A stretch of DNA of 64,000 nucleotides from Dethiobacter sp. (GTDB taxonomy: Bacteria; Bacillota; Dethiobacteria; Dethiobacterales; Dethiobacteraceae): positions 1 to 64,000 of the forward strand of contig JAGXRN010000009.1 of the NCBI GenBank assembly GCA_018335875.1, read 5' to 3'. Positions 1 through 64,000 of this stretch are shown here, in pieces; the first letter of the stretch is position 1; each line of letters starts with the position of its first letter. The position numbers were made by a program, and so were the translations under genes. A model generated the notes under the pieces. That model searched no databases. It saw nothing but the letters and a program-made list of their open reading frames with translations, and was not told the origin of the DNA.

Positions 1-252
1 CTGCGCTTAAGCCAGTTGCCGGCGCCGAAAAGTGCCGTTCCACCCTATTATTATATCCATGCGTAGCCTCGTGCTTTAAAGGAAGGAGGGCTTGCTTTAG
101 CCTGCCATTATTGAGCTTACCAAAGAGCGTATTGCCATATGATGTTAATATTGTAATTTTTTGCAAATTATCCTTGGTTACCTTTAATATTTAACGAAGG
201 GACTTTCTGATACTACTCTATATTGCCCGCAGGATGTGCTTTTCTTTCATCT
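1..252. other. no gene recognised at window edge
   Basis: Both strands were read. Only short stop-rich frames are present, and no part of a recognisable protein enters from the left edge. The segment is the 3' flank of the minus-strand transporter operon. It is AT-rich between about 120 and 210 but shows no convincing hairpin followed by a T-run. Confidence 0.5.
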
Positions 253-1512
253 TTAAATAAATCTCAGCGCTTCGGCAGGGTCAAGGCGCGCCGCCTGCCT
301 TGCCGGTATGATGCTCGCCGCTAAGCCGATTACCACCGCAAGCAGGACAGCAAGGGCAAAAAGGTCAAAGCGCCAGGGGACAGAAATCTCCATGCCGGCT
401 AATACAGGGCCGGCTAAACGCGCGGCGGATGTGCCGGCAATGTAGCCGATGATCCCGCCCAGCACGCTGACAAATGCGCCTTCCATCAGGATAATCTTTG
501 TCACATGTGATTTTCGGAAACCAATGGCGCGGAACACCCCTATTTCACGCGTCCGTTCGCGGACGGCGCCGGACATGGTCAGTCCTACCACCAGCATGCC
601 CACAAACAGAATCAGGACAGATACCGACATACCGAAACGGGAGAGGCGGGTGAGCATTTCATCACGGCGGAGGGCTTCCTGGCGTAGGCTTGTCACCTCT
701 GCCCTGGGAAGTGCCTGGCGAAGTTGGGCAATCAAAGCATCCTCAGAACCCAAAGTGTAGTCGGCTGCCAGTTCAATCACTGTCACTTCATGGGGGCGGC
801 CCAAAAATGCCTGCGCTGCTCCCAGATTCATTAATATCTGTTCATCTTCGGATGAACCGCTGTCTTTGAGTACGCCAAATACGTGAAATCCCTGCCCTGA
901 TAAAGTAAGCCGGTCACCTTCCATTATGCCAAGGTTAGCTGCCAGGGTGGAACCCAGCAGGATTTCGTTATCTTTGAGAGACAGTTGTTCAAAGTCCTGC
1001 CGGGCGAGGTCAAGCCGTTCAAATTCCATCTCCTGCCCGTCGGATGTGACCATGGTGCGACGCCCGGTTTCGGCCATCTCTTGCGCGTCACGCAACCGCA
1101 GCCAGGGTTTGACCATAAACTCTTGCTGCAGATTGCTGCCTACCACAATTAAGTTTTGTCCAGTCTCCAGGGAAGCTAAGCCAAGCAGCTTAGGCGCCAC
1201 GGCACGTATCATATTACGGGAGGGAACACTTGCAATGGCCGCCACATCATCCATGGTCAGCCGCTCCACATCAAACATGACTTCAGGCAGTGTAATGCCG
1301 CCGTAGGAGAAGGTAAGCTCTCCCGCATCCGGAGTTATCACCACATTAGCGCCAAACTCCGCCACCTGGCGCGTCATTTCTGTTTTCATCGTTTCCACCA
1401 CTCCATACACTGACACCATGGTGGCAACCCCAATCACAAGTCCTACAAGAACAAATAACATTTTAGCCTTGCGGCGGCGGAGGTTATTGATGGCAATATG
1501 ATAAAGCTGCAT
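253..1512 (-). CDS. FtsX/MacB-family ABC transporter permease (copy 1)
   Basis: A 419-residue permease subunit of a LolCDE/MacB-type ABC transporter in the cytoplasmic membrane. The topology is typical of the FtsX family: a first membrane helix at about residues 18-40 after a basic NLRRRKAK stretch, a large extracytoplasmic domain, then three helices in the last 130 residues ending in the family hallmark 'ARRLDPAEALRFI'. It is the last gene of an operon with an ATPase (16 bp upstream), a second permease, a Gly/Cys-rich membrane protein and a DUF2318 protein. DUF2318 plus two FtsX permeases plus a LolD-like ATPase resembles the accessory half of FetMP-FetABCDEF-type iron uptake systems (family knowledge), but no FTR1 or P19 partner is visible. 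The substrate is therefore unproven. Confidence 0.88.
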   Translation of the reverse strand: MQLYHIAINNLRRRKAKMLFVLVGLVIGVATMVSVYGVVETMKTEMTRQVAEFGANVVITPDAGELTFSYGGITLPEVMFDVERLTMDDVAAIASVPSRNMIRAVAPKLLGLASLETGQNLIVVGSNLQQEFMVKPWLRLRDAQEMAETGRRTMVTSDGQEMEFERLDLARQDFEQLSLKDNEILLGSTLAANLGIMEGDRLTLSGQGFHVFGVLKDSGSSEDEQILMNLGAAQAFLGRPHEVTVIELAADYTLGSEDALIAQLRQALPRAEVTSLRQEALRRDEMLTRLSRFGMSVSVLILFVGMLVVGLTMSGAVRERTREIGVFRAIGFRKSHVTKIILMEGAFVSVLGGIIGYIAGTSAARLAGPVLAGMEISVPWRFDLFALAVLLAVVIGLAASIIPARQAARLDPAEALRFI

Positions 1513-1527
1513 AGTATCAAACCTCCG

Positions 1528-2244
1528 TTACCGTTTTTTACCTGAGACAAGCTGTAAAATCTCAGCTTTGTCTGTGCAAAGCTGCCCGTCCTTCATCAGT
1601 ATGGTGCGCCCCATATAGCGGGTATTGTCAGGGTTATGGGTCACCATCAGCACTGTAAGGCCTTCCTGGTTGAGCTCCTGAAACAACTCCATAATTTCAT
1701 CCCCTGTTTTGGTGTCCAGACTGCCTGTAGGTTCATCTGCCAGCACCACGGGCGGTTCATTAACTATGGCACGGGCAATGGCCACCCGTTCCTGTTCACC
1801 GCCGGACAGTTGGTTGGGCAGCCTGTTCATCTTCCCTGCCAGGCCGACACGGCAGAGAACGCCCTCAGCCATTTCCCGCTTTACTTTATTTGAGTTGCTG
1901 GTTGTTGTGAGGGGGAGCATAACATTTTCAATGGCCGTCAGATACGGTATCAGTTGAAATTGCTGGAAGACAAATCCCAGGTATTCACGGCGGAAATCGG
2001 CGCGCTTCTCCTGTGAAAGTGCGTATAAATCAATGCTGTCAATTTCAATGGTACCGGAGGTGGGCGGGTTGAGGCCGCCGAGAATAGAAAGCAGGGTACT
2101 CTTGCCGGAGCCGGAATGGCCCATTACAGCAAGGGACTCACCTTTATAAATATCCAGGCTTACTCCACGCAGCGCCTGCACTTCGTCGCCCATGGATGTA
2201 TATGTCTTTTTTAAGTCGTTCATGCATATCATGATCTCCGGCAT
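1528..2244 (-). CDS. LolD/MacB-type ABC transporter ATPase (copy 1)
   Basis: A 238-residue ATP-binding subunit that powers the two flanking FtsX-type permeases. The sequence shows Walker [10 protein letters not shown] at about residues 42-50, a Q-loop in '[19 protein letters not shown]', the signature [14 protein letters not shown] and Walker [13 protein letters not shown]. The EPTGSLD form is typical of the LolD/MacB/FtsE branch, which often acts mechanically on extracytoplasmic substrates instead of pumping a solute through a channel. The start is supported by AAAGGAGG seven bases upstream. It lies between the two permease genes with 16 and 27 bp gaps, so it is certainly in one operon with them. 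Confidence 0.93.
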
Positions 2245-2271
2245 GCTCGTTCCTCCTTTGGTTGGTTCATC

Positions 2272-3471
2272 CTAAATGAAACGCAGGGCTTCCGCCGGGT
2301 CAAGCCGGGCGGCTTTTAATGCGGGGTAGGCGCTGGCCAGGACAGCCAGTACAACCGACAGTATCACCGATGGCAGAATCAAATCAAGCCGCAGAGGAAT
2401 GCTCCCCTGGAGTTGTGCCAAAAACGGGCCTGCCACACGGGCGGCGACGCTACCGAAGAGATATCCTGTCACTCCGCCAAATACGCTCACCAAACCAGCT
2501 TCCAGGAAAATAATCTCCATCACATGGACGCGGCGAAAACCAATAGCCCTGAAGATTCCGATTTCACGGGTCCGCTCATTGACGGAAGAAAGCATGGTTG
2601 TCAATACCACAAGCGCTGCAATTATCAGGACCACGCCGGAGAGAGCAAAGCCAAACGCTGAAAACTGGTCGATGGTCTGATAGCGGAACATTGCCGCCTG
2701 CCGCAGAGCTATGACACGGCTGTTGGGCAGCGCGCCGGAGAGCCCCGCCACAATTTCTTCAATAGGGCAGAAGTTGCAGTAGGCGGAAACTTCTATCATC
2801 GACAGTTCACCCGGACGCCCAAGCAGCCCCTGCACCACAGCCAAGTTGCCATAAATCAGGCCGTCCTCTTCGGTACCCATTTCGTTAAGTACTCCAAAGA
2901 CGGTAAAAGTGCGGCCGTTTAGATCAAGTGTGTCTCCTGCCTTTTTACGGAGCACCCGTGCCGCCGAAGGCCCCAGAATCAGGCCGTCTTCCGGCACGTC
3001 CAAAAGCGCCAGGTCCCCCACTTTTTCACGGGTTGACACACCTGCCTGCTCACGCAGGGAGAACCAGGGTTTTTGCGTAAACTCCCGTTTTGTCTCTACG
3101 CCTACAAGGAGGGCATTTTGATTGCCGACTTTTACAGCACCGATAAGCTTCGGGGAAACGATATTAATGTATTGCACCACGTCAGATTCATAGATTCCGG
3201 GTATGTCATCCATGGTCAGCGTCTGCACCTCAAAGGCGACATCGGAAACCACAGTCCCGCCATAGCTTAACTCCAACCCTTCAGAACGGGGAATAATCAC
3301 TGCGTTGGCGCCAAACTCATCAATCCTGTCGCCAAGCTCAAGGCGCATGGCCTGGACAATACTCAACATCGCCACCACTGTGGCTACGCCAACCACCATT
3401 CCCAGCATCAGGAAAAGCATTTTCATTTTGCGGCGTTTTAGATTACTTATGGCAACCTGAAATATATTCAT
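2272..3471 (-). CDS. FtsX/MacB-family ABC transporter permease (copy 2)
   Basis: A 399-residue permease, clearly homologous to the neighbouring 419-residue one: the same N-terminal 'NLKRRKMKMLF', an extracytoplasmic domain, three C-terminal helices and an identical 'ARLDPAEALRFI' terminus. Unlike copy 1, the periplasmic-type domain contains a close cysteine pair (YCNFCPIEEI, about residue 232). The 384-residue permease at 4.9-6.1 kb has an equivalent pair (YCTTCPLPEI), so these two are the orthologous type. The paired cysteines could bind metal or form a disulfide (inference). The start has GAGGTGA upstream. It probably forms a heterodimer with the 253-1512 product. Confidence 0.88.
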   Translation of the reverse strand: MNIFQVAISNLKRRKMKMLFLMLGMVVGVATVVAMLSIVQAMRLELGDRIDEFGANAVIIPRSEGLELSYGGTVVSDVAFEVQTLTMDDIPGIYESDVVQYINIVSPKLIGAVKVGNQNALLVGVETKREFTQKPWFSLREQAGVSTREKVGDLALLDVPEDGLILGPSAARVLRKKAGDTLDLNGRTFTVFGVLNEMGTEEDGLIYGNLAVVQGLLGRPGELSMIEVSAYCNFCPIEEIVAGLSGALPNSRVIALRQAAMFRYQTIDQFSAFGFALSGVVLIIAALVVLTTMLSSVNERTREIGIFRAIGFRRVHVMEIIFLEAGLVSVFGGVTGYLFGSVAARVAGPFLAQLQGSIPLRLDLILPSVILSVVLAVLASAYPALKAARLDPAEALRFI

Positions 3472-3501
3472 CTGCTCACCTCAAACTAAGGCTTATGCTG
3501 C

Positions 3502-3933
3502 TTAAAGTTCGTAAACCTCGCCGTTGGCATAGCCGATACGGGCCACACGCACGCCGTCCTTGAAAATATAGATTTCCTGGTGGCAGCCAAAGTCTTCCAC
3601 TGTCGCTTCCACATCACTGTCGCCATAAGTTCCCGCGTAATATTGAAGACCGATTAGACGCATCTCTTCCGTGGAAACAGCAGCTCCGCCGCCCCCGCTG
3701 CCGCAGCCGCCGCAGCCGCCCCCGCCGAAAGCGCCATTTCCGCCCGTACGGGCAAAAATATAGTTATTGTAGCCAATAAACACGATTACCGCAATTAAGG
3801 CTATAATCACATAGTCTTTGATTGTTGAAAGTGAGTCTTTCTTGTAATGCCTTTCCCGCCCGACAGTATTACTCTCAATCTCATCAAAGCCGCCTTCTTC
3901 ATCCCAATCATCCCGATAAATATCATTTGGCAT
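3502..3933 (-). CDS. membrane-anchored Gly/Cys-rich protein, function unknown
   Basis: 143 residues. An acidic N-terminal segment is followed by one membrane helix (about residues 40-57, 'YVIIALIAVIVFIGYNN'), then a low-complexity linker with a CGGCG motif in a glycine run (about residues 68-85), then a small soluble domain with one more Cys-His pair (DFGCHQEIYIFKDG) ending 'RIGYANGEVYEL'. The topology suggests an extracytoplasmic domain. The CGGCG motif could ligate a metal or Fe-S centre, but this is speculation. It lies between the DUF2318 gene and the permease in an operon. I do not recognise the family. It may be an operon-specific partner of the DUF2318 protein. Confidence 0.75.
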   Translation of the reverse strand: MPNDIYRDDWDEEGGFDEIESNTVGRERHYKKDSLSTIKDYVIIALIAVIVFIGYNNYIFARTGGNGAFGGGGCGGCGSGGGGAAVSTEEMRLIGLQYYAGTYGDSDVEATVEDFGCHQEIYIFKDGVRVARIGYANGEVYEL

Positions 3934-3973
3934 TTTTACACCTCCGTTAATTTAAAACAGCTTTTAAATCGCG

Positions 3974-4558
3974 CTACAGCGTGCGGATACGCCAGTTAAG
4001 CACTTCTTCAAGTTCAATATTAATTATCCCGTTTTCAACCACTCCGTTCATATTAACCGGGGGATACGAACCACAGGCGACCGCACCGGAGATAAATTTA
4101 TGATCCTCAATGGTATAAGTGGTACGGCAGGTATCACAGAACAGTGTCTCTCCGGCCAGTGAAAAAGTCCGGCCTCGGCAGGGCTCACACATGCTGCTGC
4201 CGGCAAAGAGACGGCCTGAGGGCGTGATATAGGCCATCAGGGGGACCATGACGCCTTCATTGTTCTCTATTTCGAAGTATACAATATTCTTTTCATCAAC
4301 CACAGACAGAGGTATCTGGATTTTGCCGCCGCTGATTTCCGGCTCCACCCTGGTCATGGATACAAACTTACCCACATAAGAGCGTGTTGCCGCTACCGGC
4401 TCGCCAAAATATTCTCCCTGCGCCTCCTGGCCTGATTTAAGCATCACCATTGCCACCGCTGCAAACACCACAATCGCGACCGCCACCATAATCAGAGGAG
4501 CTTTGCTCTTTTGCGGCTGTGTAAATTGCTGTTTTTTACTAGTAGTTTGCTTCGACAT
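3974..4558 (-). CDS. DUF2318 family membrane-anchored metal/Fe-S protein (copy 1)
   Basis: 194 residues. A short basic N-terminus is followed by one membrane helix (about residues 21-42) and an extracytoplasmic domain whose last third carries MCEPCRG and LFCDTCRTTY, two CxxC pairs about 20 residues apart. This is the cysteine signature I associate with DUF2318. In proteobacterial Fet/P19-type loci, DUF2318 proteins are encoded beside FtsX permeases and a LolD-type ATPase, as here. It is the first gene of the operon, 41 bp ahead of the Gly/Cys-rich gene. A strong promoter and a BlaI-like dyad lie immediately upstream. It is paralogous to the 6105-6728 product. Electron transfer or metal handling is likely but not shown. 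Confidence 0.82.
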   Translation of the reverse strand: MSKQTTSKKQQFTQPQKSKAPLIMVAVAIVVFAAVAMVMLKSGQEAQGEYFGEPVAATRSYVGKFVSMTRVEPEISGGKIQIPLSVVDEKNIVYFEIENNEGVMVPLMAYITPSGRLFAGSSMCEPCRGRTFSLAGETLFCDTCRTTYTIEDHKFISGAVACGSYPPVNMNGVVENGIINIELEEVLNWRIRTL

Positions 4559-4576
4559 TTTATTCCTCCTAAGCTT

Positions 4577-4593
4577 TACTAAAAGATGTAGTA
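4577..4593. promoter_or_regulatory. BlaI-type operator dyad (site 1)
   Basis: TACTAAA-AGA-TGTAGTA is an inverted repeat with 7-bp arms, a 3-bp centre and one mismatch to the window-wide consensus TACTACA-N3-TGTAGTA. It lies 11-27 bp downstream of the -10 box of the promoter at 4604-4632, so over the expected transcription start, and just upstream of the DUF2318 gene. Binding by the BlaI-family protein at 18618-19061 is inferred. Confidence 0.65.
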
Positions 4594-4603
4594 GCTGATT
4601 TAA

Positions 4604-4632
4604 ATTATAGATTCACGTGAAAGGAATTGCAA
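4604..4632 (-). promoter_or_regulatory. sigma-A-type promoter of the DUF2318/FtsX operon
   Basis: Read on the minus strand: TTGCAA, a 17-bp spacer, then TATAAT. The start codon of the DUF2318 gene is about 46 bp downstream. The spacing is ideal for a housekeeping promoter. Confidence 0.7.
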
Positions 4633-4735
4633 GCATTTAATTGTGAATAATTTGTGAACATTTTTTTTAAAAAAAAAGACCAAGCTCTATCTTGCTCTCA
4701 GACAGAACCAGGTGCAACTTTTAAGCTATAATATA

Positions 4736-4894
4736 TTAAACTTTGAATTTCAGCGTCCAGGTCCGTATTATGCAATTCTCACTGATTTCGCTGGAAGATA
4801 TAATTTCTACATTATACCTGACCTGCTCGTCAAGTATCCGTAGATACAAAGGGAGACGCTTGATGACCTTCCCTGGGATAGTCCGTTTAGCCAT
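4736..4894 (-). pseudogene. truncated Rex-like redox repressor N-terminus
   Basis: The ORF track starts at 4960, but AGGAGG seven bases before the internal ATG at 4894 fixes a 52-codon product beginning MAKRTIPGKVIKRLPLYLRI. That segment, with the following 'SSSEISE', matches the N-terminal winged-helix start of the NADH-sensing repressor Rex (usually about 210 residues). The match then ends abruptly in a non-homologous tail, NCIIRTWTLKFKV. The rest of the DNA-binding domain (the IRRD recognition-helix region) and the whole Rossmann domain are absent, and neither alternative frame downstream restores them. It is probably a decayed relic at the tail of the ccm operon. A functional micro-protein cannot be excluded because the ribosome binding site is intact. 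Confidence 0.6.
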
Positions 4895-4946
4895 TTTAAA
4901 CTCCTCCTGTCTTTGTTCTATTTGACCAAAAAAAGTATCACCACTC

Positions 4947-6101
4947 TTAAATGTGGCCAAGAGCTGTTATGGGGTCAATTGATGACGCCTTATAGGCAGG
5001 ATATGCTCCTGCAGCCAGGGTCAAAGTCAAGGCGCCCAACACTGAGAAGTAAGCTAACGCAGGATTAAAAGCGCTTTTTAAAGTCAGGTCAAGCAGAAAA
5101 GGAGCCAGCTTTAACGACATATAAGAGCCTGCTATATAACCGCCTGCTCCTCCTGCCAAGCCAATGAGGGCTACCTCTGTCAGTATAACTTCAAGTATAT
5201 GCCTGCGGCGGAAGCCCAGCGAGCGCATAATTCCAATCTCCCGTGTTCTTTCCCTGATTGAGGCAAGCATGGTGACTAAGACAATCAAAGCTGCAGTAAG
5301 TGAAAGCAGGATGACCGAAACAACGGAAAAAGAGAAAAAGCGGTCAACCACTTCCTGACGGCTTCTGACAACCTCCGCCAGGGCTGTGACCCTGGCATTG
5401 GGAAGAGCTTCCCCAATTTGACGTACTATCTCCGGAAGGGGACAAGTAGTGCAGTAAGCAGCCACCTCAATAAAAGAAAGCCTGCCGTCAAGTCCGAACA
5501 TGTCCTGAACTGTGAGCAGTTGCATAAAAACAAAGTCATCTTCCTCCGACCCCTGCTCCTCCAGCACAGCTGTAACGGTGAATTCATTTCCTTCAATTTT
5601 AACACTGTCGCCTGGGCCGAGCCCCAGGGAGCGAGCTGCCCTGCTGCCCAACAATACATCTTTAACTCCACGGGGGCGGTCACCGTAGTATCGCCACCAG
5701 CGTTTCATCTGCAGTTCCTGTGGAAAGTCAACGCCTACCACCAAAACCTGTTGACCTGAGATTTCTGCCGGTGTTAAAATCTTGGGCGCCACAAAAGCTA
5801 TGCTGTCACGCTCTTCAATAGTGTTAATCCTTATTACGTCTTCTGTCTCCAGGTAGCTCATTTCACCACCCGCCCCCGGGATAACAACATCCCCATAACT
5901 AAACGCTCCCACCTCCAGCGGAACTATCATTATATTGGCCCCGATTTCATCAAAGGTATCAGCTAAGCTTACAGCAGCCTCTCTGGTGATCGTGAACAGG
6001 CTTACAGCTGTTGTAACTGCAATCAATATCCCAACGAGTGGGAAAATAATTTTGGACTTACGTCGACATATATTTTTATAAGCCAGGTCATCAAGACGCA
6101 T
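4947..6101 (-). CDS. FtsX/MacB-family ABC transporter permease (copy 3)
   Basis: 384 residues with FtsX-family topology: an N-terminal helix after NICRRKSK, an extracytoplasmic domain and three C-terminal helices, ending 'YKASSIDPITALGHI'. The extracytoplasmic domain carries the cysteine pair YCTTCPLPEI, which it shares with the 2272-3471 permease but not with the 253-1512 one. It is 3 bp from the DUF2318 gene upstream and has no ATPase in its own run of genes. It may pair with the ATPase at 16774-17463 or the one at 1528-2244 (inference). Confidence 0.87.
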   Translation of the reverse strand: MRLDDLAYKNICRRKSKIIFPLVGILIAVTTAVSLFTITREAAVSLADTFDEIGANIMIVPLEVGAFSYGDVVIPGAGGEMSYLETEDVIRINTIEERDSIAFVAPKILTPAEISGQQVLVVGVDFPQELQMKRWWRYYGDRPRGVKDVLLGSRAARSLGLGPGDSVKIEGNEFTVTAVLEEQGSEEDDFVFMQLLTVQDMFGLDGRLSFIEVAAYCTTCPLPEIVRQIGEALPNARVTALAEVVRSRQEVVDRFFSFSVVSVILLSLTAALIVLVTMLASIRERTREIGIMRSLGFRRRHILEVILTEVALIGLAGGAGGYIAGSYMSLKLAPFLLDLTLKSAFNPALAYFSVLGALTLTLAAGAYPAYKASSIDPITALGHI

Positions 6102-6104
6102 GAG

Positions 6105-6728
6105 TTAAACTTCTCCTTCGCTCATCTGACGGTCAATCACGGCAGGACGCGGCTGCCATGATTTGATCTCTTCCTCCGCAATCAGGACATACTCTCCGTC
6201 TTTATCGACCTCATAATCAATTTCTTCCGGAGGGTACTGAGGGCAACCTCCCGCAATCCCTTTAAGGTCAGTAAGCCGCCATGTAGTTCTGCAGGTGTCG
6301 CAGACCAATTCCGTTCCATTGATATGAAATCGCTGTGACCGACAGGGTTCACACATAGAAATAGCAGCAATTACACGACCGGAGGGTGAAATAAAAGCGA
6401 CAAGGGGAATTATCCTTGTGCCTCCGATGTATTCCGTGTATATTATCTTCTCATCAAGCAGCGCCTGCAGTGGTATACGGACTTTGCCGTTCACTGTTTC
6501 AATGTCGATATCTGTCATCTGGATGATTCCGCTGTAGCTCATGGGGCGGCCAATATTATAACTGCCCCCTTCCCAGCGCCGCGGTACTCCTGTTGCACCC
6601 CGATTGGCCCAGGCAAAAACCAGGGTACCCCCGATACCTGCCAGTATAAATATTAAGATCACAAGACGGTTGGGTCCATGGGATTTTCTTTTTGCGGCAA
6701 ATTCCCTTTTTTTATCATCCGGTGTCAC
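6105..6728 (-). CDS. DUF2318 family membrane-anchored metal/Fe-S protein (copy 2)
   Basis: 207 residues, starting at a GTG with GGAGG seven bases upstream. The layout matches the 3974-4558 paralog: a basic N-terminus, one membrane helix (about residues 22-42), then a domain with MCEPCRS and LVCDTCRTTW in its last third. The domain order and the neighbouring FtsX permease (3 bp away) repeat the arrangement of the first transporter operon. Here the pair is embedded at the end of the cytochrome c maturation operon. That suggests a role in extracytoplasmic redox or metal chemistry linked to haem proteins (inference). Confidence 0.82.
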   Translation of the reverse strand: MTPDDKKREFAAKRKSHGPNRLVILIFILAGIGGTLVFAWANRGATGVPRRWEGGSYNIGRPMSYSGIIQMTDIDIETVNGKVRIPLQALLDEKIIYTEYIGGTRIIPLVAFISPSGRVIAAISMCEPCRSQRFHINGTELVCDTCRTTWRLTDLKGIAGGCPQYPPEEIDYEVDKDGEYVLIAEEEIKSWQPRPAVIDRQMSEGEV

Positions 6729-6775
6729 AGGTCTTCCTCCTTATATCCAAAACCGCTAGGATGCACAGATATGTC

Positions 6776-7303
6776 TTAGAAATTATTGATGATGAGCTGC
6801 AAAGCTTCCATCAGATTTTGCGCCATAATTCCAACCCAGAAAACACGGGTGCCTTCCACCCAATAGAAATTCTCCATGCCGGCGCCTGTCACATAGTAAT
6901 AAGTATTGCTTTCTGTCTGTAGAACCTGCCTGTTTGTAAAAACAGTACTGGCCGGAATCTTTTCGTCCATAATATCCAGAAGATAATGTGCATCATCCTC
7001 GGTGCCGGAGACGCTGATCCAAAGGATAAAGCTTTCCCTGTCTCGTGTATAGGTAGCAACAAAAGCATCAGTCACCTCAATTCCTACACCGCCGTGCAGC
7101 ATTTCAATGTTTGCCTGCGCCGCCTCTCCTTCAACTAAATCGGTCAAATTGTAACCTCCGACATTGCCCGGAAAAATATGCCCCCTTACATTTCTGCCCC
7201 CCTGTCTCGCATTATTTTGTCCGGCGGGCAAAAGCCTGATGCTGATGACAGTGACCGCCGCCAGGACAGTTAGTACAATTAACAATGGAACCGCTTTTTT
7301 CAC
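6776..7303 (-). CDS. single-pass membrane protein of the ccm operon, function unknown
   Basis: The track start at 7318 overlaps the CcmD stop codon. A GGGAGG six bases before the GTG at 7303 gives a 175-residue product beginning VKKAVPLL. It has one N-terminal helix (about residues 3-22) followed by an extracytoplasmic domain of about 150 residues without cysteines, rich in beta-type segments ('ESFILWISVSGT', 'TYYYVTGAGMENFYWVEG'). No family is recognised. Its position between ccmD and the DUF2318 gene suggests a role in the maturation or export machinery. Confidence 0.72.
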   Translation of the reverse strand: MKKAVPLLIVLTVLAAVTVISIRLLPAGQNNARQGGRNVRGHIFPGNVGGYNLTDLVEGEAAQANIEMLHGGVGIEVTDAFVATYTRDRESFILWISVSGTEDDAHYLLDIMDEKIPASTVFTNRQVLQTESNTYYYVTGAGMENFYWVEGTRVFWVGIMAQNLMEALQLIINNF

Positions 7304-7317
7304 AGGATTCCCTCCCA

Positions 7318-7458
7318 CTAAACAGCATTCTTTTTCTGTAAAGCTTCACTGAGCATTTCAACTTCCGCGGCCAGCTTCTTCTGGCGGTGTCCCTGCAGCA
7401 GGCTGTAGCCGAAAAGAATAATCCAGATTGTCAGATAAGCTGCAAAAAAATAATACAT
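7318..7458 (-). CDS. ccmD: CcmD-like small membrane protein
   Basis: Too short for the ORF track. It is 46 codons, MYYFFAAYLTIWIILFGYSL followed by LQGHRQKKLAAEVEMLSEALQ. One membrane helix followed by a basic, coiled-coil-prone tail is the CcmD layout, and the gene sits directly after ccmC, the usual CcmD position. CcmD assists release of haem-loaded CcmE from the CcmABC complex in characterised System I bacteria. The identification rests on size, topology and context, since CcmD sequences are poorly conserved. The stop codon overlaps the region upstream of the next gene. Confidence 0.78.
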   Translation of the reverse strand: MYYFFAAYLTIWIILFGYSLLQGHRQKKLAAEVEMLSEALQKKNAV

Positions 7459-7471
7459 TTTTCAAGCCTCC

Positions 7472-8167
7472 TTATTCTCTGATCAAGTCTTTTAACTCCT
7501 CAAGCTTCTCCGCTGCAAGCCGCAGGTAAATACCTCTGACAAGGAAGAAAACGTAGAGGAGAGTAAACGTCAACAGGCTGGCCATCAGGGTTCTAAACAT
7601 ATTGGGACCCATATGAAAGCCACCTGAGTCGACCACGGTTGGGTGAATACTCCACCACCAACGGATTGACATAAAGACCAGGGGCACGTTGAGAAATCCG
7701 ACAATGCCAAAAACTGCCGACAAGACCCTCTTTTTTTCTTCTTCAAGTGCAGTACCCCTGACCATGAGATATGCCAGGTAGATGAACCAGAGAATGAGCG
7801 TCGTAGTGAGACGCACATCCCAGTTCCACCAGACGTTCCACGAAGATTTGGCCCATATGGGCCCGGTAATAAGTACTATGGTCGTAAATACTACCCCGAC
7901 CTCAGCTGAAGAAAATGCAATGCGGTCAAGTGAGCGTGACCTTGTTTTCAAGTAAAGGATACTGGTCGCAAAAACGATAAAGAAGGCAAAAAACGCAACC
8001 CAGGCAGAAGCCACGTGAAAGTAAAAAATTCTCTGCACATCACCAAGGCGTACATCCCTGGGTACCCAGATAATAACCATGTAAATCACGGCGGCACTAA
8101 TAATATAAGTCAGCCAGGAAAAAATGTTGTACCAGGCAGGATAGGACAATTCCTTTTTCAGTGACAT
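7472..8167 (-). CDS. ccmC: CcmC haem-handling permease
   Basis: GGAGG seven bases upstream favours the ATG at 8167 over the track GTG at 8173. The product is about 231 residues with six membrane helices. The tryptophan-rich loop 'SSWNVWWNWDVRLTT' is the CcmC form of the WWD domain, which with flanking histidines (HVAS in loop 1 and SIHPTV later) holds haem for attachment to CcmE. It is the third gene of the ccmABC block, 2 bp after ccmB. In System I the product forms a complex with CcmA and CcmB in the cytoplasmic membrane. Confidence 0.95.
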   Translation of the reverse strand: MSLKKELSYPAWYNIFSWLTYIISAAVIYMVIIWVPRDVRLGDVQRIFYFHVASAWVAFFAFFIVFATSILYLKTRSRSLDRIAFSSAEVGVVFTTIVLITGPIWAKSSWNVWWNWDVRLTTTLILWFIYLAYLMVRGTALEEEKKRVLSAVFGIVGFLNVPLVFMSIRWWWSIHPTVVDSGGFHMGPNMFRTLMASLLTFTLLYVFFLVRGIYLRLAAEKLEELKDLIRE

Positions 8168-8169
8168 TT

Positions 8170-8847
8170 TCACACCTCCAGTAAGTAGTCAAACAGTAAA
8201 AAAGATAGTGCCAGCGAAAGTAAGTTAAAAGCTATAATCAGCAGCAGCCACGGCGCCGCCGCTAAAAGCCCATCGCCCGTCAGGACAGTCCTCGTCGCTT
8301 CAACCGAGGCGATCAAAAGCGGTACCAGAACGGGGAAAAGTACAAGCGGCAGCAGGACATCACTGGATCTGGTGTTGGCGGTTAAAGCAGATAAAAAAGT
8401 ACCGATGGCGATAAATCCCAAGGAGCACAGAAGCAGAAGCGGTATGAGCAGCAGCAGCCGTACTGTAAAAGAATAATTAAAAAGGATCAAAAACACGGGC
8501 AAAGATACCAATTCAATGGCAAACATAAAAAATGTGTTTGCCAGAACTTTACCAAAATAGATAGCTGTCCTGTCCACGGGACAGAGCATCAGTCCAAGCA
8601 GGCAGTCATTTATCTTTTCTGTGCTGAAGGAACGGTTAAGGCCAAGGATGCCGGCAAAAATGAAAGCAACCCATATCACTCCCGGAAAGATGTCCTGTGT
8701 AGTCCCCCTGGCGGGATTAAAGGCAAAGCTGATAATAACCACCACCAGAAAGGCAAAAATGAGTACTGAATTTATCATCTCTTTGGTACGCCATTCCGCC
8801 TTGATATCTTTTTGAAAAATATAATAACTTTTTCTTATAAGATCCAA
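8170..8847 (-). CDS. ccmB: CcmB haem exporter membrane subunit
   Basis: 225 residues with six predicted membrane helices and the CcmB N-terminus 'KDIKAEWRTKEMINSVLIFAFLVV', plus the conserved 'LNRSFSTEKINDCLLGL' loop. The gene starts with TTG (MDLIRKSYY) immediately after the ccmA stop codon, implying translational coupling. The product is the membrane partner of CcmA in the ABC complex that releases holo-CcmE. Length and order (ccmA-ccmB-ccmC) are canonical. Confidence 0.94.
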   Translation of the reverse strand: MDLIRKSYYIFQKDIKAEWRTKEMINSVLIFAFLVVVIISFAFNPARGTTQDIFPGVIWVAFIFAGILGLNRSFSTEKINDCLLGLMLCPVDRTAIYFGKVLANTFFMFAIELVSLPVFLILFNYSFTVRLLLLIPLLLLCSLGFIAIGTFLSALTANTRSSDVLLPLVLFPVLVPLLIASVEATRTVLTGDGLLAAAPWLLLIIAFNLLSLALSFLLFDYLLEV

Positions 8848-9555
8848 TTAGACATATCCCCCTACCTGCTGCGAGTATACTTCCCGGAAAACAGCATCCG
8901 AAAGCTTGGGCTCAGGCTGATTATGAATAATCCGCCCTTTTTTCAGTATCAGAAGACGGCTGCTCAGAGCCAAGCCTTGTTCATAGTTATGACTAACCAT
9001 AAAAACGGTGCCTTTGCCAGCTTTTATTTTTGCCAGCAATTTATTTAATACATTAATCGCCTCCCGGTCCAGACCGGTATAGGGTTCATCAAGAAAAAGA
9101 ATGTTCGGATCATTGATGAGACCCCTGGCAATAGACAGACGCTGGCGCATACCCCTGGAAAAAGTGCGGACAGGGTCTTGCAGGCAGTATGTCAATCCCA
9201 CTTCGTCAAGGATTTCATCCACGCGCCGCGAAAGATCCGGCACATCGTACATTCTACCGTAAAAATGAAGGTTTTCAGCCGCTGTCAGGTTATCATAGAT
9301 TAGTGTATTGTGAGAAATAACCCCCATCTGCCTGCGCATTTCAGTCAAATCTCCTTTTGTTGCGGAATAACCTTGAACAATCAACTCACCCGCAGAAGGG
9401 CGTGTCAGCAGACAGAGTATTTTCAGCAATGTCGTTTTGCCAGCTCCGTTTGGTCCAAGTAGTGTTATGAACTCACCTGCAGCGGCGGAAAAGCTGATTT
9501 CACTCAGTATTTCTTTCCTGCCGATTTTTTTGGATAAGTTGATTGCTTCAATCAT
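8848..9555 (-). CDS. ccmA: CcmA haem exporter ATPase
   Basis: An ATP-binding subunit of the CcmABC complex. The track begins at a GTG (9564), but AGGGG eight bases before the internal ATG at 9555 is a better start. Motifs: Walker A GPNGAGKTT, signature 'FSRGMRQRLSIARG' and Walker B ILFLDEPYTGLD. SRGM in place of SGGQ is common in CcmA and other two-domain-type exporters. About 236 residues, slightly longer than proteobacterial CcmA. It directly precedes ccmB. Confidence 0.94.
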   Translation of the reverse strand: MIEAINLSKKIGRKEILSEISFSAAAGEFITLLGPNGAGKTTLLKILCLLTRPSAGELIVQGYSATKGDLTEMRRQMGVISHNTLIYDNLTAAENLHFYGRMYDVPDLSRRVDEILDEVGLTYCLQDPVRTFSRGMRQRLSIARGLINDPNILFLDEPYTGLDREAINVLNKLLAKIKAGKGTVFMVSHNYEQGLALSSRLLILKKGRIIHNQPEPKLSDAVFREVYSQQVGGYV

Positions 9556-9569
9556 CTGCGGCACCCCTG

Positions 9570-10595
9570 TTATTCGACATATGCTGCCAGTAAATTTTCT
9601 ACTTCCTGTTTTTTCTTCTCCAGAGCAGTTTTGGCGACTCTCAAATGAGACTCGGAAATCTCACCCGCTTTATGTCTTGCCTCATATTCCCCTAACTTTT
9701 GCTCAATTACCTGCAACTTTGTATCCAGGTTGCGTATAATTTTTTCATCCTCACTTAAAAACTGCTGCATCTTTTCTTCTTTTTTAAGCTGCCACAGCTT
9801 TCTTGAGTATAGTGCCAGCAGGGACAAGGGAATGAGTATAAAGGCGAGGGAGAAAGCGTGAGGTTCCATGCGCCTGAAAGGCGAGTTATTCCACAATCGT
9901 ATATGTGAAGGGTTATGAAAGGCCGCACTGTAGCCCTGCCGAATTCTGTCCGACCCCCGGACAGGCAATTTAACCGATATTTCGCGGCGGCTGCCCGGCG
10001 AGACATTTGTGCGGTAGTATTGGTTAAAGAATAAGTCATCAGTCATTTGTACTACTCCTCTAAAATTTAGGTCTCCCGACGTTACCTCCGTCTCAGTGGA
10101 AGAAAGCAGCAAAAGCTCGCGGGTAAAGAATACTGTCTGCAGAGGAAATGTAAAGACGGCGCTTCCCGCGTTTTCAAGTCTGTACCTGAAAATAATCTGG
10201 TTATCTCCCGGCGGGAGAGGAGTTAAAATTTCCAGGCTCCCAGTCTCTTCGTTAAACTTGATCTCTCCATAACTCTGCATAACTTCAACTTCTGTTGCCT
10301 GCGTCGGAACAGGAAGACTAAAGATAACTGTGCGCCCGACTTCATCTATAGTTTCATCTCCACTGTAGGTATCGCCCAGGTTTTCCAACAATACAAACTC
10401 TCTTACTTCCAGGTAGCCATCGCCGGGCAGGATGAACATATGATACGTAGCTGCATGCACATCGGGAGCAGAAGCATTAAGATTGGCAACCGGAAGCATC
10501 ATTGTAACAAGTAGAATCAGGACAGGACAAATCAGTTTTATTCTTTCATGCACAAGCCGACATCTCACACTGTCGCTGATTCTATATGCTTTCAT
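9570..10595 (-). CDS. exported/anchored protein of the ccm operon with coiled-coil tail
   Basis: The track start (10643) lies far inside the upstream gene. The ATG at 10595 (MKAYRISDSVRC) gives about 341 residues and a 14-bp overlap. It has a signal-anchor at about residues 20-40, an extracytoplasmic beta-rich domain of about 200 residues, a second helix ('AFSLAFILIPLSLLALYS') and a C-terminal coiled coil of about 75 residues, rich in Lys/Glu, with 'EYEARHKAGEISESHLRVAK'. Architecture and tail resemble the 13906-14979 product in the same operon. No family is recognised. A structural role in the maturation complex is plausible. Confidence 0.72.
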   Translation of the reverse strand: MKAYRISDSVRCRLVHERIKLICPVLILLVTMMLPVANLNASAPDVHAATYHMFILPGDGYLEVREFVLLENLGDTYSGDETIDEVGRTVIFSLPVPTQATEVEVMQSYGEIKFNEETGSLEILTPLPPGDNQIIFRYRLENAGSAVFTFPLQTVFFTRELLLLSSTETEVTSGDLNFRGVVQMTDDLFFNQYYRTNVSPGSRREISVKLPVRGSDRIRQGYSAAFHNPSHIRLWNNSPFRRMEPHAFSLAFILIPLSLLALYSRKLWQLKKEEKMQQFLSEDEKIIRNLDTKLQVIEQKLGEYEARHKAGEISESHLRVAKTALEKKKQEVENLLAAYVE

Positions 10596-10983
10596 TTGCA
10601 AGAGCCCTGGCCACTTCGCTTTCAACATCTGCCCCAATCTCATCCATCAGACGCTGTTCCAACTCTTCCGCGCTCAGATCTTCGGTGTCCTCGCCTTTTA
10701 GTTTCTTTTCCTGTACAAGCAGCGAGACTGCTTCGCGCTGGTAGCGCCCCTTCAGCTTTTCATAGTCCTCATCATCCAGTTTATTTGTCCTATAATCAAA
10801 CTCAATCTCGTTAAGAGCAGTAAAAACAGCCTCTTTATCTTTTTGCATTGCGGAGACTTCTCTTTCCAACTCCCATGAAAACTCGACACTGTCGCTTTGT
10901 GCAAAGGGCCTTGTAATCAAAAGCCCACTCACGACTATGGCTATAATACCACCTACAACCAGGATCAAGGTATTGCCATCCAC
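10582..10983 (-). CDS. CcmI-like (N-terminal-domain only) cytochrome c biogenesis protein
   Basis: 133 residues: an N-terminal membrane helix (about residues 5-25) followed by a helical region containing 'ALNEIEFDYRTNKLDDEDYE', closely resembling the CcmI N-terminal pattern (ALxELExDxxxGKLxxEDY). The apocytochrome-binding TPR domain of full-length CcmI is missing. It lies between ccmH and ccmA in the operon. It may hold the maturation complex together without the TPR chaperone part (inference). The assignment rests on the pattern and context. Confidence 0.7.
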   Translation of the reverse strand: MDGNTLILVVGGIIAIVVSGLLITRPFAQSDSVEFSWELEREVSAMQKDKEAVFTALNEIEFDYRTNKLDDEDYEKLKGRYQREAVSLLVQEKKLKGEDTEDLSAEELEQRLMDEIGADVESEVARALANESI

Positions 10984-11012
10984 GGCTTTTCCTCCTCAAC
11001 AGGCAAATATTT

Positions 11013-11495
11013 TTAAAGGTACTTTAATTGTTCGCCAGCCAACAATTCTTTGTATTCTTCCAAATTAACATCATCTGCAAAATCTTCTTCACCGTCGCAA
11101 TCATCTGGATCCTTAACCCACTTGTTTAATACCAGGTAGACCAGGAGGCCTCCCGCCAGGATACCAAAAAACGGCACCACCCAAGCCAGCAGGTTAAACC
11201 CGGACCGTGGTGGGTAAGCAAGGATTCCTATACCGTAAATATCAACAAACCCCTGAATTATTTCCTTCTTCTCGTATCCGGCGTTTATCCTCTCCCAGAT
11301 TTGACCGCGCATCTCAAGCGCAGTATCATTATCGCAGGAGGGAAGGTGCATCCCACAGGTGTCAGCACACATCAGTTCCATTTCTATTTCCCTGAAAAGC
11401 TGCTGATTGGGCTCCTCGGCAGCCCCTGCCGTGGACGTTAAGATGATAACAAGCAGCAGTATTGCTGCCAGGAAGTTTCTTCCCTGTTTCTTCAT
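11013..11495 (-). CDS. ccmH: CcmH-like thiol oxidoreductase of cytochrome c maturation
   Basis: The track start overlaps ccmF by about 100 bp. GGAGGGG upstream of the ATG at 11495 gives about 160 residues with a signal peptide (MKKQGRNFLAAILLLVIILT). The domain then shows MCADTCGMHLPSC, 'RGQIWERINAGYEKKEIIQGFVDIYGIGILAYPP' and one C-terminal helix: the CcmH/CycL fold with its 'Y..YG..iL..PP' hallmark. The usual LRCxxC pair is replaced by C-x3-C plus a third Cys, a spacing seen in Gram-positive-type CcmH proteins. The product should reduce apocytochrome haem-site cysteines. It starts 2 bp after the ccmF stop. Confidence 0.85.
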   Translation of the reverse strand: MKKQGRNFLAAILLLVIILTSTAGAAEEPNQQLFREIEMELMCADTCGMHLPSCDNDTALEMRGQIWERINAGYEKKEIIQGFVDIYGIGILAYPPRSGFNLLAWVVPFFGILAGGLLVYLVLNKWVKDPDDCDGEEDFADDVNLEEYKELLAGEQLKYL

Positions 11496-11497
11496 TT

Positions 11498-13465
11498 TCA
11501 ACCCCTCCGCAGGTATTTGGGAGTTAGGGCTCTGTCCCTGCCGGGCCAGAGAGCAAATGCAGTACCGAAGATCATCACATACATGCCTATCCAGACCCAC
11601 ATAATTCCCGGATTGACATTAATTTTAAAACTTGCCATACCGTCGTTTTCCCAGCGGTCGAGGACAACATATAAATCCTCCTTTAATGTCCCCCGGATGG
11701 CAATTTCTGTCCGTGGCTGCTGCCAGTAGGGATAAAATATCTTATCAGGCTGTAGTGTGCCAAGATAGCGTTCCCCTTTGTAGACCGACAGCGTAGCAAA
11801 AACAACCTCGTTATTCCCCTCGGCGCGCATCTGGAGATTTTGATAAGTAAGGTTGTAGTCGCCGATTGCCACTGACTCGCCATAGCGCATGGGTTTGAGG
11901 ACCTGCAGTGTATAAGAATTTGAGAAAATCATGCCTACGGCCACCATGATGATACCGATGTGGATAACATAGCCGCCATAGCGCCGGCGGTTTCTGACAA
12001 CAAGGCGCCCCAGGGCTGTCAATACAAATTCACCTGTCATCCGCATTCGGACTTTAGTGCCCCTGACAAATTCAATTATATGTGTAATTAAAACAAAGGC
12101 ACAGGCAGTAAGGCCGATAAGCGGTACGATTTTCCGCATACCCAGCAGATAAAGGGCCACTGTTACACCTACCGTAAAAATAACAGGATACAAGAAGTTT
12201 TTCAGCAAATTCCCCACGGTAGATTTTTGCCAGGCGATTAACGGACAGATACCCATCAGTATAATCATGGCCAGCAGGATTGGGCCGTTTACCTGGTTAT
12301 AAAAAGGTACGCTCACAGTTACTTTTATACCGGTAACCGCCTCAGAGATAACCGGATAAACCGTCCCCCAGAAAGTGGCAAAAGTAACCCCGAGCAAAAC
12401 CAGATTGTTTAACAAAAAGCTGCTTTCCTTGGAGATAAATGACTGGAATTCATTCTCCTGGCGCAGGATATGGAGCTTTGAAATCATGACGGCAAAGGGA
12501 ATGACAATTACCAGTACAGTCATGAACAGGAAATACCCGCCCAGGGGAGAATCCACAAAGGCGTGGACAGAGGCCAGCACACCACTGCGCACCAGGGATG
12601 TGCCAAAGATGGTCAGGGCATAAGTCAGAATAATCAAAGAGATATTCCACAGCCGAAGCATATTTTTTCTTTCCTGAATCATTACTGAATGGAGAAAGGC
12701 GGAACCGGTCAGCCAGGGAAGAAATGAGGCATTCTCGACCGGATCCCACATCCAGAGTCCACCCCAGCCCAGTTCAACATAAGCCCACTGGGCGCCGTAA
12801 AGGTTGCCGAGTGTTAAAAACAGCCAGGCTATGACAGTCCAGCGGCGTGTGACTTTGATCCAGTAGTCATCCGTCCTGTTGAACAGCATGGCGGCCATTG
12901 CATAGGCAAAAGGTATGGCAAAACCGACGTAACCAAGATAGGTTGTGACCGGGTGCAGGACCATCCCCGGGTGCTGGAGCATGGGATTAAGACCGTTTCC
13001 ATCAGCCGGCGTGTAGCCCAACCTCTCAAAAGGACTGGCGACAAAAGCCAGCATAGCCAGGAAAAAGAAGGTGTTAAATGTGAGTATGCTTGAAACAACG
13101 GGCAGCATGATATTATCGTCATGGCCCCTGGAATAGGTTACGATCAGTGTAAATAGGGCAACTATCCAGGCCCACAGTAGCATAGAACCGGAATTGCCCG
13201 CCCACCAGGCCGAGAACTTATAAAAACCGGCAAGATCCCGGGTTGTGTAGCTTGCTACATATTTGACAGAGAAGTCACTGGTAACCAGAGACCAAACCAA
13301 CGTAAAAGAAGCCAGTGTAACCAGGAAAGCAACTGCAGCTACACCCCCTTTGGCGCTCTTAATCAATCTTTTATCCTGACGCTTCATCCCTACCAGAAAA
13401 GCTACCATAACATAAACGCTGATTACCATGGCGAGAATTACTGAAAGATAACCTAGCTCAGCCAT
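11498..13465 (-). CDS. ccmF: CcmF haem lyase subunit
   Basis: 655 residues, a typical CcmF length, with about 14 membrane helices. The WWD-type haem-binding loop 'VELGWGGLWMWDPVENASFL' is fully conserved. Histidines flanking it (HPGMVLHPVTTYLGY before; FLHSVMIQ after) fit the family's P-His ligands. CcmF with CcmH ligates haem from holo-CcmE to CxxCH motifs on the outer face of the membrane. AGGGGAGG lies upstream of the start. It is preceded by ccmE (14 bp) and followed by ccmH. Confidence 0.96.
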   Translation of the reverse strand: MAELGYLSVILAMVISVYVMVAFLVGMKRQDKRLIKSAKGGVAAVAFLVTLASFTLVWSLVTSDFSVKYVASYTTRDLAGFYKFSAWWAGNSGSMLLWAWIVALFTLIVTYSRGHDDNIMLPVVSSILTFNTFFFLAMLAFVASPFERLGYTPADGNGLNPMLQHPGMVLHPVTTYLGYVGFAIPFAYAMAAMLFNRTDDYWIKVTRRWTVIAWLFLTLGNLYGAQWAYVELGWGGLWMWDPVENASFLPWLTGSAFLHSVMIQERKNMLRLWNISLIILTYALTIFGTSLVRSGVLASVHAFVDSPLGGYFLFMTVLVIVIPFAVMISKLHILRQENEFQSFISKESSFLLNNLVLLGVTFATFWGTVYPVISEAVTGIKVTVSVPFYNQVNGPILLAMIILMGICPLIAWQKSTVGNLLKNFLYPVIFTVGVTVALYLLGMRKIVPLIGLTACAFVLITHIIEFVRGTKVRMRMTGEFVLTALGRLVVRNRRRYGGYVIHIGIIMVAVGMIFSNSYTLQVLKPMRYGESVAIGDYNLTYQNLQMRAEGNNEVVFATLSVYKGERYLGTLQPDKIFYPYWQQPRTEIAIRGTLKEDLYVVLDRWENDGMASFKINVNPGIMWVWIGMYVMIFGTAFALWPGRDRALTPKYLRRG

Positions 13466-13479
13466 TTGCCAACCTCCCC

Positions 13480-13872
13480 TTACGACTCTTCTTCATATTT
13501 GCTGGGGCATCTTGTCTCCAGGCGCTCTGCCCGGAAAGGCTCACCGGCACTGTAGTAACCGTAAATTATCACTTCGACGTCATCCTCAAAATTATCGGGA
13601 GTCACATCGTACCACAGGACAGGCAGCACGCCATTTCCGTCTGTAATTTCAAAATATAATTCCACATTGCTGATATCGTATCTGACGGAAGTCTCGATCA
13701 AATTTCCCTCAAGCTGCAGATATTGATCCTCGTACTTGACGGGGTCGGCCAGCAGTTCACTGATTGTTACAACCAATCCCGTCGCCCCGGCCATGATGGA
13801 TGAAACAATGAGGGTTATAACGGCTGCAAATACCAGCAAACCCGTTATGGTAAGCTTTGTCTTTACTTTCAT
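13480..13872 (-). CDS. ccmE: CcmE haem chaperone, Cys variant (CxxxY)
   Basis: 130 residues: an N-terminal helix (about residues 7-30), then an OB-fold domain. At the C-terminus the canonical haem-attaching His of HxxxY is replaced by cysteine: LETRCPSKYEEE. This is the CXXXY form known from archaea and some sulfate reducers (System I* type), in which haem is bound through Cys. Some systems with this CcmE variant lack CcmH; here a CcmH-like gene is present. No histidine occurs near the site. It lies upstream of ccmF in the expected order. The start has GGGAGG upstream. Confidence 0.9.
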   Translation of the reverse strand: MKVKTKLTITGLLVFAAVITLIVSSIMAGATGLVVTISELLADPVKYEDQYLQLEGNLIETSVRYDISNVELYFEITDGNGVLPVLWYDVTPDNFEDDVEVIIYGYYSAGEPFRAERLETRCPSKYEEES

Positions 13873-13905
13873 TAATGTTCTGCACCTCCCTGGGAGTGTC
13901 TCTTT

Positions 13906-14979
13906 TTAGTTATCATCTTCATCTATTTCAGCCACCAGACGATTGTATGTTTCCTCACTGATTTTTCCTTCCAGCAGCAGGCGGCGCGCTTTTTTCCTTT
14001 CACCTGACTGCGGTCCCTTCTTCTCAGTGGAGGGGGGCTGCGTTTTTTTCTTTTTTGTAATTTCACCTGCAGTCTTAACCTGTTTTTTTACAGCTTTGTT
14101 TGCTTTTACTTTGCTGTTTTTGTAGCTGCTTTTTCCGCTTGATTTTACGGCATAGGCTACAAACCCGCCTGTGACAACAAAGAAGAGCAGAAGCAGAGAC
14201 TGGATGGGGCGGGATATCTGGGAAATACCTACACCAGTGGGTCTGGAAGCGCCGGCAGAGCTATCTCCGGCGTAGGACGGGCCCGAAGCCACCCGGTTAT
14301 AGCCGGCAAGAAAAGAAATGCTCTCTCCGGCAGAAAGGGTTGACATACGGTTATAAAAATTGGTAAAGCCGTCACCACCCTTACTGTCCCATTGGGCAAC
14401 AGGCTCCATAAAAAACCCTTTAGCATCGACGGGTGGTTTCACAGAAAAGACAAAGTTTTCTATGTTATAGTAAGTAAAAAATTCATGCCTCAGGGTTTTT
14501 ATCACGTCCCCATCCAGGGGATCATAGTAATACTCAAACATAAAGGGGAAAGTCTGACCGGGGCCGATAGTTGTTGTTGGTGTCCACGTTAGCTCCCCGT
14601 AACCATCTCCCATTTCTCTAATCTCATATTGGATACATTTCATGCCAAACTCTGTTTCACAGACCATTTCTGCTTTCCCCAGCAGCAAATCGCTACGGCC
14701 GGGCATTAAAAATTTCAAGCGCCCGGTAAAATCTTCACTGGAATCATTTCTTAATTTACCGGTGAAAATAACGAGGGTTTCGGCACGGTCGTATTCGGGC
14801 CAGATCGCCACTTCCAGATCAGTTAGCACCAGAGGTTCAGGTACCAATTCATCCCTTCTCCCCTGGAATAGCCCTTCTTCTTCACTGCCTGGGGCCATAA
14901 AGGCCACACTCTGCAGCAGGAGCAGGATAGCAAGCAATATGTTGAAAACCCTGGCACAACTTTTCATTTTTTTAAGCAT
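13906..14979 (-). CDS. anchored extracytoplasmic protein of the ccm operon, function unknown
   Basis: GAGGAG seven bases before the ATG at 14979 corrects the track start. About 357 residues: a signal peptide (MLKKMKSCARVFNILLAILL), an extracytoplasmic domain of about 215 residues with beta-sandwich-like segments ('GPGQTFPFMFEYYYDPLDGD'), a membrane helix near residue 260, then a very basic lysine-rich cytoplasmic segment and a C-terminal helical hairpin 'LLLEGKISEETYNRLVAEI' (SHOCT-like). The shape matches the 9570-10595 product. It is a likely membrane component specific to this cytochrome operon. No family is recognised. Confidence 0.72.
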   Translation of the reverse strand: MLKKMKSCARVFNILLAILLLLQSVAFMAPGSEEEGLFQGRRDELVPEPLVLTDLEVAIWPEYDRAETLVIFTGKLRNDSSEDFTGRLKFLMPGRSDLLLGKAEMVCETEFGMKCIQYEIREMGDGYGELTWTPTTTIGPGQTFPFMFEYYYDPLDGDVIKTLRHEFFTYYNIENFVFSVKPPVDAKGFFMEPVAQWDSKGGDGFTNFYNRMSTLSAGESISFLAGYNRVASGPSYAGDSSAGASRPTGVGISQISRPIQSLLLLFFVVTGGFVAYAVKSSGKSSYKNSKVKANKAVKKQVKTAGEITKKKKTQPPSTEKKGPQSGERKKARRLLLEGKISEETYNRLVAEIDEDDN

Positions 14980-15047
14980 ACAATCACTCCTCAAATCTCT
15001 TTGGCTTTAGTAAAGACAGCATGCGATCCTTCCCGCAGATCTGCAGG

Positions 15048-15197
15048 CTATATCACCAGTTTAACTGCAGCCGCAGGGGAGACACCGTGGCTTTCGCTCT
15101 CGCCCGGCAGCAAAGGCGGGTTACTTAACAGAGACAGCACAAACAAAAGCGCCAGCAGCACAAAAACAATTAAAGTAATTATCGTATTCTTTTTCAA
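15048..15197 (-). CDS. 49-residue single-pass membrane peptide
   Basis: Not in the ORF track because it starts with TTG. GAGGTGA seven bases upstream precedes a reading frame KKNTIITLIVFVLLALLFVL followed by a short polar tail ending AAAVKLVI. One strongly hydrophobic helix follows two lysines. It sits 12 bp after the frameshifted secreted-protein gene and about 70 bp ahead of the 357-residue gene, so it would be co-transcribed. The function is unknown. A small subunit of the maturation complex or a translational leader are both possible. Confidence 0.5.
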   Translation of the reverse strand: MKKNTIITLIVFVLLALLFVLSLLSNPPLLPGESESHGVSPAAAVKLVI

Positions 15198-15208
15198 AGC
15201 TCATCACC

Positions 15209-15539
15209 TCAAAATTCCAGAAATTCCTTCTCCCAGATAAAACTCAACTCATCAATACTGACCATGTCAATTATTTTTAATTCAATGTAGTCTACATCCC
15301 TGAAAAAAGATGCGGAAGGCATTGCCAACTCCAGGTAGCCCCAGGGGTGGTGGCTGGTATAATCCCTGATATCCCAGTTAAATCCCGTACTGATCTCTTC
15401 ATCACGGCTGTTTTTAATGAGTACGTGGCTTGCCAGGTCAACGCTCCCCAAGTCGGGGGAATGTGTATCCATATTCACCGCAAAAACAAGCTGCCGCCAA
15501 AACCAATACACTTTTACCGGAAAAACTTTTGTTTAGCAT
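15209..15539 (-). pseudogene. small secreted protein gene with an apparent one-base frameshift
   Basis: The track shows 100 residues starting 'MYWFWRQLVFAVNMDT', which has no good start. In the next frame, AAGGA eight bases before the ATG at 15537-15539 opens a signal peptide MLNKSFSGKSVLVLAAACF. The two frames join if one T is removed from a T5 run (15482-15486), giving about 110 residues: signal peptide, then AVNMDTHSPDLGSVDLASH and a beta-rich domain ending WEKEFLEF. Either a recent mutation or a sequencing indel would explain this. It is the first gene of the ccm run and has a perfect BlaI-like dyad upstream. The family is not recognised. Confidence 0.6.
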
Positions 15540-15563
15540 TTTCACAATCCTTTCTGTTTAAGA

Positions 15564-15580
15564 TACTACAGCTTGTAGTA
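15564..15580. promoter_or_regulatory. BlaI-type operator dyad (site 2), head of the ccm operon
   Basis: TACTACA-GCT-TGTAGTA is a perfect 7-bp-arm inverted repeat, 25 bp upstream of the start of the frameshifted secreted-protein gene that heads the ccm gene run. On the minus strand the last TA of the dyad opens a possible -10 (TATCTT); no good -35 is visible. Confidence 0.7.
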
Positions 15581-15619
15581 AAAAAAATCAGCAAGATTCC
15601 TTCCCTGCGGCTAAGCAGG

Positions 15620-16783
15620 TCAAATATGCCGCATTGAATCAATGGGATCAAGACGTGAGGCACGGTATGCCGGGTAAAGACTGGCAAGAGTACTGATAAC
15701 CAGGGCAACGACAAAGACAGTGAAAAATAGATACGGTTTAAAAGTTATCCGTACAGTGGTATTTGCCAGTAATCTTCCTGCCGGCAGGGACAGCAGCAAT
15801 CCCAGCAGGTAACCGCTGAAGCCGCCTGCTATCCCCACAAAGACCGCTTCCGTCAAAATAATTTTGGCAACATGACTGCTTCTGTAGCCCATAGCCCTGA
15901 AAGCCCCGATCTCCGCTCTCCGCTCATGCACGGACCCCATCATGGTAACCATGACGATAATAGCACCCGTGAATAGAATTACCAGCGTAACTACCCGGGA
16001 AAGCCGGGTAAAGCTTTCAGCCAATTCAAGCCGTGAACCAACTTCGTTTTGCACCCGAATGACTTCAGTGTCCGTTGTTTGTTCTCTTAGCAGTTCAGTG
16101 ATTATGCCTGCTTTGGACGAATCTTCCTTTTTTAGTGGTATAGCTACCTCAATAAAGCTTAGCTCCTTCACTCCTAAAATTCTTGAAGCGGTTTCAATGG
16201 TGGCAAAAGCCATAAGGTCGTCCTGCTCTCCGGTTTCAGACAGAATTCCGGCTACAGTCAAAATCTGATTAGATGCAGTCAATAAATCACCCTGCACTAT
16301 TGCAAGCTTGGACGCCAGTTGGTAACCTAAAAGCAGTTCACCTTCCTGCGGCAGGGAACCCTTTTGGGCTTCCCACCAGGGCCGCAGTTTTACTTCTTCA
16401 GACGGGATTATACCAACCAGAAGAGCATCTTTTCCTGATAAATTTGTTTGGCCTGCTACACGGGGAGCGATAGCTGCCGGATATTCCCTAAGTATCTCTT
16501 TGAGATCATCTAATATGGTGTGCGAAAGACCCTTTTTTTCTGTATAAAGCCCTGAAGCGACTGTTATTCCCCGATAGGATAGTGATAATTGTTCACGCAG
16601 CGGCAATACCAGTAATTTTAGACCCTGTTCCTCAAACTGGAAGTTTACCTCATCCTGCAGCGTTGCCGCCACTGTAGAAAATGTTACCAGGGAGGCGACT
16701 CCGATTAGGATCCCAATAACGAGAAAAAATGTCTTGGCCTTACGGACCTTCAAGCTGGCAAGAGCTATATCTTTCAGTTGCAC
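15620..16783 (-). CDS. FtsX/MacB-family ABC transporter permease (copy 4)
   Basis: The GTG at 16783, preceded by GGAGG with seven-base spacing, is preferred over the track ATG (16804). About 387 residues: a helix after 'SLKVRKAKTFFLVIGILIGV', an extracytoplasmic domain without the cysteine pair of copies 2 and 3, and three C-terminal helices ending 'YRASRLDPIDSMRHI'. It overlaps the ATPase gene upstream by 10 bp, so the two form a tight pair. Whether it works alone as a homodimer or with permease copy 3 cannot be told. Confidence 0.88.
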   Translation of the reverse strand: MQLKDIALASLKVRKAKTFFLVIGILIGVASLVTFSTVAATLQDEVNFQFEEQGLKLLVLPLREQLSLSYRGITVASGLYTEKKGLSHTILDDLKEILREYPAAIAPRVAGQTNLSGKDALLVGIIPSEEVKLRPWWEAQKGSLPQEGELLLGYQLASKLAIVQGDLLTASNQILTVAGILSETGEQDDLMAFATIETASRILGVKELSFIEVAIPLKKEDSSKAGIITELLREQTTDTEVIRVQNEVGSRLELAESFTRLSRVVTLVILFTGAIIVMVTMMGSVHERRAEIGAFRAMGYRSSHVAKIILTEAVFVGIAGGFSGYLLGLLLSLPAGRLLANTTVRITFKPYLFFTVFVVALVISTLASLYPAYRASRLDPIDSMRHI

Positions 16784-17463
16784 CGGTAATCCTCCGTGCT
16801 GCATATTTTACCGTCTTTTATGCAGACTACCTTTTTCACATGATGAAGGTTACTCCTGTCGTGAGTTACTATAATCACCGTCAAACCTTCTTCGTTTAGA
16901 GATTTAAAAATATCCATGATTTCACGGCTTGTGGCACTATCCAGGCTTCCTGTAGGCTCATCAGCGAGAATTAAGGGTGGCTTGTTGACAATTGCCCTGG
17001 CAATGCCCACTCTCTGCTGTTCACCGCCAGAAAGCTGATTGGGCAGGCGGTTGTATTTTGCCTGCAGGCCAACTTTATCAAGGACAGTTTTGGCTTTATC
17101 CAGTTGCTGCCTGTGTGAAAGCCCTGATATGGCCAGGGGAAGCATTACATTCTCCAGTGCTGTCAGATAGGGTACCAGTTGAAACTGTTGAAAAACGAAC
17201 CCTATGTAAATACTGCGCAAATCAGCACGGCGTTCGTTGTTCAGGCTATAGACATCAATATTATCTATATCTACTTTACCTGAGCTTGGGGGATGGAGAG
17301 CCCCCATGATACTAAGCAGTGTGCTTTTCCCTGATCCTGAGGGTCCCATCAGTGCAGTGAAATCCCTTGCTTCAACACTAATATTTATACCGTTTAAAGC
17401 ATGTGTAATTTTATTGCCATTTGTGAATTCTTTTGTTACATTACTGATTTCAACAAGAACCAA
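16774..17463 (-). CDS. LolD/MacB-type ABC transporter ATPase (copy 2)
   Basis: 229 residues with a TTG start and GGGAG nine bases upstream. Motifs: Walker [10 protein letters not shown] at about residues 40-48, '[19 protein letters not shown]', signature [14 protein letters not shown] and Walker [13 protein letters not shown]. It is strongly similar to the ATPase at 1528-2244. The gene is first in a two-gene operon with its FtsX permease. It has a promoter whose -35/-10 spacer is occupied by a BlaI-like dyad, so it should be repressed by the adjacent BlaI homologue (inference). Confidence 0.93.
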
Positions 17464-17563
17464 CCGATGTCTCTCCCTTAAATACGATTTTCACTAGCCC
17501 TAACACCAAAATAATTGTGGAGACAGGAATCCGTATATACAGGTTATAACTTTGCGCAACTAT

Positions 17564-17592
17564 ATCTTACTACTACAGTAAGTAGTAGTCAA
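17564..17592 (-). promoter_or_regulatory. promoter with embedded BlaI-type dyad (site 3)
   Basis: On the minus strand: TTGACT, 17 bp, TAAGAT. The spacer holds ACTACTAC-N5-GTAGTAGT (17569-17589), a perfect 8-bp-arm dyad in which the 17-bp consensus TACTACA-N3-TGTAGTA fits at 17571-17587 with one mismatch. It drives the ATPase/permease pair at 15620-17463. Confidence 0.7.
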
Positions 17593-17659
17593 TATTTTCA
17601 CAAATATTTCACATTTACTACACTGCTCTATTCTAAAAAGGCAAAAAAAAAGCCCCCCA

Positions 17660-18643
17660 CTAACAGAGAAAACCAAGAAAAAATGACATCACGGTATAGG
17701 CGCTTAAAAGAATGGAAGTTGAAAGTGCCAGAGGTAATGCTTCCCCCCTACCCGTTTTGTTAAGCAACAGTGTTATACGTGTCTCCATATCCCGCTTCTG
17801 TCCAGTAAGGCCGGTTACCAGACCTGATCCAAACTCCCTTTCTTCAACCAATACGCGCCATACTTTAAGCAAGGTTGCAGCATATTCACGTCGATTTCCT
17901 GTAACTTCTATAGTTTTTTGATCACAGAGACGTTCACTCTCCAAAAGATATCGTTTTAACAGGATACTGCTGAATGGACTAAAAAACATAGCACCGCAGA
18001 GTAGGTGAAGCAACCAGTTTATCTTGGAGTCACCACGTCTGATGTGGACCAGTTCATGGGTAAAGACAGCTTCGAGTTCATGGTCGTCAAGCTTATATAA
18101 AAGTTTTGCGCTTATTACCACAACAGGGCGAATAAGCCCTGCACTAAAAGCGGCGAAATCACTACGGTTACTAAAAATTATCTCAGGAACACCAATGCCC
18201 ATAAGCCGTGCTTGTTTTCTGAGGAGTTGGTCAACCCGTTGACCTTCGGCAGGAGGCAGGACAATTGCATGCCGGCGCATACGTAATACAAGCAGTGAAG
18301 CAAATACAGCCTTCAAGAGCCCCAACAAAAGCACAACTGCCAGAAGAGGGCTGAGATAACGAATTGCTGCAGTACCTAGAGAACATAATGATGCAAATGT
18401 TTGCCACCCCATACCCTGAGGGTAAATACCTGACTGGCAGCGTTTTATAAGAACAGTACTATAAAGTATAAAGCCTGTTATAGGAGCGGTCAGTGCCAGC
18501 AGGTAAATATTCATGCGCTGTTTTGGGTCATCAATTTTAAAGAGTTTCAGCCAAAGCAGGGTGATCGGTATAATAAAAAAATACCCGAAAAGAACATAAA
18601 CAAAAAAAGAATGCAGGTCAGTCAACCGCACCGGATTCACCAT
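17660..18643 (-). CDS. BlaR1-like M56 family membrane metalloprotease without sensor domain
   Basis: The start was moved to the ATG at 18643, next to AAGGGG and overlapping the repressor gene by 26 bp. About 327 residues: membrane helices at the N-terminus and around residues 40-110, then a zincin domain with FTHELVHIRRGD (HExxH) and 'ESERLCDQKTIEVTG' (the downstream Glu/Asp region), then a last helix at the C-terminus. BlaR1/MecR1 are about 585 residues because of a penicillin-binding sensor domain; that domain is absent here. It presumably cleaves or inactivates the co-encoded BlaI-type repressor in response to an unknown envelope, haem or metal signal (inference). Confidence 0.88.
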   Translation of the reverse strand: MVNPVRLTDLHSFFVYVLFGYFFIIPITLLWLKLFKIDDPKQRMNIYLLALTAPITGFILYSTVLIKRCQSGIYPQGMGWQTFASLCSLGTAAIRYLSPLLAVVLLLGLLKAVFASLLVLRMRRHAIVLPPAEGQRVDQLLRKQARLMGIGVPEIIFSNRSDFAAFSAGLIRPVVVISAKLLYKLDDHELEAVFTHELVHIRRGDSKINWLLHLLCGAMFFSPFSSILLKRYLLESERLCDQKTIEVTGNRREYAATLLKVWRVLVEEREFGSGLVTGLTGQKRDMETRITLLLNKTGRGEALPLALSTSILLSAYTVMSFFLGFLC

Positions 18644-19061
18644 CCCCTTTTGTAGCAGCCAGCATTTTTTCCAGCTTCTCGATAGTATCCCGGTCTTTAT
18701 CCTGAACACGGTTGACAAAATGTGCAAGTGTGGCGTCTGCAAAATCTTCAAGTAGGCTGTCTACCACATTGCACACTACCTTCTCAGTAAATTCCCGGCG
18801 TGACATGGCAGGCTCAAAAAAAGAAGTATTTGAACTCTTTCTTTTCGTAAGGAGCTTTTTATCGGCAAGGCGCCCCATAATAGTCATTACCGTAGTATAG
18901 GCTATCTCGCGACGCAGGGCTAACTCCGCGTAGACATCACGAACACAGACCTCTTCGCCTTTTTGCCAGATTATTTCCATGATTTCACTTTCAAGGTGGC
19001 CAAGCATTTTGCTAAGCCCATGCATTCCCGGCCTAAAGTCAACAGGAAAGCGCGTTTTCAT
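18618..19061 (-). CDS. BlaI/MecI/CopY family transcriptional repressor
   Basis: 147 residues. The N-terminal winged helix shows 'LGHLESEIMEIIWQKGEEVCVRDVY', then 'AYTTVMTIMGRLADKKLLTKRK', the typical BlaI recognition and wing region, followed by a helical dimerisation domain (about residues 85-140). AAAGGAGG eight bases upstream fixes the start. It is co-transcribed with the M56 protease gene. Its own promoter contains an imperfect copy of the TACTACA-N3-TGTAGTA dyad. That repeat resembles the TACA/TGTA dyads bound by BlaI, MecI and CopY, so it is the natural candidate for the repressor acting at all seven sites. Confidence 0.92.
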   Translation of the reverse strand: MKTRFPVDFRPGMHGLSKMLGHLESEIMEIIWQKGEEVCVRDVYAELALRREIAYTTVMTIMGRLADKKLLTKRKSSNTSFFEPAMSRREFTEKVVCNVVDSLLEDFADATLAHFVNRVQDKDRDTIEKLEKMLAATKGDGESGAVD

Positions 19062-19091
19062 AGGTTTCGCCTCCTTTGCGCTAGCACTCTA

Positions 19092-19125
19092 ATTATACAG
19101 TATCATTCTACTACAGACAATAGTG
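19092..19125 (-). promoter_or_regulatory. blaI-like gene promoter with dyad (site 4)
   Basis: On the minus strand: TTGTCT, 17 bp, TATAAT (19092-19120). The dyad TACTACA-GAC-AATAGTG (19109-19125) overlaps the -35; one half-site is perfect and the other matches 4 of 7. A weaker operator at the repressor's own promoter would suit autoregulation. Confidence 0.65.
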
Positions 19126-19237
19126 TGGTTAATTTTTATGTGTGTTACATATACATGCTGTCGGGATTGCTTCCTGCCATCATCCCTGTCTACAAAATAC
19201 AGACAATTGAGTAACAAGGAACTAAGAGTAAGGGGAC

Positions 19238-19266
19238 TTGAAAAATACTACACGTTGTAGTAGAAT
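19238..19266 (+). promoter_or_regulatory. promoter with embedded perfect BlaI-type dyad (site 5)
   Basis: TTGAAA, 17 bp, TAGAAT, with the perfect dyad TACTACA-CGT-TGTAGTA at 19246-19262 filling the spacer and touching the -10. It lies 26 bp ahead of the methyltransferase start and is the cleanest operator in the window. Confidence 0.75.
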
Positions 19267-19291
19267 TATCTCCATAAGAAAGGAGCTGCTT

Positions 19292-19915
19292 ATGGAACAC
19301 TTAAGCATATACGGCTATGGCTACTGGCCGCTTGTTATTGGTAATGTGCTGTTTGCATCGTTTATCGTGTTCATGGTGTTCCGCCCCCGGACAAGGCGTG
19401 ATTGGAGAAGCATGGGCGCTTTGAGTTCGTTTTTTTTAGCCCTGTTTTTTGAAATGTTCGGTTTCCCTCTGACCATATACCTGCTCTCCTCGTGGTTGGG
19501 CAGCCGCTATCCTGTTGTCGACCCATTTTCACACAATAACGGGCACCTGCTTGGAGTCTTTTTCGGCAATCCCTTGCTCTCTTTTCTGGTTCATCCAGGG
19601 TCAGACATCATGCTTTTGTTCGCTCTGATTATTATCGCTGTTGGTTGGAAAAAAATACACAAGGGCGGCGGCGAACTGGTGACCGATGGAATTTACGCAT
19701 ATGTCAGGCACCCGCAATACCTTGGCTTCTATTTAATTATTTTTTCCTTTCTGCTCCAGTGGCCAACTCTGTTAACCCTGTTAATGGCGCCTATACTGGT
19801 GGTAATGTACAGCAGGCTTGCCAAATCCGAAGAAGAAAAAATGATAGAACAGTTTGGAGAACAATACGTACTGTATAGTGCTTCTACCAAAAAGTTCATT
19901 CCATATGTCTATTGA
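19292..19915 (+). CDS. isoprenylcysteine carboxyl methyltransferase-like membrane methyltransferase
   Basis: AAAGGAG six bases before the ATG at 19292 overrides the track start. About 207 residues with five or so membrane helices. The C-terminal half carries the ICMT/PEMT-superfamily signature 'GGGELVTDGIYAYVRHPQYLG' and the downstream 'SEEEKMIEQFGEQYVLYSAST'. These form the SAM-binding and catalytic region in that superfamily. The substrate is unknown; bacterial members modify lipids or small isoprenoid-type compounds. It is transcribed divergently from blaI and has a perfect BlaI-type operator inside its promoter. Confidence 0.82.
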   Translation: MEHLSIYGYGYWPLVIGNVLFASFIVFMVFRPRTRRDWRSMGALSSFFLALFFEMFGFPLTIYLLSSWLGSRYPVVDPFSHNNGHLLGVFFGNPLLSFLVHPGSDIMLLFALIIIAVGWKKIHKGGGELVTDGIYAYVRHPQYLGFYLIIFSFLLQWPTLLTLLMAPILVVMYSRLAKSEEEKMIEQFGEQYVLYSASTKKFIPYVY

Positions 19916-20040
19916 CCTGACCAATAACAGAGATATTGAATCATTGGTTCACGATTAAGGCAATTATCAATACGCTGTGAGTATCGAGCCATCTTCGGCA
20001 CAAGTGGTACCGGTTGTCTATACCTGAGGGGGGCAAATAT

Positions 20041-20226
20041 ATGGAAACAAAAAGTGCTTTAACTAATAATGAAGTTTCAAAAACTGACCTTAACACCCTC
20101 ATCGAAGAGGAACGTGCCGAGATGTACCGGCTAAGCCATGCATTTGGCTATAATGATGAACGTACCCTACGGCAAAGTGAGAAGCTGGACTGTCTTCTGC
20201 TCGAAGCGATCCGGCTCTCCATATAA
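20041..20226 (+). CDS. Spo0E-like aspartyl-phosphate phosphatase
   Basis: GAGGGGGG upstream fixes the ATG at 20041, giving 61 residues. The helical hairpin 'IEEERAEMYRLSHAFGYNDERTLRQSEKLD' contains the Spo0E-family SxxLD signature (SEKLD). Family members dephosphorylate Spo0A~P and so restrain sporulation entry. Its presence points to an endospore-forming lineage. It stands alone between the methyltransferase and the DUF2680 gene. Confidence 0.8.
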   Translation: METKSALTNNEVSKTDLNTLIEEERAEMYRLSHAFGYNDERTLRQSEKLDCLLLEAIRLSI

Positions 20227-20319
20227 TTATCTCCACACCATCTCCATCTTTTCTCCATCAGTCTGTAATAATTAAGAGTTATTATTAATTTATTAAGAAA
20301 GACAAGGAGAGTGATAAAT

Positions 20320-20667
20320 ATGAAAAAAGGATTGATTGTTTTTCTGGTAGTATCTCTTGTCCTGGCCGTGGCTGTGCCAGTCGTATTGGCGCTTACTGAC
20401 AGTCAGAAAGCTGAACTTGAGGCTCTGTATGAGCAGGAGTATGAAATCAAGCTGCAGATATTGGACAAACAGGAAGAGTCCGGCCTGGTTAATCCTGAAG
20501 ATGCCCAATCGCTTCGTGCGAGGCTGTCGCAAATGTGGGAAGTAAGGAAAGAACGGATGGCTGAAGGCAACTACTCCTTTGGCATTGGCAGAGGAGACTG
20601 TCATGGCGCAGGAGGCGCCGGCATCCGGGGCGGCGGTATGATGGGCCGGGGCGGTATGATGTATTAA
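20320..20667 (+). CDS. DUF2680 family exported protein
   Basis: 115 residues from the ATG at 20320 (AAGGAGA upstream). A signal peptide (MKKGLIVFLVVSLVLAVAVP) is followed by 'LTDSQKAELEALYEQEYEIK' and 'KQEESGLVNPEDAQSLRARL', the helical repeat that characterises DUF2680 (YckD-like) proteins. A glycine/methionine-rich tail, GGGMMGRGGMMY, follows. The Met-rich tail and one Cys-His near it (DCHGAG) could bind soft metals (inference). The gene is followed by a strong terminator. Confidence 0.78.
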   Translation: MKKGLIVFLVVSLVLAVAVPVVLALTDSQKAELEALYEQEYEIKLQILDKQEESGLVNPEDAQSLRARLSQMWEVRKERMAEGNYSFGIGRGDCHGAGGAGIRGGGMMGRGGMMY

Positions 20668-20719
20668 TCTCCATACTTTTACAGCTGAAATAATGAACCG
20701 CTTTACGTAGGATAAGTCA

Positions 20720-20761
20720 AGTAAAAAGAAATGCCGGCCAATATTGGCATTTCTTTTTACT
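20720..20761. terminator. intrinsic terminator
   Basis: AGTAAAAAGAAATGCC, a 10-nt loop, then GGCATTTCTTTTTACT: a perfect 16-bp stem whose A/T-rich base can act in both directions. It closes the DUF2680 transcript. Confidence 0.85.
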
Positions 20762-20779
20762 AGGTTTAGGGGTGTTTAG

Positions 20780-22183
20780 ATGAGACAATTATCTGTTAGC
20801 AAGATAAAAGAAAAATGTCTTAGTAAAGCAGGCGGTATTTACAGCAACTTTCCCAGGAAAAGCACACAAGTTTGCATAGCTATTTTACTGGCTGCTGTGC
20901 TGACAGCCCTGGGTATGCGCTTGATTGCAACCTCTTATACTTATGTGGTTTATCTTGATGATGAAGAAATCGGCTACGTCCAGGACGGACAGGAAATTAT
21001 GGATTTTATGGTGTCGCTTAAGATGAGCCGGTCAGAGCTTACCGGTTTAGAAGTACAAGCTGTTCAGGAAGTACGTGTAGAGAAGGAACGTCGGTGGGGA
21101 ATCAAACCGGACGATGTCAGTGTCAGGGATTATCTTCTCAACAGGCTGAAATTCGACACATATGGTTATTTGATTACTGTCAACGACAACCCGACGCTAG
21201 CAGTACCCACCTTATCTGAATACGAACAGGTCCTTGAAAATTTAAAACTAGCGTATCTTAGCGGCAGTGAAAATACAGTTGTCCAGGAAATCGTTCTACA
21301 CGGAAAAGTAGAGGCGCAGTGGGACGTTGTGGATCCCGATTCTGTTTACAGTGCTGATAAAGCGGCTGAAATACTCAGACGCGGCACGGATACGCGCCAA
21401 ACTTACCTCGTGTCCCGTGGCGATACTATTTGGGGCATAGCTCGCGCCAATAATATAGCAGAAGACCAAATCAGGTCAGCCAACCCGCAGTTGCAAAATA
21501 GCGACCGCTTGCAGATAGGACAAGAACTGGAACTGGTAGTGGCGGAACCTTTGGTGCATGTGCTGGTAACTGAAGACATAACTGTAACAGAGAAAATCCC
21601 TTTTCAGACTATTTACCAAAATGACGCTGGCATATACAGTGGCGCCACCAGGGTTCTCACCAGCGGCAGTCAGGGTAAAAAAGAAGTAACATACCGTATC
21701 TCCAGGGAAAACGAGAAAGAAGTGGAGAGAAAAATTTTAAAGGAAACCGTGCTTGAAGAGCCCCGTACCCAAGTGGTAGCACGCGGTACCAAAGCAGCAC
21801 CTGTGGCCGGCAGCGGGCGTTTTATCTGGCCTATTAAAAGCGGGGGCAGAATTACTTCACGCTTTGGCCCGCGCTGGGGCAGCATACACTATGGTGTCGA
21901 CATCGGAGCTCCGCTTGGCACACCGATTGCGGCAGCAGACTCGGGAGTAGTGGTTTTTTCCGGCAGAGCAGGAAGCTACGGCAATCTGATAACAATCGAC
22001 CACGGCAACGGGTATTCTACCAGATACGCTCACAACTCTGTCAATGTGGTTTCTGTCGGGCAGAGAGTGCAAAAAGGAGCACAGATTGCCAACGTAGGCA
22101 GCACAGGATACTCAACAGGACCTCATGTTCATTTTGAAATTAGACGCAACGGCGCCCCGGTCAATCCTCTTGATTTTTTTTAG
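20780..22183 (+). CDS. M23 metallopeptidase with LysM and G5 domains
   Basis: 467 residues. A membrane anchor at about residues 33-52, an N-terminal region of about 150 residues, LysM at about residues 210-255 ('TYLVSRGDTIWGIARANNIA'), a G5 domain at about residues 265-335, then a C-terminal M23 (LytM) domain with 'HYGVDIGAPLGTPI' and HVHFE (His/Asp and HxH zinc ligands). This is the classic peptidoglycan endopeptidase layout of Bacillota cell-wall and spore-cortex enzymes. All zinc ligands are present, so it should be active. It is preceded by the 20720-20761 terminator, so it is a separate transcript. Confidence 0.92.
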   Translation: MRQLSVSKIKEKCLSKAGGIYSNFPRKSTQVCIAILLAAVLTALGMRLIATSYTYVVYLDDEEIGYVQDGQEIMDFMVSLKMSRSELTGLEVQAVQEVRVEKERRWGIKPDDVSVRDYLLNRLKFDTYGYLITVNDNPTLAVPTLSEYEQVLENLKLAYLSGSENTVVQEIVLHGKVEAQWDVVDPDSVYSADKAAEILRRGTDTRQTYLVSRGDTIWGIARANNIAEDQIRSANPQLQNSDRLQIGQELELVVAEPLVHVLVTEDITVTEKIPFQTIYQNDAGIYSGATRVLTSGSQGKKEVTYRISRENEKEVERKILKETVLEEPRTQVVARGTKAAPVAGSGRFIWPIKSGGRITSRFGPRWGSIHYGVDIGAPLGTPIAAADSGVVVFSGRAGSYGNLITIDHGNGYSTRYAHNSVNVVSVGQRVQKGAQIANVGSTGYSTGPHVHFEIRRNGAPVNPLDFF

Positions 22184-22295
22184 CTCTAATGTAAAGGATT
22201 TATATGGAAGGTAAGTGTCTTTAAATATGCTTTGTATTTTCATGCCTGCTAATAGCTTTACTAGCACTAAAAATGTCTGAGGGGGGGGCAATGCT

Positions 22296-22754
22296 TTGCT
22301 TGGAATCATTGTGAGTGCCGGCAAAAGATCCTGGCCTGTTTTTCTACTCGCTGCTTTGGGATTAGTACTTTTTTACCTAACGTTAATTAGCCTACTGTCA
22401 CGTTCTGTGGCTCATGCTCTGGAACTGCTGTGGGAAGACAAACTATATGTGATTTTGATTGCTTTTGGCTTCGGGCTTCAGTTAATGCTGTACAAATATT
22501 TCAAAGATCTAAAAGCAAGAAGTCAAAACGTGATTGCGGCAGCAGGAACAGGTTCATCCACTGCAACAATGATCGCCTGCTGTCTTCACCATCTGGGGGA
22601 TGTGGCCCCAATTATAGGGCTGTCGGGCGCTGCGATTTTCCTGGCACAGTATAAATCATATTTTATGATATCTGGTATTTTAATGAACTTCCTGGGGATT
22701 ACACTAATGCTAAGAATTTTAAGAAAGCACATAATTATGGCCTGTCACGGCTAA
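22296..22754 (+). CDS. four-helix membrane protein with CCxHH motif, function unknown
   Basis: 152 residues starting at TTG (22296) after a long G-rich Shine-Dalgarno; a GTG five codons later is the alternative. Four membrane helices are visible. Between helices 2 and 3 it carries 'ATMIACCLHHLGDVAPIIGL', a vicinal Cys-Cys next to His-His within a membrane segment. That suggests a transition-metal or haem site, and it faintly recalls mercury/copper transport proteins. It is 14 bp ahead of a lipoprotein gene, so the two are probably an operon and may work together. No family is recognised. Confidence 0.7.
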   Translation: MLGIIVSAGKRSWPVFLLAALGLVLFYLTLISLLSRSVAHALELLWEDKLYVILIAFGFGLQLMLYKYFKDLKARSQNVIAAAGTGSSTATMIACCLHHLGDVAPIIGLSGAAIFLAQYKSYFMISGILMNFLGITLMLRILRKHIIMACHG

Positions 22755-22767
22755 AACGGAGGTTAGC

Positions 22768-23217
22768 ATGGGGATAAAAGGCAAGATTATAGTATTAATT
22801 GCAGTCGTTTTCTCCGTTCTGGTGCTTACTGGATGCTCCGAAAAAGTAAACAGAGAAGGAAGCAACCTCAATTCTGTGCGGGTTGAAAAAAAAGGTAATG
22901 TTACAGTAACCGTAGTTCTTCTGGACCTGGAAGGTGAGCAGCAGGATATTAGATTTGACATTACACTAGACACCCATTCAGTCAATTTGAGCAGGTATGA
23001 TATTCTAAGTGAGGTAAGTCTAAGCAGTGAGAATGGGGCCTCGCTTACAGGTGAAGAGCTTGTATGGGAGAGCGTATCCAACGAGACCCATCATATAAGA
23101 GGAAACCTTGTTGTTCCCGGTCAATTAATGAAACAGCCGGGATATGACAAGATTACACTTGAGATTTACAACCTGGACGGTGTGGATGTGCGGCAATTTA
23201 CCTGGAATTTAAAATAG
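22768..23217 (+). CDS. lipoprotein, function unknown
   Basis: 149 residues: a lipobox in 'VLVLTGCSEKVN', then a domain of about 120 residues of beta-strand character ('GNVTVTVVLLDLEGEQQDIR'), no further cysteines. It is coupled to the CCxHH membrane protein and followed by a very strong terminator. It is probably an extracytoplasmic partner, for instance a substrate-binding or assembly factor for that membrane protein (inference). Confidence 0.72.
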   Translation: MGIKGKIIVLIAVVFSVLVLTGCSEKVNREGSNLNSVRVEKKGNVTVTVVLLDLEGEQQDIRFDITLDTHSVNLSRYDILSEVSLSSENGASLTGEELVWESVSNETHHIRGNLVVPGQLMKQPGYDKITLEIYNLDGVDVRQFTWNLK

Positions 23218-23235
23218 ATATCAACTATATCGACA

Positions 23236-23283
23236 AAAAGTGAGAAACACTATCCGTTTAGTTGGATAGTGTTTCTCACTTTT
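23236..23283. terminator. strong bidirectional terminator
   Basis: AAAAGTGAGAAACACTATCC, an 8-nt loop, then GGATAGTGTTTCTCACTTTT: a perfect 20-bp stem flanked by A and T runs. It separates the lipoprotein operon from copA. Confidence 0.9.
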
Positions 23284-23307
23284 ATGACAAACGAAGTGTG
23301 CATTTCT

Positions 23308-23341
23308 AACTAACAATTCTACATTATCTATTTTGTTAGTT
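23308..23341. promoter_or_regulatory. long-spaced dyad upstream of copA
   Basis: AACTAACAA and TTGTTAGTT are perfect 9-bp inverted arms separated by 16 bp, about 106 bp upstream of the copA start. It could be an operator of a copper-responsive regulator. It differs from the BlaI-type dyad and no regulator is assigned. Confidence 0.4.
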
Positions 23342-23446
23342 TAACATGTACCTAAACCAGGACATACTTAAATTAAGCCCTAATTGATTATGAAATCTAT
23401 ACTCCTAATCTCCCGCGTATTTAAATAATCTGGGGAAGGTGATACC

Positions 23447-24181
23447 ATGAGTAAGGCTGTTTTAAAAGTTGAGGGCATGACATGCAGTGCCTGTGCCCGT
23501 TCGATAGAAAAGGCATTACAGGGCACTGAAGGTGTAGTTGAAGCGGGTGTTAACTTTCCTGCTAAGAAAGCGTATATAACTTTTAACGAAGGTATAACAG
23601 GCACTGACGCACTGTTGACAGCCGTGGAGAGTGCCGGCTATACTGCCATCGTAATCGAAGCTGATGTAGCTATATCTAAAACAGACACTAAAGAGAAGCA
23701 GGGAACAATAACCGAAGTTTACCGTATATCCGGAATGTCGTGCGCTAGCTGCGCGCAGTCGGTGGAAAAAATTATTGCCGATGTGGATGGTGTGTTTTCG
23801 GCAAATGTAAGCTTCGCCACTAACAAGCTGGCATTAGCTTATGTTCCGGGTAGAGTAGATTTAGATGCATTACGCAAATTGGTTGAAACCGCTGGCTATA
23901 AAATGGGAAAAAGCGCGGACGATTCTGCTGCTGATGTGGAAGAAGATGAAGAAAAAGAAGTAAAGGAAGCACACCGCCGAATGGTGATAGCAGGGGTACC
24001 TGCAGTTATTATCGTCACTTTGATGATCATTAACATGTTTGTGTATATGATTGAATTTAATATCTACACGACTGTGGTGGCAATCTTAGCATTTCCTGTC
24101 ATCTTTATTGCCGGGTCAAAAACGCATAAATCCAGTTTAAACGCAGTTCGGCACCGTAGTGCCAATATGGACGTACTAGTA
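23447..24181 (+). pseudogene. copA: copA 5' part (copper P1B-type ATPase, interrupted by IS)
   Basis: The first 245 codons of a Cu+-translocating P-type ATPase. Two heavy-metal-associated domains are visible, with GMTCSACARS (about residue 9) and GMSCASCAQS (about residue 97). The first two membrane helices follow, then 'NAVRHRSANMDVLV', where the reading frame meets an insertion sequence. GAAGGTGA precedes the ATG. Joining this part to 25424-27205 with one copy of the 8-bp target restores an open frame of 838 residues through 'ANMDVLVTLG', exactly as in intact CopA. The residues after codon 245 in the ORF track are IS sequence. Confidence 0.9.
24174..24181. repeat. target-site direct repeat, left
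   Basis: TACTAGTA, repeated at 25416-25423 on the other side of the IS. It is itself palindromic and begins and ends with TA. Confidence 0.8.
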
Positions 24182-25415
24182 CAGCATTTTTCAAATAAGT
24201 ATGCAAACGCTAAACTTCTATATCATCCATTTTATATTTCCAGCGATAAACAACAGGCTCAGCATTGACTTCATCCATATACTGATAAATGCGCTGAACC
24301 AATTCATCTTTTGTCCTTACACGGATACCTTTTAAGCATACTCGTGCAAACTTGCCAAAGAAACTTTCTATCATATTTAACCAAGAGCCATGCTTAGGGG
24401 TAAATACAAAATCAAACCGTCCAGGGTGCTGTTCCAGATACCTACGCGTTTCTTTTGATGTATGCGCACTATGATTATCAAGAACAATTTTGATCTTCTT
24501 ATCCTTATCATACTTTTCATCAAGTATTTTCAGGAAATCAACAAAATCTGAGCTTTTGTGGCTTTCCCTGACAAGAGGGATGATTTCCCCAGTCATTAAA
24601 TCCATGCCGGCAAGAAGTGTTACCGTGCCTAAACGCTTGTATTCACTATCGCGGCCCACAAAGCCATGTTTCATACTTGGTCTCAAATCATCCATCGTGT
24701 TGGCAATTGCTTGGATGCCTGGTTTTTCATCATAAGATATCGTAATGATTCCGGTCTCTTCATCGCTTTCAAATTGCAGTTCCAGCTGTTTATACACAAT
24801 AAGGACATCGTTCATTTTTCGTTCGAATTCAGGATCTCTTTTTTCTAGATAATACCTGATCTTGTGGGGCTTTATGTCCGCTTCATTAAGAATAGTGTTA
24901 ACAGTAGATGGAACAATTGTTGATAGGTTTGGATATCCTGCATCATCACAGTTTTTTCTAATATGGCTCTGTAGACTACGTACTGTCCATAATTCCTGGG
25001 CATACCCAAAATCTGTAGGCCTTTGGCATGCAAGATTTCGCACATATACTTTATCTTCGTCTGTAAGAATGGCTTTACGACCTCTGCCTAAATCGTCTTT
25101 CAATGCCGATTCCACACCTGATGAAACGTATTTTTTTAGACATAGCTCTACTGAATTTCGATGAATATCCAGTTTTTCTGCAATCTTTACATTGCTCATA
25201 CCGTCTGAGCTAAGTAGTAGAATTTTTGCGCGTTGCACCTTTTGAGCTTCTGCTGTTCTTGTATTTGTAATTGCAGTCAAGTATTCAATTTCTGATTCAG
25301 CAAGTTTAAAACTGCCATATTTTTTAGGACGTGCCATACGTATCTACCTCCATAATGTTTATAGATATAGTATAGCACTTTTCAATATATTTGCATAGTT
25401 ATTTTAAAAACATTG
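24182..25415 (-). mobile_element. IS630-family insertion sequence
   Basis: 1234 bp between the 8-bp repeats. Terminal inverted repeats of 26 bp (24182-24207 and 25390-25415) match at 21 positions: CAGCATTTTTCAAATAAG against CAATGTTTTTAAAATAAC, both continuing into TATGCAAA. It contains one transposase gene. IS630 elements normally duplicate only TA; here the flanking identity extends to 8 bp. Confidence 0.88.
24210..25337 (-). CDS. IS630-family DDE transposase
   Basis: 375 residues, apparently intact. The N-terminal helix-turn-helix region 'MSNVKIAEKLDIHRNSVELC' is followed by the DDE catalytic core: the first Asp in ISYDEKPG, the second in 'VLDNHSAHTS' and the Glu in 'KHGSWLNMIESFFGKF'. These are the IS630/Tc1-like signatures. 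GGAGG lies upstream of the start. It is transcribed against copA. The unbroken frame and good inverted repeats suggest a recent, possibly still active element. Confidence 0.92.
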   Translation of the reverse strand: MARPKKYGSFKLAESEIEYLTAITNTRTAEAQKVQRAKILLLSSDGMSNVKIAEKLDIHRNSVELCLKKYVSSGVESALKDDLGRGRKAILTDEDKVYVRNLACQRPTDFGYAQELWTVRSLQSHIRKNCDDAGYPNLSTIVPSTVNTILNEADIKPHKIRYYLEKRDPEFERKMNDVLIVYKQLELQFESDEETGIITISYDEKPGIQAIANTMDDLRPSMKHGFVGRDSEYKRLGTVTLLAGMDLMTGEIIPLVRESHKSSDFVDFLKILDEKYDKDKKIKIVLDNHSAHTSKETRRYLEQHPGRFDFVFTPKHGSWLNMIESFFGKFARVCLKGIRVRTKDELVQRIYQYMDEVNAEPVVYRWKYKMDDIEV

Positions 25416-25423
25416 TACTAGTA
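25416..25423. repeat. target-site direct repeat, right
   Basis: TACTAGTA, identical to 24174-24181; it encodes part of 'DVLVTLG' in the reconstructed copA. Confidence 0.8.
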
Positions 25424-27205
25424 ACACTGGGTTCCATTCCGCCATTTCTTATCGGGCTCGCATCTTTTATTATTCCTGTAACCACGTTTATCGAAATGGG
25501 TGCAAACATAATGTTCTTTCATTTAATTGGGCGTTATTTAGAAGCACGCGCCAAAGGTCATGCCTCTCAGGCAATCAAAAAATTATTGCAAATGGGAGCA
25601 AAAACTGCGAAAGTTTTGCGAAATGGCGAAGAAATAGAGATCCCAATTGAAGCACTGCAACCCGGTGATGTGATGGTCATTCGGCCTGGTGAAAAAATTC
25701 CCACTGACGGTATCGTTGTGAAAGGGCATAGTGCTGTGGATGAATCGATGGCAACTGGTGAATCTCTGCCTGTGGAAAAAAGGGAAGATAGCGAAGTTAT
25801 CGGTGCCACAATTAATAAGCATGGTCTCTTGCACGTTGAAGCCACAAAGGTGGGTAATGATACTTTCCTCTCTCAGGTAATTAAAATGGTGGAAGAAGCG
25901 CAGGGCACGAAAGTCCCTATACAGGAATTTGCTGACCGGGTTACGGGTTACTTTGTTCCAGTAATAATTGTATTCTCCATTCTCACTTTTACAACATGGG
26001 CCATTTGGGGCGACTCAATGCGTAACTTACTTTTTGTCGTATCCCCCTTTCTCCCCTGGATAAACCCTACTGTTGGTCGTTTTACCCTGGCTTATCTTGC
26101 TTCAGCCGCAGTTCTTGTCATATCCTGCCCGTGCGCATTGGGGCTTGCCACACCAACCGCACTAATGGTTGGCAGTGGTATTGGCGCGGAAAAAGGTGTT
26201 CTGATACGCCGCGGCGAGGCGATTCAGACAATGAAAGACATTAAAGTCATCGCTTTTGATAAAACAGGTACTCTAACCAAGGGTAAACCTGCTGTTACTG
26301 AAGTAGAAGTCACCGGTGAACTTGCGGATGAACAGTTATTGAGCTATGCCGCCAGCGTGGAATCTGCTTCAGAACACCCACTGGGCCACGCCGTTGTAGA
26401 GGCAATTAAAGATAAAGATGTTAAACTTAAAGAGGTGTTGAATTTCACTTCACACACAGGCAAAGGAGTAAGTGGAGAGGTAGAGGGCTACACAATACTG
26501 GTAGGCAGTCGTTTGCTAATGCAAGATCACGGGGTTGAGGCCAGTGGGTTTAGGGAAAGGATGGAGCAACTTGAAGAACAAGGCAAAACGGTGGTTATTG
26601 TAGCTATGAACCATCAAGTTGCCGGTTTGATCGCCATCGCCGACACATTAAAAGAAGAAGCACATTTTGCTGTATCCGAACTAAAATCTTTGGGGCTGGA
26701 GACAGTAATGATTACTGGAGATAACATGCGAACTGCAGCAGCTATCGGCAAGCAGCTTGGCATCGATCATGTGGTGGCCGAGGTTATGCCTGACGGTAAA
26801 GTGGAAGAAATAAAACGGTTACAAGAAAAAATGGGTATAGTAGCCATGGTTGGGGATGGCATTAACGACGCACCCGCGCTGAAACAGTCTAATGTGGGGA
26901 TTGCCATAGGTACCGGTACGGACATTGCCATTGAAGCTGCAGACATTACGCTCATCCGTGGTGATTTGGCGGGCTTGATTACCGCAATTAAACTTTCACG
27001 AGGTACATTTACTAAAATTAGACAGAATTACTTCTTTGCCTGGTTCTATAATGCTATTGCAATTCCTATTGCAGCCATGGGATTATTACACCCAATGATA
27101 GGTATGGCTGCCATGAGTATGAGTTCCGTAAACGTAGTTTGGAATTCTCTTCGCTTGCGACGTTACAATGTTGACGCCGAATACAATGTAAAGCTAAAGC
27201 CGTAA
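25424..27205 (+). pseudogene. copA: copA 3' part (copper P1B-type ATPase, interrupted by IS)
   Basis: The remaining 593 codons of CopA. All catalytic parts are intact: the actuator loop ATGESLPVE, the membrane copper site [13 protein letters not shown], the phosphorylation site [11 protein letters not shown], the nucleotide-binding [11 protein letters not shown], the hinge [12 protein letters not shown] and the last two helices. The ORF track extends 5' to a TTG at 25391 inside the IS end, without a Shine-Dalgarno. A truncated protein lacking the metal-binding domains and the first helices could conceivably be made from an IS promoter. It is otherwise a disrupted copper exporter. Confidence 0.9.
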
Positions 27206-27252
27206 ACGTACTAATTTAATAAAATATTAACATCTCAGGTTAATAGTTTTCC

Positions 27253-27293
27253 AATAAAAGGTGGTTGGAATAAATCTCCAACCACCTTTTATT
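27253..27293. terminator. bidirectional terminator after copA
   Basis: AATAAAAGGTGGTTGGA, a 7-nt loop, then TCCAACCACCTTTTATT: a perfect 17-bp stem with A/T flanks, shared by copA and the convergent small gene at 27334. Confidence 0.88.
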
Positions 27294-27333
27294 TTTGGAA
27301 TTTCGATAGGATACACACGTTATATTTGCTAAC

Positions 27334-27513
27334 TTAGATGCCCTTATTAATAATACTCTCGGGGATGACATCAATAATGTTTCCATCTTTTTCATCACAA
27401 TGTTCTTCTTTTTTGTCACAATGGCTCTTTCCGCCACCGTGCATACCACGCATCATGAAAATATGCATTAGCGGGCACAACAAAAATATTAAATAAGGTA
27501 AATAACGTTCCAT
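27334..27513 (-). CDS. Met/His/Cys-rich mini membrane protein (paralog A)
   Basis: 59 residues from the ATG at 27513 (GGAGG seven bases upstream). It begins MERYLPYLIFLLCPLMHIFM and continues MRGMHGGGKSHCDKKEEHCD: one hydrophobic segment followed by a Met-His-Gly patch and two Cys-containing acidic/basic repeats. The 'CPLMHxxMMRG' pattern resembles DUF2933-type small membrane proteins (tentative). A paralog lies at 29172-29321. Both have a BlaI-type dyad overlapping the Shine-Dalgarno. Soft-metal binding is likely from composition only. Confidence 0.68.
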   Translation of the reverse strand: MERYLPYLIFLLCPLMHIFMMRGMHGGGKSHCDKKEEHCDEKDGNIIDVIPESIINKGI

Positions 27514-27522
27514 TCTCATGCC

Positions 27523-27539
27523 TCCTACAATTTGTAGTA
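27523..27539. promoter_or_regulatory. BlaI-type operator dyad (site 6)
   Basis: TCCTACA-ATT-TGTAGTA has one mismatch to consensus. On the minus strand it runs into GTAGGAGG, the Shine-Dalgarno of the mini-protein gene, so the operator would lie in the 5' leader or over the start point. Confidence 0.62.
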
Positions 27540-27616
27540 AATTATGCCACAATAATTTCCATCCTTAAACAAAGAAGGGGGGTAGTTTAACGCCATACCT
27601 AGGGCTAAGAACTATG

Positions 27617-27682
27617 ACCGTCGTTGCAATGAGCGACCCGGGGAATAAAAAAACGAATTTCTGCTGCCATTTTTTTGCCTCC
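27617..27682 (-). CDS. tiny ORF with perfect Shine-Dalgarno, possibly frameshifted
   Basis: GGAAGGAGG seven bases before an ATG opens MAAEIRFFIPRVAHCNDGHSS, 21 codons. A T7 run lies within it. One extra T would instead give MAAEIRFF joined to 'LFPGSLIATTVIVLSPRYGV', a membrane-spanning mini-protein of about 35 residues. The unusually good ribosome binding site argues that something is, or was, translated. No family is recognised. Confidence 0.3.
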
Positions 27683-27717
27683 TTCCTATGTGTGTCAAGC
27701 ATAGTGCTTATTCTAAA

Positions 27718-27864
27718 CTAACTGTTTTTATGGTTATTTTTATTTTGATTTTGAGGGTATTGTTCCAGACGGTTGATAGTGCAGCAATCGGGGGTTTGTC
27801 CCTGAAACTCCTTCTCGTTCGCCTTGGCCAGCTTGTCAATAAAACGCTTGAAAGCCTCAAACAT
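27718..27864 (-). CDS. LDCC-motif-like putative metal-binding mini-protein
   Basis: 48 codons, not in the ORF track, with AAGGAGG upstream. It begins MFEAFKRFIDKLAKANEKEF and continues QGQTPDCCTINRLEQ, then an Asn/Gln/Lys-rich tail. The short basic helix followed by a vicinal-cysteine D-C-C motif and Asn matches the pattern of the small 'LDCC motif' proteins of anaerobic Bacillota, with Pro in place of Leu. It belongs to the cluster of tiny Cys-bearing genes around the disrupted copper exporter. Its role is unknown. Confidence 0.58.
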   Translation of the reverse strand: MFEAFKRFIDKLAKANEKEFQGQTPDCCTINRLEQYPQNQNKNNHKNS

Positions 27865-27904
27865 GAGATTTACCTCCTTGTAATAATGCTTATATTCAAT
27901 GGCG

Positions 27905-29092
27905 TTACCTGATGTAAGGAAGGGGGTTTACCCGCTCCCCGTTAATTCTGATTTCAAAGTGCAGGTGCGGTCCGGTAGAAAAACCTGTGGAGCCAACAAT
28001 AGCAATACGTTGGCCTTTCACAACAGGGGAGGCGTCCTCCACCAGAAAACTGTCGTTATGAGCGTATACTGTAGCTACTCCACCGCCGTGGTCTATGATG
28101 ACAAGATTGCCGTAGCCGCTGCCCATGCGGTATGTATAGGCGATACCTGAATCAGACGCCACCACATAAGCGGGCTTGCCGATGTATGAACGCGACTTGG
28201 GCCAGCGGTTATGGGGGATGCCGATATCTATGCCGCCGTGCCAGGAGCCCGGTTGGCGTGTAATAGGGTTAGTACGATAGCCATAACCTGAAGTAATCCA
28301 ACTTGGTCCAAATTCCTGCAGGGGCCACAGGTAGGCTCCGGTGCCTCTGGGTACTCCGCTTTGCGCAGCCTGCAGTTGCTTTATTAACTGCTCAATTTCC
28401 TCTGCTTCATCTTCCAGTTTTCTGATAGCATCTTCCCGTTCTTCAATTTCTCCCCGTAGTGCGGTAAGCAACTGTTCTTTTTCCCTGTTCTTAATCTCCA
28501 GTTCCTGCTTTTTGTCCAGGTTGGCCCCATGCAGAGATAACAGCTCCCGGTTACTTTCCTCAAGTGCTGCCACTAAGGTCTCTACTCTTTCTTTTTCTGT
28601 TTCAAACGCAATAAGCAGTTCCCTGTCCTGCTCCATTATTATACTTAGGTCGTTGTAGCGCGTCAGGAACTCGGTAAAAGAAGAACTGTTGAACAATACT
28701 TCCAGATAGCTGACACTCCCGTTCTCGTGGATAGCGCGCAGGCGAATCCCCAGCAGTTCTTCCATTGCATCAACGCGCTCTTGTGCCTCAGCAAGTTCAA
28801 CCTCCGCCTCGGAGATTTTTCTTTCGGTGTCGGTTATTTTGTTTTCAAGAGAGCGCAGTTCCGCCTCTACCCTGCTGATTAGGTTATCAAGATTTGCCAG
28901 TTCCCGTATCAGTGTGGTCTCCTGTCTTTTGCCGGCATCCAGCTCTTCCTGGGTTCTTTGCTGTTCATCCCTGACCGCGTCCAACCGGTCGTGTTGTTCA
29001 TCAAATTGATTTGCCAAAACGGGCAGGAACGCTCCTATCAAAAGTAATCCTGCCAGTATATAAACAAACAGCCTCAATACTTTTCTTGCCAA
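27905..29092 (-). CDS. EnvC-like M23 peptidase with long coiled coil
   Basis: GGGAGG seven bases before the TTG at 29092 sets the start. About 395 residues: a signal/anchor helix (about residues 4-28), about 200 residues of nearly continuous coiled coil, then an M23 domain with 'SWHGGIDIGIPHNRWP' and HLHFE. The zinc ligands (HxxxD and HxH) are present, so unlike EnvC itself it should be catalytic. Such proteins cut or activate cutting of peptidoglycan at division or in the cell envelope. It stands alone on the minus strand among the mini-protein genes. Confidence 0.88.
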   Translation of the reverse strand: MARKVLRLFVYILAGLLLIGAFLPVLANQFDEQHDRLDAVRDEQQRTQEELDAGKRQETTLIRELANLDNLISRVEAELRSLENKITDTERKISEAEVELAEAQERVDAMEELLGIRLRAIHENGSVSYLEVLFNSSSFTEFLTRYNDLSIIMEQDRELLIAFETEKERVETLVAALEESNRELLSLHGANLDKKQELEIKNREKEQLLTALRGEIEEREDAIRKLEDEAEEIEQLIKQLQAAQSGVPRGTGAYLWPLQEFGPSWITSGYGYRTNPITRQPGSWHGGIDIGIPHNRWPKSRSYIGKPAYVVASDSGIAYTYRMGSGYGNLVIIDHGGGVATVYAHNDSFLVEDASPVVKGQRIAIVGSTGFSTGPHLHFEIRINGERVNPLPYIR

Positions 29093-29171
29093 AACTATTC
29101 CTCCCTGGCTTCGCAAGTGCCGTCCCTGTTAAGCGCGCTTTTTTGAAATTATGATTTCTTAAATTGAGCGT

Positions 29172-29321
29172 TTAGCAGGAATAGTGCCCTATGGAACCAC
29201 AGCAGATTCCCATTGTTTCACAACTCCTTTCTTCTTCACTGTCACAATGTCCCTTACTACCACCGTGCATACCACGCATTATGAAAATGTGCATGAGTAA
29301 ATACGGCAAATACCGTTCCAT
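29172..29321 (-). CDS. Met/His/Cys-rich mini membrane protein (paralog B)
   Basis: AGGAGG six bases before the ATG at 29321 gives 49 residues: MERYLPYLLMHIFIMRGMHG, then GSKGHCDSEEERSCETMG and a Cys-Cys (GICCGS) near the end. It is identical to paralog A in its first eight residues but lacks the IFLLCP insert. It also keeps 'MRGMHGG.K.HCD.E'. The BlaI-type dyad lies just upstream. It is presumably co-regulated with paralog A and possibly a metal-binding membrane peptide (inference). Confidence 0.66.
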   Translation of the reverse strand: MERYLPYLLMHIFIMRGMHGGSKGHCDSEEERSCETMGICCGSIGHYSC

Positions 29322-29329
29322 GGCGTTCC

Positions 29330-29346
29330 TCCTACACTCTGTAGTA
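29330..29346. promoter_or_regulatory. BlaI-type operator dyad (site 7)
   Basis: TCCTACA-CTC-TGTAGTA, one mismatch to consensus. On the minus strand it abuts the Shine-Dalgarno AGGAGG of the mini-protein gene. A possible promoter TTGCAT, 18 bp, GATAAT lies directly upstream, placing the dyad near the transcription start. Confidence 0.62.
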
Positions 29347-29479
29347 AACAATATTATCACAATGCCTGGAACATGCATGCAAATAGTATAGTGCTATAAT
29401 ATTATAAACCTTAAACCTGACTTTAATGTCAATACATTTTTTATGCGTTAACAGACTTGATTCTATTGAGGACTCAACG

Positions 29480-29525
29480 TATACAAAAGGCTGACAATAT
29501 GTTTTATGCCAGCTTTTTGTGTATA
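29480..29525 (-). terminator. probable terminator of the small secreted protein gene
   Basis: An imperfect stem: TATACAAAAGGCTG against CAGCTTTTTGTGTATA. It lies about 50 bp downstream of the minus-strand gene at 29577. Confidence 0.45.
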
Positions 29526-29576
29526 GGGAAATTCTTTTTGACTAACAGAGCTTGAATTAGTTAAACCGGCAATTAT

Positions 29577-29768
29577 TTATTCACAGGCTTGAGTGGCGGT
29601 AGCACAGGTGGAAACTCCTCGCTCCATTTTTTGTACACATCGAGCCACTTGTGTGCCACCTTTTTGTGTCGCCATGTTTGACACCATGCTCGCAGCAAAG
29701 GCTGATCCACCAAAGGCCATTAGGGTTGCAACCATCGTGACAGTTACAACTAATTTTCGTATCTTCAT
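29577..29768 (-). CDS. small secreted Cys-containing protein
   Basis: AGGAGG eight bases before the ATG at 29768 is preferred over the GTG that abuts it (29777). It encodes 63 residues: a signal peptide ending AFAAS, then a mature part of about 35 residues with 'QVARCVQKMERGVSTCATAT' and a C-terminal Cys-Glu, three cysteines in all. No family is recognised. It could be a small metal- or thiol-active exported peptide. Confidence 0.62.
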   Translation of the reverse strand: MKIRKLVVTVTMVATLMAFGGSAFAASMVSNMATQKGGTQVARCVQKMERGVSTCATATQACE

Positions 29769-29895
29769 CAGTTTCACCTCCTTGCCCTAAAACAACTATA
29801 ATAAAAATTTATGACTAAACAATAATATAAGTGTGAACAAACATTGTCTGCACAGTATCTTCACAATTCCCCGGGTCATTAATATGAGAAGTTAA

Positions 29896-29937
29896 AAATG
29901 GGTGGCTTGAGGAAAAATTCATCCCACCCACCCATTT
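29896..29937 (-). terminator. terminator of the hydrogenase-protease transcript
   Basis: AAATGGGTGG and CCACCCATTT form a 10-bp stem around a 22-nt loop, followed on the minus strand by TTTTTAAC. It ends the pyr/protease transcript. Confidence 0.7.
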
Positions 29938-29952
29938 ATAAAAGTTTAGTGA

Positions 29953-30411
29953 TCAAGCTTCGATTTCAGCAAGGACAGCCTTTATCAGCTGAGGCAGCGC
30001 TTCCTGTACGGGCGGAGAGAGGCCGATGCTGAATTTATTACGTTCAGTGATTTCCATGGCAAAAAGGACTACTGCCTGCGGCATCCTTTCTTCACAGGAC
30101 TTCAGCCCACGCTCAAATACGGGAATAAGATTAAAGCCATGCACTGTCTTTTTCAGGATGTCAAGCGACGCCTCGTTGCCAGTCAGTTCAAAGCGCTCGA
30201 ACGCCCCGGCCCTGCGGCCCAAAGAGACGGCATCTATCAGGATCAGCTTACGCGAACCGAAGACCAGTTCATCAAGGAGAAGACCCGGACGCCTCATCTC
30301 CAGCAGTGTCACACCTGGACGCATCTTATTCCGCTTTAATTCCCTGACTGCATGAATGCCAAGACCCTCATCGTAAGCGAGGATGTTTCCGCAGCCAATA
30401 ACCCTCGTCAT
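29953..30411 (-). CDS. hydrogenase maturation protease (HycI/HyaD family)
   Basis: 152 residues with the family start 'VIGCGNILAYDEGLGIHAVREL' (GxGNxLxxDeGxG, including the first acidic nickel ligand) and 'LILIDAVSLGRRAG' with the second conserved Asp. These endopeptidases trim the C-terminus of [NiFe]-hydrogenase large subunits after nickel insertion. No hydrogenase subunit is encoded in the window, so it acts on one encoded elsewhere. It follows pyrE by about 95 bp on the same strand. Confidence 0.85.
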   Translation of the reverse strand: MTRVIGCGNILAYDEGLGIHAVRELKRNKMRPGVTLLEMRRPGLLLDELVFGSRKLILIDAVSLGRRAGAFERFELTGNEASLDILKKTVHGFNLIPVFERGLKSCEERMPQAVVLFAMEITERNKFSIGLSPPVQEALPQLIKAVLAEIEA

Positions 30412-30507
30412 TTAATCTCACAGCCTTCCGGCTTCATTGTTTATTCTATTCTAGGAACTAAGCCAAATCCCTTTATAGTTTTCAGAATATTGTTAATATT
30501 AAGTAAC

Positions 30508-31083
30508 TTATTTTCTACTTCCTGGCTTGACCGCCGGAATACCCTGCAGGCAAAGGGGGCAGTCGGCTGAGTCAAAAGCTTTTGCATCCAGTTTTATCAG
30601 TGACGTAAAAGGTACATCAAAATCAGCCATGCCGCCGCTGCGGTCCACTATTGACCCTACTCCTACCACTTCTCCTCCCATATCTTTAACCAGGTTTACA
30701 ACTTCAAGCACTGAACCACCGGTTGTTACCACGTCTTCCAGCACCAGCACACGCTCGCCCGGCTTAACATTAAATCCCCGGCGCAGCTCCATTTCCCCAT
30801 CCTTATCGCGCTCGGCAAAAATACCACGCACACCAAGGCTCCGTGCAGTTTCATAAGCGATAATGACCCCGCCCAGTGCCGGGCCGATACACAGCTGGGG
30901 CTTTGCAGATGCAAAATGTTCTGCCAGGGCGCCGCAGAGAACCGCGGCATGGTGCGGGTACTGCAGAACACGGGCACACTGCAGGTAGCGGTCGCTGTGT
31001 TTTCCCGATGTGAGCAGAAAATGGCCTTCCAGCAATACTTCTGTTTCTTTTAAAATTTCTAAAACCTTATCTTCTGTTAACAT
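30508..31083 (-). CDS. pyrE: orotate phosphoribosyltransferase
   Basis: 191 residues. It forms OMP from orotate and PRPP, the fifth step of UMP synthesis. The PRPP-binding motif 'VLVLEDVVTTGGSVLEVV' is intact, as is the N-terminal 'HFLLTSGKHSDRYLQCA' region. It overlaps the pyrF end by a few bases (ATG within AAATGTTAA), implying coupling. It is last in the operon. Confidence 0.95.
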   Translation of the reverse strand: MLTEDKVLEILKETEVLLEGHFLLTSGKHSDRYLQCARVLQYPHHAAVLCGALAEHFASAKPQLCIGPALGGVIIAYETARSLGVRGIFAERDKDGEMELRRGFNVKPGERVLVLEDVVTTGGSVLEVVNLVKDMGGEVVGVGSIVDRSGGMADFDVPFTSLIKLDAKAFDSADCPLCLQGIPAVKPGSRK

Positions 31084-31802
31084 TTTTCACCATCCATTTC
31101 AGCCAGCAGGCGCTGCAGTGCTTCTTGCGGCTTTGGTGCTGCAGTTACCGGGCGGCCCACCACCACGTAATCCGCGCCAAGATTTACGGCACAAGCGGGA
31201 GTTACAGTGCGCTCCTGGTCGTTTTGTGCCGCCCAGGCCGGGCGCACCCCTGGCGTTACTATTAAAAACTTTTCACCACACGTTTTTCTGATCAAGGGAA
31301 TTTCTCTGGCTGATGCCACCACACCGTCTAAGCCGGCGTCGCGGCAAAGCAGTGCCAGAGAGGAGACCTGCTCGTCAAGCGGCCTTGCTACACCCAGTTC
31401 ATCCCTTAGCTCATGCTCCGACATCGATGTCAGTACTGTCACGCCAAGCAACAGCGGTGGAGTAATCCCAAGTGCTGCTGCTCTTTTTTTTGCTGCTTCT
31501 GCAGCCTGTGCCATCATTTTACTGCCACCGGAAGCGTGCAGATTGAACATGAAAGCACCAAGGCCCACCACAGCTTCAGCCGCTCTGGACGCCGTATTTG
31601 GTATATCGTGGAATTTGAGGTCTAAAAAAACTTTAACCCCGGTGCCGGCGAGCTCAGTCACAATTCCCGGCCCTGTATTATTATAAAGCTGCAGTCCCAC
31701 CTTAAAAGCGCCGGCCAAATCCTTCAGGCCGGTTGCAAGTCCCAGCGCTTCCTCTTTAGTGTCCACATCAAGCGCTATTATTATTTTTTCCCGCAACCGC
31801 AC
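31077..31802 (-). CDS. pyrF: orotidine-5'-phosphate decarboxylase
   Basis: About 241 residues, starting at GTG (or a TTG two codons later) within the pyrD end. The catalytic signature 'VFLDLKFHDIPNTASRAAEA' (DxKxxD) is present, with 'IIIALDVDT' at the N-terminus and 'VTPGVRPAWAAQNDQERTVT' for phosphate binding. It makes UMP from OMP. It overlaps both neighbours. Confidence 0.96.
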   Translation of the reverse strand: MRLREKIIIALDVDTKEEALGLATGLKDLAGAFKVGLQLYNNTGPGIVTELAGTGVKVFLDLKFHDIPNTASRAAEAVVGLGAFMFNLHASGGSKMMAQAAEAAKKRAAALGITPPLLLGVTVLTSMSEHELRDELGVARPLDEQVSSLALLCRDAGLDGVVASAREIPLIRKTCGEKFLIVTPGVRPAWAAQNDQERTVTPACAVNLGADYVVVGRPVTAAPKPQEALQRLLAEMDGEKC

Positions 31803-32734
31803 TCGCCTCCCGCTTCTGTTTTATTCTCTTTCGCCAGTCCTATTATCTGCCCCAGCGACGAAAAGCTGTTATCACTCAGGTAGGCAGAAATCCCGTCGAT
31901 TATCTGCGGGCAGATGAGAGGGTTGTTAAAATTGGCGGTGCCTACCGCCACTGCGCTGGCGCCTGCCAACAAGAACTCTGTGGCATCCTGCGCGCACGAG
32001 ATACCCCCGAGGCCAATAACAGGAACATTCACGGCTGACGTGACCTGCCAGACCATGCGCAGAGCCACCGGTTTTACTGCCGGACCGGAAAGGCCTCCTG
32101 TCAGGTTGGCCAGTACCGGACGCCGCGTCCTCACATCAATGGCCATTCCGAGCAGTGTGTTTATTAGAGAAAGTGCGTCAGCGCCGCCTGCCTCAGCAGC
32201 ACGGGCAATTTTTACTATATCTGTCACATTGGGCGACAGTTTTACAATCAGTGTCTTTTTTGTCAGCAGTCTTATCTTTTGCACCAGTCTCTCTACCAAA
32301 CCCGGTTCAGTGCCAAAAGCCATGCCCCCTGCCGAGACATTGGGACAGGATATGTTCAATTCAAAAGCAGCTACTGCCAAGTCTTTTTCCATTGCCCTTA
32401 CAACTTCACAGTAATCTTCCACCGAATGGCCGGCCACATTGACAATTACAGGGACACCGTATTTGGCAAGCGAGCTGATTTTTTCTCTGGCCGAGGCGGC
32501 GCCGGGATTTTGCAGGCCAATAGCGTTTAAAAGGCCCGCCGCTGTCTCTGCCAGGCGCGGGGGAGGGTTGCCTGGGCAGGGCGAAGCTGTGGTGCCCTTG
32601 ACAATAATAGCACCAAGGACAGCAAGGTCAAAATAGTGCGCATATTCCTCCCCGTAACCAAAGCAGCCTGAGGCGGGCATCACCGGGTTTAGCAGCGTCA
32701 TACCGCCAATCTTCACACTTAGGTCAGGTTTCAT
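31781..32734 (-). CDS. pyrD: dihydroorotate dehydrogenase, class 1B catalytic subunit
   Basis: ATG at 32734 overlaps the pyrK stop (ATGA). About 317 residues. FMN-binding barrel motifs include 'NPVMPASGCFGYGEEY', 'VKGTTASPCPGNPPPR', 'ELNISCPNVSAGG' with the class 1 active-site Cys, and 'PVIGLGGISCAQDATEFLLAGA'. With PyrK it forms the NAD-linked class 1B enzyme common in Bacillota. The C-terminus is unusually Cys-rich (ECGCGKK), of unknown meaning. Confidence 0.95.
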   Translation of the reverse strand: MKPDLSVKIGGMTLLNPVMPASGCFGYGEEYAHYFDLAVLGAIIVKGTTASPCPGNPPPRLAETAAGLLNAIGLQNPGAASAREKISSLAKYGVPVIVNVAGHSVEDYCEVVRAMEKDLAVAAFELNISCPNVSAGGMAFGTEPGLVERLVQKIRLLTKKTLIVKLSPNVTDIVKIARAAEAGGADALSLINTLLGMAIDVRTRRPVLANLTGGLSGPAVKPVALRMVWQVTSAVNVPVIGLGGISCAQDATEFLLAGASAVAVGTANFNNPLICPQIIDGISAYLSDNSFSSLGQIIGLAKENKTEAGGECGCGKK

Positions 32735-33489
32735 AGAAATACATCCTCCCCTCGAAACACGGGGCCATCCGTGCATATCCGACTGTAGTCAATCCCATTG
32801 GCCCTCATTGCTGTGACACAGCCCTGGCACGCTCCCACCCCACAGGCCATCTGGGCTTCCAGCGAGACAAAAACGTCCCGCTTAAATCGGGCGGACAGTC
32901 GAACTACTTCGCGCATCATAGGCGGCGGCCCGCAGCAGTAGACAGGCGCATCGGTTTCTTCAAGAGCAATGGAAGCTGGCTCGGTAACCAGCCCACGGTG
33001 TCCTGCCGTGCCGTCGTCGGTGGCCAACACCACACTGGTGGCAACTTTCCCAATCTCTTCAGGCAGGTATAATTCCAGGCTGTTTTTTGCTCCGGCAAAA
33101 AAGTGCACCTTTTTCCCCGCCCGCCACAGGATCCGCGCCAGAAAGAACAGAGGTGCAATCCCTATTCCACCGGCCACAAGCACTGCTTCTTCGCTGTCAG
33201 CAACAGCGAACCCGTTTCCCAGCGGTCCAAGCACGTCCAGTACCTCACCGGGCTTTTTTCCAGACAGCAAGTCTGTCCCCCTGCCGCAGACGCGGTAAAG
33301 CAGTACAGTTTTATCTTCAGTACAATCGTGGATGCTGAGCGGACGCCGCAGCAGCGGGTCCAATGTTTCAGATACCGAAACATGGACAAACTGTCCGGGT
33401 TCTGCCTCCAACCTCCCTGAGAGCACAAGGCGCCTGATGCCATCTGCAACCTCGCAATGCTTTTCGATTTGCATCAAATTAATTTTCAT
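32731..33489 (-). CDS. pyrK: dihydroorotate dehydrogenase electron transfer subunit
   Basis: Start at the ATG 33489 (GAGGGATC upstream), inside the last codons of pyrC. About 252 residues: an FAD-binding ferredoxin-reductase domain ('PLLRRPLSIHD', 'VLVAGGIGIAPLFFLARIL'), then the 2Fe-2S cysteines in MACGVGACQGC and a fourth in 'YSRICTDGPVF'. It passes electrons from PyrD's FMN to NAD+. The arrangement pyrC-pyrK-pyrD is standard for Bacillota. Confidence 0.95.
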   Translation of the reverse strand: MKINLMQIEKHCEVADGIRRLVLSGRLEAEPGQFVHVSVSETLDPLLRRPLSIHDCTEDKTVLLYRVCGRGTDLLSGKKPGEVLDVLGPLGNGFAVADSEEAVLVAGGIGIAPLFFLARILWRAGKKVHFFAGAKNSLELYLPEEIGKVATSVVLATDDGTAGHRGLVTEPASIALEETDAPVYCCGPPPMMREVVRLSARFKRDVFVSLEAQMACGVGACQGCVTAMRANGIDYSRICTDGPVFRGEDVFL

Positions 33490-34795
33490 TATTAGATCCC
33501 TCATTTGCATGTCCGCTGACAATACCGTCCCGCATAACCACCTTCCCCGCAACCATGGTTAAAACGGGAGTACCATACACTTCCCAATCGTGAAAAGGTG
33601 TATTTTTCCCCTTTGAGTAAAATTGATGGCGGTTTATAACACGCTTTGTCTCAAGGTCAAGTATTACCAAATCGGCAGCACTCCCTGGAGACAGGGTTCC
33701 GTAAGGCAGGCCAAGAATAGCCGCAGGAGAACAAGACATCTTTTCTACCAGGAGGTCCAACGGCAGCATTCGACTTTTTACAAGATGGGTATACAAGACA
33801 GCAAAGGCAGTCTCCAACCCCACAATGCCAAAAGGCGCGGCAGTAAAATCGCCGCTTTTTTCACTCTCGCTGTGAGGAGCGTGGTCGGTAGCAACTGCAT
33901 CTATTGTCCCGTCTGAAAGCCCCTCACGCAGCGCCTCCACATCAGCGGCAGTACGCAGCGGCGGCTTCATTTTAGCCATAGCAAACAGTGCTGCTACAAG
34001 CTCATCGGTCAGCAGCAGGTGGTGTGGCGTAACCTCCGCCGTAACATTCACGCCTTCTGCCTTTGCTCTGCGTATCATTTCCACGGCCCTGGCTGTAGAG
34101 ACATGCATAATATGGAGCCTTGCGCCTGTCTCCTGTGCAATTTGCAAATCACGCTTTAACATACGGGTCTCTGCTGCGGCAGGAATACCCGACTGCCCCA
34201 GTCGCAGGGAAACGCTGCCTTCATGCAGCTGCCCCGCGCCGGAGATGGCTTCATCTTCACAGTGCTGGAGCAGGGGAATATTGAGCTGCCGGCATTGGAT
34301 GAGTGCTTCCCTTAATAAATCAGTGGCGGCCACTCCCCGTCCATCGTCAGTCACAGCAACCACTCCGGCTTCTTTCATGCCGCCTATATCCGCCAACTCC
34401 CGCCCAAGCGAGCCCTTAGTCACAGCACCCACAGGCCAGACGCGTACCAAACCGGCAAGTTCCGCTTTTTCCCTCACATACCTGACTACATCTTTATTGT
34501 CCAATGACGGGTTTGTGTTTGGCAATGCGGTAATGCTTGTGTAGCCGCCTGCAGCTGCCGCCCGGCTGCCGGTCAGAACAGTCTCTTTATACTCCTGGCC
34601 GGGTTCCCGCAAGTGGGTATGCATATCGAACAGGCCCGGAATAACTATTTTCCCTGCGGCGTCGATCACTTCCATGCCTTCAGGTTCTATCCCCGGAGCC
34701 AGTGCTTTTACCCTGCAGTCACTGATTACAAGGTCATACCGCCCATTAATTCTCCGGGACGGGTCGACAACCATCCCACCTTTAATCAGAAGCAC
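33479..34795 (-). CDS. pyrC: dihydroorotase
   Basis: AGGGGG seven bases before the GTG at 34795 gives about 438 residues. Zinc ligands in DMHTHLREPG, 'EVTPHHLLLTD' and the Asp in 'ATDHAPHSESEK' identify a type I dihydroorotase. It catalyses ring closure of carbamoyl aspartate. pyrB and carAB are not adjacent, and no PyrR or UMP-attenuator is apparent upstream, which differs from the Bacillus operon. Confidence 0.95.
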   Translation of the reverse strand: MLLIKGGMVVDPSRRINGRYDLVISDCRVKALAPGIEPEGMEVIDAAGKIVIPGLFDMHTHLREPGQEYKETVLTGSRAAAAGGYTSITALPNTNPSLDNKDVVRYVREKAELAGLVRVWPVGAVTKGSLGRELADIGGMKEAGVVAVTDDGRGVAATDLLREALIQCRQLNIPLLQHCEDEAISGAGQLHEGSVSLRLGQSGIPAAAETRMLKRDLQIAQETGARLHIMHVSTARAVEMIRRAKAEGVNVTAEVTPHHLLLTDELVAALFAMAKMKPPLRTAADVEALREGLSDGTIDAVATDHAPHSESEKSGDFTAAPFGIVGLETAFAVLYTHLVKSRMLPLDLLVEKMSCSPAAILGLPYGTLSPGSAADLVILDLETKRVINRHQFYSKGKNTPFHDWEVYGTPVLTMVAGKVVMRDGIVSGHANEGSNNEN

Positions 34796-34833
34796 AAGAT
34801 TTCCCCCTGTTAAACATGATTGCATTTCCTAAA

Positions 34834-35472
34834 CTAACCTGAAACAGCAGTACTGTACCAGTTCCGGTCCGGATGCTCCGGGTAGTGCAAGAGACGTTGC
34901 GCCACCGCAATCCCCATCATATATAGCGCCGATGTGGATAGGTGGGTCTGAACTGAAGAGTCAAACAGGATGTTGGCTGAGGGGGCAAATTCCTCATCTC
35001 CCGTCCATAGAATTATCCCAAGGGGAACGAGGGGAAAGACCGGGATAATCATACCCACATGACCAAGAGTTGTTGGGACACCTCCCAAAAACCCTGCCGC
35101 CTGGCGAAACATCTCAGGCTGCGGGCCGAACTTCCTGGCCAGCGGAAATATAGCTTCCTTCTGAAACGGCGCGAAATGGTGCGGCCCCCCGGGAAGCTGC
35201 AGAAAAGAGAGCCACTGGTTGCGCAATGGCAGGCTGCTGGCTCCTGCCAGATATTGAAGGATAATTATCTGCTCCTCGTGTGACGGGGCAGGCCAACCAT
35301 CTACAGTTATCCCGCCTTCAGGGTGAATCACCAGGCAAAGGCGCCCCAGGTATAAAAATTCAATTTTTCTTTCTTCGGTTTTATAAGAACCCCCTGCAGC
35401 CTCGGCCATAAATGACGGGTCTTTGGCAGCAAAGTTCTGCAGTGATTCTAGATAGGCTTGTCTGTACTGCAT
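34834..35472 (-). CDS. DUF3786 family protein
   Basis: AGGAGG upstream of the ATG at 35472 gives 212 residues. The pattern 'EEQIIILQYLAGASSLPLRNQWLSFLQLPGG' followed by a small helical/beta domain matches DUF3786 as I recall it from strict anaerobes. No catalytic motif or cysteine cluster is visible in this copy apart from isolated residues. It is the first gene of the pyr run, 38 bp ahead of pyrC. A link with pyrimidine synthesis is not obvious, and DUF3786 proteins often occur near corrinoid/C1 enzymes. Confidence 0.72.
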   Translation of the reverse strand: MQYRQAYLESLQNFAAKDPSFMAEAAGGSYKTEERKIEFLYLGRLCLVIHPEGGITVDGWPAPSHEEQIIILQYLAGASSLPLRNQWLSFLQLPGGPHHFAPFQKEAIFPLARKFGPQPEMFRQAAGFLGGVPTTLGHVGMIIPVFPLVPLGIILWTGDEEFAPSANILFDSSVQTHLSTSALYMMGIAVAQRLLHYPEHPDRNWYSTAVSG

Positions 35473-35501
35473 AAACTTACCTCCTGAGTTAAATCTGTAC
35501 A

Positions 35502-35568
35502 ATATTCGTCGCTTTTACCTGCTTCACCTTTTTTTATTAATATAAAAAAGACGTAAAACGTCGAATAT
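35502..35568. other. large imperfect hairpin between divergent genes
   Basis: An outer stem ATATTCGTCGCTTTTAC against GTAAAACGTCGAATAT (one mismatch, one bulge) encloses CTTTTTTTATTAATATAAAAAAG. It sits between the DUF3786/pyr operon and the divergent M23 gene. It could be a terminator remnant or a cruciform-type regulatory site. Confidence 0.45.
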
Positions 35569-35629
35569 GCTCAGGATAAGTCTTTCCAGACCGGCCCGCC
35601 TATGGTAAAATAAAGGCACTGGAGGGGGG

Positions 35630-36451
35630 ATGGATTTGGCTAAACAAAAACCCGCATTGCTTTATACCACAGCTGTTGCAACTCTGCTTACCCTGCTGCT
35701 CGCCGGCGCTTTTTTTAATCTGATTCCGTGGACAAGCAGTGCCACAGAGGCTTACCCCGGCACACAGCAACAGCCGGGAGAAGTTCCCGTTGACCCTCCC
35801 GGTGCTGTGGAGCCGGAACCAGGGCCGCAGCAAAAGCAGCCCTTATTCGAAGGCAACATTAACCGCCTGCCGCTGGAAATGATAATTGACTTATTAAGTT
35901 TTATGGAATCCCCCATCGCAGGCGCCAGGATTAATATGACAGACGGCCAGTTGCCCGGTGCGCCTCGCGCCTACAGAAACGGCACCCACGAGGGCACAGA
36001 TTACTATAATGGTTTTTCCGGCACCCCCATTGCCCGGGGCACTCCAATCCTGGCTGCAGCTGATGGAATAGTGGTCCGCATAGACCATACATACATAGAA
36101 ATGACAAGAGCGGAGAGGGATGAATATCACCGCATCAGCGCTGCATCACTCACCACCCCCGAGGATATCCTTGATAAGTATCGCGGGCGGCAGATTTGGC
36201 TCGAACACAGCGGAAAGGTGATAACGCGTTATGCGCACCTCGATACAGTTAAAGATGATTTAGCCGTGGGAGACAGTGTCACGGCCGGGCAGCAAATCGC
36301 CACTGTTGGCAATTCAGGGACAGGTCCCGCCATTACAGGCGCCAACACAGAAATGCACCTTCACTTTGAAATCTGGCTGAACGGCTATTATCTCGGCCAG
36401 GGTCTGAGTGCTGCTGACACACGTACAATTCTTCGCGGTATTTTAGAATAG
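35630..36451 (+). CDS. membrane-anchored M23 family peptidase
   Basis: 273 residues: an N-terminal helix (about residues 12-30), a Pro/Glu-rich linker (about residues 42-70), then an M23-type domain with 'YRNGTHEGTDYYNGFSGTPI' (HxxxD) and HLHFE. An insertion of about 35 residues ('AERDEYHRISAASLTTPED') lies between the strands that usually join directly. It is preceded by GGAGGGGGG. It should be a cell-wall or spore-related endopeptidase. It has no operon partner and ends at a bidirectional terminator. Confidence 0.85.
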   Translation: MDLAKQKPALLYTTAVATLLTLLLAGAFFNLIPWTSSATEAYPGTQQQPGEVPVDPPGAVEPEPGPQQKQPLFEGNINRLPLEMIIDLLSFMESPIAGARINMTDGQLPGAPRAYRNGTHEGTDYYNGFSGTPIARGTPILAAADGIVVRIDHTYIEMTRAERDEYHRISAASLTTPEDILDKYRGRQIWLEHSGKVITRYAHLDTVKDDLAVGDSVTAGQQIATVGNSGTGPAITGANTEMHLHFEIWLNGYYLGQGLSAADTRTILRGILE

Positions 36452-36452
36452 C

Positions 36453-36896
36453 CTAGATGACGGGCAGGACAATTTTCCTGCCCGTTTTCGCTTTTCTAAA
36501 CAACGGGTTAAATAGCACCTCGTGGTTTATCCTCCACAGATTATCCTGGTAGCGCAGAGCTACACGCATACAGTGCTCAGGGAAACGTTCATAGCGCAAA
36601 AGCGATGCAACCTGGTAGTAAAACTCCCTGCCCTCCCTGGACAGGGCGAAGCGTTCACTTTGGAGCAGGTCATTTTTATCCAGGTCTGAAATAATACTCT
36701 GAACCTCAAAACTGTGAACACCTGTTGTGCCTTTGTAGAAATCATACCTGATGCACGAGCGTTCGGACGGTTGGCTGCTGGCTGTGGCAAGAAACAGGAA
36801 GTTGTGCATTGTACGCTGACGGTCAAAATTAAAAGCAGACAAAAGCTTAAGCAACAACACATGATGTAGTGTATAAGTAAAGGAATAAACGCTCAT
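36453..36896 (-). CDS. hypothetical protein with winged-helix-like region
   Basis: The ATG at 36896 (TAGGA upstream) gives 147 residues. The part 'YDFYKGTTGVHSFEVQSIISDLDKNDLLQS' followed by 'FALSREGREFYYQVASLL' reads like a winged-helix domain of the YwgA/PadR-like kind (a structural guess). It has no membrane segment. The 3' codons form half of the terminator of the convergent M23 gene. The function is unknown. Confidence 0.6.
   Translation of the reverse strand: MSVYSFTYTLHHVLLLKLLSAFNFDRQRTMHNFLFLATASSQPSERSCIRYDFYKGTTGVHSFEVQSIISDLDKNDLLQSERFALSREGREFYYQVASLLRYERFPEHCMRVALRYQDNLWRINHEVLFNPLFRKAKTGRKIVLPVI
36460..36485. terminator. bidirectional terminator inside the 3' end of a CDS
   Basis: ACGGGCAGGA, a 6-nt loop, then TCCTGCCCGT followed by TTTCGCTTTT. 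The stem includes the last codons (KIVLPVI) of the convergent gene at 36453. Confidence 0.8.
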
Positions 36897-37312
36897 AAAT
36901 CCTACCCTCTCACAATTCTCCACACATATACAGTTTGGCTCAAACCGCCGAAATTATTACAATAACCAAAAATTAAACGCCGGGAAACTGTTCCCGGCGT
37001 TTATGAGTTTGTTGAAAAAATCATAGTTTGACTCAGGTAATATGATATTCCCGAGAATATACTCAGAAAATATGACAGAAAACCCGTCCCCGTGTCTTAT
37101 ACCCGTAGTTTTTTTGTTTAGAAGGACCCTCTAATCATTGACGCAAGAAAACACATTACTGCATATGATATAGTGCATTTGCTTCTTTGATATACATACA
37201 ATTGGCAGTACTTGGGAAAGTTATCAAATAGAATGTTCGCTTTGAGAGGCGAACTTCTGCCGTGTTCGTGTTTAAGCACGAACATATTGATTACGCGGTG
37301 AGGAGCGATTCT
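36897..37312. other. 416-bp intergenic region with hairpins and a repeat copy
   Basis: No gene is seen. It holds a perfect 12-bp hairpin, AAACGCCGGGAA-ACTG-TTCCCGGCGTTT (36975-37002); copy A of the direct repeat (about 37070-37106); and two tandem dyads just before the SatD-like gene: GTTCGC-N8-GCGAAC (37234-37253) and TGTTCGTG-N6-CACGAACA (37263-37284). Confidence 0.7.
37070..37106. repeat. direct repeat copy A flanking the SatD/DUF3307 module
   Basis: ACTCAGAAAATATGACAGAA followed by AACCCGTCCCCGTGTC. About 30 of 37 positions match the copy at 39340-39377. Confidence 0.55.
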
Positions 37313-37693
37313 ATGGAATACATGACGATTACCTGCGATATAAAAAATTCATGTAAACTGAATAATCGGGAAGAAGTTCAGATAGAACTGATTAATACGC
37401 TTAAAGAAATAAACAGGCAGTATGCACATGTTATAGCTTCCCCTTTTATCATTACCCTGGGGGATGAATGGCAAGGGTTAATGAATGTGGAATGCAATTA
37501 TAATGAGATTATTGCGTTTATTCAGGCCAGAATGCCTGATATTACGTTTTATACAGGGATTGGGATCGGCGAAGTTACGATATCTAACTTTGAGCTAACT
37601 GTAAACCAGCTGGACGGGCCTTCTTTTCATAAAGCCAGGAAAGCAGTAAAACTCGCAAAGCAACTTGATTACTCTCTTGTCCTGATTAAATAA
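37313..37693 (+). CDS. SatD-like protein, N-terminal domain only
   Basis: GAGGAG seven bases before the ATG at 37313 gives 126 residues. 'ITCDIKNSCKLNNREEVQIE', 'PFIITLGDEWQGL', 'FYTGIGIGEVTI' and 'QLDGPSFHKARKAVKLAK' align with the first half of the full-length SatD protein at 38452-39192. The C-terminal HTH half is absent. It converges on and overlaps the DUF3307 gene by 8 bp. It could be a stand-alone regulator, a decoy of its neighbour, or a truncated duplicate. Confidence 0.75.
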   Translation: MEYMTITCDIKNSCKLNNREEVQIELINTLKEINRQYAHVIASPFIITLGDEWQGLMNVECNYNEIIAFIQARMPDITFYTGIGIGEVTISNFELTVNQLDGPSFHKARKAVKLAKQLDYSLVLIK

Positions 37694-38450
37694 AAATTAA
37701 ATATCTCTGGATAACAAAACCAATAAAAAAGGCCACAAAGATACTAATAAAGCTGCCAATTAAAAAATACTCTACAAACGCATCATCTTTAAACTTGCGG
37801 AATCTTGCTACTGATTTTACACCTAATATTAAGCCGGCCCAGGAAGCATTATTGGTAGCTACAACGGTAATTACCAGGAGCCTTTCCAACAGGCCGATAA
37901 TGTATCCACCATCTTGAGCGCCCGCATCTTCGATTTGGCTTCCTCTCATTTTTTTTATGTATATGCGGATAAAAATACCGGTTCCCCAAATCCCGACTAC
38001 CAGGAGATTGAATACGGCAAGTATACGTATAAAGGCCCCGGTGCCGGCTAGACTTTCTAGCTGACGTATGAAAGGATTCAGCCATGGAGCAGGTGCCAAT
38101 TTTTGCTTTAAAATAATTACTAAAAACATGATTACCGTGATATGCAGTAACTGGTCAAAGAAAAATGAAACAAGGCTATCCTTCCCAAAACGTGCTTTCA
38201 TCTTGTCTATCAAATAATGAGTAGCTGAAATAATAATTAGGAAAAACAACAAAAATGGTGTCCAAACGTAATGGATAATGGCAAAAACCCCCGCGAAAAA
38301 ATGAATAAGTATATGCAGTCGTAAACCCCGTTTTCTTTCGTCCGGTTCATCCGAAAACCTCATGTCGCAAAGTTTTGTTGTTTGAAAAGGGAAGTCAGCC
38401 AAAAGGTGAGCGAGCAATAGTGACAAAACCAGCGCAATTTGCGTCAACAT
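37686..38450 (-). CDS. DUF3307 domain integral membrane protein
   Basis: AAAGGAG upstream of the ATG at 38450 gives about 254 residues. The N-terminal 'LVLSLLLAHLLADFPFQTTK' and 'GLRLHILIHFFAGVFA' are the DUF3307 signature (conserved His/Asp in membrane helices). Four to six helices follow. It starts directly after the satD stop, and SatD-DUF3307 pairs recur in other genomes (family knowledge). Biochemistry is unknown; the conserved acidic/His residues in the membrane hint at an enzyme or transporter. Confidence 0.82.
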   Translation of the reverse strand: MLTQIALVLSLLLAHLLADFPFQTTKLCDMRFSDEPDERKRGLRLHILIHFFAGVFAIIHYVWTPFLLFFLIIISATHYLIDKMKARFGKDSLVSFFFDQLLHITVIMFLVIILKQKLAPAPWLNPFIRQLESLAGTGAFIRILAVFNLLVVGIWGTGIFIRIYIKKMRGSQIEDAGAQDGGYIIGLLERLLVITVVATNNASWAGLILGVKSVARFRKFKDDAFVEYFLIGSFISIFVAFFIGFVIQRYLIFI

Positions 38451-38451
38451 A

Positions 38452-39192
38452 CTAGCTCCTTTCCAGGAGACAGTAGTACGCCAACAGGCTTTCAATCACT
38501 TCTCCGTTTCGCTTAATTGTAAATACTTCAGCACTATTTAATCTTTTACTAATATTGCTGATAGATTTTTTTTCTGTTTGTTCCACTATTTTTCTGTATG
38601 AACCATACTTTAAGTAATCAAGGTATATCTTTTTTTGATTAAATGTCATTTTATTTTTTAAAATTTCATTGTTTTCAATAATAATGTTTACTAATTCATT
38701 GAGTGTAATTGAATTAAGAAAGTTTATATCTCCGGACAGTTCTTCAGAAGTGGCCGCTATTTCATGCTTGAAGGAATTTCGACCTGTTTCATCAACACTA
38801 AAATATACTTTTTTTCTTTTACTGGTAACGCGATCCTTTTTCGCAGATTCAACTGCTTGTCTGGCATGGTGGAAACAAGGTCCATCCATATTACGAAGAT
38901 CATTGTCCAGTGAAGTGGACAATGGGCCAATACCCATCCCTGCATAAAGTTCAATGTCATCATTCCAGAACATACGTTGAAAGGCTTCCACAATGTCGTA
39001 AATTTTAGCTGGCTTATGGGTAATTACCTGCCACTCATCTCCAAGCGTGACGCCCGCCGGTGCAGCAAGCATTTCCTTGTAACGCCCGTTAAATTTAATA
39101 ATATTATTATTGAGGCGGAGTTGGAGCTCGTTTCGCTTATCACTTCGCCTTGAGCCAACAAGATCAAAGATGACTACACCATACAATGACAT
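38452..39192 (-). CDS. SatD family protein
   Basis: 246 residues. 'VVIFDLVGSRRSDKRNELQL' at the N-terminus, 'GVTLGDEWQVI', 'AGMGIGPL' and 'MDGPCFHHARQAVESAKK' define SatD. The fold vaguely recalls a nucleotidyl-cyclase-like ferredoxin domain. The C-terminal 70 residues contain a helix-turn-helix ('YGSYRKIVEQTEKKSISNIS'). It has a good promoter and is the first gene of a two-gene operon with DUF3307. Family members are stress- or acid-associated in lactic acid bacteria, but the molecular role is unknown. Confidence 0.82.
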   Translation of the reverse strand: MSLYGVVIFDLVGSRRSDKRNELQLRLNNNIIKFNGRYKEMLAAPAGVTLGDEWQVITHKPAKIYDIVEAFQRMFWNDDIELYAGMGIGPLSTSLDNDLRNMDGPCFHHARQAVESAKKDRVTSKRKKVYFSVDETGRNSFKHEIAATSEELSGDINFLNSITLNELVNIIIENNEILKNKMTFNQKKIYLDYLKYGSYRKIVEQTEKKSISNISKRLNSAEVFTIKRNGEVIESLLAYYCLLERS

Positions 39193-39221
39193 GTTTTCAC
39201 CTGCCTAATATCTTTGGTGCC

Positions 39222-39250
39222 ATTATAACAGTTTTTTCCAAGCTATACAA
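39222..39250 (-). promoter_or_regulatory. promoter of satD-DUF3307
   Basis: On the minus strand: TTGTAT, 17 bp, TATAAT, about 30 bp upstream of the satD start. Confidence 0.65.
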
Positions 39251-39339
39251 TTCTAAAACAGCGTGCTGTGTTGTTTATGATTGTAGCTCTTATGACCTAT
39301 GAGACCCGTCCCCTTGGCTCACAAGCTTGACTCAAGAAA

Positions 39340-39377
39340 AAGATGACAGGAACCCCGTCCCCCCGTCAACCCCCCCC
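39340..39377. repeat. direct repeat copy B flanking the SatD/DUF3307 module
   Basis: ACTCAAGAAAAAGATGACAG followed by GAACCCCGTCCCCCCGTC. It is the same element as copy A 2.25 kb away, followed here by a C-rich stretch with two further CCCCGTCAAC copies. A shorter fragment, GAGACCCGTCCCC, lies at about 39301. Confidence 0.55.
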
Positions 39378-39388
39378 GTCAACCCCTT

Positions 39389-40114
39389 TTAGCGGTAGAC
39401 GTCGAGGGCGTCGAGAATGCCGGTAAGAACTTCGCCGGCAGGCGAGCGGATTACTACACGGGCCATTTCATCATAGGGTGTTGTGCCGCGGTTGATTATT
39501 AGAAGATTCTTGCTGTAACGCGGCAGATATCCTGCCGGGGCTACCTGCAAGCTTGAGCCTACAACCAACATACAATCGCAGCGCATGGCTTCACGCTGGG
39601 CTCTCTGAAAAGCAGGAGGCAGGTCTTCGCCAAAAAGTGTTATATCAGGTTTTATTACGCCGCCGCAGCTTGAACAAGCGGGCTCATCGACGAATTCATG
39701 CAGTTTATTTTTGCTCCCGCAGGAAAGACAGGTACCTGCTGTTATCGACCCGTGCACTTCAAGCACATTTTTTGAACCTGCTTCCTGGTGCAGATTGTCA
39801 ATGTTCTGTGTAATAACCGCCTGCACAAAACCGCGCCTTTCCATCTCAGCAAGCGCCAGATGTCCGTTATTAGGCACTGCTCCGTTGATAACACGCAGCA
39901 GCGGCATTATTCTGCGGTAAAACCGCTGCGGGTCACTGTTAAAGCTTTCGATTGTAAAATCTTCCGGGTCTTCATTCTCCCACAGGCCTGTACCCGGACT
40001 GCGAAAATCCGGTATACCGCTTTCAGTAGAAATGCCTGCTCCAGTGAGCACAACAGCATGACGGGCTGACCCCAGTATGTTGGCAGCTCTGTTGATTAGT
40101 TCTTCAATGGGCAA
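39389..40114 (-). CDS. cobB: Sir2-type NAD-dependent protein deacylase
   Basis: 241 residues starting at TTG. NAD-binding 'GAGISTESGIPDFRSPGTGL', catalytic TQNIDNLHQEAG and HG in 'VLEVHGSITAG', and the zinc-binding CLSCG...CSSCG pairs are all complete. It removes acetyl or other acyl groups from lysines using NAD+. It has no operon partner; the ComK/ComFB-like gene lies about 50 bp upstream in the same direction with its own start signal. Confidence 0.94.
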   Translation of the reverse strand: MPIEELINRAANILGSARHAVVLTGAGISTESGIPDFRSPGTGLWENEDPEDFTIESFNSDPQRFYRRIMPLLRVINGAVPNNGHLALAEMERRGFVQAVITQNIDNLHQEAGSKNVLEVHGSITAGTCLSCGSKNKLHEFVDEPACSSCGGVIKPDITLFGEDLPPAFQRAQREAMRCDCMLVVGSSLQVAPAGYLPRYSKNLLIINRGTTPYDEMARVVIRSPAGEVLTGILDALDVYR

Positions 40115-40163
40115 AAAGCCACCCCCCTTTTTCTAATTATACCATATTAAGGGAATATTTCCA

Positions 40164-41024
40164 CTAATCATGCGGAGGATTTTTTTTTATCTTCCTGAGA
40201 GCATGTGAAACAGCTGCCTTAACCTCCTCATCATACCGCCTGTTGTCAATTTGTTTTGGCTCACTGCCTAAACTTCCGGAGAACAGATAGCAGGGGGGCA
40301 GCAGATTGAGCGCAGATGTGATTATTTCAAGCCTGCACTGCCGGCAGGAGCAAATCTTATTTTTATCCAGCGTAAAGGTTTCATCAAGGCGTCGGACGAC
40401 AAGTTCTTCCATTAAATTATGCAGCCCGGGCGGTTCACTGCCGGCAGTGTTTGGAGTACTTTCTGATTGTTGGGGATTATTTCGCTGCAGAAAACCCGCA
40501 GCCCAACCCGTTGCAAGCAAAAAGAACTCCTGGTTTTGATCCATTGTTTTACTGTACTCATCAAGCAGCATTTCTTCGAGGCGCTTGGCCGCCCTAATCC
40601 TGCTGCGTACAATACGCAGTGACTGCCTGATAGTAATTTTGTGGCCGCCTTCGATATCCAGTGTGCTTGGCGCCGGTTCCTTCCCGACGCCTGTTATTGA
40701 CCGCAGGCGGAAATAACCATAGGCAGGGTCGCATCCTACCCGGGGGGTGGAAGCTTTAAGCGGGAGAAATATCAGAAAAGGTGAGAAAGCAAGGGGAGTC
40801 AGATTTACCTGGCCAAGCAGGGAGCCATATTTGCGCCTGGCATCCTGTATATTAATAGCAAAAAACCTGGCAAGCTGTTCTACAAATGAGCGCAACCCCC
40901 GTGACTGCCAGCCGGTTGTACCGTCCCGGTAAAAAAGCGTTATTCCCTGTCCTACACCTTCACGGTAGGATGGAATAAAAGCTGCAATACTCAGTACCTC
41001 CTGAAATGACAATTTGTATGCCAA
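40164..41024 (-). CDS. ComK-like / ComFB-like fusion protein
   Basis: AAGGGGG six bases before the TTG at 41024 is preferred to the track ATG. About 286 residues. Residues about 45-125 ('LARFFAINIQDARRKYGSLL', 'PFLIFLPLKASTPRVGCDPAYGYF') follow the pattern of the competence regulator ComK (RFF...RK...I.LFP..S.R...CGW). After a variable linker, residues about 210-255 match ComFB: 'LMEELVVRRLDETFTLDKNK' and ICSCRQCRLEIITSALNLLP, including its zinc-type cysteines. Neither family normally carries the other domain. A competence or late-development regulator is inferred. Confidence 0.65.
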   Translation of the reverse strand: MAYKLSFQEVLSIAAFIPSYREGVGQGITLFYRDGTTGWQSRGLRSFVEQLARFFAINIQDARRKYGSLLGQVNLTPLAFSPFLIFLPLKASTPRVGCDPAYGYFRLRSITGVGKEPAPSTLDIEGGHKITIRQSLRIVRSRIRAAKRLEEMLLDEYSKTMDQNQEFFLLATGWAAGFLQRNNPQQSESTPNTAGSEPPGLHNLMEELVVRRLDETFTLDKNKICSCRQCRLEIITSALNLLPPCYLFSGSLGSEPKQIDNRRYDEEVKAAVSHALRKIKKNPPHD

Positions 41025-41109
41025 AAAAGAACCCCCTTCATCCATATGTAGGGGGACATTCTACTATATGCAGTTAATTGTGCCTGGGTTCCAATGTAGG
41101 TAGCGTATG

Positions 41110-42252
41110 CTACTTGTCCCTTTTAAGATATGAAATCATATTTTGATAGGCCTTATGGTCAATATTCAGTGTTGCATTTATCTCTTTAAACCTGTTGGAG
41201 ACACTTCCTGCTGAGACCCCGTACTCCTGTGCCAGCTCTTTTTGTGTGAGGTTCAGGAAATGGAAGCGCGCCAGGCTGTACTCGAGAGCTGCAGCCCAGG
41301 TTTCATACTTTGCAATGCGTGGCACATCTGGGTATACCGAGTTGATATAGTCAAGCCAGATCGCCTGAATATCATCAAAAAACCCCTCGTCATAGCAATC
41401 ACTGCGGCGCATGTTTTCCATGGCGCAATCCATGACCTGCTGCCATTCTTCCCGCCAGACAGGCGTTTTAACCGGGTAGCTGTCAAGATCCATACTCTTT
41501 AGCTCGCCATCGTTAAAGACCTGCACAGTGCCGCCCTGTCCCATGTTTTTAAGTTCCAGCAGCGCCAGTTGGCGAATTCTTTCTTTGATCCACGGATTTT
41601 TTATAAAATCCTGCAGCGCCCTGCAAGCTGCTTCACCACCCTGTGTGCCGTAAAAACGGAGAATATTTTCTTTGAATTCGTCTGAACCATGATACAGCCG
41701 GTTGCTTAGTGCCTGCCGGAAGCCGGTGCTGCCGGAAAACATACTGCTTAGCTCTTCAGGGCTCTCAGAGCGAAGTATTTCTTCCAGCACTAAATCCTTC
41801 TCCGCGTAAGCAGGTAGATCACCTGGCGCCATGTCGTCCTCCAGTGCATCAAGAAGCTCCATGGCCTCAAAAACCATATCTCCTTCGGGATCGGCATCCA
41901 GATATCGCTGCAGATATTCCCTTGATTTGTTCATATCCTCCAACAGCCCGTAATTTATGGCCAGTAAAAAATAACAGTCGGCAAGGGTATTGTCAAGATC
42001 TAATATAATATGGTGAAAAATACGGTTAGCTTCCTTGAGACGTCCCAATTTGCTGAGCAGGCAGGCAAGGTTGTAATGATTATATGGATTCTTTGGTTCC
42101 ACTTCTACAGCTTTCCTGAAATGCATGAGGGCTTTGTTTAATTTATTCTTCTGATAATAGGTCATACCCTTCTGCAAATAATAACCCGCTTCCCGCTCAA
42201 AAGGTACAACTTTATACCTATTGGCGGCTCTTTGCTCTCTGGAGCTTTTCAT
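41110..42252 (-). CDS. TPR protein with C-terminal helix-turn-helix
   Basis: The start at 42252 (GGTGAG upstream) gives about 380 residues. Three or four tetratricopeptide repeats lie at residues about 25-135 ('AGYYLQKGMTYYQKNKLNKA' onward). A middle helical part follows, and the last 40 residues hold 'TQKELAQEYGVSAGSVSNRF', a clear HTH. It is probably a cytoplasmic regulator or scaffold that couples protein binding with DNA binding. It is located between the ComK/ComFB-like gene and yhaM on the same strand. Confidence 0.78.
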   Translation of the reverse strand: MKSSREQRAANRYKVVPFEREAGYYLQKGMTYYQKNKLNKALMHFRKAVEVEPKNPYNHYNLACLLSKLGRLKEANRIFHHIILDLDNTLADCYFLLAINYGLLEDMNKSREYLQRYLDADPEGDMVFEAMELLDALEDDMAPGDLPAYAEKDLVLEEILRSESPEELSSMFSGSTGFRQALSNRLYHGSDEFKENILRFYGTQGGEAACRALQDFIKNPWIKERIRQLALLELKNMGQGGTVQVFNDGELKSMDLDSYPVKTPVWREEWQQVMDCAMENMRRSDCYDEGFFDDIQAIWLDYINSVYPDVPRIAKYETWAAALEYSLARFHFLNLTQKELAQEYGVSAGSVSNRFKEINATLNIDHKAYQNMISYLKRDK

Positions 42253-42281
42253 GTTCTCACCACCGAACTCTGTTATTTTAA

Positions 42282-43262
42282 TCAACCTGTATCCGCATTC
42301 ACTAAACCGAGGAACACACTGCGATCAAGCAACCGATCCCATTCCGTCCAACCGGTGGCATCACTCCCCCTGCTTACTACTTTGGCAAACTGGTTGAGTC
42401 TGGCTGAAGTCAGGTCTGCATGAAACAGTGCAAAGGCTTCAAATGTCTTTGGCACCTCCGGTGAACCCCATTCTTTGTGTCCGTGATGACTCAATATCAA
42501 ATGAGACAGTTCCATTCCCAGCTCTTCCGGGAAACAATCGATGACAGCCAATTCTTTGTCTATCATTTCCTTTCCCAGTGAAATATGGCCAAGCAATTTC
42601 CCTCTGGTGGTTAGTTCAAAAGTAAGGCTGTTGACATCATATTCATCGATCTTGCCTATATCATGCAAAAGTGCGCCGCTGTAGAGGAGTGAAGCGTTAA
42701 GATTGGGATATAAAGTTAAAATATGGCGGCAAAATGAGGCAACCTCCAGGGAATGTTCAAGCAATCCTCCCAGGTAATTATGGTGTACCGAGCGGGCTGC
42801 AGGCGCCTTTGCAAACCGGGATAAAAATTCCTCATCTTCAAAGAACGCTCTCAGCAATCTCCCCAGGAAAGGATCGGCAACTGCGCCCAAAACATTATTT
42901 AATTCGGCAAGCATATCGCTCTCATCTCTTGGAGCTACTGCCTGAAAGTAGCGTCTTTCCGCATTGCTCACAGCCTCAAGGCTGTAGATAACCAGCTGCA
43001 AGCCCCTGTATTCGCCAACCTCGCCCCGCACATGCACAATATCGCCTGTTTTAAACTTGGAGGCCACTTCCGGCCCTTTTTCCCACACTACCGCACGGAC
43101 AGTACCGGAAATATCCGCAAGCGTCATCCTCAGGAACTGCTCACCTGAGCGGTTTGGCTGGTTAAAAGAGACAAGTGATTTTTCAGTGACGAGAAATTCG
43201 CTGTCCACAGCAACTCCAACTTTAAGATCTCTGACAAATTGCTTCAACTCACAGGCCTCCAT
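42282..43262 (-). CDS. yhaM: 3'-5' exoribonuclease YhaM
   Basis: About 326 residues from the ATG at 43262, the usual YhaM length. An N-terminal OB-fold ('FLRMTLADISGTVRAVVWEK') is followed by an HD domain with 'HHNYLGGLLEHSLEVASFCR' and 'SGALLHDIGKIDEY' (metal ligands H..HD). YhaM trims RNA and single-stranded DNA 3' ends in Bacillota. The Shine-Dalgarno is weak (AAAGAAAGAG). Confidence 0.9.
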   Translation of the reverse strand: MEACELKQFVRDLKVGVAVDSEFLVTEKSLVSFNQPNRSGEQFLRMTLADISGTVRAVVWEKGPEVASKFKTGDIVHVRGEVGEYRGLQLVIYSLEAVSNAERRYFQAVAPRDESDMLAELNNVLGAVADPFLGRLLRAFFEDEEFLSRFAKAPAARSVHHNYLGGLLEHSLEVASFCRHILTLYPNLNASLLYSGALLHDIGKIDEYDVNSLTFELTTRGKLLGHISLGKEMIDKELAVIDCFPEELGMELSHLILSHHGHKEWGSPEVPKTFEAFALFHADLTSARLNQFAKVVSRGSDATGWTEWDRLLDRSVFLGLVNADTG

Positions 43263-43359
43263 AACTCTTTCTTTGACACTATATTCCCCACAGCTGACGT
43301 TTTTCCTCTTTCGGAGAAGTAAATCAATAAAAACGAGCGGTCTTTTACACAAGAAAAAA

Positions 43360-43378
43360 AACCGGCCACCGGCCGGTT
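43360..43378 (-). terminator. terminator of the MBL hydrolase gene
   Basis: AACCGGCC-N3-GGCCGGTT, followed on the minus strand by TTTTTTTCTT. Confidence 0.82.
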
Positions 43379-43526
43379 AAAATAGCGGATAGCGCGCTTC
43401 TTGCCACAGAATCCACACCATCCCACTCATAGTTTACCAAAGTTGCTTATACTAGTAAACTTTTTCCGAAAAATTCCATCACTTCATAAGATTTACTAAA
43501 TTGCAGCTGAAAATATATTAATGCGG

Positions 43527-44399
43527 CTACAGCGCTGTGAATTTACCGTGGCTGTTTGTGATTTTACCCATTTCTTTCAGTCGGGAAAGATGTTTTTGCA
43601 GAATGTTTTTTTCAAAGAATAAAAAAAGATAAAGCGGCTCCCTGTAGCGGGGGTAGATTAGCTTTTTACCCACCAACTCATCAAGTGAGCGTGGTTCTTT
43701 AAGTGCAGCCAGTATTGCTCTGTCGCGGCCTGCAAAAAACGCGGCATAATCAGTCAGCCTGCGTTCAATATTGTCCGCAAAGTAACCTTCACCATGACCT
43801 GAAAGAAAATGACCGGCATCAAGATTCATCACTTTAAGTATGGATTTCTCAAATGCATCCAGATCAGACCTCTCATGGGCATACCACGGCCCAAAGGAGG
43901 TAAGGTCGATGTCAGCGCCAATCAGCAGGCCGCTCTTTTCTTCATAAAAGCAGCAGTGGCCGGGAGAGTGTCCAGGTGTATGAATGACACGCAGCTTTGT
44001 GCGGCCAAAATCAAAAATCTCACCATCCAGGAAAGTACCGTCAACCCTCGATTCACGGTAGCCGGCATTGGCGAATATGGGCTGGGCCTGCTCCGGGGTG
44101 AAGCTGTCAAACCCGGTAAACTTCAGGAATTCCTGGCGCGAGAGAATCGGCAGCTTATCTTCCTCATGACAAAACACCTGCGCTTTGGGAAACATGCCGT
44201 TGCCTCTTATGTGATCGGCATGGAAATGGGAGTTTAGCAGTATATCCACTCTCCCCGCCAGGGGAGCAAGCGCATCTTTGCCTGCCGCGCTGTCAATCAG
44301 CGCACATACTTCATCCTTGATGTATACACAGTTGCAGTAAGGGAAAAGCCCGCGGTTGTTTCCGGGCACCAGGTATATTGTGTCGGTGATTTTCAGCAT
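43527..44399 (-). CDS. metallo-beta-lactamase-fold hydrolase
   Basis: 290 residues. The motif HFHADHIRGNG (HxHxDH) with 'HTPGHSPGHCCFYEEKSGLL' and 'HFLSGHGEGYF' provides the zinc site of a glyoxalase-II-like member. A C-terminal winged-helix-like tail ('KNILQKHLSRLKEMGKITNS') follows, as in many Bacillota MBL proteins. The substrate is unknown. It is separated from metF by a terminator, so it is an independent transcript. Confidence 0.88.
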   Translation of the reverse strand: MLKITDTIYLVPGNNRGLFPYCNCVYIKDEVCALIDSAAGKDALAPLAGRVDILLNSHFHADHIRGNGMFPKAQVFCHEEDKLPILSRQEFLKFTGFDSFTPEQAQPIFANAGYRESRVDGTFLDGEIFDFGRTKLRVIHTPGHSPGHCCFYEEKSGLLIGADIDLTSFGPWYAHERSDLDAFEKSILKVMNLDAGHFLSGHGEGYFADNIERRLTDYAAFFAGRDRAILAALKEPRSLDELVGKKLIYPRYREPLYLFLFFEKNILQKHLSRLKEMGKITNSHGKFTAL

Positions 44400-44419
44400 A
44401 TTTCCTCCCTGAAAAAAGG

Positions 44420-44446
44420 CGGCCTGACCCGTAGGGAGTCAGACCG
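44420..44446. terminator. terminator of the Wood-Ljungdahl operon
   Basis: CGGCCTGAC against GTCAGACCG around a 9-nt loop (one mismatch), with TTTTTT on both sides. It lies 20 bp after the metF stop. Confidence 0.82.
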
Positions 44447-44465
44447 TTTTTTTGTAAATAAATTG

Positions 44466-45383
44466 CTAAAACTTAGGTCTTGGCAAAAGCCCGGCACGAG
44501 TCACAATTTCCGGCACGATTTCTTCCCAGGCTACGGCCATGATGTGGACGCCTGCCACTCCTTCGACATTCTTTAAATGTTCAATGGTTTCTACGCAAAT
44601 CTGAATTCCTTCTTCTTTTTTGTTGGCAGCGCCCTTCATGCGTTCCAGAACCTCATCGGGGACAATCATCCCTGACACATTGTTCTTCATATAGCGCGCT
44701 GCGCCCAGTGATTTCATGGGGATTACGCCTGCCAGGATGGGAACCTTTTTATGGATGCCCAGTTCTCTTACTTTTTCCATCCAGCGTTCAAAGCGCTCCA
44801 TGTCAAAGATGGCCTGTGTCTGAAGGAAGTCGATTCCCGCCTCCACCTTTTTTGCCAGGCGGTAGGCACGATACTCAAAGGGGTCTGCAAACGGGTTTTC
44901 CACAGCGCCAATTAAGATGTTGATAGGCGCTTCCAGCTTTTCTCCTCCGGCAAAGACCTGCTCATCGCGCATATTTTTCAGCATGCGGATTAGCTGCATG
45001 GAGTCGATGTCATTGACATTCTTGGCCTGCGGTTCATTGCCAAACTTGGCATGGTCGCCCTGCAGGCAGAGGATGTTCTTGATGCCCAGCGCCACAGCAC
45101 CCAGCACATCGCTTTGGATGGCGATGCGGTTGCGGTCGCGGCAGGTGATTTGGATGATGGGGTCAAGGCCCATGTGGACAAGCATGGCGCCGCAGGCGAT
45201 GCTGGAGGTGCGGACAATAGCTGTCTGATTGTCAGTGAGGTTGTAGGCGTCCACATATTCTCTCATCATCTCGGCATGATGCTCTACTTTTTCTCCTTCA
45301 GCGCTTTTTGGGGGTCCCAGTTCGCCGGTTACCACAAAAGCGCCGCTCTTTAAAACCTTTTCAAGATTGCTTCCTGCTATCAC
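44466..45383 (-). CDS. metF: 5,10-methylenetetrahydrofolate reductase, catalytic subunit
   Basis: 305 residues with a GTG start overlapping the metV stop (GTGA). 'VTGELGPPKSAEGEKVEHHA' and 'DAYNLTDNQTAIVRTSSIAC' at the N-terminus, and 'AGIDFLQTQAIFDMERFERW' and 'KKVPILAGVIPMKSLGAARY' later, are MetF-type. It reduces methylene-THF to methyl-THF, the last step of the methyl branch. In acetogens MetF works with MetV and further electron-transfer subunits, as encoded here. Confidence 0.94.
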   Translation of the reverse strand: MIAGSNLEKVLKSGAFVVTGELGPPKSAEGEKVEHHAEMMREYVDAYNLTDNQTAIVRTSSIACGAMLVHMGLDPIIQITCRDRNRIAIQSDVLGAVALGIKNILCLQGDHAKFGNEPQAKNVNDIDSMQLIRMLKNMRDEQVFAGGEKLEAPINILIGAVENPFADPFEYRAYRLAKKVEAGIDFLQTQAIFDMERFERWMEKVRELGIHKKVPILAGVIPMKSLGAARYMKNNVSGMIVPDEVLERMKGAANKKEEGIQICVETIEHLKNVEGVAGVHIMAVAWEEIVPEIVTRAGLLPRPKF

Positions 45384-46048
45384 AGTTTTACATCCTCCCT
45401 CACCATTTTTCTCGGCCCACCGGAGTGAGTCGTCGACCAGTCCTTGGGAGGTTTGATTTCAGCTAACGCGTCCAGCTTGCCAAACTTCTCCAGACGCTCA
45501 TAAATTAAATTCCAGCCGCAGTCCACGTCTTTGCTGATTTCACATTTGCCGTATTGTGAACCGCCGCACGGTCCGTTGAGCATACTCTTGGAACAGCGGG
45601 CGATAGGACAGATACCCATTGTCTCCTCAAGCACACAATTTCCGCAGCCCAGGCAGTTTTCCATCCAGACGCCCTGCTGCACCGGCAGTCCCATAAAAGT
45701 TGTATTGATGCCGGGCAGGGTCAGTTTATCCTGGTAGTGCATATTCATTGTCTGCACACCCACACCACAGGCCAGAGAGACTATAACGTCGGCTGCTTCA
45801 ACTCCTTTGCGTGTTGACTCCAGGAACTCAAACTCACACTGCCTCTCCACGGTATGGCTTTCCACCTCTACCGCTTTACCGGCTTTTTTGCGTGCCAGTG
45901 AAATGGCCAGGGCAGTTTCACGGGCTTCTTTGTCGCCGCCGGCCATGCAGACTGTTACACATTCGCCACAGCCAAGCACAAGCACTTTCTCATATTTTTC
46001 AACCGCCTTCAGGATTTCCTGCAGGGGTTTACGTTCGCCGACGATCAT
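45380..46048 (-). CDS. metV: MetV, Fe-S/zinc subunit of methylene-THF reductase
   Basis: 222 residues. 'VLVLGCGECVTVCMAGGDKE' (N-terminal cysteines), 'ENCLGCGNCVLEETMGICPI' and 'LNGPCGGSQYGKCEI' are the MetV cysteine clusters known from acetogen MetVF. It relays electrons to the flavin of MetF. It overlaps the fusion protein upstream (ATGA) and metF downstream, so the three are translationally coupled. Confidence 0.94.
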   Translation of the reverse strand: MIVGERKPLQEILKAVEKYEKVLVLGCGECVTVCMAGGDKEARETALAISLARKKAGKAVEVESHTVERQCEFEFLESTRKGVEAADVIVSLACGVGVQTMNMHYQDKLTLPGINTTFMGLPVQQGVWMENCLGCGNCVLEETMGICPIARCSKSMLNGPCGGSQYGKCEISKDVDCGWNLIYERLEKFGKLDALAEIKPPKDWSTTHSGGPRKMVREDVKL

Positions 46049-48141
46049 TTACTTTCACCTCCCCCGCCAATTTCAGCTACATTTTTAGCTTTAGCAAGGA
46101 AACTTTCAGCCGTCTGGGCGAAGTTCCTGACCTCGTCCGGGGCAAGATTAAGATGTTCCACACGCTCCTGGGCAAGGCCAAGTTCAGCGATGATTTCTTT
46201 GGCACGCATTACGCGCTGGCCGGCCCATTTGGCAACATCACGGTACGAGCACTCTTCTTCCTGCTCGCAGCCTGCAACAAACACAGCCTCGGCTCCAAGT
46301 TCAAGCGCCTGCAGCATATTTACAACCTCGACCTTGGCAACGCAGGGTACGCGCACCACAGCAAGGTTTGCAGGCCGGCCGTTATTCAGGTACTCAAGAA
46401 AACTCTGCTCGGCGAAAGCGCCGTAGCTGCAGCAGAATACCACAGCAGCAGGCCCGTTTTGCTGTGCCGACTTGACTGCTTCTTCCAACCTGTCCAGGGA
46501 TGCCTGTGCGTAGTAGTTGCGGAAACGGATAGCACTCGCCGGGCAGATACCCACGCAGAGCCCGCAGGCCTGGCACTCTACATTGCGGATGGTGAATATA
46601 CCGTTCTCGTCAATGCTTGGCACGCCATAGGGGCAGGTGCGCAGGCAGGTAAGACAGACAGCACACAGTTCATCGATGCATTCAGCACCTGCTGCACAAT
46701 CCATGCAGCGCCTGCTCTCACAGAGAGCCATCTGCTCGGTGTAGCCGGTTTCGGCGTGTTCAAAATGGGTCTTGCGGGTTTTGGCATCAAGCAGAGGTAC
46801 AGAAACACGCTCCACAAGCTTTACTTTTTCAATTGTAGTAGCCGACAGCCCATCAAACGTTGTAAATTGTTCCACTTTATCAGCATCAAAGGGTACGCCA
46901 TCAAGGTGAGCCTTCACAGCCAAAGCAGTTTTGCGCCCTGTGGACATGGCCTTGACAGCGGAGCCGGGGCCAAATACCAGTTCACCGCAGGCAAATACGC
47001 CGGGGCGCGTAGTCTGCAGGGTGCGGGCATCAAATTTGATAATTCCCCGCTCCGTGAGCTCAATACCAAACTCTTTCAGGTAAGACAGGTTGTCGTTGCC
47101 CTGCCCGATAGCAAAAATGACAGTATTGCCGTCAACAAGCTGGCATGTGTCACCCAGTTTGGGGCTGAAGCGTTTCTGCTCATCGAATACTGACAGGCAT
47201 TCCTGCACTTCCAGCCCTGTAATATTGCCGGACCCATCGAGTGTTATTTCCTTGGGTCCCCAGCCGGGAAACATCTCAACTCCTTCGTCGATGGCCTCTT
47301 CTATTTCCCATTCAAAGGCCGGCATTTCTTCGCGGCACTCCAGGCAACCCAATTTAACCTCTTTTGCACCGCAGCGCAGTGCCGTCCGCGCCACGTCCAT
47401 GGCGACATTTCCACCGCCGATTACGATTACACGACGGCCGGGTTCAAACTTAAACCCGTTAAACTTGGCATCATGCAAAAAGGGCAGGGCAAGCATTACG
47501 CCTTTGGCGTTATTGCCGGGAATGGGAATGGCACGGCTGACGGGCAGGCCCATGGCCAGCACCACAGCCTGATAATCTTTTGCTAAATCATCAATGCTGA
47601 AATCTTTGCCAAGTTCAGTGCCTGTCTTTATTTCCACACCAAGGCCGGCTACCTGGGCCACATCCCTGCGCAGCCACTCCATAGGCAGGCGATAGTGGGG
47701 GATGTAGCTTGCTACGGCGCCTCCGCATTCTGCGGTGCGCTCAAAGACAGTTACTGCAAAGCCCATTTGCGCCAGTTCTCTGGCTACCATCAGGCCGCCC
47801 GGGCCGCCTCCCACCACTGCCACTTTTTCGGGGCGGCTGGTCTCAACTTTTTTAACTTCCGGCCAGCTTCCGTTTTCCACAGCAAAGCGCTTAAGCGCCC
47901 GGATGGAGACTGCCCCATCCACGTCCTTGCGCCGGCACTCATCCTCACAGGGATGAGCACAGATCATGCCGCAGACTGCTGATAGCGGGTTTATTTTCAT
48001 AATCGCTTCCAGCGCCGAGGTATGGTTTCCGACGGCGATTTGCCGTACGTACTCCTGGACGTCAGTATTGATAGGGCAGCCTGCCTGGCAGGGAGGATAC
48101 TCCGGCAGCAAAGTTGCCGCGTTGTTTTTTACTTTACTCAA
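46045..48141 (-). CDS. GltD/NfnB-like oxidoreductase fused to ferredoxin and MvhD domains
   Basis: 698 residues in four parts. Residues about 15-95 form a Cys-rich GltD N-terminus (PPCQAGCPINTDVQEY; 'CGMICAHPCEDECRRK'). Residues about 105-430 hold FAD and NAD(P) sites ('VAVVGGGPGGLMVARELAQM', 'VIVIGGGNVAMDVARTALRC'). Residues about 475-560 carry two 4Fe-4S motifs (CAVCLTCLRTC, CQACGLCVGIC). Residues about 570-670 are an MvhD-like domain ('VFCCSYGAFAEQ'). MvhD normally links hydrogenase or formate dehydrogenase to heterodisulfide reductase. Coupling to metV suggests it supplies electrons from NAD(P)H, perhaps with bifurcation. Confidence 0.87.
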   Translation of the reverse strand: MSKVKNNAATLLPEYPPCQAGCPINTDVQEYVRQIAVGNHTSALEAIMKINPLSAVCGMICAHPCEDECRRKDVDGAVSIRALKRFAVENGSWPEVKKVETSRPEKVAVVGGGPGGLMVARELAQMGFAVTVFERTAECGGAVASYIPHYRLPMEWLRRDVAQVAGLGVEIKTGTELGKDFSIDDLAKDYQAVVLAMGLPVSRAIPIPGNNAKGVMLALPFLHDAKFNGFKFEPGRRVIVIGGGNVAMDVARTALRCGAKEVKLGCLECREEMPAFEWEIEEAIDEGVEMFPGWGPKEITLDGSGNITGLEVQECLSVFDEQKRFSPKLGDTCQLVDGNTVIFAIGQGNDNLSYLKEFGIELTERGIIKFDARTLQTTRPGVFACGELVFGPGSAVKAMSTGRKTALAVKAHLDGVPFDADKVEQFTTFDGLSATTIEKVKLVERVSVPLLDAKTRKTHFEHAETGYTEQMALCESRRCMDCAAGAECIDELCAVCLTCLRTCPYGVPSIDENGIFTIRNVECQACGLCVGICPASAIRFRNYYAQASLDRLEEAVKSAQQNGPAAVVFCCSYGAFAEQSFLEYLNNGRPANLAVVRVPCVAKVEVVNMLQALELGAEAVFVAGCEQEEECSYRDVAKWAGQRVMRAKEIIAELGLAQERVEHLNLAPDEVRNFAQTAESFLAKAKNVAEIGGGGESK

Positions 48142-48165
48142 ATGGCCCTCCTCCTTACAGCAGTA

Positions 48166-48969
<804 letters not shown>

Positions 48970-48984
48970 CTATCATTAAATGGT

Positions 48985-49015
48985 GCGGCCGTACAGTTTT
49001 CGGCCGTACGGCCGC
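48985..49015. other. intercistronic stem-loop acsD/acsE
   Basis: GCGGCCGTAC-N11-GTACGGCCGC, a perfect GC-rich 10-bp stem without a following T-run. It is more like an RNA-processing or stability element than a terminator. Confidence 0.65.
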
Positions 49016-49028
49016 GTTAGGTCCCAAA

Positions 49029-50003
49029 CTAAAGTTCGGCCTTAACCATGAGCTCGTCGATATTCTGTTTGATAAGCGCCGCCGCTTTGGGGTGGCGCAT
49101 AACAACGATGCCCATCCCGGCCTGTATCAGGGACATGGCGGTGGTTGCTTCCCACAGAATACCGCGGCCTTCCTGTTCACCCCAACCGGGATAATCTTCC
49201 ACAGAAGCATTGGCTTCTTTAACACGCCAGACTTCATAGCCGACGTTGCCAATCATGGGCATACCCAGCATTGTGTCACCCTGCAGGGCGCCGTTGCGGG
49301 CGCGCTCCATGATGGAGTAGCCGTATTCCAGGCCGTAGCCCATCGCGGCAATGGTTGGATCAATTACGATGCGCTTGGCAGGCAGGTTCATTTCAGTGAT
49401 AAGAATGTTCAACTGTTTACAGATGTTGATATCAATGGGTGATTGAGCAATAATGTTGTGCTTGTGAACCATACAGGCCGCTGTCAGGGACTTGTAGTTC
49501 TCCTGTTCAGCAACGCCGAGAAGAAGGTTTTCACCTGCTGCCGCCTCAGCGACGGCGGGCATGACAAGATTGTCTTTTTCCGGCTTGCCACAGCCGATAA
49601 TCACCAGCGGGCAGCCAACGGCAGCCAGCACATCTTTTACAACCTTTACGCAATCTTCGGGAGAAGCATCAGAAACATCGGGATCAGCGCTGCGCAGGCG
49701 GAGCACTATCAGATCTGCGCCGAATTCCTCCACGCATTTTTTCGCCCAGGCTGCCGCGTTGCCGTAGACATCACCATAAAAAGCATCAAAGCAGGCATTC
49801 CAATCTGTGGGTGCAGAGTCCCAGACCTCCAGGGCCACCACGGGACGGTTAGGGGTTTCACCCTCATAATGTTGGAAGGGCAGAGCGGCTTCGCCGCCTA
49901 CTGTAATGGTGTAAGCACGGGTGCCTCCCTGATCTTTGGTAGCGCCAAGGACCACCTCTCCTACCTTACTTCTATACCTTTCTTTCACTGCAATAAAAGC
50001 CAT
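49029..50003 (-). CDS. acsD: corrinoid/iron-sulfur protein small subunit
   Basis: 324 residues, as in Moorella AcsD. '[20 protein letters not shown]', '[20 protein letters not shown]', '[20 protein letters not shown]' and '[20 protein letters not shown]' match the CdhD/AcsD TIM-barrel. With AcsC it carries the methyl-cobamide that feeds acetyl-CoA synthase. GGAGAG lies upstream of the start; it follows acsV by 16 bp. Confidence 0.96.
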
Positions 50004-50019
50004 GAGGTACTCTCCTTTC

Positions 50020-51930
50020 TTATGCTTTATTAACGACTGTGACCGTGGGAAACAGGTTCATATCGGTGTGCGGCAGAAAGAGTGCGGATACAAACTCCTC
50101 CATGAATTCATTTCCCGCGGAAAGCTCAATGTAAGTCATTTTTTTACCCAGTTCCTGCGCTTCACGGTAGGCATCCTGGGAAAGAAGGGCCAGCCTTGAC
50201 CCTTTTACTGAAGAGTTGCCGATAAAGACATACTTTTCGGCGGGTAAATCGGGAAGCAGCCCGATGCCTATGGCATCACGGATATTGATATAGTTGCCAA
50301 AGCCTCCGGCGATCAGCACTTTGTCGATGGCTGACTCTTCAAGCGACACAGCTTTCAGCAGGCAGCGGATTCCGGCATAGACAGCTCCTTTGGCACGCAG
50401 CAGGTTCTTAACATCATTCTCAGTGATGACGATATCTTTGCCGCATTCAGTTACATCACCGGGGACCAGCACAAATTCGTAGCCGTCGTCTCCCTCGCGC
50501 ATGCGCGGGGTGTTGATGTCAGATTGCATTTTGCCCGCCCTGTCAATGATTCCTGTCTCGCGGAACTTGGCCAGGCAGTCTATCAGGCCTGAGCCACAGA
50601 TACCCATGGGTTTCATCTTGCCGATAGTGGACACTTCCACTTCAAAAGTCTCAGGGTCGATCACAACGTGTTCAATGGCGCCTTTCATAGCCCGCATGCC
50701 AAACGTTATACCGCCTCCCTCAAAGGCAGGGCCGGCGGAGCAGGCGGCGGTTACAAGCCAGTCTTTGTTGCCAAGCACCATTTCGCCGTTTGTGCCGATA
50801 TCGATAAAGAGGATTATTTCATCAGCTTTGGCCATGTTGGTCAGAAGCGTCCCGGAGACGATGTCCCCCCCTACATAAGAAGCGACAGAGGGGAAGCAGG
50901 CTATAAAAGCGTTTTGATTAATATTGAGCCCAAGGTCAGCAGCACTTACGGGCGGTGTGCTCGCCGCCAGCGGGATATAGGGTTCCAGGCGGATATATTT
51001 TGGTGTCAGGCCAAGGAACAGGTGGGTCATGGTTGTGTTCCCCGCCACCATCACCATGTGCACATCATCGCCGCTGACATGTCCTTGCGCCAGAAGATCG
51101 TCAATAAGCTGGTTGATGGTACTGATTACAGCCTTGTGCAAATCCTGCAGGCCGTCTACCTTTTCAGACGCATGGATCATCCGTGTTATTACATCGTCAC
51201 CATAGCGGGCCTGCTTGTTATACGTCCCTTTTTTACCCAGGGTCATTCCGGTCTCCAGGTCTATCAGGTAAACTACCACAGTGGTTGTGCCAATATCGAC
51301 GGCAAGTCCGAACGACTGCCGCGAAGAGTGCCCTTGTTCCAGATGCACAATATCAGCGCAACCGTTTAGCTGCGCCACAGTTGCCGTCACATTCCAGTCA
51401 CCTGCGCGGAGGATGTCAGCAAGCGTCCGCAGCGTGTTAAGCCCGATGTGGATATCATTGCAGTCCACTTCGCTACGCAGGGCCGCCTGCAGGCGGGTGA
51501 GGTCGGAGGCATTCTCGATCAGTGTGGGCGCACTCAGTGACAGTTTGAATTTGCGGCAAAGCGGCTGCAGTGGATAGCCTTCAGCCAGCTCTTCATCTTT
51601 TTCCACCAGGATTTCTTTTTCACCAAGCAGGACTTTATGCTCGTCCAGCCGGGAATCTCTGGGGATTTCGATAACAACATTGCCGTCCACCACAGTCTGG
51701 CAGGCCAGGACAAGTCCGGCCTGGCGCGCCTTGGCGGAAATATTGCCTTTACCTTTCAGCTTGACCCGGCCGTCCTTCACCTTTACCAGGCAGCGCCCAC
51801 AGGTTCCTTCGCCACCGCAATTGCTCTTTAGTTCCACTCCTGCATAGGAAGCGGCGCGGAGCAGCGAGGTCCCGGGCTCTACATGTGCTACCAGGTTATC
51901 GGGAAAAAAGAGGACCGAAACTTTATTCAT
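50020..51930 (-). CDS. acsV: corrinoid protein reductive activator (AcsV/RACE type)
   Basis: AGGTG before the ATG at 51930 sets the start. About 636 residues. An N-terminal plant-type 2Fe-2S domain ('[20 protein letters not shown]', '[11 protein letters not shown]') is followed by a linker and an ASKHA ATPase-like domain ('[20 protein letters not shown]', '[14 protein letters not shown]', '[15 protein letters not shown]', '[19 protein letters not shown]'). Family members use ATP to reduce inactive cob(II)amide in the corrinoid protein. It is located between acsC and acsD. Confidence 0.94.
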
Positions 51931-51944
51931 AGTTGTCACCTATT

Positions 51945-53273
51945 CTATGCAAAATTAGATTTTGCGAATTTTGGAATACCGGAGGCTTCACGCGGACCGA
52001 CCATGATCTTCCAACCCGTGGCTTCTTCGGTGCTGCCGGAAAGTACAGCCACGTAACCGGGAAGGACCAGTGTCTTGTGGTTAACCTTGGACTCCATATC
52101 GTTTAGTTTCAGAGCTTTGCCAATAGACTCGCCTGTAAGCTTGCCTGCGGCCCAGGCGGTGAGGACTGAGATGCCGTCTGTGTTGACAGGTACTATATAG
52201 GCAGGCACCTTGCTGCTTTCAACTTCACCCTCCACGATAAAATAAGTGAGTGAGAAGTTGGTAGTGATATAGACGGGTGAATCCGGAGTCACATCGCCCA
52301 CGGCTACAGCCTTGGCTTCTACCTGGATTGGTTTTTGCGGGTCTGTAAAGAGGTTCTGGCGCCAGGACAGAAGCGGCAGCAGCTGCTCTTTTTTGGCAGC
52401 CTTCATGACGACAAGGCCGGCATACTTGGAGAGATAAACTCCTGCCTGTACAACTTCCTCAAAGGGGTCATCCTTGCTTGTAAAAGCCATTGCAGCGTAA
52501 CCAAAGGGGCGGAAACGCTTGCGGACAGCCGAGCGGCGCATCTGCGTCAGATCGGTCAGCACCTGGGATGTTTCCCTGCTGCCGCTGTCAAGAACTAATT
52601 CCTTGTAGCCAAGCTTTGTTATTTTCTCAACCAACTCGGACAGGTCGTCCAGTCCGTTGCCTTTAACAGCCAGCGGGCACGCATACTTTTGTGCCAGTGC
52701 AGTCATTGCCTCATAGTTATCATTGGTGGCGGCATAAACAAGGGGTTTACCGGCGGCCACCGCAGATAAAGCGGCTTCCATGGCGGCCATATCTTCGCTG
52801 ATGAGCACCATCGGCCTCTTTGTACCGGCAGCCACAGCTTCGGCAGCGGCCTTAAATTTGGCAGCGTCACCGGAGGCATTCTTCAGTGCCACCATGTCAG
52901 TGATAAAGCGTAAGCCCACGCGCTCGAATTCCAGGCCGGTGTATTCAGCAACTCTGGCTGCAACATCCTCCGTGTCGGAAATCTCTACCGCAATGGCGGT
53001 GGGATGATAAAAACGCTTGTCGTGGCGGAACAGTTCAGTTTCATCACCGAGTTCCACTGTGGTGTCGCCGACCCCCACTTTTACCAGGCGAATCGGCGGG
53101 GCGGCGGCGGCGCCCAGCGCCTCCTTGGCAGCTTCAGATACATGCGGGCATTTCTCCAGAGAGGCCTTACCGGCAGCCATAGCCATGGCAAATGCCAGGC
53201 AGGTGGGAAAACCGCAGTCACCGGTGTTGGTTTTGGGCAGCTGTTTGTAGATCTCAAGACCTGTTAAACCCAT
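51945..53273 (-). CDS. acsC: corrinoid/iron-sulfur protein large subunit
   Basis: 442 residues. The N-terminal 4Fe-4S domain 'KTNTGDCGFPTCLAFAMAMA' with a fourth Cys in 'ASLEKCPHVSEAAKEAL' is followed by a barrel and a C-terminal cobamide-binding domain ('DGISVLTAWAAGKLTGESIG', 'LVLPGYVAVLSGSTEEATGW'). It is the methyl carrier between AcsE and AcsB and a substrate of AcsV. It starts about 60 bp downstream of a terminator-like hairpin that separates it from acsB. Confidence 0.96.
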   Translation of the reverse strand: MGLTGLEIYKQLPKTNTGDCGFPTCLAFAMAMAAGKASLEKCPHVSEAAKEALGAAAAPPIRLVKVGVGDTTVELGDETELFRHDKRFYHPTAIAVEISDTEDVAARVAEYTGLEFERVGLRFITDMVALKNASGDAAKFKAAAEAVAAGTKRPMVLISEDMAAMEAALSAVAAGKPLVYAATNDNYEAMTALAQKYACPLAVKGNGLDDLSELVEKITKLGYKELVLDSGSRETSQVLTDLTQMRRSAVRKRFRPFGYAAMAFTSKDDPFEEVVQAGVYLSKYAGLVVMKAAKKEQLLPLLSWRQNLFTDPQKPIQVEAKAVAVGDVTPDSPVYITTNFSLTYFIVEGEVESSKVPAYIVPVNTDGISVLTAWAAGKLTGESIGKALKLNDMESKVNHKTLVLPGYVAVLSGSTEEATGWKIMVGPREASGIPKFAKSNFA

Positions 53274-53333
53274 AATTACTTCTCCTTTCCCTCGGATATG
53301 ATTTTTAAGCGATTAACTGATGTTAAAAATTCT

Positions 53334-53368
53334 AAAGGGCGGGCAGGCTTTCTAACCGCCCGCCCTTT
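53334..53368 (-). terminator. attenuator-like hairpin between acsB and acsC
   Basis: AAAGGGCGGGC-N13-GCCCGCCCTTT, a perfect GC-rich 11-bp stem, followed on the minus strand by AGAATTTTTAAC. It is positioned inside the operon 6 bp after acsB and 60 bp before acsC. Partial termination or processing would give more AcsA/AcsB than corrinoid protein. Confidence 0.68.
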
Positions 53369-53373
53369 TAAAA

Positions 53374-55563
53374 TTACATCAAGGGGTCCATGGTCAGGGC
53401 AGGATGCCCTTTCTCCTCAAGGAACGGCAGGATTTCGTCCACAGTGGTTCCAACAGACTCATCGGCTATCTTGTCGACGAAGTCAGCACCCAGGCCCTCC
53501 TCCTCGGCCCGTTTGCGGAAGTCATCTCCCAGGAACTCTTTGAGTTCTTTGGGCATCCAGACGATACGGCCAAGGCCGCCGTCAGCTGTAAGGAACTTCT
53601 TAGACAACATGTAGGTGCGGCCGATGCCCATAAAACCAGGCGCCTGTACACCGCCGCCCACTGAACCGGCTAAAGTGGAGAAAGTCATACCACTGGGAGT
53701 GTCTCCTGAATGCTCACGGGTGGTAACCATGAGGCCGTTGGCTTCGGGCACAATGGCCAGGATAGCTTCAAAGCAACCGCAGGAAGTCATGGGACGGTCC
53801 ATCAGGGTGTAGAGGTTGACCTCTTCCACGCTGCGGTTTGAAGTTGTATAGACATATTCATTGACCGACTGCCACATGCCCTTCTCTTCATCGATAACGC
53901 CCTCTTTCTTGATGGGACGGTTGGGGCCGTTGGGATCGATTTCGAAAGAAGCTTTGGCATCAAGCCAGCTCACAGCGCCGCATAAGCCGACGCGCTCCGG
54001 CGCCACCACACAAACATGGTTTGGCGCGAAGGACTGGCAGAGAATGCAGGAGTAAAGCTCTTCCACTGCTTCGTCGGTAAGGCCCTTGAGGCGCGCATCG
54101 CGGACGTTGTAGCGCTCGCGGGCTGCTTTTGCTAATTGGTCTACTTTTTCCTGCTCAGTAACTATGGTTACCTCAACGCGGCCCACGATTGCCGGGAATT
54201 CATCCTTGAACTTGGCAATTAAGAGCTCACCGTAATGCTTGAGCCTAAAGCCCTTGTTGAACGCTTCCTTGGAGACACGCAGCCAGCACAGGTCACGCTG
54301 GGCCACGTGCCACAGGCCTTCTCCGTAGTTGATGAAGTAATGGATCCGGCGCTCAAGCACACCTTCAAAGTCTTCCTGCATCTTGCGGCCAAAAATCTTG
54401 ACCGTGATGCCGAGGGGGTTGCTGCTGCCTTCCTTCATTTCGTCAAGGTCCGGGCCGATAACAGTAATCTTTCCGTCATCGATTTCTTTCTCATCCACCA
54501 TCTGTACCAGCTCAAAGCCGGTAGCTTTGCCGCCGCCGAATTCCACATGCATATCACCCTTGCGGATTGTCTCACCCTCAAAAGCGGGACCCACAGTGAT
54601 GGGCACGGGAATCTCCAGGATTTTCAGTTTAATGCCGCGCAGCTCCATGGCGTATTTGACAATAGTTTCATAGTTGGGATGCGAAACATACCAGTCGGGG
54701 ATTTCTTCTTCCAGCTCAGTGTCACAGATAACCGGGAAGCCAAGGAAAATGGCGGCCATGTGGGCAGCCACCTGGACTTCGTCGATCTCGCCAAGGTGGA
54801 GTACAAAGGCCAGAACACGGCGGCGCTGGTAGTCACGGTGTTGTTCGCGCAGGCCGGGGGCGATACCGCCGAAGGCCATGCCTGCACGAAGCGCATAGTT
54901 GACTGCATGGATTACCTGGGTGAAGTTGCCAAGCGGGAAAGCGATATAGTCTACGCCGAGCTTCATATTTTGCTCAAGCAGCTGTTCGATAACTTCGTTG
55001 ACCATGAAAAGCATCATGCCCTTGGCCTGAAGTTCCTGCACAATCTTGGCGGCGTCGGCGCTTGTGCGCGCCCTGCCGACGATAACTGCCTGGCCGGGGA
55101 TGGTCCAGTCAACCAACTGGATACCATACTTACGCAGGATGGGGTCGGTAAGATATCCTGTCCACGGAGCAACATGGGGCTCAGCGCCGTTCAGGTAGCG
55201 CAGGGACTCGATAATTTCAGCGGCATAGGCGGTTGATTCACCACAGAGGCGGGCGTTAAAGAAGCTAAGTTCTTCTCTGATCTGGCTGCGCATCCTGTTG
55301 AGGATTGGCGGCAACTCGCCCAGTTTGGTCACTTTTTCGCCTGACAGGCTGCTGATAACAGGCAGATAATAAGCTGTATCGGGATAAGCCACCGACTGAT
55401 CGGGGCCGTATTTGCGGATAGCCTGGTTCATTAGGATTTCCGCATAGCTGGTGGCGATTATTGCACCGTTGTAGGCTTTCTGCAACAGCTTCTTCGGGGC
55501 TTTATCTTCGGCCCCGGCAAATATTTCATCAAAGGCTGTTTTTGTAAAGGCTGTCTTTGACAT
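53374..55563 (-). CDS. acsB: acetyl-CoA synthase (CO-methylating), alpha subunit
   Basis: 729 residues, the same length as the Moorella enzyme. Cluster A ligands are all present: 'LYSCILCQSFAPNHVCVVAP' with 'ERVGLCGAVSW', then TSCGCFE, which supplies the Cys-Gly-Cys that binds distal nickel. It condenses CO, the methyl group from AcsCD and CoA. It lies 32 bp after acsA, with which it forms the bifunctional complex. Codon usage is strongly biased, producing long antisense shadow ORFs. Confidence 0.97.
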   Translation of the reverse strand: MSKTAFTKTAFDEIFAGAEDKAPKKLLQKAYNGAIIATSYAEILMNQAIRKYGPDQSVAYPDTAYYLPVISSLSGEKVTKLGELPPILNRMRSQIREELSFFNARLCGESTAYAAEIIESLRYLNGAEPHVAPWTGYLTDPILRKYGIQLVDWTIPGQAVIVGRARTSADAAKIVQELQAKGMMLFMVNEVIEQLLEQNMKLGVDYIAFPLGNFTQVIHAVNYALRAGMAFGGIAPGLREQHRDYQRRRVLAFVLHLGEIDEVQVAAHMAAIFLGFPVICDTELEEEIPDWYVSHPNYETIVKYAMELRGIKLKILEIPVPITVGPAFEGETIRKGDMHVEFGGGKATGFELVQMVDEKEIDDGKITVIGPDLDEMKEGSSNPLGITVKIFGRKMQEDFEGVLERRIHYFINYGEGLWHVAQRDLCWLRVSKEAFNKGFRLKHYGELLIAKFKDEFPAIVGRVEVTIVTEQEKVDQLAKAARERYNVRDARLKGLTDEAVEELYSCILCQSFAPNHVCVVAPERVGLCGAVSWLDAKASFEIDPNGPNRPIKKEGVIDEEKGMWQSVNEYVYTTSNRSVEEVNLYTLMDRPMTSCGCFEAILAIVPEANGLMVTTREHSGDTPSGMTFSTLAGSVGGGVQAPGFMGIGRTYMLSKKFLTADGGLGRIVWMPKELKEFLGDDFRKRAEEEGLGADFVDKIADESVGTTVDEILPFLEEKGHPALTMDPLM

Positions 55564-55595
55564 GCTCTTTCCTCCTTTTTCACAAAAGTTTCCGT

Positions 55596-57560
55596 TTACC
55601 AGCCGGTTGAAGCGGATGCCTCGAACTTTTCAGCAGTTTGGGCGTGAATCTTGAGCTTCCAGCTGCGATAGTCGAGAGCTTCCAGTATTTTTTCGGCACC
55701 CTTAGACGGGTCGGTTTCCCAGATAAAGAAGCCACCGTAAACGTCGTGCGCTATTTGCAGGGCTATACCGTTAACCAGTTCACTGCCTGTTACAGGCGGT
55801 ACCACGCCGACATGGGTCGGCAGGCCCATGGCCACGCACCAGGAACCAATGGCGATTGCCTTTTCACTCATAGCCTCAGGCGCGCTGGCTGCAAACGGGA
55901 TCTTGGGCACATCGACACCGAGGTCGTTGGCGATAGCAGTGGCCAGGTTCATAGCCCTGGTGTTGTCAACACAGGAACCCATGTGGAAGACCAGGGGCAG
56001 CTTGCCCTCCAGCTTATCAGCGTTAGCTTCTTCAAGCCTGCGGATGAAGGCTTTGAGCCCGTCGCCCGCATACTGGTCCACAGCTTCCGGCGAGAGCAGC
56101 CCAAGTTTGGCAAAGGAACCGGCAGCACAGCCGGTGGCCAGGACAAGGACGTTATTCTTGGCCAGTTCTTTGGCTACCACTGTGTGGCTCTCGTCATGCA
56201 TTACCTTGGTGTTGTTGCAGCCTGCCATCAGGACAACACCGCGCAACTCGCCCGACTTAAGGGAGTCGGTAAGCACTTTAACCGGCGCGTCGGCGTTGAT
56301 GGCGCCAAAGAGGCCAAACATGGTCTCCAGGCTGAACCCGGCCACAACCTTGCTCTTCATGGACGGAATGATACATTCTGCATCACCGCGCTCTTTATAA
56401 GAATCGATAGCGATGCGGATAACCTGCTTGGCCTGCTCCAGGGCTTTTTCCTCACTGTAGTCAATATAGTGGGAGCTTGGAATCTTGGCGTTTTTTGAAG
56501 TTGTGATAATCTTAGTGTTAAAGCACTCAGCCACAGTCTGGAGGCCGGGCATGATGCACTGCACGTCGACGACCATGGCGTCGATGGCGCCTGTCATCAT
56601 CGGCAGCTCCTGCGACAGGAAGTTTGTAACAGGGGGAACGCCCTGACGCATTAACACCTCATTACCTGTGCAGCAGATGCCCATCAGCTGAATACCGGCA
56701 GCGCCGGCAGCTTTAGCTTCGCTATCCAGCTCGCGCGCGGCCTGGACAATCATTTCAGACAGGAGCGGGTTGTGGCCGTGCACAGCGATGTTGACCTTTG
56801 CCGGGTCAATTACGCCGAAGTTGGCCTCGGTATAAACAGGTATCGGCACGCCAAAGAGCACGTCAGAGAGGTCTGTCCCAATATGCATACCGTTGTAATC
56901 GCAAAGCGCCACTTCAAGCGCCTTAAAGATCAGGTTAACGGGGTCAGCGTCCATGCCCATATGTGTTTGGGCGGTGGCGCTGGCAATAGTTTCAAAAATA
57001 CTTGTGGGCAGAATGTCACAATCGCTGAATTTCTGCAGGCGGCCCGGGGTAACTGTCTTTTCTATCCATTTAGATTTACCGCCTGTCATGCGGGTAAAAT
57101 CCTCAAGGCCTAGTTTAACAACGTCAGCGAGAATTTCAAGGTCACTGCGTCCTTCAGTTGCTATATTAAACCGGACGGCAATTGCCTTTAGCTTCTCTGG
57201 GCTCTTAATGCTATAGTCGGGAGCATGGCCCTCAAGCATAGCCTTTAAAGTAAGCAGGATATGCTTGGAATGATCTGAGTGAGCTGCTGCCCCGCCAAGC
57301 GCGGAGCGAACCAGATTACGCGCAACAATGGTGTAGGCTGTAGCGCCGCAGATACCCTTTGGCGCCTTGGCGGTTATCCGGCATGGCCCCTGGATACAGA
57401 TACGGCAGCATATTCCGGTATCCCCGAACTTACACTGTGGTTGCTGGGCAAGGTAACGGTCATAAGTTGTTTCCGTCGGAAGTTCTCTGGAGAGCACTTC
57501 TAATACGGCCGGGTCAATAGAACGGTTGCGATCGACCGCTTTCTTTTTTGCATCAGACAT
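55596..57560 (-). CDS. acsA: carbon monoxide dehydrogenase, beta subunit
   Basis: The ATG at 57560 (GAGGAGG eleven bases upstream) gives 654 residues. N-terminal cysteines 'CKFGDTGICCRICIQGPCRI' build the D and B clusters. 'GGAAAHSDHSKHILL', 'VAVHGHNPLLSEM'-type segments and the C-cluster cysteines (GICCTGNE, VMAGCNNTK, ATGCAAGSF, FHMGSCVDNTRA) are all recognisable. It interconverts CO2 and CO for acetyl-CoA synthase (acsA/cooS type). It is preceded by its maturation factor CooC. Confidence 0.96.
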   Translation of the reverse strand: MSDAKKKAVDRNRSIDPAVLEVLSRELPTETTYDRYLAQQPQCKFGDTGICCRICIQGPCRITAKAPKGICGATAYTIVARNLVRSALGGAAAHSDHSKHILLTLKAMLEGHAPDYSIKSPEKLKAIAVRFNIATEGRSDLEILADVVKLGLEDFTRMTGGKSKWIEKTVTPGRLQKFSDCDILPTSIFETIASATAQTHMGMDADPVNLIFKALEVALCDYNGMHIGTDLSDVLFGVPIPVYTEANFGVIDPAKVNIAVHGHNPLLSEMIVQAARELDSEAKAAGAAGIQLMGICCTGNEVLMRQGVPPVTNFLSQELPMMTGAIDAMVVDVQCIMPGLQTVAECFNTKIITTSKNAKIPSSHYIDYSEEKALEQAKQVIRIAIDSYKERGDAECIIPSMKSKVVAGFSLETMFGLFGAINADAPVKVLTDSLKSGELRGVVLMAGCNNTKVMHDESHTVVAKELAKNNVLVLATGCAAGSFAKLGLLSPEAVDQYAGDGLKAFIRRLEEANADKLEGKLPLVFHMGSCVDNTRAMNLATAIANDLGVDVPKIPFAASAPEAMSEKAIAIGSWCVAMGLPTHVGVVPPVTGSELVNGIALQIAHDVYGGFFIWETDPSKGAEKILEALDYRSWKLKIHAQTAEKFEASASTGW

Positions 57561-57644
57561 ATCTTCACTAACCTCCTCTAAAAGATTGATAAAAATGGTG
57601 CACATACAGCCGCAAGAGCAGCCGGTGCAAAGAGAGAGTTACGC

Positions 57645-58412
57645 TTAACGCGTCACCTCCCTCAGGAGCTTTTCCACCAGATCTTCAATACCCGGCATCA
57701 GTCCGGAGCCGGAAAGCAAACCGCTTTCCTCCTCCAGCGCATTATCCAGGACTTCTTCATCAAAGGGGATAATTCCAAGCAGCTCCTCTTCTGTAAACTG
57801 TGAATGGATGAAGTCTTTTTCCTTCTCGCTGCGAACCTTGTTGGCCAGAATTTTAACACGCCGGATACCCAACTCCAGCGCCAGCTTCTGCACTACCCTG
57901 GCTGTCTGGACAGAAACCCGGGTGGGCTCGGTAACAATAACAATGACATCAACACCGCGGGATGTGCCGCGGGTCAGGTGCTCTATCCCCGCGCTCATAT
58001 CCATGATTACCATGTCGTCTTTATCAAGCAGCAGGCTGTTTAAAACAGCGTAGAGAAATGAATTCTCTTTGCAGTAACAGGCTGTGCCTCCCTGTTTGAC
58101 AGAACCCATGCGCATAAAGCCGATATTCCCAAGCTTGAGGCTGAATTTATCAATAAGATCGTCAACTTTTGGGTTGAGGGAGAAGAAAGCTCCCCCGCCA
58201 CCAGTACGCTCTTCCACCAGCTCTTTCATCTCAATAACAGGCCGCAACCCTGCCAACTCATCAGCAGGGAAACCTAAGGTGGCCCCCAGGCTCACATCAG
58301 GGTCGGCGTCTACTGCAAACACATTATAGCCCCGTGCGGCAAACGCTCTTGCCAAGTTGGCGGAAAAGGTGGTTTTGCCCACGCCGCCCTTACCTGAAAT
58401 GGCAATTTTCAC
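57645..58412 (-). CDS. cooC: CooC-type CODH nickel maturation ATPase
   Basis: GGAGGG six bases before the GTG at 58412 gives about 255 residues. Deviant Walker A 'ISGKGGVGKTTFSANLARAF' and 'VDADPDVSLGATLGF' define the MinD/ParA-like CooC family. A Cys pair typical of CooC dimers is not evident, but one Cys (TACYCKENSF) lies at the expected central region as CxC. It inserts nickel into CODH. It is the first gene of the Wood-Ljungdahl operon. Confidence 0.93.
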   Translation of the reverse strand: MKIAISGKGGVGKTTFSANLARAFAARGYNVFAVDADPDVSLGATLGFPADELAGLRPVIEMKELVEERTGGGGAFFSLNPKVDDLIDKFSLKLGNIGFMRMGSVKQGGTACYCKENSFLYAVLNSLLLDKDDMVIMDMSAGIEHLTRGTSRGVDVIVIVTEPTRVSVQTARVVQKLALELGIRRVKILANKVRSEKEKDFIHSQFTEEELLGIIPFDEEVLDNALEEESGLLSGSGLMPGIEDLVEKLLREVTR

Positions 58413-58736
58413 ACAATTCCCTCCTGACATAGATGTATCCACCCGTTTAGATGGACACCCATATTTCTATTCGACGATGCATAAAAAAATCCTTTTTTTT
58501 TAATAAAAAATGATTCTCCTGACCCACTACGAGAGATTAAGCAGACAAAAATACTGTTTTACGCCGTGCTGCTAACGCTTACGCCTATATTGTCAGACTT
58601 TTCACATTATTTAAGCAAACCCGCTCAGGGCAAGAAAAAGCAGCACCCGCCTGTGTCCCTGGCTTCCCTAACTGCTGCAAAAGGAGAGTGCTGCTCTTAG
58701 TAGCCAATAGAAGTTCTAATTATTAGAGCATATTTT
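58413..58736. other. 324-bp intergenic region: cooC leader and clpC terminator
   Basis: No gene is seen. The cooC leader contains a long A/T run and a weak hairpin (GTGTCCATC against GTGGATAC on the minus strand) close to the start. The clpC terminator lies at 58638-58696. No clear -35/-10 pair could be chosen for the Wood-Ljungdahl operon. Confidence 0.6.
58638..58696 (-). terminator. terminator of the ctsR-mcsA-mcsB-clpC operon
   Basis: AGCAGCAC and GTGCTGCT form the stem around a long partly structured loop, followed on the minus strand by TTTTTCTT. Confidence 0.7.
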
Positions 58737-61193
58737 TTAGCCCTGATTATTTGCCGGCACTGCCTCAGCTTTGCTGAAGACAAGCACATCATCCACCACA
58801 TCGACCAAAATGGTGTCGTTGTGGGTGAAAGTACCCCGCAGCATTTTTTCTGAGATTTCATCTTCGATCAATTTCTGGATAACCCTGCGCAGCGGCCTTG
58901 CTCCGTAGGTAGGGTCATATCCTTCTTTTGCCAGCATCATTTTTGCCGCAGTTGTAATCTCCATCCGTAAACCGTAGTCACTAAGGCGCGTTGTGAGTTC
59001 GCGCAGCATTAAATCAACAATTTCTGTCAGATGCTCCTCTGCAAGAGGGTGAAAGACAATAACTTCATCGATTCTGTTGAGGAATTCAGGGCGGAAGGTG
59101 CGCTTCAACTCATCCATCACCTGGCTCTTCATATTTTCATAGGATTTATCATCCACACCGGGCCTGAAGCCAAGCACAGCCTGCTTGCGCAAGTGAGTAG
59201 CGCCAACGTTTGATGTCATTATGATTACAGCATTGCGAAAATCAACAGTACGCCCCTTACCGTCAGTGAGCCTGCCGTCTTCAAGCACCTGCAGCAGTAC
59301 ATTGAACACTTCCGGGTGCGCCTTTTCAATCTCATCAAAGAGGATCACTGAATAAGGCTTGCGCCGCACCTTTTCAGTCAACTGGCCTCCCTCGTCATAC
59401 CCTACATAGCCGGGGGGAGCGCCTACTAAACGCGCGGTGGTATGCTTTTCCATGTATTCCGACATATCAAGACGGACCATGGCATCCTCATCACCAAAAA
59501 GACTCTCCGCCAGGGCTCTGGCCAACTCTGTCTTGCCTACACCGGTAGGGCCGAGGAAGATAAATGAACCTATGGGCCTTTTTGGATCTTTCAATCCGGC
59601 CCTGGCCCTGCGTATAGCCCTTGACACTGCTTTGACAGACTCATCCTGGCCCACAACACGCTGATGCAGGATTGCTTCCATGTTAAGCAGGCGCTCGGTT
59701 TCTTCTTCGGCCAGTTTTTTCACAGGGATACCAGTCCACGCTGCAACGATATGGGCAATGTCATTGGCACCCACAGAGGATTGGTCAGTAACCTTGCGCT
59801 GCTCCCACTCTTTTTTCTGATTCTGCAGTGTTTCTTTAAGCTGCTGTTCCTTGTCACGCAGCTTGGCTGCCAACTCAAATTCCTGGCTGCGTATTGCCGC
59901 CTCTTTTTCATTGCGAAGAGTCTCCAGCCTTTCTTCCAACTCCTTTAAGTCCGGAGGCGCGGTATAGGCTTTAAGGCGCACGCGTGAAGCGGCCTCGTCT
60001 ATTAAATCTATGGCTTTATCAGGTAAAAAGCGGTCGGTGATATAGCGGTCGGATAGCCTGACTGCAGCATCCAGAGCTTCGTCGCTGATCTTTACCCTGT
60101 GATGGGCTTCGTAGCGGTCACGCAGTCCTTTAAGAATATCCAGTGATTCTTCCTTACTTGGCTCGCCCACGGTGATGGGCTGGAAGCGCCTCTCCAGTGC
60201 CGGGTCTCTTTCGATATGCTTTCTGTATTCATCCAAAGTTGTGGCGCCGATGGCCTGCAGTTCTCCGCGGGCCAGTGCGGGCTTAAGGATATTGGAGGCA
60301 TCGATGGCGCCCTCGGCGGCACCGGCGCCAATCAGGGTGTGGAGTTCATCAATGAATACAATCACGTTGCCTGCGCTGCGCAACTCGTCCATTAGCTTGC
60401 GCAACCGCTCCTCAAATTCACCTCGATACTTAGTGCCTGCCACCACGGCAGCCAGTTCGAGGGTCACCACACGCTTATTTTTCAGCGTCTCAGGCACCTT
60501 GGCCTCGATAATCCTCTGTGCAAGCCCCTCCGCAATGGCAGTCTTGCCCACACCGGGTTCACCTATCAGGCAGGGATTGTTTTTTGTGCGCCTGGATAGA
60601 ATCTGTATCACACGCTCTATTTCCAATTCACGGCCAATAACGGGGTCGAGCTTGCCCTCGCGCGCCAGCCGTGTCAAATCACGGCCAAATTGATCCACAG
60701 TGGGTGTTTGCGGCACTGCTTTTCCTGCTTCAACCGGTAATGGCTCGTCACTTGAGCCAAGCAGGCCAAGAACAGACTTGCGAGCCCTTTGCAGGTCAGC
60801 CCCCAGGTTGGTCAGCACCTGGGCGGCAATTCCCTCACCTTCACGTATCAGCCCAAGCAGCAGATGCTCGGTACCCACATAATTATGTCCAAGGTTCTGG
60901 CCTTCTTCAATTGCCAGCTCAATCACCTTCTTGGCGCGCGGTGTATAATTAACCCCTTGGTGGGTGGGACGCTGGTCCGTTTTGCCAAATAACTTCTCTA
61001 CTTCTGAACGTATGCTGTCCAGTTCAACACCCAGTGCAAGCAGAACTTTGGCAGCAATTCCTTCACCTTCTCTGACCAATCCAAGCAAAATGTGTTCAGT
61101 CCCCACAAAACTGTGATTGAAGCGCTTTGCTTCGTCCTGTGCCAGGACAAGAACTTTTTGTGCTCTTTCGGTAAATCTCCCAAACATAAACAT
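58737..61193 (-). CDS. clpC: ClpC AAA+ unfoldase
   Basis: AGGAGG upstream of the ATG at 61193 gives about 818 residues. It has two N-terminal Clp repeats ('[20 protein letters not shown]' and '[20 protein letters not shown]'), AAA module 1 with [15 protein letters not shown], a UVR-containing middle region ('[20 protein letters not shown]'), AAA module 2 with [15 protein letters not shown] and a C-terminal D2-small domain. It unfolds substrates for ClpP, including proteins marked by McsB. It is the last gene of the class III heat-shock operon. Confidence 0.97.
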
Positions 61194-61218
61194 TTTATCC
61201 CCTCCTAGATACCGTTTT

Positions 61219-62277
61219 TTAAACTTTGCCGGCACCCAAACGTTTATTGATTAAGCGGGCTCTTTCCATATCACGCTCTAACCCATCCAGTTCCTTTCCC
61301 GTCCACACCTGGAGACAGGCAGGCTGCAGCATTACCATCAGTTCTTTCATGACACTGCCGTCAACTTCGTCAATCAGCCCGCTGTCGATCCCAAGACGGA
61401 CATCGGACAAAAGCTGCATCGCCTCCTGCGACGACAGTACACGGGCATAGCGCAGTATACCCAGAGCACGGTTTACACGGTCCGCCAGGCGTTCGCGCCC
61501 TTCATTCAAAAGAAGCTGCCTGGCCTGAAATTCCTGCTCAATAACCTGCTTTGTCACACTATAAAGGTTGCGCACAATTTCCACTTCACTCTGTCCCAGT
61601 GTAATCTGGTTGGATATCTGCACCAGGTTGCCCACCATTTCAGACCCTTCTCCATACAGGCCTCTCACTGCCAGGCCAACCTGGGCAATTGCAGCCAGCA
61701 CCCTGTTAATTTGCTTTGTCAGTACCAAAGCCGGCAGGTGAACCATGACCGAGGCACGCAGTCCCGTTCCCACATTTGTCGGGCATACTGTTAAGTAACC
61801 CCAGTTTTCGTCAAAAGCATAGTCAAGTTCCCGCTCAAGCAAATCATCGTAGCTCATGGCCTCCTGGAGCGCCTGTTCCAGCTGCAGCCCCGGCAGCAGG
61901 CACTGAATACGCAGGTGGTCTTCTTCATTGATCATAATGATAACTGCTTCATCCTGCCTCATAAGCACCGCGGAGTTGTGAGGTTCCCTGACAAGAAGCG
62001 GGCTTATAAGGTGTTTTTCTATCAGGACCTGCCGCTGCAGCGGGAGCACATCCTTAACCTGGAAAAAAGCAAAATCAGCAAAATCCCGGTTTTTCTGTTC
62101 ATAGATGCTTTTTACCTGTTTTTGAACTTCTTCAGTTTGGCTGTCGGGAGCAAGATAAGGAAAAGACATATTATTTATGTTTCTGGCCAGGCGTACACGG
62201 CTGCTCAGTACTATTTCACCATCGGGGCCATGTCCGTCCATCCATTTGCTGCTGATTTGTTCATAACCATCAGGCAT
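61219..62277 (-). CDS. mcsB: protein arginine kinase McsB
   Basis: GGTGGG upstream of the ATG at 62277 gives about 352 residues. Phosphagen-kinase-like motifs include '[20 protein letters not shown]', '[20 protein letters not shown]', '[20 protein letters not shown]' (the catalytic Cys) and '[14 protein letters not shown]'. It phosphorylates arginines, including in CtsR, marking them for ClpCP. It overlaps mcsA by 8 bp. Confidence 0.96.
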
Positions 62278-62803
62278 TGCTCTTCCCACCTTCGTTATCA
62301 AGGCTTGTTTCCAGCTTCCTGATTTCATCGCGTATCCTTGCTGCCTCTTCGAACTCTTCGCGTGTTATACAGGCCTGCAAGTCCCGGCGCAGTACGTCTA
62401 TATCCCGGCGTACCTTAATAATGCCGCCTGTCCTGTGAGGAACCTTCCCCACATGCTGGGCAGAGCCGTGAATGCGTCGGAAAACCGGGAGCAGGCGGTC
62501 TTTAAAAGTGGAGTAGCAGCTGCTGCAGCCAAATCTTCCGATTTGTCCAAACTGGGCATATGTCAGGCCGCAGTTTTCACACTGTACTTTAACCTGAAAC
62601 CCCGGAGTCTGCCCCAGGGAAGGCTCCATACTAAGCAAGCCTGTTAAAAGATTTTGTATGGAAAAAGGCGTAGGAGCGGTAAAACCAAAGTCGCCTTTTT
62701 CGCCGGCACATTGCTCACAAAGGTGGAAGACTTCCTTTTCACCGTTAATTATTTTTGTCAGATGAACAGTAGCCGTCCTTTTTTCACATTCCTGACAAAA
62801 CAA
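62270..62803 (-). CDS. mcsA: McsA, activator of McsB
   Basis: 177 residues with a TTG start and GGAGG upstream. Four CxxC zinc motifs are visible (CQEC, CEQC, CENC, CSSC), then a C-terminal UVR domain 'LRRDLQACITREEFEEAARI'. It stimulates McsB kinase activity. Order ctsR-mcsA-mcsB-clpC is canonical. Confidence 0.95.
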   Translation of the reverse strand: MFCQECEKRTATVHLTKIINGEKEVFHLCEQCAGEKGDFGFTAPTPFSIQNLLTGLLSMEPSLGQTPGFQVKVQCENCGLTYAQFGQIGRFGCSSCYSTFKDRLLPVFRRIHGSAQHVGKVPHRTGGIIKVRRDIDVLRRDLQACITREEFEEAARIRDEIRKLETSLDNEGGKSNA

Positions 62804-62818
62804 GTTTATCGCCTCCTG

Positions 62819-63286
62819 CTAAGATTCATGTAGAAGGGCTTCAAGCATTCTGGCCAGCATGGCAGCCCTCAGTCTGCACAAGTTTTCTTCCTCCTGCCGG
62901 GCATCATTGCGCACAGCGGCTTTCATCAGCAGTGACTCACGTCTGGTAATTAATCTTGTGTCTGCAAGCCGCTCCACAAAGTCAATGGCCTCCTGCGGGG
63001 TAATGCCGTCCCGGACCAGGCTGCGCAACAACTCAACCAACTGCACAACCCTTTCACGGTTTAAGTCAAGACGCCTGATGCGCAGGTAGCCTCCGCCGCC
63101 GCGCCTGCTGTCAACCAGGTAGCCGCGCTCCGGAGTAAATCTGGTAGACATCACATAATTTATCTGTGAAGGCACACATTTAAACCGCTCTGCCAATTCT
63201 TTGCGCTGCAGCAGGATGGTAGCACTGGGACTGGCCTCCAACAGGCACTTAATATAGTTTTCTATGGAGTTCACTAAATTACTCAT
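62819..63286 (-). CDS. ctsR: CtsR heat-shock repressor
   Basis: 155 residues. 'QRKELAERFKCVPSQINYVM', 'STRFTPERGYLVDSRRGGGG' and 'YLRIRRLDLN' form the CtsR winged helix with the glycine-rich thermosensing loop. It represses its own operon through the CtsR box directly upstream. AAAGGGG lies before the ATG. Confidence 0.97.
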   Translation of the reverse strand: MSNLVNSIENYIKCLLEASPSATILLQRKELAERFKCVPSQINYVMSTRFTPERGYLVDSRRGGGGYLRIRRLDLNRERVVQLVELLRSLVRDGITPQEAIDFVERLADTRLITRRESLLMKAAVRNDARQEEENLCRLRAAMLARMLEALLHES

Positions 63287-63299
63287 CGCGACCCCTTTG

Positions 63300-63316
63300 T
63301 CTGACCTATTTTGACC
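63300..63316 (-). promoter_or_regulatory. CtsR box
   Basis: On the minus strand: GGTCAAA-ATA-GGTCAGA, matching the CtsR heptad direct repeat (RGTCAAANANRGTCAAA) with one change. It lies between the -10 box and the ctsR start codon. Confidence 0.85.
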
Positions 63317-63325
63317 TTTAAGTTT

Positions 63326-63354
63326 ATTATAGTTTCCTATCCTCTTTTATTCAA
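63326..63354 (-). promoter_or_regulatory. promoter of the ctsR operon
   Basis: On the minus strand: TTGAAT, 17 bp, TATAAT. It is a sigma-A-type promoter with the CtsR box just downstream. Confidence 0.8.
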
Positions 63355-63454
63355 TAGGATTATTTTACCATGGCAGGGGATAACAGGCCGTTATGAGCAG
63401 AAAATCTTATTTATCTTACAATAACGTATTATTTCATTATCATGCAGAAAAAAA

Positions 63455-63468
63455 ACGCCTCCCGGCGT
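63455..63468 (-). terminator. terminator of the mgtC-like gene
   Basis: ACGCC-N4-GGCGT followed on the minus strand by TTTTTTTT, 29 bp after the stop codon. Confidence 0.8.
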
Positions 63469-63496
63469 GATATTTTTATGGCACAAGCGCCCATCG

Positions 63497-64000
63497 CTAT
63501 CTTTGCTGTCTTGGCAGTGAGCAGGTGCCTGTTTCCTCTCCATCCCAGGAAACTTCCAGCATACCCGCGACGCGGAGCAACTGCTGCATCAGGTTATGCG
63601 CGTTGAAGTCACCGGGTATTTTAACTTCAAAGTCAATTGTGATGGTTTCAGCGCCGTATGCTTCCATAAATTCCGTGGATGACAGATTGACATTGGTAAT
63701 GCTCATGCCGTGCTCGCCAAGAACAGTGCCCACACGGCCAAGGAGCCCTGGTTGGTCAACAGCACGTATCCACAGTGACTTTTTGCAGCGCCGCCTGCTC
63801 AGGTATGATTCAACTGAGGAAAGAGAAAAAAGAGAGATAAGCACCAGCACGGTGGCTGCTGCTGCTGCCACGTGGAGCCCAATCCCCACTGCAAGGCCGA
63901 TGCCTGCCACAACCCACAGGCTGGCCGCTGTGGTCAAACCCCGCACAGCACTTCCCTGGCGCATAATTGTACCGGCGCCTAAGAAACCAATACCGCTTAC
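63497..64000 (-). CDS. MgtC/SapB family protein with C-terminal ACT-like domain (5' end missing)
   Basis: The frame stays open to the window edge, so the ATG in the ORF track is internal: the residues before it read VSGIGFLGAGTI, the family hallmark, followed by 'MRQGSAVRGLTTAASLWVVA'. Two more membrane helices follow, then a soluble C-terminal domain ('WIRAVDQPGLLGRVGTVLGE') resembling an ACT regulatory module. MgtC-family membrane proteins are linked to magnesium limitation and virulence or envelope homeostasis in other bacteria. At least 168 residues are seen; the N-terminal helices lie outside. Confidence 0.88.
   Translation of the reverse strand, partial: VSGIGFLGAGTIMRQGSAVRGLTTAASLWVVAGIGLAVGIGLHVAAAAATVLVLISLFSLSSVESYLSRRRCKKSLWIRAVDQPGLLGRVGTVLGEHGMSITNVNLSSTEFMEAYGAETITIDFEVKIPGDFNAHNLMQQLLRVAGMLEVSWDGEETGTCSLPRQQR

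What the first reader, a model, noticed from the sequence alone, without database searches (positions are those of the whole stretch)
40164..41024. Fusion of a ComK-like domain with a ComFB-like domain
The N-terminal half follows ComK (RFF...RRK.GSL...F.P.LIFLPL.AS.PR.GCDP) and the C-terminal part is a ComFB-type zinc domain (ICSCRQCRLEIITSALNLLP). In Bacillus these are separate: ComK is the master regulator and comFB lies within a ComK-controlled operon. A single protein carrying both, outside Bacilli, would be a new architecture and hints at a regulatory role for ComFB.
Basis: partly seen in the sequence, partly recalled or inferred. Interest (0 to 1): 0.7.

Follow-up and report, generated by a model that had tools for sequence, protein, structure and literature searches.

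The report
ComK-like domain fused to ComFB
A small group of anaerobic bacteria (class Dethiobacteria) makes one protein joining a relative of ComK, the master switch for DNA uptake in Bacillus, to ComFB, a family that senses cyclic-dinucleotide signals, so the two may form a ready-made, signal-controlled gene switch.

Summary
The minus-strand gene 40164-41024 (TTG start; an in-frame ATG lies at 41045) encodes about 286 aa. Its C-terminal third is a ComFB domain (Pfam 4.6e-16). The N-terminal half has no direct Pfam ComK hit, yet it is a distant ComK relative: it matches an orthologue (9.8e-21) that passes Pfam's ComK cut-off (5.8e-7), its family aligns collinearly with Bacillaceae ComK (hhalign score 35; shuffled controls at most 17), and independently predicted structures share secondary-structure class at 129 of 142 aligned residues. 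Both models rank LytTR DNA-binding domains highly in the PDB, a link I found in no paper. The fusion is a single open frame in 4 of 97 class genomes, all one family; in two further members the genes overlap or are adjacent. ComFB is a published c-di-AMP/c-di-GMP receptor and obligate dimer. The best reading is a one-component regulator: a ComK-type DNA-binding domain dimerised, and in the sister proteins probably tuned, by ComFB. The window's own copy has lost the conserved loop RYVVT-G-YSKAD but kept the zinc motif, so its ligand response may be gone. Targets are unknown, the neighbourhood is not a competence operon, and DNA or ligand binding is untested.

The parts
40164..41024 (-). ComK-like/ComFB fusion gene, likely TTG start at 41024 (longest frame from ATG at 41045)
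   Evidence: Open frame; SD-like AAGGGGG at 41030-41038; same start region in relatives that lack an upstream ATG
40536..40997 (-). N-terminal ComK-family domain (residues about 17-170 of the 293-aa frame); predicted LytTR-like beta domain plus long C-terminal helix
   Evidence: phmmer to G021 orthologue 9.8e-21, which passes the PF06338 cut-off; hhalign to ComK; AF2; VIA LytTR rows
40425..40535 (-). Low-confidence linker (residues about 171-207)
   Evidence: pLDDT under 50 at residues 185-206; 15-27% identity to the other fusions
40176..40421 (-). C-terminal ComFB domain; keeps CxCxxC and the terminal His, lacks the RYVVT-x-x-G-x-x-YSKAD loop
   Evidence: PF10719; structural match 4wai Z 8.4 and CdgR-c-di-GMP 8hja Z 8.0; alignments
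41110..42285 (-). TPR protein with C-terminal sigma-region-4-like HTH, immediately upstream; conserved neighbour of the ComK-like gene
   Evidence: Pfam; present beside it in all family members with enough flank and in G021
42282..43352 (-). YhaM-like 3'-5' exoribonuclease (OB + HD), conserved next gene upstream
   Evidence: NCBIfam NF010007 2.3e-52, below its cut-off; synteny

Best explanation
The protein is a one-component transcription regulator. SHOWN BY COMPUTATION: the N-terminal domain is homologous to ComK and is predicted to have the same fold, which resembles LytTR DNA-binding domains. The C-terminal domain is ComFB. The two are one polypeptide in four genomes and overlapping or adjacent genes in two sister genomes. 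INFERRED: the ComK-like domain binds DNA at target promoters. The ComFB domain, an obligate zinc-binding dimer in B. subtilis, takes the place of ComK's C-terminal activation tail, dimerises the protein and holds it in a DNA-binding geometry. In the sister fusions with an intact loop, c-di-AMP or c-di-GMP binding to ComFB changes that geometry and so switches transcription. In the window's own copy, loop loss suggests that dimerisation remains but ligand control is lost or altered.
For: ComFB Pfam hit and structural match to ComFB and CdgR-c-di-GMP. ComK homology by four routes: a bridging orthologue over the Pfam cut-off; hhalign 99.9% to a group that is itself PF06338-positive, and 97.5% from that group to ComK; direct N-family versus Bacilli ComK score 35 against a control maximum of 17; N-profile ranks 16-29 of 33 ComKs above about 1000 decoys. 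The two AF2 models agree in 91% of 142 aligned DSSP states, slid controls at most 44%. LytTR rows lead the ComK model and are the best N-domain rows in the fusion. Fusion/overlap/adjacency in sister genomes. The ComFB-bearing members form one part of the family tree (84/87 support), and the remaining N-domain members on the tree have no ComFB at all. The genome has one DAC enzyme, five GGDEF matches and one ComEC. ComFB binds c-di-AMP/c-di-GMP and CdgR acts through the transcription factor DevH (PMC12313861; PMC13075795). B. subtilis ComFB is an obligate Zn dimer (PMC4381287).
Against: No DNA or ligand binding has been shown for any member. The window copy's ComFB is 38-39% identical to the other fusions while its N-domain is 51-55% (in the others ComFB is better conserved than the N-domain), and its conserved loop is gone. 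The gene neighbourhood is YhaM, TPR-HTH and pyrimidine genes, not competence genes. No K-box excess in the window. LytTR similarity is not significant by sequence. Zn-type ComFB (with cysteines) has not, to my knowledge, itself been shown to bind cyclic dinucleotides; the characterised receptors are cyanobacterial and 8hja lacks the cysteines.
Confidence: 0.66

Rival explanations
1. ComFB is only a dimerisation and zinc (redox or zinc-sensing) module. The fusion is a constitutively dimeric ComK-type regulator with no nucleotide control, most clearly in the window's copy.
For: Window copy keeps CxCxxC and terminal His but loses the RYVVT-G-YSKAD loop. B. subtilis ComFB is an obligate Zn dimer whose discussion proposes zinc or redox sensing.
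Against: Three of four fusions and both split partners keep the loop at high identity, which suggests a constraint beyond dimerisation.
Confidence: 0.22
2. Gene accident: two neighbouring genes were fused by a small indel, and the product simply does both unrelated jobs or the C-terminal part is decaying.
For: In G009 the two frames overlap by 53 nt with a G7 run at the junction, so one base makes or breaks the fusion. The window's ComFB diverges faster.
Against: The fusion is kept in four assemblies across three genera as a single intact frame with conserved ComFB in three, and none of these genomes has a second ComFB.
Confidence: 0.1
3. The N-domain is not ComK-related; the resemblance is a chance motif or a common beta arrangement.
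For: No Pfam ComK hit for the window protein itself; direct hhalign probability of only 52-69%.
Against: Bridging orthologue above the curated ComK cut-off, shuffled controls, decoy ranking and 91% matching secondary structure.
Confidence: 0.04

Closest known systems
ComK (PF06338), Bacillus competence master regulator
   Same: Collinear domain, same predicted fold, same secondary-structure order
   Different: Only about 10% identical; lacks ComK's C-terminal tail; carries ComFB instead; class Dethiobacteria; no competence operon context; targets unknown
ComFB (PF10719), B. subtilis ComFB (4wai)
   Same: Zn-type CxCxxC + His/Cys domain, same fold, 83 of 83 profile positions
   Different: Fused to a ComK-like domain rather than encoded in comFABC; the window copy lost a conserved loop
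CdgR / cyanobacterial ComFB (8hja), c-di-GMP and c-di-AMP receptor
   Same: Same fold (Z 8.0, rmsd 3.5 over 80 residues); acts on a transcription factor (DevH)
   Different: Acts in trans and lacks the cysteines; here the receptor-type domain is in cis with the putative DNA-binding domain
LytTR domain regulators (AgrA, ComE, 3d6w)
   Same: Similar predicted fold to the ComK domain (Z 7-8)
   Different: No significant sequence similarity; no receiver domain here
Other one-component regulators with a cis cyclic-dinucleotide site (named from general knowledge: BldD, VpsT, CLP)
   Same: Concept of a DNA-binding domain controlled by a ligand on the same chain
   Different: Unrelated domains on both sides

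Membership tests
ComFB (PF10719) | Profile score over curated cut-off | tested here: met
   59.1 bits vs 25, E=4.6e-16
ComFB (PF10719) | Zn site CxCxxC plus distal Cys/His | tested here: met
   CSCRQC and C-terminal His in the alignment; metal binding itself not tested
ComFB (PF10719) | Four-helix fold like 4wai/8hja | tested here: met
   VIA Z 8.4 and 8.0 over 80-82 residues, top two rows
ComFB, conserved loop (not required by the Pfam cut-off) | Loop RYVVT..G..Y.KAD | tested here: not met
   Window copy reads CYLFS--GSLGSEPKQ; met in G002, G003, G011
Cyclic-dinucleotide receptor | Binds c-di-AMP or c-di-GMP | not testable with these tools
   Needs ITC or DRaCALA
ComK (PF06338, strict Pfam sense) | Profile score over curated cut-off | tested here: not met
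   No hit for the window protein; orthologue L018 of the same family meets it at 29.8 vs 22.3 bits
ComK superfamily (wider sense) | Significant full-length profile-profile or transitive homology | tested here: met
ComK superfamily (wider sense) | Same fold as ComK | tested here: met
   91% DSSP agreement between independent AF2 models; no experimental ComK structure was found
ComK (functional) | Binds paired AT-boxes and activates late competence genes | not testable with these tools
   Window K-box count inconclusive
LytTR (PF04397) | Sequence profile match | tested here: inconclusive
   hhalign 16-21 vs shuffled maximum 16-18; no Pfam LytTR hit
LytTR (PF04397) | LytTR fold | tested here: inconclusive
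   Z 6.8-7.9 for the fusion N-domain, 7.2-8.1 for the ComK model with the next unrelated row at 4.8; Z of 7-8 can arise between unrelated folds

The most novel reading that the evidence does not exclude
The ComK superfamily is a divergent LytTR-type DNA-binding family spread through Bacillota, and in Dethiobacteria it has been wired in cis to a ComFB cyclic-dinucleotide receptor. This would make a second-messenger-controlled ComK, and would imply that ComFB in the Bacillus comF operon feeds back on ComK in trans.
Probability: 0.3. Interest if true: 0.85.

Novelty: new variant of a known kind. Interest (0 to 1): 0.66.

Why it matters
What ComFB does in Bacillus is an open question: it is expressed in competent cells but its deletion has no transformation defect (PMC4381287). 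A natural fusion to a ComK-family domain points to a direct functional partner and gives a single protein in which DNA binding and c-di-AMP/c-di-GMP binding can be assayed together. It also shows that the ComK family extends well beyond Bacilli and suggests a fold (LytTR-like) for a regulator for which I found no solved structure.

Tried and rejected
Direct Pfam and NCBIfam ComK hits for the window protein: none. PDB sequence search of the full protein: only a weak ComFB hit. Rfam: nothing in the window. K-box enrichment: inconclusive. Competence context around the gene: not found; comEC lies on another contig downstream of RNase HI and a lipoprotein-like gene. LytTR homology by sequence: not significant. 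Local frameshift as the cause of the missing ComFB loop: the other frames at that place, read by eye, do not contain it, so divergence rather than a sequencing slip is likelier. Fusion elsewhere in the phylum: in 398 sampled genomes the full-length profile found single-frame fusions only in this family; the listed matches elsewhere are separate halves, but the match table was cut. ComFB and ComK-like genes show no general linkage elsewhere in the class. Foldseek on the whole fusion model gave no match below E 0.001.

Full report
WHAT IS THERE. The minus strand of the window holds an intact frame of 293 codons from an ATG at 41045 to a stop at 40164. Many orthologues have a stop codon just before that G-rich stretch and no upstream ATG, so 41024 is the likelier start. 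Residues 209-290 match Pfam ComFB over the whole profile, E=4.6e-16. Nothing in Pfam or NCBIfam matches the N-terminal half.

THE N-TERMINAL HALF IS COMK-RELATED. The protein was searched in 59 related genomes. Forty-nine have a match, and most hits to the first 170 residues are stand-alone proteins of about 180-230 aa. One of them, L018 in G021, matches the window protein at E=9.8e-21 and itself passes Pfam's curated ComK cut-off with 29.8 bits, E=5.8e-7. PF06338 also hits full-length proteins in several other genomes of the phylum that form a group of their own, distant from Bacillaceae ComK. The family aligns to that group at 99.9% probability, and that group to Bacilli ComK at 97.5%. Family against 33 Bacilli ComKs directly: 141 collinear columns, score 35.1, versus a maximum of 16.9 in 30 column-shuffled controls and about 16 for reversed alignments. 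An HMM of the family ranks 16 ComKs (29 when the bridging group is added) above every one of about 1000 decoys. ComK is the only Pfam family besides ComFB matched by more than one of 34 family members, although 8 of its 10 were chosen by their ComK hits.

STRUCTURE. AlphaFold2 gave a confident N-domain in the fusion (most blocks above 90 pLDDT) and a confident model of a Bacillaceae ComK (mean 93.9). Through the sequence-profile alignment, 129 of 142 aligned residues have the same DSSP class, versus at most 44% in slid controls. The C-terminal domain's best structural matches are B. subtilis ComFB (Z 8.4) and the cyanobacterial CdgR-c-di-GMP complex (Z 8.0). For the N-domain the best rows are LytTR domains: ComE Z 7.9, 3d6w Z 7.5, AgrA-DNA Z 7.0. 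The ComK model alone gives LytTR for the first six rows (Z 8.1 to 7.2), then drops to 4.8, and Foldseek's top two are LytTR. Sequence profiles do not confirm this, so it is a suggestion. I found no paper making the link.

DISTRIBUTION AND ORIGIN. The class is Dethiobacteria, judged from records named Dethiobacter. Of its 97 genomes held, 61 have the ComK-like domain, 45 have ComFB and four have both in one frame: G000, G002, G003, G011. Three of these were retrieved independently by name: JAGXRM010000027, DLMZ01000050, QLUR01000001. These four have no second ComFB. In G009 the two genes overlap by 53 nt in different frames with seven Gs at the junction, and in G016 they are 133 nt apart. On the N-domain tree, members whose genome has a ComFB group together (84/87 support; fused ones need two changes, one origin not excluded), and the other family members on the tree have none. 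In 398 genomes across the phylum both halves are common, but the listed matches outside this family are separate.

CONTEXT. A TPR protein with a sigma-region-4-like HTH is immediately upstream in every family member examined with enough flank, usually preceded by a YhaM-like exoribonuclease. Pyrimidine biosynthesis genes follow downstream. This is not a competence locus. The genome does encode ComEC, one diadenylate cyclase and GGDEF proteins.

THE WINDOW'S COPY IS UNUSUAL. In the three other fusions, both split partners and stand-alone ComFBs, the motif LPPRYVVTxxGxxYSKAD is strongly conserved; the window copy has LPPCYLFS--GSLGSEPKQ. The zinc motif and terminal histidine remain. Its C-domain is 38-39% identical to the others while its N-domain is 51-55%; among the other three the C-domain (57-79%) is better conserved than the N-domain (47-66%). 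The part of ComFB that CdgR shares (LN.LPP.Y...G..Y) includes this loop, so loss of ligand binding is a reasonable inference, not a demonstration.

MECHANISM. ComFB of B. subtilis is an obligate, zinc-binding dimer without a known transformation role (PMC4381287). Cyanobacterial ComFB/CdgR binds c-di-AMP and c-di-GMP (PMC12313861), and CdgR acts through the transcription factor DevH (PMC13075795). ComK is an activator whose last 25-35 residues are needed for activation (PMC3536758). Here ComFB occupies the place of that tail. The simplest working model is a dimeric one-component regulator whose DNA binding or activation is set by ComFB, with nucleotide control likely in the sister fusions and doubtful in this copy. 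Steps shown: homology, fold agreement by prediction, fusion. Steps inferred: DNA binding, dimerisation, ligand control, targets.

VERDICT. It is a new variant of known families rather than a new kind of system.

Noticed in passing
L062 (Bacillaceae ComK) and window 40536-40997: AF2 models of ComK-family domains rank LytTR DNA-binding domains first in the PDB (ComK model Z 8.1-7.2, next row 4.8); no paper found linking ComK to LytTR.
   Followed up: partly
L211 (G009:C4:177000-178600): comK-like and comFB genes overlap by 53 nt in different frames with a GGGGGGG run at the junction; a one-base slip would create the fusion. Assembly error, slippage or phase variation cannot be told apart.
   Followed up: partly
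L199-L204 (G458): About eight matches to the ComK-like family in one genome, several with long low-complexity inserts.
   Followed up: no
window 41110-43352: TPR/sigma-region-4-like HTH gene and YhaM-like exoribonuclease are syntenic with the ComK-like gene across the family; the TPR-HTH protein is uncharacterised and a candidate functional partner.
   Followed up: partly
window 37262-39192: SatD-like protein (minus strand), a similar protein on the plus strand and a DUF3307 protein sit between the Sir2 gene and the 36.9 kb gene; absent from that place in the related genomes compared, so possibly a mobile insertion.
   Followed up: no
L042, L046, L050: PF06338 (ComK) scores some aminotransferase-like proteins just around its cut-off (profile positions 5-69), probably false positives of the Pfam model.
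   Followed up: no
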